From Dehalococcoidia bacterium (GTDB taxonomy: Bacteria > Chloroflexota > Dehalococcoidia > UBA2979), in contig SHYR01000007.1 in NCBI GenBank assembly GCA_009692705.1, positions 1 to 44,229 on the forward strand: a stretch of 44,229 bases of DNA, given 5' to 3'. The notes beneath the pieces are model-generated. The model did not search any database, was not told the DNA's origin, and saw nothing but the letters and a program-made list of their open reading frames with translations. Both the position numbers and the translations under genes were made by a program. Positions 1-44,229 of this stretch are shown piece by piece (position 1 is the first letter of the stretch; every line of letters starts with the position of its first letter).

Positions 1-85
1 GCCGGGGTGGCGGAACTGGCAGACGCAGCGGACTTAAAATCCGCGGCCGCAAGGCGTGGGGGTTCGAGTCCCTCCCCCGGCACCA
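1..85 (+). tRNA. tRNA-Leu (UAA anticodon), 3' CCA encoded
   Basis: Acceptor gccgggg pairs with ccccggc; anticodon loop gacTTAAAatcc; long variable arm typical of a class II tRNA; T-loop ggttcgagtcc; ends accA. Confidence 0.95.
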
Positions 86-119
86 CCGCCCGCCTCAATC
101 CTACAGCCTCTCCGCGCTG

Positions 120-234
120 CTTCGGTGAGCGTGCCGAGATCGTCGGCGGCGCCCCAGCACCCCCAAATGGAGAAGCGCTTGCGATAAGCCTCGAAATCTT
201 CGACGCTGGGCGGAGTGCGATCTGCCAGTGCCAT
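120..234 (-). pseudogene. N-terminal remnant of a cyclase-family protein
   Basis: Minus frame MALADRTPPSVEDFEAYRKRFSIWGCWGAADDLGTL resembles the cyclase-family N-terminus (..NWGRWG.DDELGTLN..). Similarity stops just before the tRNA. A purine-rich SD precedes the ATG. Confidence 0.5.
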
Positions 235-340
235 CGTGTCCCCCTGTCCGGCGGCGGCAACGTAGCGCGCGCGGCGCGGGCGCAGGCCGGCGGCGATCCT
301 AGCTAGGCCAGAGCGTGCTCAGTTCCGGGAGGTCAGAGCG

Positions 341-808
341 ATGATGCGACGGATGCGGTTGCCCCTGCTGCTGGCGACGTTGCTGCTCGGCGCGCTGGCG
401 CTCGCTGCGTGCGGCGGCGGCGACAAAAACGAGAAGCCAGCGACGACGACCGCGACGACGGCCGGCGGCGGCACGAAGACCACGGTCGACGTCACGCTCA
501 AGGAGTGGGCGGTGGAGCCGAGCAAGGCCGCCGTGCCCACCGGCAACGTCACCTTCAAGGCCAGCAACAAGGGCACGATCGCGCACGAGCTGATGGTGGT
601 CAGCACCGATCTCGCGGTCGACAAGCTGGCCGTCAAGGACGCCAAGGCAGACGAGAGCAAGCTCAAGGTGATCGGCGAGATCGAGGAGTTCGCGGCCGGC
701 AAGTCGGCCGCGAAGACGTTCACGCTCGCCAAGGGCAAGTACCTGCTGCTCTGCAACGTCGCCACCCACTACGAGCTGGGCATGCGCATCGCTTTCACCG
801 TCGAGTAG
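341..808 (+). CDS. Cupredoxin-domain lipoprotein
   Basis: Lipobox signal LALAACGGG; beta-rich domain with ..TFKASNKGTIAHELMVV.. and C-terminal ..LLLCNVATHYELGM; SD gggaggt. Confidence 0.8.
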   Translation: MMRRMRLPLLLATLLLGALALAACGGGDKNEKPATTTATTAGGGTKTTVDVTLKEWAVEPSKAAVPTGNVTFKASNKGTIAHELMVVSTDLAVDKLAVKDAKADESKLKVIGEIEEFAAGKSAAKTFTLAKGKYLLLCNVATHYELGMRIAFTVE

Positions 809-830
809 CGCCGACCCCCACGACCTGACC

Positions 831-863
831 GGCGAGGGCCGCCCCGACGGGGCGGCCCTCGCT
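831..863 (+). terminator. GC-rich hairpin (putative intrinsic terminator)
   Basis: gcgagggccgccccgacggggcggccctcgc: near-perfect stem with a short loop, just after the lipoprotein stop. Confidence 0.75.
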
Positions 864-885
864 CTGCGCGCGGCGCGGGGCCCGC

Positions 886-2244
886 CTAGCGCTCGCGCGC
901 CTCGTCGCCGAGCGCGCCCGGCTCGTAATACCGGTTCCCCTCCGCGGAGGGCGGACGGTGCGTCTGCGAGGGCGGCGGGCGGTGGCCCTCGTGCTCGTGC
1001 GCGTACTGGTAACCAGCCCCGTAGCCCATCCCCCGCATCAACCCGGTAACCGCGTTACGCAGGTGCAGCGGCACGGCGTCGTTGCGCGTGCGCTCCACAT
1101 CTGCCGCGGCGCGCGCGTAGGCGGTGAGCGCCGAGTTCGACTTCGGCGCGCGCGCCAGGTAGATCGTGGTCTCCGAGAGCGGCAGGTGCGCCTCCGGCAT
1201 GCCGAGGAAATGCACCGCCTGCTGACAGGCCACCGCGAGCAGCAGCGCCTGCGGGTCGGCCAGGCCCACGTCCTCCGCCGCGAGGATCACCAGGCGGCGT
1301 GCCACGAACAGCGGGTCTTCCCCCGCCTCCAGCATGCGCGCCAGCCAGTACAGCGCGCCATCGACGGAGGAGTCGCGCAGCGACTTAATGAAGGCCGAGA
1401 TCGTGTCGTAGTGAGCGTCACCCTCGCGGTCGTAGAGCAGCGTCGGATGCTGCGCGCTCTGCTCCACGAGCTCGCGCGTTACCTGCTTCATGCCATCTGG
1501 GTCCGGCACCGCAGCCGCGACCGCGAGCTCCAGCATGTTGAGCGCGGCGCGCGCGTCGCCGCCCGCCAGCGCCGCCAGCGTATCGAGCGCGGTGCCGTCG
1601 ACGGCGATCGGCTGTCCGCCGAGGCCGCGCTCGCGGTCCTCCAGCGCGCGCTGCAGGATCGCGCGCACATCGTCGGCGCCGAGCAGCTCCAGCCGGAAGA
1701 CGCGGGCGCGCGAGAGCAGCGGCGCCACGACGTAGAACGACGGATTCTCGGTGGTCGCGCCGATCAGCGTGACGGTGCCGTCTTCGACGTAGGGCAGCAC
1801 GGCGTCCTGCTGCGCGCGGTTGAAGCGGTGCAGCTCGTCGATGAACAGCAGCGTGCGCAGGCCGGCCACGCGGCGGCGCTCCTGCGCGTCGGCGACCGCC
1901 TGCCGCAGGTCCGCGACGCCCGAGGAGACCGCGGAGAGGCGGGCGAAGTGCCGCTGCGTGCGCCGCGCGATGATCGCGGCAAGCGTGGTCTTGCCGGAGC
2001 CCGGCGGCCCCCAGAGCACGATCGAGGGCAGCTCGTCGCGCTCGATCATGCGCCGCAGCGGTCGCCCCGGCCCCACCACCTGCGGCTGCCCGACGAACTC
2101 GTCGAGGTCGCGCGGTCGCATGCGCGCCGCGAGCGGCGCGTCGGCGGAGGCGGGCGCCCACTGGCCGGCCGCGCCGGTGAGGCCGGTGAGGAGGTCGCGC
2201 TGCACGCCCGGGGGCGGCTCGCCGCGTTTGCGCACGGGGCTCAT
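886..2244 (-). CDS. rarA: Replication-associated recombination protein A (RarA/MgsA AAA ATPase)
   Basis: RPRDLDEFVGQ, Walker A WGPPGSGKTTLA, Walker B LFIDELHRFNRAQQDAVLPYVE, C-terminal MgsA region. Confidence 0.93.
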   Translation of the reverse strand: MSPVRKRGEPPPGVQRDLLTGLTGAAGQWAPASADAPLAARMRPRDLDEFVGQPQVVGPGRPLRRMIERDELPSIVLWGPPGSGKTTLAAIIARRTQRHFARLSAVSSGVADLRQAVADAQERRRVAGLRTLLFIDELHRFNRAQQDAVLPYVEDGTVTLIGATTENPSFYVVAPLLSRARVFRLELLGADDVRAILQRALEDRERGLGGQPIAVDGTALDTLAALAGGDARAALNMLELAVAAAVPDPDGMKQVTRELVEQSAQHPTLLYDREGDAHYDTISAFIKSLRDSSVDGALYWLARMLEAGEDPLFVARRLVILAAEDVGLADPQALLLAVACQQAVHFLGMPEAHLPLSETTIYLARAPKSNSALTAYARAAADVERTRNDAVPLHLRNAVTGLMRGMGYGAGYQYAHEHEGHRPPPSQTHRPPSAEGNRYYEPGALGDEARER

Positions 2245-2250
2245 GCCGGC

Positions 2251-2256
2251 AGTCTA
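2251..2256 (-). promoter_or_regulatory. -10-like TAGACT, 6 nt before the rarA ATG (leaderless)
   Basis: Minus strand cgccTAGACTgccggcATG. Confidence 0.55.
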
Positions 2257-2290
2257 GGCGATCGCGGAGGGCCGGAAGGTGCGGCCGCGC

Positions 2291-2296
2291 TACAAT
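2291..2296 (+). promoter_or_regulatory. -10-like TACAAT upstream of gatB
   Basis: gcgcTACAATtaacg about 58 nt upstream of the gatB GTG. Confidence 0.5.
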
Positions 2297-2354
2297 TAAC
2301 GTTCAGAGCGATGCTCGGCGGGGTACGGGACGGGACGGCAGGAGCGGAGCGCGC

Positions 2355-3818
2355 GTGACGGCGACGGCGTACGAGACGGTGATCGGACTGGAGACCCACG
2401 TCCAGCTCAACACCCGCTCGAAGATGTTCTGCGCCTGCGAGCGCGACTACTTCGACACCGAGCCGAACACGCACGTCTGCCCCGTCTGCCTCGGGATGCC
2501 CGGCGTGCTGCCGGTGATCAACGCGCAGGCGGTCACGTTCACAATCCTCACCGGGCTCGCGCTCGGCTGCGCGATCCCGCGGCGGTCGAAGTTCGACCGC
2601 AAGAACTACCCCTACCCGGACCTGATGAAGGGCTACCAGATCTCGCAGTACGACCAGCCGCTGTGCACCGGCGGCGGGCTCGAGATCCAGCTGGCCGGCG
2701 AGCGCCGGCTCGTGCACCTCGAGCGCGTCCACCTCGAGGAGGACACGGCGCGCCTGCTACACCGCGACGACGGCAGCGGCGAGGGCTACTCGCTGATGGA
2801 CGTGAACCGCGCGGGCGTGCCGCTGATGGAGATCGTAACGAAACCCGACATGCGCAGCGCCGCCGAGGCGGTCGCCTACATGCGCAAGCTGCGCCAGACC
2901 CTGCGCTACATCTGCGTCTCGGACGTGGACATGGAAAAGGGCTCCTTCCGCTGCGACGCCAACGTCTCGATCCGCCCCGTCGGGACGGACCGCCTCGGCG
3001 CGAAGGTCGAGGTGAAGAACATGAACTCGTTTCGCGCCGTGCAGCGGGCGATCGAGTTCGAGGTCGAGCGACAGGCGCGCATGCTCGCCAGCGGTGGCAG
3101 CGTCGCGCAGGAGACGCGCGGCTACGTCGACGCCACCGGCGAGACGGTCTCGCAGCGATCGAAGGAGGAGGCGCACGACTACCGCTACTTCCCGGAGCCG
3201 GACCTGCCCCCGTTGGAGTGCATGCCGGAGCTGGTGGAGGCGCTGCGCGCGCGGCTGCCGGAGTTGCCGGATGCGAAGCGCGCGCGTTTCGAGCGCGAGT
3301 ACGCGCTGGGCGCGGAGGAGGCGCGCGCGCTGACGGAGACGCGCGAGCGCGCCGGCGCCTTCGAGGCCGCCGCGCGCGCGGTCAAGCCGGGCCGCACCCG
3401 CGCCCTCGCGCACTGGCTGCTCGGTGACGTCGCGGCGCTGCTCAACAGCGGGCCCGGCAGCGTCGAGCTCGCGGCCACCCCGCTCACGCCGGAACATCTC
3501 GCGCAGTTGGTCGACCTCGTGGAGGATGGCGCGATCACCGCGGCCACCGGCAAGCAGGTGCTGGAGGCGGCCTTCGCGAGCGGCGATTCGCCCTCGGCGA
3601 TCGTCGAGGCGGGCGGGCTGGGACAGGTGCGCGATGAGGGCGAGCTAGCGCGCATCGCGCAGGCGGTGCTGAACGCCAACCCAAGGGCGGTCGCAGACTT
3701 CCACGGGGGCAAGGAGAGCGCGCTCCAGTTCCTGGTCGGCCAGGTGATGCGCCAGACGCGCGGCCGCTCGGACCCACTGTCGGCCGCGCAGGCGCTGCGG
3801 CGGCTGCTCGTAGCGTGA
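2355..3818 (+). CDS. gatB: Asp-tRNA(Asn)/Glu-tRNA(Gln) amidotransferase subunit B
   Basis: YETVIGLETHVQLNTRSKMFC, CPVCLGMPGVLPVIN, FDRKNYPYPDLMKGYQISQYDQP, DVNRAGVPLMEIVT. Confidence 0.97.
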   Translation: MTATAYETVIGLETHVQLNTRSKMFCACERDYFDTEPNTHVCPVCLGMPGVLPVINAQAVTFTILTGLALGCAIPRRSKFDRKNYPYPDLMKGYQISQYDQPLCTGGGLEIQLAGERRLVHLERVHLEEDTARLLHRDDGSGEGYSLMDVNRAGVPLMEIVTKPDMRSAAEAVAYMRKLRQTLRYICVSDVDMEKGSFRCDANVSIRPVGTDRLGAKVEVKNMNSFRAVQRAIEFEVERQARMLASGGSVAQETRGYVDATGETVSQRSKEEAHDYRYFPEPDLPPLECMPELVEALRARLPELPDAKRARFEREYALGAEEARALTETRERAGAFEAAARAVKPGRTRALAHWLLGDVAALLNSGPGSVELAATPLTPEHLAQLVDLVEDGAITAATGKQVLEAAFASGDSPSAIVEAGGLGQVRDEGELARIAQAVLNANPRAVADFHGGKESALQFLVGQVMRQTRGRSDPLSAAQALRRLLVA

Positions 3819-3908
3819 ATCGGACGTGAGCGGGCTGCGAGCGGGGCCGTTGCCCGCTGTCGGGCGGGCGCGTCTACTGGAGGCGGGGTTGAGAGCAGCG
3901 GTGGGCGC

Positions 3909-5240
3909 ATGAGTCGCCAGAGCATCATGAAGTGGCTGTATGTCGGTCTAGGCGTCAAGCGCTGGCTGCTGCTGCTCGCGCTGGGCGTGGCGGTCATGGG
4001 CCTGGGCTTCGCCTACCTGCTGCGCGAGGCGTACGTCTCCTACACCTTCCCCAGCTGGGTCTACTGGGCGACGCTGCAGTTCGTCCCGCGCTGGCTGCGT
4101 GGCGTGCTTTTCGTGAGCCTCGCCTCAGGCATCAGCATCTACGCCGTCTGGCGGCTCAACCGCTCGCTGATCTCAGTGCTGCTGCCCGCCGACCGGCAGG
4201 ACGCCCTCGTCGACCGCATCTACTCGGCGCGGACGCAGCAACGCGGCCCGAAGATCGTCGCCATCGGCGGCGGCACCGGGCTCTCCACGCTGCTGCGCGG
4301 GCTCAAGAGCTACACCGTGAACCTCACTGCCGTGGTGACGGTCGCCGACGACGGCGGGTCCAGCGGGCGGCTGCGGCGCGACCTCGACGTGATCCCGCCC
4401 GGCGACCTCCGCAACTGCATCGCCGCGCTCTCCGACGCTGAGCCGCTGGTCACGAAGCTGTTCCAGTACCGCTTCGACGAGCACACGGGCGAAGGCGGCT
4501 CCGGCGTCGGCGGGCACTCTTTCGGCAACCTGTTCATCGTGGCGATGGCCGGCGTGACCGGAAACATGGAGGAGGCGATCCGCGAGACCTCGCGCGTGCT
4601 CGCGGTGCGCGGCGCGATCGTGCCCTCCACGCTCGCCAACGTCACGCTGGCGGCGAAGCTCGAGAACGGCACCACGGTGCACGGCGAATCGCAGATCCCG
4701 CTCGCGGGCTCACCGGTGCGCGAGCTGATGATCGAGCCCGGCAACGTGCGCTCCAACCCGGAGGCAGTGCGCGCACTGATCGAGGCGGACCTGATCGTGG
4801 TGGGGCCGGGCAGCCTCTACACCTCGGTGCTGCCGAACCTGCTGGTACGCGAGCTCGGCGAGGCGCTGCGCATCTCGCGCGCCTACAAGCTCTACGTCAG
4901 CAACGTCGCCACTCAACATGGCGAAACCGACGGCTACGACGCGGCCGACCACTACGCCACGCTGCGGCGCCACCTCAGGGGCACCGACTTCGCGCACGTG
5001 GTGCTGGCGAACTCCAACCTGCCGTCGGAGCCCCTGCCCGCGGAGTGGCGCTCCCAGCCGGTGGTCGCGCCCGGCGATGCTGACTACGGCCACGCACGCC
5101 TCGTGCTCGCCGACCTGGTCGACCAGGAGGTGCGCTACCGCCACCACTCGGAGCGGCTGGCCAGCGCCGTGATGCGGCTCTACTTCGAGCGAGACCTCCG
5201 CGCGCGCGCCCGCGAGCAGGTGCCGGCGCTCGCGCCGTAG
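3909..5240 (+). CDS. YvcK/CofD-like gluconeogenesis factor with N-terminal membrane segments
   Basis: KIVAIGGGTGLSTLLRGLK, VVTVADDGGSSGRLRRDLDVIPPGDLRNCIAAL, GHSFGNLFIVAM. Confidence 0.92.
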   Translation: MSRQSIMKWLYVGLGVKRWLLLLALGVAVMGLGFAYLLREAYVSYTFPSWVYWATLQFVPRWLRGVLFVSLASGISIYAVWRLNRSLISVLLPADRQDALVDRIYSARTQQRGPKIVAIGGGTGLSTLLRGLKSYTVNLTAVVTVADDGGSSGRLRRDLDVIPPGDLRNCIAALSDAEPLVTKLFQYRFDEHTGEGGSGVGGHSFGNLFIVAMAGVTGNMEEAIRETSRVLAVRGAIVPSTLANVTLAAKLENGTTVHGESQIPLAGSPVRELMIEPGNVRSNPEAVRALIEADLIVVGPGSLYTSVLPNLLVRELGEALRISRAYKLYVSNVATQHGETDGYDAADHYATLRRHLRGTDFAHVVLANSNLPSEPLPAEWRSQPVVAPGDADYGHARLVLADLVDQEVRYRHHSERLASAVMRLYFERDLRARAREQVPALAP

Positions 5241-5289
5241 CGACGCGGCCCCCCTCCCCCGCCCGCTTGCCCGCCGCCGGGCGCGGGCG

Positions 5290-5295
5290 TAGCCT
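5290..5295 (+). promoter_or_regulatory. -10-like TAGCCT, 7 nt before the secG ATG
   Basis: ggcgTAGCCTcgacccgATG. Confidence 0.45.
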
Positions 5296-5302
5296 CGACC
5301 CG

Positions 5303-5530
5303 ATGGAACTCCGGGACTTCCTGAGCCTTGCGCAGATCATCGTCTCTTCGCTGCTGATCGTGCTGGTGCTGCTGCAGGTGCGCGGCACCGGCTTCGGCGC
5401 CGGCCTCGGCGGCGCGGATGCCGGCTTCCGCACCCGCCGCGGCATGCAGCGCTCTATGCACCGCCTGACGATCGTGGTGGTGGCGGCCTTCCTCTCGATC
5501 GCCGCCTGGAGCGTCGCCGCCTCCGGCTAG
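5303..5530 (+). CDS. secG: Preprotein translocase subunit SecG
   Basis: Two TM segments flanking a Gly-rich GTGFGAGLGG segment; LIVLVLLQ...RTRRGM. Confidence 0.82.
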   Translation: MELRDFLSLAQIIVSSLLIVLVLLQVRGTGFGAGLGGADAGFRTRRGMQRSMHRLTIVVVAAFLSIAAWSVAASG

Positions 5531-5545
5531 GAGCGCGGCACGGCG

Positions 5546-7162
5546 GTGCGGCGCCCGCTCCGAAGCCTGCTCCCGGCGCGGCTGCTCTACCTGCTCGCGC
5601 TCGCCGGCGGGCTGGCCGTGATCGCTGGCTGGTACGCCTTCGGCGCTCCCGGCGGCGCGCATGACCGTTATGTCGAGGGCGTGATCGGTGCGCCGAGCCG
5701 CATCAACCCGCTGTTCGCCCGTTCGAACGACGTGGACGCCGACCTCGCCGCGCTGATCTTCAGCGGGCTCACCCGCATCGACGGCGACGGCGCCCCGCGA
5801 CCGGACCTCGCCGAGCGCTGGGAGGTCACGCCCGATGGCCTCACCTACACCTTCCGCCTGCGCCCGGGGGTGCTCTGGCACGATGGCGCGGCGCTCGACG
5901 CCGCCGATGTGGCGTTCACGATCGCCCAGCTGCAGGCGGCGGGCTTTCGCGGGCCGCCGGCGCTGGCCGCACAGTGGACAGGGGTGACGGTGACAGTCGC
6001 GGACCCGCTCACGCTCGTGATCGAGCTACCGGCGCCGTCCGCCGGATTCCTCGCACGCACCGCGCTCGGCGTGCTCCCCCGCCACCTGCTCACCGGCCTC
6101 GACCCCGCGCAGCTGGCCGCGAGCCCGTTCAACCTCGCCCCGGTCGGCAGCGGCCCGTACCGCTTGGCCGCGCTGGACGCGCGCCACGCGGGGCTCGAGC
6201 GCTACGCGGGGCACCGCGGGGGCGCGGCGGCGCTGCGCGCGATCGAGCTCCGCTTCTACGCCGACCGCGCGGCGCTCGAGGCCGCGCTCGCGGGCGGCGA
6301 CGTGAACGCGGCGCTGCTCGCGGAGAGCCCGACGGTCGAGGGCCTGGCAGCGGTCGCCGCGCGCGCCGATCTCGCGGCGACCGCGCTAGTACGCTCCGGT
6401 TACACCATGCTCTACCTCAACAACCAGCGCGCCCCGTTGAACGATCCGTCGTTGCGGCGTGCGATCGCGGCGGCCATCGATCGCCGCGCGCTGCTGGAGG
6501 GGACGGGCGGCTACGGGGCGGCGGGCGACGGGCCGATCGTCCCCGGGTCGTGGGCCTACGCCCCTGGGCAGTGGCCCGCGCCCTTCGAGGCCGACGCCCT
6601 GTTCGACGCGGCGGCGTGGCCGCGCGGCACCGACGGCGTCCGCGCGCGCGCCGGGCGGGCGCTCGCGCTGGAGCTCGTCACCAACGCGGACCCCGCTCGC
6701 GAGGCGCTCGCGCGCGCGGTCGCGGCGCAGCTCGGCGAGCACGGCGCGCGCGTGACCGTGGTCAGCGTCGGAGCGGCGGAGCTGATCGCGCGCCGTCTGG
6801 AGCCACGCGACTACCAGCTCGCGCTCTTTGGCTGGGACACCGAGGTGGACCCCGATCCCTACGGCGCGTGGCACAGCTCGCAGATCCCCGCGCCCGGCCG
6901 CAATGTCGCCGGCTACCGTGACGCGCTCGCCGACCTGCTGCTGGAGGGCGCGCGCGTCACGCTGGACGTGGACGAGCGCCGCGAGCTGTACCGTCGCCTC
7001 TCGGAGCGCTTCGTCGAGCACGCGCCGAGCGTGGTGCTGCTCTACCCGGCGCGCGTGTACGTGCACCCTGCCGCGCTCACCGGCCTCACCGATGGCCTGC
7101 TGTTCGCGCCCGCCGACCGCTTCCGCGGCGTCGAGGGCTGGCGGCTGGATGGGGGAGGCTAG
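5546..7162 (+). CDS. Peptide/oligopeptide ABC transporter substrate-binding protein (SBP family 5)
   Basis: GAPSRINPLFARSNDVDADLAALIFSGLTRID, RWEVTPDGLTYTFRLRPGVLWHDGAALDAADVAFT. Confidence 0.9.
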   Translation: MRRPLRSLLPARLLYLLALAGGLAVIAGWYAFGAPGGAHDRYVEGVIGAPSRINPLFARSNDVDADLAALIFSGLTRIDGDGAPRPDLAERWEVTPDGLTYTFRLRPGVLWHDGAALDAADVAFTIAQLQAAGFRGPPALAAQWTGVTVTVADPLTLVIELPAPSAGFLARTALGVLPRHLLTGLDPAQLAASPFNLAPVGSGPYRLAALDARHAGLERYAGHRGGAAALRAIELRFYADRAALEAALAGGDVNAALLAESPTVEGLAAVAARADLAATALVRSGYTMLYLNNQRAPLNDPSLRRAIAAAIDRRALLEGTGGYGAAGDGPIVPGSWAYAPGQWPAPFEADALFDAAAWPRGTDGVRARAGRALALELVTNADPAREALARAVAAQLGEHGARVTVVSVGAAELIARRLEPRDYQLALFGWDTEVDPDPYGAWHSSQIPAPGRNVAGYRDALADLLLEGARVTLDVDERRELYRRLSERFVEHAPSVVLLYPARVYVHPAALTGLTDGLLFAPADRFRGVEGWRLDGGG

Positions 7163-7163
7163 C

Positions 7164-8126
7164 GTGCGCGTCGTGTTCTTCGGCTCCCCCGAGTACGCGC
7201 TGCCGACGCTGCGCGCGCTGCTCGCGGCCGCGGACTGCGAGGTCGTCGCCGTGGTGACGCAGCCGGACCGGCGGCGCGGCCGCTCGGGCCGGGCGCTGCC
7301 GACACCGGTGAAGGCGCTGGCGCTGCAGTCCGGGGTGCCGGTGCTGGAGCCGCAGCGGTTGGGCCGCGACGAGACCGCGCAACTCGCCGCGTTGCGCCCG
7401 GACCTCGGCGTGGTGGCCGCCTCCGGGCACATCCTGCCCTCGCACCTGCTGGCGGCGTTCCCCCGCCACGTGCTGAACGTGCACGCCTCGCTGCTGCCGC
7501 GCCACCGCGGCGCCTCCGCCGTCGCCTCCGCGATCCTCGCCGGCGACGCCGAGAGCGGCGCGACGATCATGCGCGTGGTGCGCGAGATCGACGCCGGTCC
7601 GCTGCTCGGGCAGGCGCGCACGCCGATCGAGCCGCTCGACACCACCGCGACGCTGACGGCCCGCATCGCGGAGCTGGGCGCGGCGCTGCTGCTGCAACTG
7701 CTGCCGCGCTGGGTCGCCGGCGAGATCGAGGCGACGCCGCAGGACGAATCGCAAGCCACGTACGCGCCGAAGCTCTCGCGCGCCGACTCGCTGCTCGACT
7801 GGTCGCGCCCGGCGGTGGAGCTGTGGCGACGGGTGCGGGCGTTCCAGCCGTGGCCCGCGGCGACGGCGAGCTACGGCGACGAGCCGCTCACGGTGCACGC
7901 CGCGTGGCCGCTGGCGGCGACGCCCGGCGCTCCGCCCGGCAGCGTGCTCGCGGGCGACGGCGCGCCGCTCACGCCGCTGCTGCCGGGCCGCGCCGCACGC
8001 GCGGTGGTCGCCTGCGGCGAGGGGGCGCTCACGCTGCTGCGGGTGCAGCGCCCCGGCCGCCGCGCGGTGGAGATCGAGCAGTACCTCAACGGCGACCCCG
8101 CGCTCATCGGCGCGCGGCTGGGCTGA
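7164..8126 (+). CDS. fmt: Methionyl-tRNA formyltransferase
   Basis: VRVVFFGSPEYALPTLRALL, NVHASLLPRHRGASAVASAILAGDAESGATIM; GTG start inside the longer track ORF. Confidence 0.95.
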   Translation: MRVVFFGSPEYALPTLRALLAAADCEVVAVVTQPDRRRGRSGRALPTPVKALALQSGVPVLEPQRLGRDETAQLAALRPDLGVVAASGHILPSHLLAAFPRHVLNVHASLLPRHRGASAVASAILAGDAESGATIMRVVREIDAGPLLGQARTPIEPLDTTATLTARIAELGAALLLQLLPRWVAGEIEATPQDESQATYAPKLSRADSLLDWSRPAVELWRRVRAFQPWPAATASYGDEPLTVHAAWPLAATPGAPPGSVLAGDGAPLTPLLPGRAARAVVACGEGALTLLRVQRPGRRAVEIEQYLNGDPALIGARLG

Positions 8127-8135
8127 CGCGGCTGC

Positions 8136-8141
8136 TAGACT
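8136..8141 (+). promoter_or_regulatory. -10-like TAGACT, 7 nt before the rlmN GTG
   Basis: gctgcTAGACTttctgctGTG. Confidence 0.55.
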
Positions 8142-8148
8142 TTCTGCT

Positions 8149-9237
8149 GTGACCACGCACCTGCTGGACTGCACCAGCGACGAGCTCGAGGCGTGGTTCG
8201 CCGCCCACGGCGAGTCGCGATACCGCGCGGCGCAGGCCCTGCGCTGGGCGCTGGCGCGCGGCGCGACGTCGTTCGAGCAGATGACGGACCTCCCCGCCGC
8301 GCTGCGCGAGCAGCTGGCGAGCGAGTTCACGCTCGCTCCACCGCCCGTGCTCGCCGAGACGGTCAGCGACGACGGCGGCACCGCGAAGGTGCTGCTGGGC
8401 CTCGGCGGCGGCGACGCCGTCGAGGCGGTGCGCATGGACTACGACCCGGAGGCGCTGGGCCACGCCGGAAGCGAGCGCTCGACGGTGTGCGTCTCCACCC
8501 AGGTGGGCTGCGCGATGGGCTGCGTCTTCTGCGCCACCGGCCAGCAGGGGTTCACGCGCAACCTCACGGCGGGCGAGATCGTCGCACAGGTGCTGCATTT
8601 CACGCGTCGGCGGCGCGTCACCAACGTGGTGTTCATGGGCATGGGCGAGCCGCTGGCGAACTACGCCGCCACCGTGACAGCGATCCGCCACCTGATCGAC
8701 CCCGACGGCCTGCACCTGAGCGCCCGCAGCATCACGGTTTCAACGGTGGGGCTGCGCTCCGGCATCCGGCGGCTCGCCGCCGAGGGGCTGCCGGTGGGCC
8801 TCGCGATCTCGCTGCACGCGCCGGACGATGAGCTGCGGCGGCGCCTGATCCCCACCGCGGCGGGCACCACGATCGACGAACTGCTGGCCGCTGCGCGCGA
8901 CTACATCGCGCGGCGCGGTCGCCGCGTGACCTTCGCCTACGCGCTGCTGGAGGGCGTCAACGACAGCGAGCAGCAGGCGCGCGCGCTGGCCGCCCGCCTG
9001 CGCGGCATCCAGTCCCACGTCAACCTGATCCCGTACAACCCGACGGCGGGCGAGACGCTGCGACGCCCTTCGCGAGAGCGCGTGCGCGCGTTCCAACGCG
9101 AGCTGCAGGCCGCGGGTGTGAACGCCACTGTGCGCATCGAGCGGGGCGCGGCGATCGCCGCGGCCTGCGGGCAGTTGCGGACCGCGCAGGCCCGGCGGCG
9201 CGAGCCCGTCGCGCTCGCCGACGGCAGACCGCGCTAG
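8149..9237 (+). CDS. rlmN: 23S rRNA (adenine(2503)-C(2))-methyltransferase RlmN
   Basis: Radical SAM CSTQVGCAMGCVFCATGQQGFTRNLTAGEI; VVFMGMGEPLANY. Confidence 0.96.
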   Translation: MTTHLLDCTSDELEAWFAAHGESRYRAAQALRWALARGATSFEQMTDLPAALREQLASEFTLAPPPVLAETVSDDGGTAKVLLGLGGGDAVEAVRMDYDPEALGHAGSERSTVCVSTQVGCAMGCVFCATGQQGFTRNLTAGEIVAQVLHFTRRRRVTNVVFMGMGEPLANYAATVTAIRHLIDPDGLHLSARSITVSTVGLRSGIRRLAAEGLPVGLAISLHAPDDELRRRLIPTAAGTTIDELLAAARDYIARRGRRVTFAYALLEGVNDSEQQARALAARLRGIQSHVNLIPYNPTAGETLRRPSRERVRAFQRELQAAGVNATVRIERGAAIAAACGQLRTAQARRREPVALADGRPR

Positions 9238-9896
9238 CCGGAGGTTCCCTCCTCGGCCGCCGGGGCCTCGGCGCCCACCGCGGCCTCCGCGCCCGCCGGC
9301 ACCGCCGCCACCTCAGCCAGCCGCGGGCGGGTGACGCGCGCGAGCATGATCCCCGGCTCGCTGAGCACGGTCACGCCGGCCGGCGGCTGGAGATCGGCGA
9401 CCGTGACCTGCTGGTCGATCTCGAGCAAGCCGTCGACGGAGATCTCGATATGCTCCGGCACGTCGGCGGGCAGCGCCCGCACGTGCACAATGTTCACGCC
9501 GTGGATCAGCACGCCGCCCTTCAGGGCCACCGCTGGCGCGGCGCCGGTCACGACCACTGGCACCTCCACCTCGATCGCGCGCGTGAGGTCGACCTGGTAG
9601 AAGTCGAGGTGCTGGATCAGGCCGGAGTATGGGTTGCGGCGCACGTCGCGCACCATCACCGGGCGCGGGGCCCGCTCACCGGTGACCTGCACCTGGATCA
9701 GCGTGTTGGTACCGTGGCTGACAAGCATCTGCCGCGCCTCGCGGGCGGCCATCTGCACCGCGACCGAGTCGATGCCACGGCCATAGATGTTCCCCGGCAG
9801 CACGCCGTCGCCACGCAGGCGCTTCACGCGCTTGCCAAGCACCGTGCGCAGCGCCACGGTGTAGGTATCGACACGCCGGGGGGTCGAGGTCGTCAT
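9234..9896 (-). CDS. rplY: 50S ribosomal protein L25 (Ctc/general stress form)
   Basis: RGDGVLPGNIYGRGIDSVAVQM..., MVRDVRRNPYSGLIQHLDFYQVD; acidic Ala-rich tail. Start set at MTTSTPRR. Confidence 0.93.
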   Translation of the reverse strand: MTTSTPRRVDTYTVALRTVLGKRVKRLRGDGVLPGNIYGRGIDSVAVQMAAREARQMLVSHGTNTLIQVQVTGERAPRPVMVRDVRRNPYSGLIQHLDFYQVDLTRAIEVEVPVVVTGAAPAVALKGGVLIHGVNIVHVRALPADVPEHIEISVDGLLEIDQQVTVADLQPPAGVTVLSEPGIMLARVTRPRLAEVAAVPAGAEAAVGAEAPAAEEGTSG

Positions 9897-10099
9897 GCCG
9901 CATCTCCGCCGCCGGCCAGACCTGGCATCGAGGCCGTGCGCACTGCTCGTGGAACCTACTAGGGCAAGCACTCACGCTATCGAGCGCCCGCGTGTGGGTC
10001 AAGGCGGGGGCGCGGCTGGTAGTGGAGTGCCGGGGAATAGCCGGGGACCGGCCGGCCTCGTCGACCGGGGCGAGTGGCTCGCAACCGGGAGCGGCTTGT

Positions 10100-10105
10100 T
10101 ACAAT
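10100..10105 (+). promoter_or_regulatory. -10-like TACAAT
   Basis: cttgtTACAATaagc about 41 nt upstream of the 10147 ORF. Confidence 0.45.
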
Positions 10106-10146
10106 AAGCGGGCAGCAATCAGCAGCCGGACCACTGAGGTGCCAAG

Positions 10147-10575
10147 ATGCCTGACAACCACATCGAGCGCGAGATCAACGAGATCCTCTCCGGCATCGAG
10201 TATTTCCCCAGCGCGCAGAGTCGGTACGCGCACGCGTGCAAGTGGACGCTCCGCCGGACGGCCGACGCCTTCTCCGACTGGCAACGCTCGGTCGCGCAGC
10301 AGCTCGCCCGCGTCTCGATAAGCCAGGTGGTGCTGCTCTCGTTCCTGATGATCATCGGGTCGTTCTTCTTCCGGCGCTTCAGCCCAGTCCTGACGGCATG
10401 GGTGCTGCTGGCCGGCGGGGTGCTGTTCGCAGTCTCCTTCGCCGCGCTCGTGTTCTCCTCGCGCGGCGGCGGCAGCGCGCAGCCGCGCTACTGGCGCGGG
10501 CGCGAGTTGAGCTACCGCTCCGCCCCGCTCTCCACGCGCATCCGGCGCTGGCTCTCCAACCATAGCCGTCGCTAG
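10147..10575 (+). CDS. Small integral membrane protein (2 TM), unknown function
   Basis: SD gaggt before the ATG; two hydrophobic helices (VVLLSFLMIIGSFFF; VLTAWVLLAGGVLFAVSFAALVF). Confidence 0.75.
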   Translation: MPDNHIEREINEILSGIEYFPSAQSRYAHACKWTLRRTADAFSDWQRSVAQQLARVSISQVVLLSFLMIIGSFFFRRFSPVLTAWVLLAGGVLFAVSFAALVFSSRGGGSAQPRYWRGRELSYRSAPLSTRIRRWLSNHSRR

Positions 10576-10669
10576 ACGCCCCGCGCCGCTACCGGCGGCG
10601 CGCCGGCGCTGCGCTTGGCGCCTGCGCGCGCGCTCGGGTACGATCTCCGCGTCTCCCCACGGATTCGAC

Positions 10670-11239
10670 GTGCGTATGCAGCGCCTGATCTGGATCGTGC
10701 TCGCGATCGCCGCGACCGTGCCCGCGCTCGCATGCGGCGGCTCCGGCGACACCCCATCCGCTGGCCCGACGCCCATCCCCACCGCCGCGCCCTACGCCGT
10801 CGAGCCCCAGCCCACGATCATCTCCGCCGGCGGCGCGGCCAGGGCGACCACAGTGGCCGAGCAGGCGTACGTGGTGGTCGCGGGCGACACGCTCTCCGAA
10901 ATCGCGCAGCGCTTCGGCACCACCACGCAGACGCTGATCGACCGCAATCAGCTCACCGGCCCCATCGTCCGCATCGGCCAGACGCTCACGATCCCGGGAT
11001 CCGGCGGCGGCGCGCACGTCCAGCCCCCCGCAAGCGCCACCCAGGGGGCGGGCACCGCCCCGGGCGGCGGCGGGAACGCCGCGCAGGTGTATGTGGTGGA
11101 GGCGGGTGACACCGCCTGGGACATCGCCGCGCAGTTCAACGTCAGCGTGGAGGCCCTGGCCGCCGCGAATGTGTTCACCACCGCGCAGATGGGCGCCATC
11201 CGGCCCGGAGACCGCCTGAACATCCCGCGCCCGCGCTGA
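10670..11239 (+). CDS. Lipoprotein with two LysM domains
   Basis: Lipobox VPALACGGS; LysM YVVVAGDTLSEIAQRFGTTTQTLIDRNQL and YVVEAGDTAWDIAAQFNVSVEALAAANVF. Confidence 0.88.
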   Translation: MRMQRLIWIVLAIAATVPALACGGSGDTPSAGPTPIPTAAPYAVEPQPTIISAGGAARATTVAEQAYVVVAGDTLSEIAQRFGTTTQTLIDRNQLTGPIVRIGQTLTIPGSGGGAHVQPPASATQGAGTAPGGGGNAAQVYVVEAGDTAWDIAAQFNVSVEALAAANVFTTAQMGAIRPGDRLNIPRPR

Positions 11240-11363
11240 TCGCGTACTGGCGCGGTGTCCGGATCACCGCGATACTGCCCGTGCGTGCGACCACCCGGGC
11301 GCTGGATCCAGCCCTGCCGCCACCGGGGACCATGCTCGCGCCGGCATACGCAGGAGCCGCCAG

Positions 11364-12905
11364 ATGTCGATGGAACAGCAACTGGAACGCCTCGCCCAGC
11401 TGAAGCAACGGGCAGCGCTCGGCGGTGGCCAGAGCCGCATCGACCGGCAGCACGCGCAGGGCAAGCTGACCGCCCGGGAGCGCATCGCCCTGCTGCTCGA
11501 CAACGGCAGCTTCAATGAGCTCGACGCACTGGCCGTGGAGCGCGGCGGTGACGACGGCGAGGCCCTCTACGGCGACGCCGTCGTCACCGGCTGGGGCAGC
11601 GTCGACGGCCGCACCGTCTACGTCTTCGCCTTCGACTTCACGGTCTTCGGCGGCTCGCTGGGCGCGGTGGTGGCCGACAAGATCACGAAGACGATGGACC
11701 TCGCGGTGCGCAACGGCGCGCCGCTGATCGGCCTCAACGACAGCGGCGGCGCGCGCATCCAGGAGGGCGTGGGCTCGCTCGGCGGCTACGGCGACATCTT
11801 CCTGCGCAACATCTACGCCTCCGGCGTCGTGCCGCAGATCAGCCTGATTATGGGGCCCTGCGCAGGCGGCGCGGCCTATTCGCCGGCGCTCACCGACTTC
11901 ATCTTCATGGTCGATGGCAGCTCCCAGATGTTCATCACCGGCCCGGACGTGATCGCCTCCGCCACCGGCGAGACCACCACCGCCGATGACCTCGGCGGCG
12001 CGATGACCCACGCCGCGAAGTCCGGGGTCGCGCACTTCGCGATCAAGGGCGAGCAGACTTGCATCGAGGAGGTGCGCCGCCTGCTCAGCTTCCTCCCCGC
12101 CAACAACCTCGAGACCCCTCCTTACGTCGACACCGGGGACACGGTCGACCGCCGCATCGACGACATCCTGTCCGTCGTGCCGGAAATCGCGACCATGCCT
12201 TACGACGTCCGCGACGTGATCGAGCGCGTGATCGACAACGGCGACTTCCTGGAGGTGCACGCGGCGTTCGCGCAGAACATTGTGGTGGGCTTCGGTCGCA
12301 TCGGCGGGCACAGCGTGGGGCTGGTGGGCAACCAGCCGATGTACCTCGGTGGGGTGCTGGACATCGACGCCTCGCGCAAGGCGGCGCGCTTCGTCCGCTT
12401 CTGCGACGCGTTCAACATCCCGCTCGTGACCCTGGTCGACGTACCGGGCTATCTGCCAGGCGTGTCGCAGGAATGGGGCGGGATCATCACCCACGGCGCG
12501 AAGCTGGTATACGCATACGCCGAGGCCACGGTGCCGAAGGTGACGGTGATCACGCGCAAGGGCTACGGTGGCGCTTATGTCGCCATGGGCTCCAAGCACC
12601 TCGGCGCGGACGTGAACTACGCCTGGCCTGCCGCGCTAATCGCGGTCATGGACGGCCCCAGCGCGGTGCGCATCATCAACCGCCGCGAACTGAACGCCGC
12701 CGACGACGTCGAGGCCACCCGCGCCAAGCTGGCCGCGGACTACAAGGAACGCTTCGAGCACCCGTACATCGCAGCCGCCAAGGGCTACGTGGACGACGTG
12801 ATCGACCCTCGCGACACCCGCATCAAGGTGGCGCGGGCACTGGCGATGCTGCGCAACAAGTCCCAGATCCTGCCCGCCAGGAAGCACGGCAGCGTGCCGC
12901 TCTAG
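11364..12905 (+). CDS. pccB: Acyl-CoA (propionyl-/methylmalonyl-CoA type) carboxylase carboxyltransferase subunit
   Basis: [99 protein letters not shown]. Confidence 0.95.
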
Positions 12906-13030
12906 CGCGCGGGCGGCGGGCCGGGCGAAGCCGCAGCAGCCCTCTCGCTCGCGCCGGGCGGGCCGGCGGCGCAGGCCCGGCCGGGGGCGCCCCGGGCACG
13001 CGCCGGAGCACCCAAGGCCAGCGATCACCG

Positions 13031-13036
13031 TATACT
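13031..13036 (+). promoter_or_regulatory. -10-like TATACT upstream of icd
   Basis: accgTATACTtcac about 56 nt upstream of the icd ATG. Confidence 0.5.
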
Positions 13037-13092
13037 TCACACGCCCGGCGCTGCGCCGACGGCAGCCACGGGTAGCAGCTTCGAGAGGCGCC

Positions 13093-14310
13093 ATGGCCAA
13101 GATCCGTGTTGACAACCCGGTCGTCGAGATCGACGGCGACGAGATGGCCCGCATCATGTGGGGCTTCATCCGCGAGAAGTTGATCCTCCCGTACCTCGAT
13201 ATCGACCTCAAGTACTTCGACCTCAGCATCCAGTCACGCGACGCCACCGCCGACCGCATTACGGTGCAGTCCGCGGAGGCGATCCAGCGCTACGGCGTCG
13301 GTGTGAAGTGCGCCACGATCACGCCGGACGAGGAGCGGGTGGAGGAGTTCGGCCTCAAGCAGATGTGGCGGTCCCCGAACGGGACGATCCGCAACATCCT
13401 CGGCGGCACCGTGTTCCGGGAGCCGATCATTTGCTCGAACGTCCCGCGGCTGGTGCCGAACTGGGAGCAGCCGATCGTGATCGGCCGCCACGCGCACGGC
13501 GACCAGTACCGCGCCACCGACTTTCTGGTCCCGGGCGCGGGCAGGCTCACGATGGTCTTCACCCCCGCCGACGGCGGCGCGCCGGTCGAGCGCGAAGTGA
13601 TGCGGTTCACCGAGCCCGGCGTGGCGATGGGCATGTACAACCTCGACGACTCGATCCGGGGGTTCGCGCGCGCCTGCATGAACTACGCGCTGGACCGCGG
13701 CTGGCCGCTGTATCTCTCCACCAAGAACACGATCCTGAAGGCCTACGACGGCCGCTTCAAAGACCTCTTCCAGCAGGTGTTCGACGCCGAGTTCGCCCAG
13801 AAGTTCGCGGAGGCGAGCATCAGCTACGAGCACCGGCTGATCGACGACATGGTGGCGCAGGTGCTGAAGGGCCGCGGCGCGCTGGTGTGGGCCTGCAAGA
13901 ACTACGACGGCGACGTGCAGTCGGACATCGTGGCGCAGGGCTTCGGCTCGCTGGGCATGATGTCCTCCGTGCTGATGACGCCCGACGGCCGCACCGTGGA
14001 GGCAGAGGCGGCGCACGGCACCGTCACCCGCCACTACCGCCAGCACCAGGCCGGGCAGCCGACATCCACCAACCCGATCGCCTCGATCTTCGCGTGGACC
14101 CGCGGGCTGGCGCACCGCGCCAAGCTGGACGGCAACGCTCCGCTGGACCGCTTTGCCCAGACGCTGGAGCGCGTATGCGTGGGCACCGTGGAGGCCAACT
14201 CCATGACCAGGGACCTTGCGCTGCTGATCGGCCCCGACCACCCGTGGCTCACCACCGGCCAGTTTCTGGACAAGGTCGACGAAGGCCTGCGACAGACGAT
14301 GGCCGTCTGA
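13093..14310 (+). CDS. icd: NADP-dependent isocitrate dehydrogenase (eukaryotic-type family)
   Basis: [86 protein letters not shown]. Confidence 0.95.
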
Positions 14311-14460
14311 GCGCCGCCGGGAGCTGCTCGCGGTCATTTACGGCTCAGGATCGCGAGCGCACGCCGTCGCGGTCGCCGGGGCGGCGGCGAGCGGCGCGCC
14401 CGCCGCAGGTGCAGAGAGTGAAGTGATCTTGCAAGGAGTGATTGTGCAAGGAGTGAACGC

Positions 14461-15393
14461 GTGCGCAAGAAGGTAACGATCGTCGGCGCCGGCATGACGG
14501 GCACCGCCATCGCCCAGTTGCTCGCCGCCCGCGGCATCGCCGATGTCGTGCTCGTCGACATCGTCGAGGGCCTGCCGCAGGGCAAGGCGCTGGACATCGC
14601 GGAAGGCAGCCCCTGGGTGGGCTTCAGCAGCTCCGTCACCGGCACCAACGACTGGGCAGCCACCGCCGGCTCCGACGTGGTCGTGGTCACCTCCGGCGTG
14701 CCGCGCCGGCCAGGCATGACGCGCGAGGACCTGCTGGGCACTAACGCCGGCATCGTGCGCGCCGTGGTCGGCAGCGCGGCCAAGCACTCGCCGCAGGCGG
14801 TGCTGATCATCTTCGCGAACCCGATGGACGCGATGTGCCACGTCGCCTTGCAGGCCAGCGGCTTTCCTGCCGCACGCGTGGTCGGCCAGGGCGGCATGCT
14901 CGACAGCGGCCGCTACCGCACCTTCATCGCCATGGAGCTGGGCCTCTCCGTGCGCGACATCAACGCCTGGGTGGTCGGCGGTCACACCGAGGCAACGATG
15001 GTCCCGCTGGTCTCGAACGCCAACGTCGGCGGCGTGCCGCTGGCCACGCTGATGCGCCCGGACCGCGTGCAGGCGATCGTGGAGCGCACCAAGCGCGGCG
15101 GTGCCGAGATCGTCGAGCTGTTGAAGACGGGCAGCGCGTTCAACGGCCCTGCGGCGGCGACCGTCGAGATGGTGCAGGCGGTGCTGCTCGACGAGCGGCG
15201 CGTCCTCCCGTGCTGCACCTTGCTGGACGGGCCGTACGGCGTGAAGCAGGCCTTCATCGGCGCGCCGGTCACGCTCGGCGCCGGCGGCATTCAGCGCGTG
15301 CACGAGTTCAAGCTCAGCGACGAGGAGCAGGCGGGCATGGCGGCCGCCGCCAAGGCCGTGCTCGAGCTCGTCGCCGCCACCCCGCGGGCCTGA
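14461..15393 (+). CDS. mdh: Malate dehydrogenase (LDH-like type)
   Basis: [75 protein letters not shown]. Confidence 0.95.
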
Positions 15394-15452
15394 CGGCCGG
15401 CGGCGACCAAGCGCGATCACCCGATCACGGAGGCGTACGAGGCGCACAAGAG

Positions 15453-16859
15453 ATGACCACGAAGACCAGCCCCGCCACCACCCGCACCGAGTCCGACAGC
15501 ATGGGCGCCATCCAAGTCGCCACAGACCGCTACTGGGGCGCGCAGACGCAGCGCTCGCTTGAGAACTTCAAGATCGGCACGGAACGCATGCCGCGCGCGA
15601 TCATCCGCGCGCTCGGCATCATCAAGCACGCCTCCGCCACCGTGAACCAGAGCGTCGGCAAGCTCGACGCGAAGCTGGCGGACGCGATCCGTGCGGCGGC
15701 GCAGCAGGTGAGCGACGGCGATCTCGACGACCACTTCCCGCTGGTGGTGTGGCAGACCGGGTCTGGCACGCAGACCAATATGAATGCCAACGAGGTGATC
15801 TCCAACCGCGCCATCGAGCTGCTCGGCGGCGAGCAGGGCTCCAAGCGGCCGGTCCACCCCAACGACCACGTCAATATGTCGCAGTCCTCCAACGACGTCT
15901 TCCCGGGCGCGATGTCGATCGCCACGGCGGAACAGGTCGTGCACGTGCTGGCGCCCGGGCTGCGCCACCTGCACGCCGCGCTGGCGGCGAAGTCGAAGGC
16001 GTTCGAGGGCGTGGTCAAGATCGGCCGCACGCACCTCATGGACGCCGTACCGCTCACGCTCGGGCAGGAGTTCTCCGGCTACGCCAAGCAGGTGGAGTAC
16101 GGCATCGCGCGCGCCGAGAGCACGCTGCCGCGGCTCTACGAGCTGGCGCTCGGCGGCACCGCCGTCGGCACCGGGCTGAACACCCACCCCGAGTACGCGG
16201 TGCGCGTCGCGGCCGAAATCACGCGCATGACGGGACTGCCGTTCGTGACCGCCCCGAACAAGTTCGAGGCGCTGGCGGCGCACGACGCGCAGGTGGAGCT
16301 CTCCGGCCAGCTGAAGACGATCGCCGTCTCGCTGATGAAGATTGCCAACGACACGCGCCTGCTCGGCTCCGGGCCGCGCGCCGGCCTCGGCGAGCTGCTG
16401 CTGCCGGAGAACGAGCCGGGCTCCTCGATCATGCCGGGCAAGGTGAACCCCACCCAGTCGGAGGCGCTGACGATGGTCTGCGCGCAGGTGCTGGGCAACG
16501 ACGTGGCCGTGAACGTCGGCGGCGCCACCGGGCACTTCGAGCTCAACGTCTTCAAGCCGGTGATCGTCTACAACACGCTGCAGAGCATCCGCCTGCTGGG
16601 CGACGCCGCCGTGTCCTTCACCGACAACTGCGTGGTGGGGATCGAGGCGAACACCGCGCGCATCGAGGAGTTGATGCGCTCCTCGCTGATGCTGGTGACC
16701 GCGCTCAACCCGCACATCGGCTACGACAACGCGGCGAAGGTGGCGAAGAAGGCCCATCTGGATGGCACCACGCTGCGCGAGGCCGCGATCGCGCTCGGCC
16801 TGCTCACGGGCGAGCAGTTCGACCAGTGGGTACGGCCGGAGGAGATGACGAAGCCCTAG
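15453..16859 (+). CDS. fumC: Class II fumarate hydratase
   Basis: [66 protein letters not shown]. Confidence 0.97.
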
Positions 16860-16899
16860 TGGGCCTTGGCCCGGCCGGAGCCTGGAGCATGGAAGCCCC

Positions 16900-17073
16900 T
16901 TAGGCCAGCGGCGGCGGCTGCTGCCGCCCGACCAGCCACGCCACGACCGCGGCGATGCCGCCCGCGACCGCGCCGGTGACCGCGGCCGGCGGATCGCTAA
17001 CGATGCCCATCACGGCACCAACGATCAAGCCGACGACCACCCCCGCACCGATGAACGAGAAGAGGGCCGTCAC
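16900..17073 (-). CDS. 57-aa glycine/valine-rich small membrane protein
   Basis: GTG-initiated frame VTALFSFIGAGVVVGLIVGAVMGIVSDPPAAVTGAVAGGIAAVVAWLVGRQQPPPLA*; absent from the ORF track because of its size; two TM-like segments. Confidence 0.55.
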   Translation of the reverse strand: MTALFSFIGAGVVVGLIVGAVMGIVSDPPAAVTGAVAGGIAAVVAWLVGRQQPPPLA

Positions 17074-17163
17074 GTCGAACTCCTCACAAACTTCCTCACG
17101 AACTACAGGCGCGGCGCCGGCGCGTCGCCCGCCACCTGTGATAGCCGATCAGCGGCCTCGACG

Positions 17164-17496
17164 CTACCCAAGCAGCACCAGCGCAGCCCAGGCCGTACCA
17201 GCGATGGCGACGACATAGGACAGCACGCTGATCGGCGTGTGCAGCGACTTCAGCCCCATGTCCACCAGCGTGTGACGGAAGCGGTTCGCCCAGTGCATGA
17301 AGACGAGGAACGCGAGCGCGAACAGCACGAGCCGTATCAGCGCGTTCGAGAAGATGTCTTGCAGGTGCGAGAATGCGATCTCGTCGGCCGGCAGCACGAA
17401 GCCGGTGAGCACGATCAGCACCGGCAAGAGCAGCGCGGCCAGCATGCCGCCCGCCGAGAACAACGACCAGAAGAGCGGCTCGTTCGAGTAGCGCAT
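17164..17496 (-). CDS. frdD: Fumarate reductase membrane anchor subunit D
   Basis: SNEPLFWSLFSAGGMLAALLLPVLIVLTGFVLP matches the FrdD N-terminal pattern; 3 TM; follows FrdC. Confidence 0.85.
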   Translation of the reverse strand: MRYSNEPLFWSLFSAGGMLAALLLPVLIVLTGFVLPADEIAFSHLQDIFSNALIRLVLFALAFLVFMHWANRFRHTLVDMGLKSLHTPISVLSYVVAIAGTAWAALVLLG

Positions 17497-17516
17497 CGTG
17501 GTTCCCCGTCCGGCCC

Positions 17517-17903
17517 TCAGTCCAGCAGGAACAGCGCGACGACGACCACCGAGGCCCCGAGCAGAGTGGCGTAGGCGCCGCCCATCAGCAGCACCGGCGG
17601 CACCTTCTCCTCGCCGATGCGCAGCGGCATCGCCTTCGGCACCGCCTGGAACCACGTCACGGTGTGCAGCAGCGCCGCGGCCAGCGCGACGGCGTGGAAC
17701 GCGATCATCAGCGGCGACTTCAGCACGCCGAGATAATCGTCATAGGCCTCGGGGCCGTCCAGCACCTTCGACACCAGCACGAGCAGCAGCACGGTGTAGA
17801 CGGCGAAGATCGTCGCCGACCACTCGCGCAGCATGAACACGCGGTACGGACCGCGCCGCAGCCACCACGTGTTCGAATGCGGGCGGTGGAACGGCTTCGC
17901 CAT
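17517..17903 (-). CDS. frdC: Fumarate reductase membrane anchor subunit C
   Basis: STWWLRRGPYRVFMLREWSA, DGPEAYDDYLGVLKSP, ALAAALLHTVTWFQAVPKAM: FrdC pattern. Confidence 0.88.
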   Translation of the reverse strand: MAKPFHRPHSNTWWLRRGPYRVFMLREWSATIFAVYTVLLLVLVSKVLDGPEAYDDYLGVLKSPLMIAFHAVALAAALLHTVTWFQAVPKAMPLRIGEEKVPPVLLMGGAYATLLGASVVVVALFLLD

Positions 17904-18647
17904 TCAGCGGTTCCCGAATGGCAGCAACGAGCGCATGAAGCCCACTGTGCTCTGGATCTTCGCCTGCTGGATCGCGCCGGCGGGGTCCACGTGCTTCGGG
18001 CAGACCGCGCTGCACTCGCCGACGAAGGTGCAGTCCCAGATGCCGTCGTCCGCCCACACCACCGGGTAGCGCTGACTGTTCCCCTGGTCGCGGGAATCGA
18101 GGTTGTAGCGCTGCGCCAGCGCCAGCACGGCCGGGCCCACGAACTGCTCCTCGTGCTGGTACACCGGGCAGGCGGCGTAGCAGAGCATGCAGTTGATGCA
18201 CATGCTGTACTGCTTGAAGGCCGCGAGCTGCGCCGGCGTCTGGCGGTACTCGCCAGACGCCATCGTCTCGGCCGCGGTCTCGCGGATGATCCACGGCTTC
18301 ACCGAACTCAACTTCTGCATAAAGTCGTCCAGCACCACCACCATGTCGCGCTCCACGGGGAAGCCGCTGAGCGGCTCGACACGGATCGGGCCCGGCAGAT
18401 AGTCGCGCAAGAACGCCGCGCACGTGAGTTTCGGGTAACCGTTCACCATCATCCCGCAGGAGCCGCACACGCCCATGCGGCAGGACCAGCGATAGGTCAG
18501 CGAGCCGTCCACGCGGTCCTTGAGGTAGTTCAGCGCGTCCAGCACCACCCAGTCCTCACGGAACGGCACCTCGTACGCCTGGAAGCGCGGGCGCTCGTCG
18601 CGGTCTGGGTGGTAGCGAAAGAGCTCGAGCGTGATGGTATCTGGCAT
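17904..18647 (-). CDS. frdB: Succinate dehydrogenase/fumarate reductase iron-sulfur subunit
   Basis: [54 protein letters not shown]. Confidence 0.95.
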
Positions 18648-18686
18648 CTGTACCTTCAGCCCTTCAGCTCATGCAGCCGTGAACGA

Positions 18687-20492
18687 TCACGAACCGGAGT
18701 GCGCGGCGGGTGGCGTGCGCGCCGGCTCCTCTGCCCGCCCGTAGACACGCTCGCCGGGCGGCCAGCTTGTGATCGCCACATCCGCGTAGTCGATGCGCGG
18801 CGCGGCGTCCGTGTGGTGCGCCAGCGAGTGCCGCAGGTAGTGCTGATCGTCGCGCTGAGGGAAGTCCGTGCGCTGATGCGAGCCGCGCGACTCCTTGCGC
18901 TGGAGCGCGGAGTGCGTCAGCGCCTCAGCGATGTGCAGCATGAACTCCAGCTCCAGCGCGGATGTGAGCTCTGTGTTGAAGCTCAGGCTATGGTCGTCAA
19001 GCGTGATGTTGGCATAGCGCTGCTTCAGCTCAGCCACCTTGTCCGCGGTCGCCTGCAGCGAGGACTGCGTGCGGTAGATGCCGGCGCCCGACTCCATCGC
19101 CAGCTGGAGCTCGGTGCGGATCGTGGCGATGCGCTCCGTGCCGCCGTGCTTGTTGATCAAGTCGTGCGCGATGCGCTGCTGCTCCACATCCGCCTGGCGC
19201 TCCAGCGCCGCGCGGTTGAGCCCGGGATGCGAGCGCGCCCACTCGGCCGCGTTGCGCCCGGCGATCGCGCCGAACACCAGCAGCTCGGTCAGCGAGTTGG
19301 AACCGAGGCGGTTCGCGCCGTTGATGCTGACGCAGGCGCACTCGCCGGCCGCGTAGAGCCCGGGCAGCACGGTCTCGGCGCTGATGTTGGTGCTGATGCC
19401 ACCCATCATGTAGTGCACGACGGGACGCACCGGGATCGGCTGATGCACCGGGTCGATGCCGGCGTAATTCTTCGCCAGCTCGCGCACGAACGGGATCTTG
19501 GAGTCGATCTTATTCTCACCGAGGTGGCGCACGTCCAGGTGCACGTAGGTGCCGTAGGGCCCCTCGAAGACGTTGCCCTTCTCCTGCTCGTGCATGAACG
19601 CCTGCGAGAGGCGGTCGCGCGGACCCAGCTCCATGCTGCGCAGCTGCGGGTGCCGCTGGTCGCCGACGTCCAGCGGCGTGCCGAGGTTGTAGTCGGCGAG
19701 GTAGCGCTGGCCCTTGTTGTTGACCAGGATGCCGCCCTCGCCGCGCGCCGCCTCCGTGATCAGGATGCCCGTGCCCGGCAGCCCGGTGGGGTGGTACTGC
19801 ACGAACTCGAGGTCCTTGAGCGGCACCCCAGCGAGGTACGCCATGCCCAAGCCGTCGCCGGTCTTGATCGCGGCGTTGGTCGTGAACGGAAAGATGCGGC
19901 CGCCGCCGCCGGTGCACATGATCACGGCTTTTCCCAGGATCGCGCGCAGCTGGCCGGTGCGCAGCTCGATCGCCACCACCCCCTGGCAGCGGCCGTCCTC
20001 GACCAGCAGGCGCGTGGCGAACCACTCGTCGTAGCGCTTCACCTGCGTGTGCTGGAGCGAGGTCTGGAACAGCGCGTGCAGCATGTGGAAACCGGTCTTG
20101 TCGGCGGCGAACCACGTGCGCTCGTTCTTCATGCCGCCGAAGGGCCGCACCGCGACGCTGCCGTCGGGCTCGCGGCTCCACGGGCAGCCCCAGTGCTCAA
20201 GCTGCACCAGCTCGCGCGGGGCCTCGCGCACGAAGAGCTCGACGGCGTCCTGGTCGGCAAGCCAGTCGGCGCCGGAGATGGTGTCGAAAGCGTGCTCGTC
20301 GAGCGTGTCGTTGGGCTTGATCACGCCCGCCGCGCCGCCCTCCGCGGAGACGGTGTGGCTGCGCATCGGGTAGACCTTCGACACCATCGCAATGTCGAGG
20401 CCGGGGTAGGCCTCGGCCGCGGCGATCACGGCGCGGAGCCCCGCGCCACCGCCGCCCACGATCACGATGTCGTGCTGGAGGGCTTCAGCCAC
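18687..20492 (-). CDS. frdA: Fumarate reductase/succinate dehydrogenase flavoprotein subunit
   Basis: [83 protein letters not shown]. Confidence 0.96.
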
Positions 20493-20518
20493 CTGTTGCT
20501 CCGGGCGCTATCCGTTGG

Positions 20519-21139
20519 TCAGCCCCGCGGGCGTGTGGTGACTATTCGCCGCGCCCGGCGCAGGGTCAAGCCCCCCGCCTGCGCCTGCCCGGCGCGAGCG
20601 CTGTGGCGTCGCCAGAGCGTCACCGCGACGAGCGTCTTGGCGTCGCGGATCTCGCCCCCGTCGATCGCCGCCTCCAGTTGCTCGAGCGTGAACGCGAGCG
20701 GCTCGGACAGGCGCTCGTCAGCGTCCGGCGGCAGCGGGTCGTAACGCAGGCCGGTGGCGAGGAAGAAGTGCATGTACTCGTCGCAGAAGCCGGGGGCCAT
20801 CCACGAGCCTCCCAGCGGCTCCAGCGCGGAGGCGGCGTACCCGGTCTCCTCGCGCAGCTCGCGTGCCGCGGTCGCCGCCGGCGACTCGCCCGGTTCGAGC
20901 TTGCCAGCGGGGATCTCCAGCATCGCGCAGCCCGTCGCGTAGCGGAACTGGCGCACCAACAGCCAGCGGCGCTCCTCGTCGAGCGCCACCATCGCCACGG
21001 CGCCGCTGTGACGCACGAGGTCGCGCGAGACCGGCGGCTCGCCGTCGTAGCGCACCTCCAACCGCACGACATCGAAGAGGTGGCTGCGCAGCAGCGTCTC
21101 GGTCTCGGTGACGACCGGCGTGGGGACGGGATCGCTCAC
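20519..21139 (-). CDS. NUDIX hydrolase (ADP-ribose pyrophosphatase-like)
   Basis: NUDIX box GKLEPGESPAATAARELREETGYAASALE; GTG start overlaps the preceding GNAT stop by 4 nt. Confidence 0.92.
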   Translation of the reverse strand: MSDPVPTPVVTETETLLRSHLFDVVRLEVRYDGEPPVSRDLVRHSGAVAMVALDEERRWLLVRQFRYATGCAMLEIPAGKLEPGESPAATAARELREETGYAASALEPLGGSWMAPGFCDEYMHFFLATGLRYDPLPPDADERLSEPLAFTLEQLEAAIDGGEIRDAKTLVAVTLWRRHSARAGQAQAGGLTLRRARRIVTTRPRG

Positions 21140-21648
21140 GCGCCCGCCGGCCGCAGCTCGAGCGTCATCGCGATCTCCTCGCAGCCCGGGAACTTGGGGC
21201 AGCGGTAGCATTCGTTCCACACCTTGCGCGGCAGGCTCATCACGTCCGCCTGCACGAAACCCAGCCGCTCGAAGAAGCCGGGCCGGTACGTGAGCGCGAA
21301 CAGGCTCGACAGCCCCAGCCCCCGCCCCTCTTCCACGCAGGCGTTCACCAGCACCCCGCCGTAGCCCTGCGACTGGCGGTCCTCCGTGACGGCCAGCGAG
21401 CGCACCTCCGCGAGGTCCGCCCACATGATGTGCAGCGCCACGCAGCCGACCACCCGATCCCCCTCCCGCACCACGAAGAAGTCGCGCAGATTCTCGTAGG
21501 TCTCGCCGAGCGTCCGCGGCAGCAGTTCACCCTTCGCCGCCCAGAAGTTTACGAGCTCGTGGATGCCCGCCACATCACGCACGGTGGCGCGCTCCACGGT
21601 GACCGCCGTGGCTGGCGTCGAAGCGATGGGCGCGGTCTCGGCGGTCAT
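21136..21648 (-). CDS. GNAT N-acetyltransferase (ArgA-like) with Cys-rich tail
   Basis: ATVRDVAGIHELVNFWAAKGELLPRT, VRSLAVTEDRQSQGYGGVLVNACVEEGRGLGLSSLFALTYRPGFFERLGF, ECYRCPKFPGCEEIAM. Confidence 0.9.
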   Translation of the reverse strand: MTAETAPIASTPATAVTVERATVRDVAGIHELVNFWAAKGELLPRTLGETYENLRDFFVVREGDRVVGCVALHIMWADLAEVRSLAVTEDRQSQGYGGVLVNACVEEGRGLGLSSLFALTYRPGFFERLGFVQADVMSLPRKVWNECYRCPKFPGCEEIAMTLELRPAGA

Positions 21649-21762
21649 GGTGTGAGGACCATTCGGCACCAATCGGCGGCACTCGACACATTGTGCGGCG
21701 TGGCGTCATGCGCGTCGCAGCCAGCATAGCGTGGGCGGCGCGTGCCCGGAAACCGTGCCCCG

Positions 21763-22635
21763 CTAGCGCTCATCCGCCTGCCGGTCGGGGGAGCCGAACA
21801 CATGGTCGGCGCGCAGCCAGCCGAGGCGGCGCGCGACGTTCGCGTAGAACTGGCTGCTGCCGCCCAGCCGCAGGAAATCGGCGGTGCGCGGCGAACGCGA
21901 GACCTCCACCACGGCGCCGGACGGCACCGGCTGCTCGAGCTGGCCGTCGACCGTGATGTAGGCCTCGAACCCGCGCGCGACCTCCAGCTGCACCCGTGTG
22001 TCGGCGGGGAGCACGAGCGCGTTGTTGCGCGAGAGATGCGGTGCCACCGGCACCAGCACCATCTCGTCGGAGGTCGGGTACAGGATCGGGCCGCCGACCG
22101 AGATCGTGTAGCCCGTGGACCCGGTGGCAGTGGCGACGATCACGGCGTCGGCGCGGTACTCGGCGATCAGCACGTTCTCGATGCGGACCCCCACGGAGAT
22201 CGTGCGTCCGAGCCCGCGCCGCCCGATCACCACGTCGTTGAGAGCGTGCGCCGCCTCTCGGCCGCCGAACTGTGCCTGCACCATGGTGCGGCGCTCCAGC
22301 CGTGCCTCGCCGTTCAGCACGCGCGCCAGCGCCGGCTCCGCCTCATCCGCGGTCACCTCGCAGAGGAAGCCGAGCCGCCCGATGCGCACGCCGAACACCG
22401 GCGTGCCGACGCGAGCCGCGATCTCGCAGGCGTGCAGCACCGTGCCGTCCCCGCCCACGCATACCAGCAGGTCCGACCCCGGCACCTGCTCCGCCAGCGA
22501 ACGATCGACGTGCTCCCATGCCAGCGCGGCCAGCCAGACCGCGATGCCGCGCTGGCGCGTCTGCTCGGCCAGCCGCTCGGCCAGCGGGCGCGCGCCCTCC
22601 AGCGCCGGGTGGTAGCAAAAGCCCACGCGCTTCAT
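21763..22635 (-). CDS. nadK: NAD kinase
   Basis: LLVCVGGDGTVLHACEIAARVGTPVFGVRIGRLGFLCEV, ATATGSTGYTISVGGPILYP. Confidence 0.95.
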   Translation of the reverse strand: MKRVGFCYHPALEGARPLAERLAEQTRQRGIAVWLAALAWEHVDRSLAEQVPGSDLLVCVGGDGTVLHACEIAARVGTPVFGVRIGRLGFLCEVTADEAEPALARVLNGEARLERRTMVQAQFGGREAAHALNDVVIGRRGLGRTISVGVRIENVLIAEYRADAVIVATATGSTGYTISVGGPILYPTSDEMVLVPVAPHLSRNNALVLPADTRVQLEVARGFEAYITVDGQLEQPVPSGAVVEVSRSPRTADFLRLGGSSQFYANVARRLGWLRADHVFGSPDRQADER

Positions 22636-23402
22636 GGCCGCCGCAGCCAGAGGAAGAACTCGCGGTTGCCGGACGGGCCGAGCAGCGGCGAGCGGATCAC
22701 GCCGCGCACGCGCAGCCCGGCGTTAATCGCCCACAGCGCGACGCGCGCGACCGCCGAGGCGTGGACCGTCGCCTCCTCCACCACCCCGCCGCGCGGCACC
22801 TGCGCGCGCGCGGCCTCGAACTGCGGCTTCACCAGCGCCAGCAGGTCGCCGCCGGGGCGCACGCTGCGGAGGACCGCGGGCAGCACCGCCGTCAGCGAGA
22901 TGAACGAGAGGTCCAGCACCGCCAGGTCCACCGACGGCTGCAGCGGGGCCAGCAGCCGCACGTTCGTGCGCTCCAGCACCGTCACGCGCAAGTCGGCGCG
23001 CAGGTGCGGCGCCAGCGCACCGTAGGCGACGTCCACCGCTGTCACGTGTGAGGCCCCACGCTGGAGCAGGCAGTCCGTGAACCCGCCGGCGGAGGCGCCC
23101 GCATCGAGGCACCGCGCGCCCTCGACGCTGACGGCACAACGCTCCAGCGCGCCGGCGAGCTTCTCGCCGCCGCGGCTCGCGTAGCGCCCTCGCTCGCGCA
23201 GGCTGAGCGCGACGCCGGCATCGACGTGCGCGGCGGCCGCCGCCGCCGGGGCGCCCGCGATCAGCACCGCACGCGCCAGCACCAGCGCGCGCGCCTCCGC
23301 GCGGTCGGCGGCCAGCCCGCGCTCCACGAGCAGGTCATCGAGGCGCGGACGCGCGTTGCGAGCGGGCCGGCGGCCGGTGGCGGGTGGAGGGGGCGTCGGC
23401 AT
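22632..23402 (-). CDS. tlyA: TlyA-family rRNA 2'-O-methyltransferase/hemolysin
   Basis: S4 domain RLDDLLVERGLAADRAEARALVLARAV, YASRGGEKLAGAL, CLDAGASAGGFTDCLLQRGA, DLAVLDLSFISLT. Confidence 0.94.
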   Translation of the reverse strand: MPTPPPPATGRRPARNARPRLDDLLVERGLAADRAEARALVLARAVLIAGAPAAAAAAHVDAGVALSLRERGRYASRGGEKLAGALERCAVSVEGARCLDAGASAGGFTDCLLQRGASHVTAVDVAYGALAPHLRADLRVTVLERTNVRLLAPLQPSVDLAVLDLSFISLTAVLPAVLRSVRPGGDLLALVKPQFEAARAQVPRGGVVEEATVHASAVARVALWAINAGLRVRGVIRSPLLGPSGNREFFLWLRRP

Positions 23403-23408
23403 ACGGCG

Positions 23409-23414
23409 AGGATA
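23409..23414 (-). promoter_or_regulatory. -10-like TATCCT, 6 nt before the tlyA ATG
   Basis: Minus strand ggtgcTATCCTcgccgtATG. Confidence 0.55.
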
Positions 23415-23463
23415 GCACCGCCCCCGCCTGCTGACGGCGGGCGGCGGGCGGCTGGCGGCTGGC

Positions 23464-24786
<1,323 letters not shown>

Positions 24787-24855
24787 CTGGCCTTCCCCTC
24801 AGCCCAGCGCAGTCTTAGCGTACACCGCTCATCCGCCCGCGTTACGGCTATTCGA

Positions 24856-25473
24856 TCACGACTTCTTTTCGATCACGCGGCGGGCCAGGATGGCGTCGAC
24901 CAGCCCGTAGTCCAGCGCCTGCGCCGCGCTCATGTAGAAGTCGCGGTCCATGTCCGCATTGACCTTTTCGGCTGGCTGGCCGGTGTTCTGGATCAGGATG
25001 TTCCGGATGATGTCGTTCTCGCGCAGGATCTCCCGCGCTGCGATCTCGATGTCGCGCGCCTGCCCCCCGACCCGGCTCAACATCGCCTGGTGGAAGTGGA
25101 CGGTGGCGTTCGGAAGCGCGTAGCGCTTCCCCTTCTGCCCGGCCGAAAGCAGCACCGTCCCCATCGAAGCGGTGATCCCGACGGCGATCGTGGAGATATC
25201 CGGCTGCACCAGGTGCATCGTGTCGTAGATCGCCAGTCCGGCGGAGATCGAACCGCCCGGCGAGTTGATGTACAGCTGGATGTCGCGGTCCGGATCCTCG
25301 CGCGCCAGGAAGAGCAGTTGCGCGACGATCGAGTTCGCCACCTGGTCGTCGATCGGCGTACCGAGGAAGACGATGCGCTCTTTCAGCAGCAGCGAGTAGA
25401 TGTCGTAGGCACGCTCGCCGCGCGCGGTCTGCTCGACCACCATCGGGACGATGGCCTGTGGCGAAATAATCAC
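24856..25473 (-). CDS. clpP: ATP-dependent Clp protease proteolytic subunit
   Basis: [78 protein letters not shown]. Confidence 0.98.
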
Positions 25474-25486
25474 TGCGTAGCCCGTT

Positions 25487-27007
25487 CTAGGCGAGCGGTC
25501 GCGGCTCCACGCCGTGCTCGTCGCCCTGCTCCGTGTCCGGCTCCTGCGTGTCTCCCGACTGCTCCGACTGCTCCGACTGCTCCGACTGCTGGGCGTCCCC
25601 GGCCGCTGCCTCGCCGCCCGCGGCGGCCTGTGCGCCGCGCCGGCGCCGCGTGCCGCGCTGCCGTGACGCCGCCTCTTCCACCGCCTCCGCCGGCTGCGAG
25701 CAGATCTCGGTCAGGCGGTCCAGCGCGCGCTGCGTGGTGAGACGGTTGCGAAGTGATGCACGCATCTCCGGCGTGTCGAACATGCCCCGCAACTGGGCGC
25801 GCCGCTCATCGTTGCCCTCGGCTGTATCGTCGGTGCCACCGAGCGTCCCGCCCAGTATCAGCTCCAGCTCGCCATCGATGTCCTGCTCGGTGATCGCAAT
25901 CTGCTCGCGGCGCACCAGCTCGCCGAGCACCAGCCCGCGCCGCACGTCGAGATCCGCCTGCTCGCGCAGCGCGTCGCGGACTTCCTGCTCCGTCTTGCCC
26001 ACGCGCTCCAGCCAGCGGGCCAGCTCCTCGGGCGTGTGCGTGGCGTGGTTGGACTGCTGATCCAGCAGGCGATCGATGTCGCGCTCGACCAGCACCTCGG
26101 GGTAGTCCAGCTCGGCGCCGGCGACCAGCAGGTCCACAAGCTCGTCCTGGTACTTGCCCAGCGCCGCCTGCTCCAGTTGCCGCTGGAGGTTGTCGCGCAC
26201 CCGCTCGCGCAGTTGCTCGACGCTGGTCACGCCCTCCTCGTCGATCGACTGCACGAAGTCGTCGTCCAGCTCCGGCAGCACCTCGTGCTTCACTTCGTGG
26301 ATGCGCACCGTGTAGCTCACCGTCTTGCCGGCCAGCTCCGTCGCCTCAAAGTCCGCCGGCAGCGCGAAGGAGAACTCGTGCGGCCCGCCGCGCTCGAGGC
26401 CGGCGAGGTGCTCGAGGAACCCGGGCAGCGAGACCTGCGTGCCCTGCTCCACGCGGAACTCCGCGTCCTGCTCGGAGTGCGGCTCGGCCTGCCCCTCCAC
26501 GGCAGCGGTGACGTCGGCGCGCACCGTGTCACCCCATGCCACCGCGCGCTCCACCGGCTCCAGCGTGGCGAAGCGGCGACGCAACGCCGTCAACTCCTGC
26601 TCGAGCCGCTCAGCGGTGGATTGCACCGGCTCGCGCGGCGCGCGCAGCGAGCCGTAGTCCTTGAGATCGATCGTGGGACGCACCGGCACGCGGACGTTGA
26701 CGATCACCGGCTCCAGCGATTCGAGTTCGAACTCGGGCTGGCCGATGACATCGATCGCCTGCGCCGCGATCGTCTCGCTGTAGAGAGCGGGCAGCAGCAG
26801 GTCGAGCGCCTCCTGCAGCAGCGCGGAGCGGCCGACGGTGCGCTCCACAAGGTCGCGAGGCGCCTTGCCCGGCCGGAAGCCGGGGATGCGCACCTGCTTG
26901 GAGACGCGCTGCACGGCCCGGCCCATGGAGGCTTCGAGGCGCTCTTGTTCGACCTCGAACTTCAGGGCAACTAGAGACCGTGGCAGACGCTCTGTCGTCA
27001 CAGGCAA
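25487..27007 (-). CDS. tig: Trigger factor
   Basis: [36 protein letters not shown]-like domain; Gln/Glu/Ser-rich tail. Start (TTG 27007 or GTG 27001) uncertain. Confidence 0.92.
25556..25591 (-). repeat. 9-bp in-frame tandem repeat in tig (4 units, QSE/SEQ repeat)
   Basis: cgactgctc x3 + cgactgctg; encodes [11 protein letters not shown]. Confidence 0.9.
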
Positions 27008-27040
27008 AGGCGAAACCCTTTAATCGCTCGCTGAATCAAG

Positions 27041-27085
27041 TCTGACTGGTGAAGTTCTGACTGGTGAAGTTCTGACTGGTGAAGT
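27041..27085. repeat. 15-bp perfect tandem triplication upstream of tig
   Basis: tctgactggtgaagt x3. Confidence 0.97.
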
Positions 27086-27088
27086 ATA
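27083..27088 (-). promoter_or_regulatory. -10-like TATACT for tig, abutting the 15-bp repeat
   Basis: Minus strand gtgcTATACTtcaccagtcaga. Confidence 0.5.
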
Positions 27089-27136
27089 GCACCGCTCGCC
27101 GCAGCGGCCGCGCTCAGGGAATCCCCCCGATGGCCG

Positions 27137-28102
27137 TCAGCGGCCCCGTACCGCGTCGTTCAGGCCGTCGCCGAGCAGAGCGAAGGAGAACAGCAGCGCG
27201 GTGACGAACGCCGCCGGCACCATCAGCAGGTGGGGATGCGTCTGGAACATGCGCACGCTCCCCGCCTCGAAGATCATCGCGCCGAACGAGGCCGCGGGCG
27301 GCTGCACGCCGACGCCGAACCACGTCAGCACGATCTCGGATCCGGCGATCGCGCCCAGACCCCCGGAGACCGACAGGATGATCAGGTTCGACACGTTCGG
27401 CAACAGATGCCGCGAGATCACGCGCCGCGGCGTAGCGCCGATGGCGCGAGCGGCGAGCACGAAGTCGCGCTCGCGCAGCTGCAGTACCTGCGAGCGGATC
27501 AGGCGCGCGGTCCCCACCCACGAGAACAGCGTGAGCGCCCCGAAGACCGTGATGTAGGATGCGGCGCCGGTGGCCGTGAGGCCGCTGACGAAGGTATGGG
27601 TGTCCACCCAGCGCGTGAGAGAGCTCACGCGCTCGCCGAAAGCGGCGTTGATCAAGATCAACAGCATGATGTCGGGCAGCCCCGCAAAGACATCGCCGGC
27701 GCGCATCACCACGCTATCGATGCGGCCGCCGCGGTAGCCGGCCAGCAGCCCCAGCGCGTTACCAAGGATCAGCGAGCCGCTCAACACCACCGCCAGCGTC
27801 ACTATCACGGTCGTGCGCGCCGAGTACATGGCGCGGCTGAGCATATCGCGGCCGAGCGTGTCGGTGCCCAGCCAGTGGTCGGCCGTGGGGCCCTCCCACT
27901 GGCGGTCGAGGTCCTGCTGCGAGTAGGAGTACGGCGCGAGCACCGGCGCGAAGATGCCCATCATGTAGATCGCCGCGATCACCACCAGCGACGCCATCGC
28001 GGCGCGCTTGCGGCGCAGCCTCGACCACAGCAGCGCGCCCTGGCTCTGACCGCGCGCCGGCACGGGCTGGTCGAGCGGGCCGGCGGCGGCGGTGGCGGTC
28101 AC
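27137..28102 (-). CDS. ABC transporter permease (DppC type)
   Basis: HWLGTDTLGRDMLSRAMYSARTTV; GDVFAGLPDIMLLILI; TRLIRSQVLQLRERDFVLAARAIGA-type EAA loop. Confidence 0.93.
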   Translation of the reverse strand: MTATAAAGPLDQPVPARGQSQGALLWSRLRRKRAAMASLVVIAAIYMMGIFAPVLAPYSYSQQDLDRQWEGPTADHWLGTDTLGRDMLSRAMYSARTTVIVTLAVVLSGSLILGNALGLLAGYRGGRIDSVVMRAGDVFAGLPDIMLLILINAAFGERVSSLTRWVDTHTFVSGLTATGAASYITVFGALTLFSWVGTARLIRSQVLQLRERDFVLAARAIGATPRRVISRHLLPNVSNLIILSVSGGLGAIAGSEIVLTWFGVGVQPPAASFGAMIFEAGSVRMFQTHPHLLMVPAAFVTALLFSFALLGDGLNDAVRGR

Positions 28103-29085
28103 GTCGTGCTCTCCGCGCCGAGGCGGACGCGGGGGTCGATGAAAGCGTATGCGATCTCCGCCACCAGGTTCACCAGCACGAACGCCGCCGAGACGATCAC
28201 GGTCAGCGCCAGGATCACATCGTAGTCGCGGCTGCGCACGGCCTCGAAGGTGAAGCGCCCGATCCCGGGGATGCCCAGCAGCGTCTCCGTGAAGAACGCG
28301 CCGCCGAGGATGCCGGTGAGCGCGAACCCGATCACAGTGACGATCGGCAGCAGCGAGTTCGGCAGCACGTGCTTGAGCGCCACCGTGTACTCAGAGAGGC
28401 CCTTGGCGCGCGCGGTGCGCACGTAGTCCTCTCGCAGCACCTCGAGCGCCGTGACGCGCACGAGGCGCGCGATGCTGGCGAATCCGGGCAAGGAGAGCAC
28501 GAACAGCGGCAGGTAGAGGTGCGGGTCCGGGATCGGCACGGCCACCACGCCGCGAATCCAGTAGATGTCGACCAGCCCGTCCCAGCCGCCGGTGGGCAGG
28601 ATGTCGAGCCGCAACGCGAACAGCCACAGCAGCGGCGGGATCACCACCAGCACCGGCAGCGCCTGCATGAACAGCAGCACCGAGATCACCAGCGGGTCGA
28701 TCCAGCTGCCGCTCGCCCGCGCCGCTAGCAACCCCAGCGGGATGCCGAGCCCGAACACGATCAGCAGCGAGATGAACCCGAGCTGGGCGGAGACCAAGAT
28801 CTTGCCGCGGATCAACTCGCCCACGGAGTAGCCCTGCTGCAGGAACGACTGGCCGAAGTCGCCGCGCACGGCGCGGTTCACCCAGCGCACGTACTGCTCC
28901 ACGAGGCTGCCATCCAGTCCGCGCTCGGCCCGCACACGCTCCAACACCTGCGGGTCGCGGAACTGCCCGGCCGCCACCGACACCGGGTCGCCGGGCCCGA
29001 AGCGCGCGATCGAGAACGTGAAGAAGGTAACCAGCAGCAGGTGTAGCGGCAGCCAGGCCAGCCGCCGGGCGATGTACGATGCCAC
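28099..29085 (-). CDS. ABC transporter permease (DppB type)
   Basis: MASYIARRLAWLPLHLLLVTFFTFSI; RLVRVTALEVLREDYVRTARAKGLSEYTVALKHVLPNSLLPIVT. Confidence 0.94.
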   Translation of the reverse strand: MASYIARRLAWLPLHLLLVTFFTFSIARFGPGDPVSVAAGQFRDPQVLERVRAERGLDGSLVEQYVRWVNRAVRGDFGQSFLQQGYSVGELIRGKILVSAQLGFISLLIVFGLGIPLGLLAARASGSWIDPLVISVLLFMQALPVLVVIPPLLWLFALRLDILPTGGWDGLVDIYWIRGVVAVPIPDPHLYLPLFVLSLPGFASIARLVRVTALEVLREDYVRTARAKGLSEYTVALKHVLPNSLLPIVTVIGFALTGILGGAFFTETLLGIPGIGRFTFEAVRSRDYDVILALTVIVSAAFVLVNLVAEIAYAFIDPRVRLGAESTT

Positions 29086-29091
29086 AGGACG

Positions 29092-30771
29092 CTACCGGTT
29101 CAAGCGCACGAAGCGCAGGCGCGGGATCACCATCGGTGGCACGAACCACCCCTGCACGTCCTTGTTCACCACCACATGGGACTGCGCGAAGTAGAGCGGT
29201 ATCCACGCCACATCGGCGATGATCAGCCTCTCCGCCTGCTGGTACTGCTGCACCCGCTGCACCGGATCCTTGTTCACGCGCGCGGCGTCGAGCAGCTTAT
29301 CGACCTGCGCGTTGGAGTAGCCGAGGTCGTTCAGCGACGACGCGGAGTGGAACTTCAGGTCGATCACGTCCTCAGCGTCCGGGTAGTCCATGATCCATCC
29401 GGCGTTGAACATCTGCAGCCGCCCCGAGTCCTGATCCGCGAGGAAAGTCGCAAAGTCCGTCTGCCGGATCTCGACCCGGAGCCCCAGCTCGGTCTTCCAC
29501 TGCTCGAGGAACGCCTGTGTGTCGATGCCGGCCTCGGCGCCACCGCCCACCTCGGTGAGTATGATCGGCGGCAACTTGTCGGCGGACCCGTACTTCGACG
29601 CCTTCAGCGACGCGCGCGCGGCCGCGGGGTCGAAGGGCAGCGATTTGTCCTCGGCGGTGAAGCCGGGCAGCTGCGGCGGCAGCACGCCTGTGGCCGGCAA
29701 CCACATGTTGTTGAACGTGACCGTCGCCACCTTCTTGCGGTCGATCGCCTGCGCCAGCGCCCGGCGCACGTTCACGTCGTCGAACGGCGGCACCTTGGTG
29801 TTGAACGCGATGTAGAAGATGGTGAACTGCGGCGCCTGCTGGTAGAGCTTGCTGAGGACGTTCGACGGATCGCGCGCACGCTCGATGTCGGCCAGGCCGA
29901 TGGCCGCGACATCGAGCTCGTTGTTCTCGAAGCGCGTGAGCGCGGAGCCGCCCTGCAGGTCGTACAACACCTGCGGCAGCGGCGGCGCGCCACGGTAGAA
30001 GCGCTGGTTCGCCTGCAACACGATGCGCTCGCCCAACCGCCATTCCTTGAGCTGGTAGGGCCCGGTGCCGTTGGGCTTGCGCGTCCAGTTGCGCGGGTTG
30101 CTCTCCAGCTGCTGGCGGTCGACCACGAACGCGGTCGGGTAGCTCAACTTGGCCAGGAAGAGCGGCGGCGGCAGCGCCTCCTTGAGGCGGATGCGGATCG
30201 TGCGCTCGTCCACGACCTGGAGGCCGCGCACGCTCGGCGCCTGCCCGAAGAACCGCTCGCGCACGCCGTCGATGTCCCCGAGGTATGCCAGCGCCGTCGT
30301 CGAGGGCTGCGTCGCGCCCACCGGCACCGGCGATGCGGCACGGTCGATCGACCACTGCACGTCGCTGGCGGTGACGCGGCGGCCGCTCTGAAACACCGCG
30401 TTGTCGCGCAGCTTGAAGGTGAAGGTCAGCCCGTCCGCGCTCACCTCGTAGGACTCGGCGAGGTCGAGCTGGAGGCTGAGCTTCTGGTCGATGGTGACGA
30501 GGCCGCTGAAGAGCTCGACGATGTACTCCGCCGAGGTGGAGTCGCCGGCGAGTGCAGGGTCGAGCGTGATCGGGTCGGCGCCGGGTAGCCGCAGCACGGC
30601 GCCCGCCCCGCTCTTGGAGCCGCCCGCGCCGGTGCCGGTGGTAACGCCGCTGGGCGAGCCCTCGTCACCGCCGCGGCCGGAGAGCAGCAGCACGACGGAG
30701 AAGCCGCCGATCACCAGCACCAGCGCGGCGACCACGCCGAGCAGGATCGCTAACAGACGGTTCGGACTCAT
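29092..30771 (-). CDS. Peptide ABC transporter substrate-binding protein (SBP family 5)
   Basis: N-terminal TM; GADPITLDPALAGDSTSAEYIVELFSGLVTID, SYEVSADGLTFTFKLRDNAVFQSGRRVTASDVQWS. Confidence 0.92.
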   Translation of the reverse strand: MSPNRLLAILLGVVAALVLVIGGFSVVLLLSGRGGDEGSPSGVTTGTGAGGSKSGAGAVLRLPGADPITLDPALAGDSTSAEYIVELFSGLVTIDQKLSLQLDLAESYEVSADGLTFTFKLRDNAVFQSGRRVTASDVQWSIDRAASPVPVGATQPSTTALAYLGDIDGVRERFFGQAPSVRGLQVVDERTIRIRLKEALPPPLFLAKLSYPTAFVVDRQQLESNPRNWTRKPNGTGPYQLKEWRLGERIVLQANQRFYRGAPPLPQVLYDLQGGSALTRFENNELDVAAIGLADIERARDPSNVLSKLYQQAPQFTIFYIAFNTKVPPFDDVNVRRALAQAIDRKKVATVTFNNMWLPATGVLPPQLPGFTAEDKSLPFDPAAARASLKASKYGSADKLPPIILTEVGGGAEAGIDTQAFLEQWKTELGLRVEIRQTDFATFLADQDSGRLQMFNAGWIMDYPDAEDVIDLKFHSASSLNDLGYSNAQVDKLLDAARVNKDPVQRVQQYQQAERLIIADVAWIPLYFAQSHVVVNKDVQGWFVPPMVIPRLRFVRLNR

Positions 30772-30869
30772 CAGGCGGCTCCGCTACACAGTCGAACGTG
30801 TGACGATCGGACCGAATAGTACCGAATGGTGGCGAGAGAAATGGTGGTGAGAGAGCAGAACGGCGCCCA

Positions 30870-32711
30870 TCATACCGCAGGCCGCGCCAATGCCCCCGCC
30901 GCCGCCTGCTCGGCGTCCGGCGCCAGCGCGACGTGCACCTCCGCCAGTTGCGCAGCCGCCACCGTCGAGGGCGCGCCGGTCATCGGGTCGGAGGCGGACT
31001 TCGTCTTCGGGAACGCGATCACCTCGCGGATGTCGCGCTCGCCCGCCAGCAGCGCCACCGTGCGGTCGATTCCGGGGGCCATGCCGCCGTGGGGCGGGGC
31101 ACCGAAGGTGAACGCGGTCAGCATGTGGCCGAACTTCCGTTCCGCCTCGTCCAGCGGGATGCCGAGCAACTCCAGCACCTTCAGTTGTACGTCCCGGCGG
31201 TGGATTCGGATCGACCCCGACCCGATCTCCTGCCCGTTGCACACCAGGTCGTAGGCCTGCGAGCGCACCGCGCCGGTGTTCGAAGCCAGCAGCGGCACGT
31301 CCTCCGCGAACGGCGCCGTGAAGAGGTGGTGCACCGCCCCCCAGCCGCCGGTGGTGGCGTCAGGCTCGAACATCGGGAACTCGGTGACGAAGGCGAACTC
31401 CAGCGTCGAGGGGTCGGCCAGCGCGTGCTCCTCCGCCACCTGCCGCCGCAACGCGTCGAGCACCTTCGAGGTCACCGCGTCGCGATCGGCGGCGAGCAGC
31501 AGCAGGCTGCCGCGCTCCGCGCCGCAGCGCCGCGCCAGCTCCGCCACCGTCGCGGCGTCGAGGAAGCGCGCCGCCGGGGAGCGCACGGCGTCCATCGCGA
31601 GACCCTCGACGGGGCCTTCGCCGTCGATGGCGATCCACACCAGACCGCCCGCCCCCTGCTCGCGCGCCAGCTCCACCAGCCGCTCGAGGCCGCGCCGCGG
31701 CGTGACGGCGGCGCCGGGCACCGCGAACCCGCGCACGCGGCCGCCGCCCTCGATCGCGCGCCGGAAGACCTGAAACTCGCTCGCCGCCAGCGCCGAAGTG
31801 AGGTCGGCGATCGCGAGGCCGTAGCGTAGGTCCGGCTTGTCCGAGCCGTAGCGCTCGATCACCTCGCGGTAGGTGAGACGCGGGAACGGGTGCGGCAGCC
31901 GGTACTGCGGCCCCAGCTCGGCGCACAGCGACGCGTACAGCGACTCCACCAGCGCCATCACATCGTCCTGATTGACGAACGAGAGCTCGAAGTCGAGCTG
32001 CGTGAACTCGGGCTGGCGATCGGCGCGCAGGTCCTCGTCGCGGTAGCAGCGCGCGATCTGAAAGTAGCGCTCGAAGCCCGCCACCATCAGCAGCTGCTTC
32101 CACTGCTGCGGCGACTGCGGCAGCGCGTAGAAGCGCCCCGGGTGCACGCGGCTCGGCACAAGGTAGTCGCGCGCGCCCTCCGGCGTGGGCACGTTCAGCA
32201 CCGGCGTCTCGATCTCGATGAAGCCCTCGCGCGCCATGAACTCGCGCATGAACCGCACCACACGGTGACGCAGGCGCAGGTTCGACGCCATACGCTCGCG
32301 GCGCAGGTCGAGGTAGCGGTAGCGCAGCCGCGTCGCCTCGTCCACCGGCGTCTCCTGGTTGACCGGAAACGGGGGTGTCTCAGAGGCGTTGAGCACCTCC
32401 AGCTCGGCGGTCGCCACCTCGATCGCGCCGGTGGGGAGGTCGTCGTTGCGCGTGCCCTCGCGCCGGGGTACCACCTCACCGGTGACGCGCACCACGTACT
32501 CGGGCCGCAGCTCCTGCGCGGTGGCGAAGGCGGCGCTCGAGCGCTCGGGGTGCACGACCACCTGCACGAGGCCGCTGGAGTCGCGCAGGTCGAAGAAGAT
32601 CAGCCCGCCGTGGTCGCGTCGCCGGTGCACCCAGCCCGCGAGCGTGACGCGGGTCCCGGCGTCGGACTCGCGCAGCTCGCCGCAGCCGTGGCTCTTCATG
32701 CTCGTGCGCAT
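30870..32711 (-). CDS. aspS: Aspartyl-tRNA synthetase (bacterial-type, with GAD insertion)
   Basis: GWVHRRRDHGGLIFFDLRDSSGLVQVV, YALPQSPQQWKQLLMVAGFERYFQIARCYRDEDLRADRQPEFTQLD, GGMAPGIDRTVALLAGERDIREVIAFPKT. Track ORF over-extends upstream; start set at MRTSMKSHGCGELR. Confidence 0.96.
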   Translation of the reverse strand: MRTSMKSHGCGELRESDAGTRVTLAGWVHRRRDHGGLIFFDLRDSSGLVQVVVHPERSSAAFATAQELRPEYVVRVTGEVVPRREGTRNDDLPTGAIEVATAELEVLNASETPPFPVNQETPVDEATRLRYRYLDLRRERMASNLRLRHRVVRFMREFMAREGFIEIETPVLNVPTPEGARDYLVPSRVHPGRFYALPQSPQQWKQLLMVAGFERYFQIARCYRDEDLRADRQPEFTQLDFELSFVNQDDVMALVESLYASLCAELGPQYRLPHPFPRLTYREVIERYGSDKPDLRYGLAIADLTSALAASEFQVFRRAIEGGGRVRGFAVPGAAVTPRRGLERLVELAREQGAGGLVWIAIDGEGPVEGLAMDAVRSPAARFLDAATVAELARRCGAERGSLLLLAADRDAVTSKVLDALRRQVAEEHALADPSTLEFAFVTEFPMFEPDATTGGWGAVHHLFTAPFAEDVPLLASNTGAVRSQAYDLVCNGQEIGSGSIRIHRRDVQLKVLELLGIPLDEAERKFGHMLTAFTFGAPPHGGMAPGIDRTVALLAGERDIREVIAFPKTKSASDPMTGAPSTVAAAQLAEVHVALAPDAEQAAAGALARPAV

Positions 32712-32895
32712 GCCGCCGAGTCTCGCACGCGCCCCCGGGCGCGGCAACGCGCGCCCCGGCTTGGCGCACGAGGAGGGGCGACGGACCAGTACACTGCCGC
32801 GAAGCATCGTGGTTTCGGGAGACCGCGGGGGGCGTTCACAGCGCAGACTCGCCGCGATCACCATCGCCCCGCTGGGAAGTTGAGGAGACGCGCTC

Positions 32896-33487
32896 ATGGA
32901 CGCCGAGTGGGGGTCTCTACTGCTGGCGCTCGTTGCGGCCGTCGCAGCGGGACTCACGGGTGTTGGATACATGATCAAGATGAGGCGAAGAGCGGCGCCG
33001 AACTGAGCTCGCAATGCGCCGGGAGTTCAGAACCAACGAGAACTTCGGCGAGATCGCCAGCTGGATCGAGCACTACAGCGCGGACGGCAACACGCTGCGA
33101 GCACTCATCGAACAGCTTATTCCGCCAGAGGCGGATCCATACACGTTGAAGTTCGACGATACAGAGCGGGAACTCAACCAGCGGCTGGACAACTACCTGA
33201 ACTACCTCGATTCCGTCGCCTCCATGTACTGGCGCGGATGACTGAAGCGCGACGATCTCTTCGGCTGGTACTACTACATCGCGCGACTGAATGCCGCCGA
33301 CACCAAGTCGCTCTGGGAGTACGTGAGCGCAGCCACTGACAGCGCGACCGCAGAGCATCCCACGCCCAACTACATATGGCACGACCTTGTAGAGCTGGCT
33401 GGGGACTTGCGGCGCAAGCGCCCCACACGCCCCTACGGCCGAGCGCGCGCGACGGACGAGGGTCTGGGCTACCTCGGCATCCCGTAG
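32896..33487 (+). pseudogene. TM-anchored (DUF4760-like?) hypothetical gene, interrupted
   Basis: TM segment MDAEWGSLLLALVAAVAAGLTGVGYMIKMRRR (32896-33006), then in another frame ERRRTELAMRREFRTNENFGEIASWIEHY...YWRG, in-frame TGA at 33239-33241, then open LKRDDLFGWYYYIARLNAADTKSLWEYV...GYLGIP* to 33487. Confidence 0.6.
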
Positions 33488-33542
33488 CCGAGCTGCTGCA
33501 GCCGGCCCGGTCGCGCGGCCCGTCCCGTCCCGTCCCGGCTGA

Positions 33543-33548
33543 TACCCT
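33543..33548 (+). promoter_or_regulatory. -10-like TACCCT, 6 nt before the hemW GTG
   Basis: ctgaTACCCTgagcggGTG. Confidence 0.45.
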
Positions 33549-33554
33549 GAGCGG

Positions 33555-34754
33555 GTGAAGGCCCCGCTCGCGCTCTACGTGCACATCCCCTTCTGCACCG
33601 CCAAGTGCGGCTACTGCGACTTCAACTCCTACGCCCACCTCGACCACCTCGTGCCGGGCTACACCGCCGCACTGCTGCACGAGCTCGCGCTGTGGGCGCC
33701 CGCCGCGCGCGACCACCGCGTCACGACTGTGTTCTTCGGCGGCGGCACACCGAGCCTCACCAGCCTCGACGACATGCGCGCGATCACCGCCGCGATCCGC
33801 GAGCGCTACGAGCTCGCGCCGGACGCCGAGTGGACGCTGGAGGCGAACCCCGGCGAGCTCACCCGCGAGCACCTCGAGGGGCTGCGCGCGCTGGGCCTCA
33901 ACCGCCTCTCGATCGGCGTGCAGTCGCTGCACGACGACGAGCTGCGGCTGCTCGACCGCATCCACAGCGCCGAGCGTGCGCTGGAGGCGGTGCGCGCCGC
34001 GCGCGCGGCGGGCTTCGACAACCTCAACCTCGACTTCATCTTCGGGCTGATCGACCAGCCGCTCGCGCGCTGGCAGCAGACGCTGGAGCGCGCGCTGGAG
34101 CTGCGCCCCGAGCACCTCTCCTGCTACGCGCTCACCGTGGAGCCCGGCACCGCGCTCTACTACCAGGTGTCGAAGGGCCAACTCCCCGCCCCCGACCCAG
34201 ACGTCGCCGCCGACCAGTACGAGTGGACACGCGATCGCCTCGACGCCGCGGGCTACCGCCAGTACGAGATCTCGAACTGGGCGCTGCCTGGGCGCGAGTG
34301 CCGTCACAACCTCGTCTACTGGCGCGCCGAGCCGTACCTCGGGCTCGGCGCGGGCGCGCACTCCTTCTTCGCCGGGCAACGATTCGCCAACATCGACGCC
34401 CCCAACCGCTACATCGAGGCCGTCGAGGCGTCGCACGCGCAGCGGCAGGCCACCGGCGGCGGCACGCTGCAGCAGATCGCCGGCGGCGAGACCCCCGACG
34501 ACGCCATGCGGCGCGCCGACGCCATGATCCTCGGGCTGCGGCTGCTGGAGGGCGTCTCGGTGGCCGAGTTCCGCGAGCGCTTCGGCGTCACGCCGGAGGC
34601 GGCGTTCAGCGCGGCGATCGAGCGCCACCGCGCGCTCGGGCTGCTCGAGCAGGCGGGCGACCGCCTGCGACTCACGGCGCGCGGGCTGCTGCTCGCAAAC
34701 GAAGTCTTCGTCGACCTGCTGCCGGAGCGCTCGGCCGCTGCCACTGGCACCTGA
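33555..34754 (+). CDS. hemW: Radical SAM heme chaperone HemW (coproporphyrinogen III oxidase-like)
   Basis: LYVHIPFCTAKCGYCDFNSY; VFFGGGTPSLTS; LNRLSIGVQSLHDDELRLLDRIHSAERA; NLDFIFGL. Confidence 0.95.
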   Translation: MKAPLALYVHIPFCTAKCGYCDFNSYAHLDHLVPGYTAALLHELALWAPAARDHRVTTVFFGGGTPSLTSLDDMRAITAAIRERYELAPDAEWTLEANPGELTREHLEGLRALGLNRLSIGVQSLHDDELRLLDRIHSAERALEAVRAARAAGFDNLNLDFIFGLIDQPLARWQQTLERALELRPEHLSCYALTVEPGTALYYQVSKGQLPAPDPDVAADQYEWTRDRLDAAGYRQYEISNWALPGRECRHNLVYWRAEPYLGLGAGAHSFFAGQRFANIDAPNRYIEAVEASHAQRQATGGGTLQQIAGGETPDDAMRRADAMILGLRLLEGVSVAEFRERFGVTPEAAFSAAIERHRALGLLEQAGDRLRLTARGLLLANEVFVDLLPERSAAATGT

Positions 34755-34826
34755 GCAGCGTCGAACGAACGGCGCACGCGCCTACGCGCCCGCCTGCGCC
34801 GCCCTCTCGCACCCGCGCCGAGTGTC

Positions 34827-34832
34827 GATAAT
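34827..34832 (+). promoter_or_regulatory. -10-like GATAAT, 6 nt before ATG 34839
   Basis: gtcGATAATccccccATG. Confidence 0.5.
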
Positions 34833-34838
34833 CCCCCC

Positions 34839-35362
34839 ATGGGCGACTCTCCCGCCAACGTCCGCCAGTTCCGCGAGGCACGGCGGCGCGCCCCGAGAAC
34901 GAGCGCCTCGAGCGGCTCGCGGCGGCGATGATGGCGCCCCGCGATCCGTACGCCAGCGCGCGGGCGCTGCACGAGTGCTGGGACCTGCTGAGGCGCGCCG
35001 AGCTCACGCTCGACGAGCTGCTGAAGCGCGTCCGCCACCTCGACGAGGGGCAGTTCCGCTTCTGCGCCGCTGAGTGCTGGGAGGGCGTGCCCGCGCTCGG
35101 GCGCGATCACCCGGCGGCGCGCGGCGTCAAGCGCGAGCTGATCGAGCTGCTGGGCGGCGACGCGAACGCGCGCTCGACCTGGATAGTCACCGACTGGAAC
35201 CAGGCGCTGCGCCGTCTGATCGAAGCCGGCGACGAGCCGGGCATCGACGCCATACTGGCGATGCCGGAGGCGCTCCACGCCGCGCAGTTCGTGATCGAGC
35301 GCGAGCTGCCAGCCTGCCGCGGCTGCCTGTGCGGAGGCACGCTGCGCCGTCGCGCCAGCTAG
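34839..35362 (+). pseudogene. Hypothetical protein gene with a probable single-base frameshift
   Basis: Frame A MGDSPANVRQFREARRRA..., frame B ENERLERLAAAMMAPRDPYASARALHECWDLLRRAELTLDELL... to stop 35362; crossover in cggcggcgcgccccgag ~34881-34897. Confidence 0.55.
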
Positions 35363-35367
35363 CAGCC

Positions 35368-35685
35368 CCCTACCGAGCCAGCCCCACCGCCTCGCGCACG
35401 GCGTCCAGCAGCGAGGTGATACGGCCAGGCCACGGCGGCGCGCGCGCCCCTACCGCACCAGCCACACCGCCTCGCGCACGGCGTCCAGCAGCGAGGTGAT
35501 ACGGCCGGGCCACGGCGGCGCGCGCGCCCCTACCGCACCAGCCTCACCGCCTCGCGCACGGCGTCCAGCAGCGCGACGGTACGGTCGGGGTCCGGCGGCT
35601 CGCGCCCCCTATCGCACCAGCCCCACCGCCTCGCGCACGGCGTCCAGCAGCGCGCTGACGTCCGGCCCCGGCGGCGGGTGCAGCG
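35368..35685. repeat. ~80-bp tandem array (4 copies) derived from the 3' end of the deacetylase gene
   Basis: Copies start at 35368, 35448, 35528 and 35607, each ccctaYcg..ccag.c.caccgcctcgcgcacggcgtccagcagcg. Copies 1 and 2 differ at ~4 of 80 positions. Copy 4 is the coding 3' end. Confidence 0.93.
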
Positions 35686-36636
35686 GCTCCGGGTCCGGCG
35701 CCGGCTCGTCGCCCAGCAGCAGCTCGCAAAGCGCGCTCGCGCACCACGCCAGCGCGTGCGCGTCGTAGCCACCTTCGAGCGCCACCACCACCCGCCCCGC
35801 GCACAGCGCGCCCGCGGCGTCGAACACCAGGCGCGCCGCGCGCGTGTAGCCGTCGGTGGTGACCGCCAGCGGCGCCAGCGGGTCGCGCGCGTGCGCGTCC
35901 CAGCCGCACGACACCAGCACGAGTTGCGGGCGGAAGCGCTCCAGCGACGGCACCACCACGCGCTCGAAGGCGGCGAGCAGAGCGTCGTCGCCCGCGCCGT
36001 GCAGCAGCGGCACGTTCACCTTCGTGCCCTCGGCGGCGCCCTGCCCGCGCTCGCGGTAGTGGCCCGTGCCGGGGTAGAACGGCGCGGCGTGGGTGCTGAC
36101 GTAGAGCAGCCGTGGGTCGGCGTCGAAGATCGCCTGCGTGCCGTTGCCGTGGTGCACGTCCCAGTCCACCACCGCCAGCCGCTCGACGCCTGCCGCGAAC
36201 GCCGAGGCGGCCGCGATCGCGACGTTGTTCAGCAGGCAAAAGCCCATCATCTCGTCGCGCGTGGCGTGGTGGCCCGGCGGGCGCACCGCCGCGAAGGCCG
36301 TGCGCGCCTCGCCGCCCAGCACGGCGTCGAGCGCCGCCAGCACCGCCCCCGCCGCGCGCCGGGCGGCCGCGGGCGAGCCCGGCGTGACGTACGTGTCGGC
36401 ATCGACGTGGCCGCCGCCGCGCGCCGCCAGCGCCGCCTGCGCATCCAGTAGCGTGCGGTCGTGGACGCGCAACAGCTCGGCGTCGGTGGCCTCGCGCGCG
36501 GGCAGCGCGAGCATGCGCGGTCGCAGCCCGCGCGTCTCGAGCTGCCGCAGCACCGCCGCCACGCGCTGCGGGCGCTCCGGGTGCCCCGCCTCGGCGTGCT
36601 CCTCGGCGGATTCGGTCGCTAGCGCGAGGGGGTGCA
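35609..36636 (-). CDS. Histone deacetylase/acetoin utilization (AcuC-like) family protein
   Basis: HPERPQRVAAVLRQLE, AVRPPGHHATRDEMMGFCLLNNVAIAA, VVDWDVHHGNGTQAIF, VLVSCGWDAHARDPLAPLAVT. Start MHPLALATE preceded by a ggag SD. Confidence 0.94.
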
Positions 36637-36809
36637 TGGGAGGCTCCGACTGCCAAGATGGTAACACCGCCGCCTGAGCGTTCGCATGGAAACATGAGAG
36701 CGTACCGACGGAAATTGTCGCACACAGACTGCGCTCGAATGCGTGAGGCCACCGCTAGAAGCCATGGTACGGTGGCTACATGATGCACGTAGTTCAGGCG
36801 CCCGCTCTG

Positions 36810-36832
36810 CTTGCCAGGAATACTTGCCAGGA
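36810..36832. repeat. 10-bp direct repeat cttgccagga x2 (13-bp period), possible operator
   Basis: cttgccaggaatacttgccagga just upstream of the SD/ATG at 36846. Confidence 0.5.
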
Positions 36833-36845
36833 CTAGGAGCCGCCC

Positions 36846-37264
36846 ATGAACAAGCGCGATTGACTATTGAGCTTCTTTGACCAAGATCTCGACCCACTTA
36901 GGATTCAGAAATGGATGTTCCTCTTCGCCAAGGAATATGGCGCTTTCGAGGCCGTGTGTATGAATTAATGACATACAACTGGGGCCCATACAGCTTCGAA
37001 ATATATGACGACCTCGAGCTACTACACGGCAACGGACTGGTCGAACGCGTACCTGTCCCAGTCAAGTCGTGGTCGAAGTACCGAAGAACTGCTGCCGGTG
37101 ACGAGAGAGTGCGGATCCTGAATAGTCGCGCATACAACAAGGTCGCCAAATACCTGAACATCGTAAAGGATGCGGTAACTAAAGAGCAGACTTTTAACAG
37201 TCTGCTGCGTAAGATTTACAGAGCCTATCCAGAATGCGCTACCAAGAGCCTCTTTCGCTGGTAA
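36846..37264 (+). pseudogene. Broken 'RxQK..FLFAKE...YGPYSFEIYDDLE.L...GLV' (winged-helix-like) gene
   Basis: SD aggag; MNKRD[TGA 36861]LLSFFDQDLDPLRIQKWMFLFAKEYGAFEA in frame 0, then frame 2 YELMTYNWGPYSFEIYDDLELLHGNGLVERVPVPVKSWSKYRRTAAGDERV... to stop 37264. Confidence 0.65.
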
Positions 37265-37275
37265 CAGCACCTGAG

Positions 37276-37993
37276 ATGCCCACATCCGGGACCGTCATCG
37301 TCGCGCTCATGTACAACGATGGTGTCTTAATCGGTTCGGACAGTCAGGCGACAGACACCACAACTGAGGTCAGGTGGCTGGTCCGCAAGATCGAACAGGT
37401 CAAGAATCACCCAGTCGTAATCGGCTATAGCGGTTCAGTTGGATCCGCACAACGCACGACCGACCGACTCGCTCAACTCAATCTTACAAAGAATATGTTC
37501 GACAAGAGTGACAGCTTTCTGGCTGCTCTGGATAAGGCGTTCGCAGAGGAATACACCTCCATACGCAGCCGGTCACACCCTCCCGTGATGTTCCTACCAA
37601 ATATCACCACTGGGCGCTCGGCGCGCTTTGGACCGAGGGGCGGCGTGCATTCTTGAGTACGAAATAAACGACGAAAGCAGTTGGCACGAGTACTTCCATA
37701 CTATCGGCAGCGGAAGCCGCACAGCCTACGCGGTGTACAGAACTCTCGGTGGACAGAAGCTGAGAACGCTGGCGGAGCAGACTACCGTAGCCGCAATTCT
37801 CCGGATCATTCTAACAGTTATAAGCGTCGATGTAATGGGCATTGGTGAGTCAATTCTACTCTGGCGCATTAGCGCATCCGGGTGCCACGGTTTTGGCGTC
37901 GACGAAATAAATGCACATTCCCAGTTCGTCGACAGCTGGCTTGACACGGAACAGGATGCACTCCTCGCCCTGGACAGATCCACCCGGCGGTAA
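37276..37993 (+). pseudogene. Stand-alone proteasome-beta-like Ntn hydrolase, frameshifted
   Basis: MPTSG|TVIVALMYNDGVLIGSDSQATDTTTEVRWLVRK: T1, D17 and K33 at canonical spacing; GYSGSVGSAQ. Continues in another frame as CILEYEINDESSWHEYFHTIGSGSRTAYAVYRTLGG...GIGESILLW to 37993. Confidence 0.72.
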
Positions 37994-38010
37994 ACCACAC
38001 TACCTTCCCC

Positions 38011-38016
38011 TACACT
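38011..38016 (+). promoter_or_regulatory. -10-like TACACT, 6 nt before the selB ATG
   Basis: ttccccTACACTctccccATG; no SD present. Confidence 0.55.
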
Positions 38017-38022
38017 CTCCCC

Positions 38023-39933
38023 ATGTACGTCATCGGCACCGCCGGGCACGTCGACCACGGCAAGTCGCGCCTCGTCGAGGCGCTGACCGGCACCAACCCC
38101 GACCGCCTCGCCGAGGAGCAGGCGCGCGGCCTCACCATCGAGCTGGGCTTCGCCTGGCTCACCCTCCCCTCCGGCCGCGAGGTGTCGATGGTGGATGTGC
38201 CCGGCCACGTCCGCTTCGTGCGCCACATGCTCGCCGGCGCGGGCGCGATCGACCTCGCGCTGTTCGTGGTCGCCGCCGACGAGGGGGTGATGCCGCAGAC
38301 CCGCGAGCACCTCGCCATCCTCGACCTGCTCGGCGTCGCGCACGCCGTGGTCGCGCTCACCAAGTGCGACCTCGTCGACGACGCGGAGTGGCTGGAGCTG
38401 GTCGAGGAGGAGCTGCGCGATCTGCTCGCCCCCACCACGCTCGCCGGCGCACCCGTGGTGCGCGTCTCCGCCATCACCGGGCAGGGCCTCGACGCCCTGC
38501 GCGCCGCGCTCGACGCCGCGCTGGACCGCGTGCCGCCCCCGCGCGACCGCGGCCGCCCGCGGCTCGGCATCGACCGCGTGTTCACGATGGCGGGCTTCGG
38601 CACCGTGGTCACCGGCACGCTGCTCGACGGCCGCCTGCGCGTCGGCGACAGCGTGGAGGCGGTACCGGGCGGCCCCACGGCGCGCATCCGCGGGCTGCAG
38701 ACGCACCGCAGCGAGCGCGAGCAGGCGGAACCGGGCACGCGCGTGGCGGTCAACCTCGCCGGCGTCGCCGTCGAGCAGCTGCGGCGCGGCCAGGTACTCG
38801 CGCCCCCCGGGCGGCTCGCGCCGGTGCGCTCGCTCGACGCCCGCGTGCGCGTGCTCGATGGGCGCGCGCTGCGCCACAACCTGCGCGTGACGCTGCACAC
38901 CGGCGCGGACGAGGCGGAGGCGCGCGTGCGCGTGCTCGGCCGCGCCCCCGCCGCCGAGGACGGGACGGACGGCGGGCCGCTCGGCGCGCTCGCCGCCGGC
39001 GCGGAGGGCTGGTGCCAGCTCGTGCTGCGCGAGCCGGCGGCGGTGCTGCCCGGCGACCGCTTCGTGCTGCGCGTCTCCGACGAGACGGTGGCCGGCGGCA
39101 CCGTCGTCGACGTGAACCCGCCGCGCCACCGCCGCAGCGACCCAGCGACGCTCGAGCGGCTGCGCTCGCTGGCCGCCGGCACGCCGGAGGCGCGCGCGCT
39201 GGCGGCGTTGCAGCGCGTCGAGCCGTGCGACTCCGCGGCGGTGGCCGCCGCCGCGGAGCTCGACGCCGAGGCGGCCGCGCAGGCGCTGGTGGCGCTCGTG
39301 GCGCAGGGCGCGGCGCGCGGGCTCCCCACCCCCGGCGGCGAACCCGCGAGCACGATCTACGCCAGCGTCGAGGGGCTGCGGCGGCTCTCCGCCCAGCTGA
39401 CGCGCGCGCTGGAGGACCACGAGCGCGAGCATCCGCTGCGCCACGCCATGCGCCGCGAGGAGCTACGCTCGCGCCTCGGTCTGCCGCAGCGCGAGTTCGC
39501 GGCGCTGCTCGATGCCATGGGCGCGGCGCTAGCGCTGCGCGGCGAGGGCGGCCAGGGCGTGGCGCGCGCGGGCTGGATGCCGCAGCTGACGGCGGCGCAG
39601 CGCCGGGCCGCCGAGGAGACGGTGGCGACGCTGGAGCAGGCCGGCATCGCGCCGCCGCGGCTGGAGCTGGACCCGGAGCTGGTCGCCTACCTCGACGGCG
39701 CCGGGCTGGTGATCGACTGCGGCGACGGCGTGGTGCTCGGCGCGCGGGCGTTCGAACAGGCGCGGCGACGCGTCGAGGCGACGCTGCAGGGCGGCGACGG
39801 CACGCTGGCGGAGCTGCGCGACGCCCTCGGCACCAACCGCCGCGCGGCGCAGGCGCTGCTCGAGACGCTGGACCGGCGCGGGGTCACGCGCCGGGAGGGC
39901 GACGCCCGCGTGCTGGCCGGCCGTACCGCGTGA
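38023..39933 (+). CDS. selB: Selenocysteine-specific translation elongation factor SelB
   Basis: YVIGTAGHVDHGKSRLVEALTGTNPDRLAEEQARGLTIELGFAWL, VPGHVRFVRHMLAGAGAIDLALFVVAADEGVMPQTREHL, C-terminal winged-helix region. Confidence 0.95.
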   Translation: MYVIGTAGHVDHGKSRLVEALTGTNPDRLAEEQARGLTIELGFAWLTLPSGREVSMVDVPGHVRFVRHMLAGAGAIDLALFVVAADEGVMPQTREHLAILDLLGVAHAVVALTKCDLVDDAEWLELVEEELRDLLAPTTLAGAPVVRVSAITGQGLDALRAALDAALDRVPPPRDRGRPRLGIDRVFTMAGFGTVVTGTLLDGRLRVGDSVEAVPGGPTARIRGLQTHRSEREQAEPGTRVAVNLAGVAVEQLRRGQVLAPPGRLAPVRSLDARVRVLDGRALRHNLRVTLHTGADEAEARVRVLGRAPAAEDGTDGGPLGALAAGAEGWCQLVLREPAAVLPGDRFVLRVSDETVAGGTVVDVNPPRHRRSDPATLERLRSLAAGTPEARALAALQRVEPCDSAAVAAAAELDAEAAAQALVALVAQGAARGLPTPGGEPASTIYASVEGLRRLSAQLTRALEDHEREHPLRHAMRREELRSRLGLPQREFAALLDAMGAALALRGEGGQGVARAGWMPQLTAAQRRAAEETVATLEQAGIAPPRLELDPELVAYLDGAGLVIDCGDGVVLGARAFEQARRRVEATLQGGDGTLAELRDALGTNRRAAQALLETLDRRGVTRREGDARVLAGRTA

Positions 39934-39973
39934 GGCGGACGCGCGACGTGGCGCTGGCACTCACGGCGCGGGC

Positions 39974-40271
39974 TCAGCCCTGCGGGTATCCCAAGTCTTC
40001 GAGCCGCGTCGAGTTCCGCCTCGGTGAAGAATCTCTGCCATTCCGGCCGAGTCACAAGCGCCTCAACCGACAGGTCAAGGCGGTCGCACAACCACAGCCG
40101 CGTGAGGCCTTCCTGTGGCTCGTTCGAGCTCAATAAGCGATGAGCGGTCGCGAGACCGCCGTCAGCGCGAACCATCTGGATGAACCGAGTCGCGTAGTAG
40201 TGACAATCCAGCGCAGCGGCTTCGTAGATGTTCTCCATGGCCGCCTGGAAACCTTGTTCGTCTGCGTTCAC
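39974..40271 (-). pseudogene. Small hypothetical gene with frameshift near its 3' end
   Basis: VNADEQGFQAAMENIYEAAALDCHYYATRFIQMVRADGGLATAHRLLSSNEPQEGLTRLWLCDRLDLSVEALVTRPEWQRFFTEAELDAARR. The open frame then runs antisense into selB to 39687. A one-base shift gives ..DLGYPQG* ending at 39974. Confidence 0.55.
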
Positions 40272-40279
40272 CGCACGAG

Positions 40280-41587
40280 CTAGCTCGCGGGCGGCTGCGG
40301 CTGCGGTGCGCCTCGACGCCCGAGCGGGAGCAGGCGGCGGCGCAGGCGGCCGAAGTCGCCCGCCTCCCACGACACCAGCAGCTGCGCGGCCACGCCCACG
40401 CTCGAATACGTGCCGGAGATGATGCCGATCAGGATCACGAGCAGGAACGACTGGATCGTCGCGCCGCCCAGCAGCAGCAACGCCAGCACCGTCAGCAGCA
40501 CCGTGAGCGACGTGTTGAGCGAGCGCGCCAGCGTCTGGATTAGCGCGGTGTTGACGTTCTGCGCGAACGGCGCGTGCGGCGACAGGGAGACGTTCTCGCG
40601 GATGCGGTCGAACACCACGATCGTGTCGTGCACGGAGAAGCCGATCACCGTCAGCAGCCCGGTGACGAACATCAGGTTGATCTCGACGCCGAACAGCTTG
40701 CCGAAGAGCGAGAACGCGCCCAGCACGACGATCACGTCGTGCAGCAACGCGACGATCGCGCAGGTGGCGTAGCGGAACGGCCGCGCCATCGAGGAGAACG
40801 CGAAGGCGATGTAGCCCATGATGAACAGCGCCGCCATCACCACCGCCACGCTGGCGTTGCGCACCGCCGCGTTCGAGACCACCGCCGAGACCGCTGAGAA
40901 CTCCAGCACCTCGAACGCTCCGAAGCGGTCGCGCAGCGCCTGCTCGATCGTCGCGCGCTCGGTCGATGCCTCTGCGGGCGTCGCCGTGGGGGCGGCGGCG
41001 GGCTGGAAGTCGTGCGTGTCGGACTCCAGCAGGTAGCCACCCACCGCACCGGCGCCGACGCGCAGCACGGTCGCGCCGACGTCCTTCTGCGCGCACTCGG
41101 CGTGGCGCTCGCGCACCGTCGCCGCGGTGTTCGCAGCGACCTCGCCGACGATGTCGCCGAAGCTGCACGGATCGCCGAGGAACGGGCGTCGCAGCCGCAC
41201 CTGCCCGGTCGCTCCGACGGCGCCGAGATTCACCGTGCCGAGGTCCGGCAGCGGCACCGGCCCCACCGGCGCGGCCTGCGGCCCGCTGGGCGTGACCTCC
41301 GAGAACGACCCCGGCGGCGCTTTCAGCTCGCTGGTGCGGATCAGAAACTGGTTGCCGCCGGCGGACTGGATGCGCGCCTCCGCGTGGCCGAGTTGTGCGT
41401 ATGCATCGCGCAGCTCGGCCTGATCGACGCGCTGCTCGAACCGCAGCTGGGTCGTGGTGCCGGAGGTGAACTCGATGCCCGGCCTGAGCGCGGGCGGGAC
41501 CGCCAGCAGCACCAGCGACGCCAGCACCACCAGCCCGCTGCCGGCGAAGAGCCAGCGCCGCCCGCCGATGAGGTCGATGGCCCTCAT
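40280..41587 (-). CDS. secF: Protein translocase subunit SecF
   Basis: MRAIDLIGGRRWLFAGSGLVVLAS; GIEFTSGTTTQLRFEQ; GFSVHDTIVVFDRIREN; SLNTSLTVLLTVLALLLLGG. Confidence 0.95.
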   Translation of the reverse strand: MRAIDLIGGRRWLFAGSGLVVLASLVLLAVPPALRPGIEFTSGTTTQLRFEQRVDQAELRDAYAQLGHAEARIQSAGGNQFLIRTSELKAPPGSFSEVTPSGPQAAPVGPVPLPDLGTVNLGAVGATGQVRLRRPFLGDPCSFGDIVGEVAANTAATVRERHAECAQKDVGATVLRVGAGAVGGYLLESDTHDFQPAAAPTATPAEASTERATIEQALRDRFGAFEVLEFSAVSAVVSNAAVRNASVAVVMAALFIMGYIAFAFSSMARPFRYATCAIVALLHDVIVVLGAFSLFGKLFGVEINLMFVTGLLTVIGFSVHDTIVVFDRIRENVSLSPHAPFAQNVNTALIQTLARSLNTSLTVLLTVLALLLLGGATIQSFLLVILIGIISGTYSSVGVAAQLLVSWEAGDFGRLRRRLLPLGRRGAPQPQPPAS

Positions 41588-43014
41588 GAGCCGTCACCAG
41601 CCGGCGCGGAGCCCGTGGCCGCACGCGCGCTCCCGCCCAGCCAGTCGTAGCGCCGCGCCAGCCGCGTGCCGACCAGCAGGCGGAGCAAGGCCCGCGTGAC
41701 CGTGATTGCCGAGAACATCGACATCCCCACGCCGATCGCCAGCGTGACCGCGAAGCCCTGCACCAGCGGCGCGTCGAAGGCGCCGAGCAGCGGCAGCTCG
41801 ATGCCGCCGCCGAGCACGAACAGGATCAGGCAGGTGATCAGCGTCGCGACGTTGGAGTCGCGAATCGAGGGCCACGCACGCCGGAACCCTGCGTCGATGG
41901 CGGCGATATAGGAGCGGCTGGCGCGCAGCTCCTCCTTCATGCGCTCGAAGATCAGGATGTTGGCGTCGACCGCCATACCGACGGAGAGCACGAACGCGCC
42001 GATGCCGGCCAGCGTAAGCGTGACCGGGATGAGCTTGAACACCGCGATCGTCACGATGGCGTAGACCCCGAGCGCGATCGACGCCAGCACGCCGGGCAGC
42101 CGGTAGTACAGCACCATGAACAGCACGACCAGCAGGAACCCGATCTCACCCGCCAGCACCGAGCGTCGCACGGAGTCCTCGCCGAGCGTCGCGTCCACGG
42201 TCTGCTCCTGCAGCACGGTCAGCGTCAGCGGGAGCGCCCCGGAGTTGAGCTGGATCACCATCTCGCGCGCGCGCTCCAGCGTGACGCCGGTGATCACGCC
42301 ACGGTCGCTGATCACGCTGCTGACGATGGGCGCCGAGATCAACTCGTCGTCGAGGAAGATGCCGAGCGGCAGCTGGAGCAGGCGGGTCGTGATCTGCTGG
42401 AAGAGCCGCCCGCCGTCGCCCTGAAACTCGAACGCGACCGCGGGGTTGCCAAGCTGGTCCGTCTGCACGAAGGCGTTCGGTTTGAGGTAGTTGCCCTTCA
42501 GCGCCAGCGGACGGCCATCGGCGGTGCCGTACGCCTGCGCCCACTGCCCCTGCGCGTCGCAGGGCTCACCGGAGACCGGCTGCGTGATCGCGGCCTGCTG
42601 GCAGAAGCGCAGCAGCGCCGTGCGCCCGAGCAGCGAGCGCGCCTGGTCCGGCGTGAGCCCCGGGAGCTGCACGGCGATGTTGCACGTGCCCTGGCCAGTG
42701 ATCTCCGCCTCCGCCACGCCGGAGGCGTCGACGCGCTTGCGCAGCACGCGGATCGTCCCTTCGACCGCGTCCGCTGTGCACTCCTCGCCTTCCGGCAGCT
42801 TGCCCGCGAGCAGCAGTCGCGTCCCGCCCTGGAGGTCGAGGCCGAGCCGCAGATCGCGCCGCTCGAACCCGCCGATGCTGATCCCGTGGCCCCGCGGCCA
42901 CGGGATCGCGGACGGCAGCACGCGGGAGGGATCGCCGGGCCAAACGAAGTAGAGCGCGGCCGCCGCCAGCAACAGGATGCCGAGCACCGGCAGCCAGCGC
43001 CCGCGCGACGGCAC
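41584..43014 (-). CDS. secD: Protein translocase subunit SecD
   Basis: LRLGLDLQGGTRLLLAG; IQLNSGALPLTLTVLQEQTVDATLGEDSVRRSVLAG; GMAVDANILIFERMKEELR. Confidence 0.96.
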   Translation of the reverse strand: MPSRGRWLPVLGILLLAAAALYFVWPGDPSRVLPSAIPWPRGHGISIGGFERRDLRLGLDLQGGTRLLLAGKLPEGEECTADAVEGTIRVLRKRVDASGVAEAEITGQGTCNIAVQLPGLTPDQARSLLGRTALLRFCQQAAITQPVSGEPCDAQGQWAQAYGTADGRPLALKGNYLKPNAFVQTDQLGNPAVAFEFQGDGGRLFQQITTRLLQLPLGIFLDDELISAPIVSSVISDRGVITGVTLERAREMVIQLNSGALPLTLTVLQEQTVDATLGEDSVRRSVLAGEIGFLLVVLFMVLYYRLPGVLASIALGVYAIVTIAVFKLIPVTLTLAGIGAFVLSVGMAVDANILIFERMKEELRASRSYIAAIDAGFRRAWPSIRDSNVATLITCLILFVLGGGIELPLLGAFDAPLVQGFAVTLAIGVGMSMFSAITVTRALLRLLVGTRLARRYDWLGGSARAATGSAPAGDGS

Positions 43015-43320
43015 CTACGCCTCCCCCGCCGGCTGCCGCACGGACCGCGGGGCCTGCTTCGTGATCTGCTCCACTGCGGCGGGGGTGCCGCGCAGCCGTA
43101 CCCCGGGGGCGATCTCGAGCACAAGCTCCATCGGCCCCGCGTCGGTGGTGCGAATCTCGACCACGGTGGCGTAGAACCCGCCCGTCGTCAGCACCTCGTC
43201 GCCCGGCGCGAGGCTGGAGACGTCGCGCCGACGCCGGCGCTGCTGCTGCAGCACCGGGCGCAGCAGCACAACGTAGAACGCGACCACCACAGCGACGAGG
43301 ACGAAGATGCTGGCGTCCAC
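43015..43320 (-). CDS. yajC: Preprotein translocase subunit YajC
   Basis: Single TM then LRPVLQQQRRRRRDVSSLAPGDEVLTTGGFYATVVEIRTTDAGPMELVLEIAPGVRLRG; operonic with secDF. Confidence 0.88.
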   Translation of the reverse strand: MDASIFVLVAVVVAFYVVLLRPVLQQQRRRRRDVSSLAPGDEVLTTGGFYATVVEIRTTDAGPMELVLEIAPGVRLRGTPAAVEQITKQAPRSVRQPAGEA

Positions 43321-43856
43321 TAGCGAGCGTCAGCGGTGGCCGGCGCCGCGCCGACCTCCCGCTCCCCGCTGCTCCACCCGCTGCTGTCGAGCTTCTGTAG
43401 ATCGTCCATGCTGTCCAGCCGGTCGACGTAGAGCACGCCGTTGATGTGGTCGACCTCGTGCTCGAGCGCCTGCGCGAGCAGGCTGTCCTCCGCCTTGACG
43501 CGGATCTCCTTGCCGGTGATGTCCAGCGCTCGCACGGTCACCCGCCGGGAGCGTATGACCGCGCCCCGATAGCCGGGCACCGAGAGGCAGCCCTCCCCTT
43601 CCAGCCGGCGCTCGCCGGAGCGCCGCACGATCGTCGGGTTGATCAGCGCGAGCGGCTCCTGCTCGGGCATGCCGAGCACGACCACGCGCAGGCTGACGCC
43701 GATCTGCGGCGCCGCCAGCCCCACCCCCTGCGCGGCCACCATCGACTCGATCATGTCGTCGACCAGGCGGCGGATCGAATCGTCGATGCGCCGAACCTTC
43801 TTCGCGGGCCGGCGCAGCGCTGGGTCGCCGAGGTAGCGGATCGGGCGCACGGTCAT
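43320..43856 (-). CDS. def: Peptide deformylase
   Basis: VRPIRYLGDPALRRPAKKV, AAQGVGLAAPQIGVSLRVVVL, EGEGCLSVPGYRG, QALEHEVDHINGVLYVDRL. Confidence 0.96.
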   Translation of the reverse strand: MTVRPIRYLGDPALRRPAKKVRRIDDSIRRLVDDMIESMVAAQGVGLAAPQIGVSLRVVVLGMPEQEPLALINPTIVRRSGERRLEGEGCLSVPGYRGAVIRSRRVTVRALDITGKEIRVKAEDSLLAQALEHEVDHINGVLYVDRLDSMDDLQKLDSSGWSSGEREVGAAPATADAR

Positions 43857-43942
43857 GGCCGCGACTCCGCCCGCCCACCGCCGGCGCGAGGCTGAATCTG
43901 TGCCACATGGTGGCGCACCAGTTGGCGCATCGAGAGGCGCAT
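43853..43942 (-). CDS. Putative 29-aa leader ORF upstream of def
   Basis: MRLSMRQLVRHHVAQIQPRAGGGRAESRP*; begins 9 nt after TACAAT and ends in an ATGA overlap with the def start. Confidence 0.35.
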   Translation of the reverse strand: MRLSMRQLVRHHVAQIQPRAGGGRAESRP

Positions 43943-43951
43943 CAGGTGCCG

Positions 43952-43957
43952 ATTGTA
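43952..43957 (-). promoter_or_regulatory. -10-like TACAAT upstream of def
   Basis: Minus strand gggcTACAATcggc in the priA-def gap. Confidence 0.5.
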
Positions 43958-44004
43958 GCCCAGCCCACCGGCAGCGTCCCGCGCACACAACCGCCGGGGC
44001 ACGC

Positions 44005-44229
44005 TCACGACACCGCCACCGGGTCGACGTCCACGGTCCACCCCGGCGGCAACTCCCGCCCGCGCAGCAGCGCCGCGGGGTCCGCGCCGCGCAGCAGCAG
44101 CGACCAGCGGTGGCGCCCGCGCACCCGCGCGACCTGCGGCCGCGAGGGGCCGAGCACGTCGAGGTCCGGCAGCCCGGCGGCGGCGGCAGTCAGCTCGCGC
44201 GCGACCCGGCTCGCCTCCTCCGCCGCGTA
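44005..44229 (-). CDS. priA: Primosomal protein N' (PriA helicase), C-terminal part, truncated by window edge
   Basis: Minus frame ..VLGPSRPQVARVRGRHRWSLLLRGADPAALLRGRELPPGWTVDVDPVAVS*; PriA C-terminal pattern (..LP.GW.IDVDP..). Confidence 0.8.
   Translation of the reverse strand, partial: YAAEEASRVARELTAAAAGLPDLDVLGPSRPQVARVRGRHRWSLLLRGADPAALLRGRELPPGWTVDVDPVAVS

Follow-up and report, generated by a model that had tools for sequence, protein, structure and literature searches.

A mobile gene pair joining a proteasome-like Ntn hydrolase to an antitoxin-like winged-helix partner

A degraded gene pair between an HDAC-like gene and selB

The window analyzed here is a whole stretch of 44,229 nucleotides from a Dehalococcoidia bacterium (contig SHYR01000007.1). 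At positions 36846-37993, it contains two adjacent plus-strand genes, both of which are frame-broken. The first (36846-37264, plus strand; main open piece 36911-37264) is a degraded gene for a winged-helix protein that resembles the DarG C-terminal domain (CTD) and Panacea; we refer to it as the partner. The second (37276-37993, plus strand) is a degraded gene for a proteasome-beta-like Ntn hydrolase. It survives as two open pieces: 37234-37656, which contains the true start at 37276, and 37628-37993. Both genes lie within an inserted island (36668-38022) that is flanked by an HDAC-like gene on the minus strand (35609-36667) and by selB on the plus strand (38023-39933).

At the island, GC content falls from about 0.75 to about 0.52; the AT-rich stretch with the two genes is at 53%, and the rest of the window at 71%. 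The gene order HemW-HDAC-selB is common to the window and to another genome of the same family (G006; locus L144). The gap between the HDAC-like gene and selB is 1355 bp in the window, in contrast to only 200 bp in that genome, which carries its own intact pair elsewhere (L002 and L073). In five other relatives, HemW is directly before selB, and no HDAC gene was detected there. The window pair is an insertion between the HDAC-like gene and selB. No TSD, terminal inverted repeats, or integrase was found in the island, and no tRNA was found at the insertion site. Separately, an 80-bp repeat occurs four times in tandem (73-95% identity) at positions 35367-35685 of the window. The array overlaps the 3' end of the HDAC-like gene, so several reading frames end in LLDAVREAVxLxR.

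The partner gene is interrupted by an in-frame stop at codon 6 and shifts frame once, near 36960; its N-terminal piece, from 36846, is out of frame with the main piece. The hydrolase gene has two frame changes, located between about 37585 and 37646. A sequence-only reading of this DNA had called the pair degraded, which agrees with the stop in the partner gene and the frame changes in both genes; the window copy is dead. It is extremely improbable that assembly errors account for the frame breaks and chance for the pairing. The host genome assembly is fragmented and 77% complete, so sequencing errors are possible. However, the four lesions occur only within 1.15 kb, none are found in the flanking genes, which read through, and chance pairing is already refuted by the linkage at 30 of 30 loci described below.

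The hydrolase and its winged-helix partner

From its start at 37276, the hydrolase reading frame is MPTSG followed by TVIVALMYNDGVLIGSDSQATDTTTEVRWLVRK. Thr1, Asp17, Lys33, and Gly47 are all present. The predicted nucleophile, Thr1 (codon 37291-37293, plus strand), comes directly after the propeptide MPTSG, and the codons for Asp17 (37339-37341, plus strand) and Lys33 (37387-37389, plus strand) give exactly the spacing that the sequence-only reading had described. Thr1 and Asp17 are invariant across the family (27 of the 27 members with a readable N-terminus), Lys33 is kept in 28 of 29 members, and the oxyanion glycine in 29 of 29. The five-residue propeptide, also proposed earlier, is found in the window frame but does not hold for most family members, where Thr directly follows the start Met, with no leader. 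Leaders of four to five residues occur only in the window subgroup (MSESA before the Thr in L041; MSQST in L009).

The window hydrolase fragment matches the Pfam family Proteasome (PF00227) above its cut-off (E 6.4e-8; 32.9 bits; cut-off, 22.4). The two halves of the window hydrolase are 39% and 45% identical to the intact L009 hydrolase (E 6e-25 and 2e-34), a likeness beyond chance. The structural model of the L041 hydrolase (pLDDT 88) has a four-layer alpha-beta-beta-alpha fold with a long helix at the end, and Foldseek matches it to 20S alpha and beta subunits (prob 1.0; TMq up to 0.76; E about 1e-12). By score, residues, and the fold of its L041 relative, the second gene encodes a proteasome-like Ntn hydrolase (PF00227 superfamily).

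The window fragment falls far under the HslV equivalog cut-offs (28.9 and 25.5 bits, versus 137 and 157.75) and under that of the 20S beta subunit (22.6 bits, versus 191.9). The sequence-only reading had envisaged a distinct proteasome-like subfamily, a part of it that is supported. That reading had also reported no HslU or proteasome alpha subunit near the pair; no alpha subunit lies nearby, and no HslU was seen in the window or in the relative loci examined. ClpXP is where it had been placed (ClpX, 23464-24786; ClpP, 24856-25473). In the host's own genome (77%-complete assembly), no other Ntn or HslV match was found. The family resembles HslV in its catalytic N-terminus and in its hits to PHROG 1040 (“peptidase HslV family”; 17 of 21) but differs in lacking HslU, in its equivalog scores, and in being about 60-100 residues longer. 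At one locus, a second, different proteasome-like reading frame (L065:8315-9136, MTVVVAWTRKL...LLIATDSRLSGG) adjoins an Ntn pair on the opposite strand. At two others (L036:8400-8620 and L072:1340-1560), the hydrolase is frame-broken at its N-terminus beside an intact partner, through either decay or metagenome error.

The partner is roughly 140 amino acids long in Ntn-linked relatives. The window partner is 40% identical to the intact L009 partner (E 1e-22), and the upstream open reading frame (36911-37264), which carries the motif quoted in the sequence-only reading, matches the PADLOC family PDC-M19A (3e-7). A winged-helix partner had been suggested, and the L041 partner model (pLDDT 94) indeed has the winged-helix fold, with additional helices at the C-terminus. 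Among PDB structures, it best matches the DarG CTD as found in the DarTG complex (7yk3; prob 1.00; TMq 0.62; E 8e-3), with the winged helices of MarR, PadR, and RosR ranking closely behind (Foldseek).

Profile matches of the partners to known antitoxins are sub-threshold. NCBIfam DarG matches 4 of 20 partners and SocA 2 of 20, while Pfam SocA_Panacea (PF13274) is found weakly in 7 of 20 (best E 5.4e-5, below the curated cut-off) and not at all in the window and L041 partners. Aligned with Panacea loci (hhalign), the partner family matches with a probability of 70%, and its invariant Gly-Pro may correspond to the Panacea GPV motif. We therefore call the partner “DarG-CTD/Panacea-like”, not a family member, as these matches are sub-threshold, and the likeness could be a generic winged-helix resemblance. 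A partner-related domain also shows similarity to the C-terminal part of certain type I specificity subunits. The partner C-terminus has a conserved NS[VI]F, for which a docking-tail role was considered and dropped: NS is also present in DUF488 fusions, so NS[VI]F is probably just the domain end.

Several more distant proteins resemble the partner. The closest viral folds are BFVD A8TKI0 (Sulfolobus spindle-shaped virus 4) and A0A2H4RBN9 (E 3e-5 and 8e-5), both of which are uncharacterized archaeal virus proteins. Three loci on Chloroflexota chromosomes (L085, L086, and L087) encode partner-family proteins with C-terminal extensions and no adjoining Ntn gene. On a Haloarcula sinaiiensis plasmid (L121; pHsi540 172228-180602), genes for two unnamed proteins and a SIR2 protein come after a distant homologue annotated as a SocA-domain antitoxin, in what may be an archaeal defense operon.

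Linkage, distribution, and mobility of the pair

Whole-genome searches covered relatives, the class, and the phylum, together with an Ntn-based scan of 84,980 species. IMG/VR was scanned by partner, which gave pairs in phage contigs, and an Ntn-based scan recovered most of these. We find intact relatives in Chloroflexota, Acidobacteriota (Terriglobia), Omnitrophota, Woesebacteria, three Methylobacterium, another alphaproteobacterium, and phage contigs. The distribution is patchy, with the pair present in about 1-3% of the Chloroflexota genomes searched. The closest relatives of the window pair are L009 and the viral contig L041.

The partner is directly upstream of the hydrolase, on the same strand, at 30 of 30 loci (counting each distinct Ntn gene with a score of 40 bits or more, window copy included). 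The gap between the two genes is commonly -4 to +12 bp; values of -4, +3, +6, and +8 are typical, and a 4-bp overlap is frequent. All 11 loci recovered in the Ntn-only scan of the 84,980 species are also linked to a partner, which indicates that the linkage was not produced by partner-based searching. None of the HslV genes from the same searches have a partner; these include nine loci first considered as candidates and set aside as ordinary HslV (L003-L005, L018-L020, and L022-L024). A distant Ntn without a partner (L021) scored 28.7 bits and is outside the family. The sequence-only reading had taken the two genes for a cassette, a small mobile or defense/regulatory module, and they are conserved as a unit; both a match to the Ntn fold and co-occurrence with the upstream gene were clearly found.

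Ntn-linked and DUF488-linked partners separate in the partner tree with support of 100/99, and the window partner groups with those of L041 and L009 (99/85). Pairwise distances among partners and among hydrolases are correlated (Mantel 0.77; 0 of 2000 permutations), a correlation that shared ancestry alone would also give.

The 200-bp gap in G006 and the AT-richness of the copies support a mobile pair. In 14 of 17 loci, window included, the AT content of the pair exceeds that of the flanking DNA, although only marginally in L071. Phage portal, terminase, and capsid genes lie near the pair in L009, L030, and L059; type I and IIG/II restriction-modification (R-M) systems in L035, L067, and L070; and AbiEi/AbiEii in L066. 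Integrases and tRNAs are also among the neighbors. The R-M, AbiE, and phage neighbors, along with the antitoxin-like partner fold, suggest a putative defense role, although some loci sit among housekeeping rather than defense genes. Among named plasmids and phages, neither the window hydrolase nor that of Methylobacterium had a match. The partner had none among named phages, and its only relatives on plasmids are haloarchaeal, some of them annotated SocA/DUF4065.

Two alternative functions were weighed. The hydrolase might be an autoregulated housekeeping or stress protease that acts on damaged proteins in the manner of Anbu or BPH, with the partner as the operon's transcription factor, in keeping with a partner fold also close to PadR, MarR, and RosR. 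We consider this improbable given the sparse and patchy spread, the phage-borne copies and AT-rich islands, and the obligatory linkage with no free-standing Ntn. Less probable still is a protein ligase or maturation enzyme similar to monomeric connectase, for which the partner would select a phage or host protein to modify. Proteasome homologues do include the ligase connectase (PMC8665760), and the L059 and L030 copies sit inside phage morphogenesis clusters. However, contexts vary widely, and no recognizable substrate gene is conserved nearby.

Candidate functions of the pair

The pair has the layout of a type II toxin-antitoxin (TA) system: a conserved two-gene operon, small gene first, coupled, and mobile. 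Antitoxin-first is given as the usual TA order in the Panacea survey (Kurata 2022, PMC8832971). Our best reading is of a mobile toxin-antitoxin-like (or adaptor-protease) module with a proteasome-like threonine hydrolase as effector. More specifically, we favor, at a little under even probability, a TA or guard module in which the proteasome-type hydrolase is the effector and the winged helix its direct inhibitor.

For such a module, we infer binding, inhibition, toxicity, trigger, and substrate as follows. The product of the first gene would be a small winged-helix protein similar to the DarG (CTD) and SocA/Panacea antitoxin domains, and that of the second, translationally coupled gene a proteasome-beta-like threonine hydrolase for which a long propeptide would not be needed. 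Made together, the two proteins would bind, and the partner would keep the hydrolase inactive. Loss or diversion of the partner, as might happen when a phage infects the cell, would free the hydrolase to cleave a host or phage protein. We count in favor of a TA module the linkage, the antitoxin-first order, the folds of both proteins, the partner tree and the correlated distances of the two genes, the phage, R-M, AbiE, and tRNA context, the AT-richness of the pair, and the solitary partners carried by phages. The frame breaks confined to the hydrolase in L036 and L072 were also counted, although these may be metagenome errors.

The main rival, which we judge unlikely but well ahead of the alternatives above, is an adaptor-protease pair. 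Here, the partner would be a substrate adaptor or activator, standing in for the AAA+ unfoldase with which HslV or the 20S proteasome works, and the substrates would be specific proteins, either phage-derived or DNA-associated. There is precedent in SocA, a Panacea protein described in the same survey as a proteolytic adaptor that delivers SocB to ClpXP (PMC8832971). Furthermore, no AAA+ partner is linked to the hydrolase, the two genes are strictly coupled, and recognition of DNA or proteins would be within the scope of a winged helix. The related domain in DUF488 fusions and at type I specificity subunit C-termini also points to an interaction module. On the other hand, other Panacea antitoxins neutralize through direct binding, independently of ClpXP or Lon (PMC8832971), and an inhibitor is the simpler explanation for phages with only the partner.

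Panacea (PanAT/SocAB) shares with it the two genes, the antitoxin-first order, mobility, and a distantly related antitoxin-like domain. However, the partner is under the Panacea cut-off, and the portion of the survey cited mentions proteases only among rare third-gene accessories and names none among the main toxin domains of PanT (PMC8832971). In structure, the partner comes closest to the DarG CTD, the DarT-blocking domain, which is reported to act via ssDNA mimicry (as cited in PMC11481870); unlike DarTG, the pair has neither a macrodomain nor DarT, and it encodes an Ntn hydrolase in second place.

In prokaryotes, 22 new homologues of the proteasome were described by Fuchs, Alva and Lupas (2021), who saw neither a genomic context nor a co-occurrence that pointed to their function (PMC8665760). 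The family described here shares with them Thr1/Asp17/Lys33/Gly47, the lack of an AAA+ neighbor, a C-terminal helix, and a sparse distribution in bacteria and phages, and it could itself be a member of one of their 22 subfamilies. In contrast to the lack of telling context reported there, it is obligately paired with an antitoxin-like gene, and this pairing of a proteasome-like enzyme is the new element. Where the 2021 homologues offered few functional clues, the strict context of this family makes its function directly testable, and an intact pair exists in culturable Methylobacterium (L068, Methylobacterium tarhaniae DSM 25844). No paper joining proteasome homologues with phage defense or antitoxins was found.

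The partner domain occurs without the hydrolase in at least four phage lineages (L028, L032-L034, L039, and L154). One copy (L028:3389-4219) lies between terminase and portal genes and is fused to another C-terminal domain. Another (L034:7983-8429) belongs to a single phage represented by L032, L033, and L034, with portal and terminase genes. Two tandem copies (L039:8001-9220) have SbcC-like, polynucleotide kinase, and ribonucleotide reductase neighbors, and the fourth (L154:2140-2589) is amid apparent head genes. No Ntn remnant was found in L028, L032-L034, or L039, and no Ntn among the intact reading frames of L154. These solitary partners are possible antitoxin mimics, comparable with ICP1 Gp145, which acts against DarT (PMC11481870), but they could equally be transcription factors or adaptors.

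We know of no proteasome-like toxin. It is possible, although somewhat less likely than a TA or guard module as such, that this is the first TA or abortive-infection family with a proteasome-type threonine protease as toxin and a DarG/Panacea-like winged helix as antitoxin, against which phages deploy the solitary antitoxin domain as counter-defense. If so, proteasome-type proteases would form a toxin class alongside nucleases and transferases, with a bearing on proteasome regulation without AAA+ partners.

A further relative of the partner is found in PDC-M19, a candidate defense system in PADLOC. The N-terminal domain of PDC-M19A is related to the partner but is separated from Ntn-linked partners in the tree by a strongly supported branch. 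PDC-M19A is fused to DUF488, and M19B comes next in L043, whereas the window pair has neither. On that viral contig (L043:7998-9661), and similarly on L044-L046, L048, L049, and L051, a winged helix fused to a DUF488-like domain corresponds to PDC-M19A; in L043, the fusion is followed by PDC-M19B, with phage packaging-like genes near.
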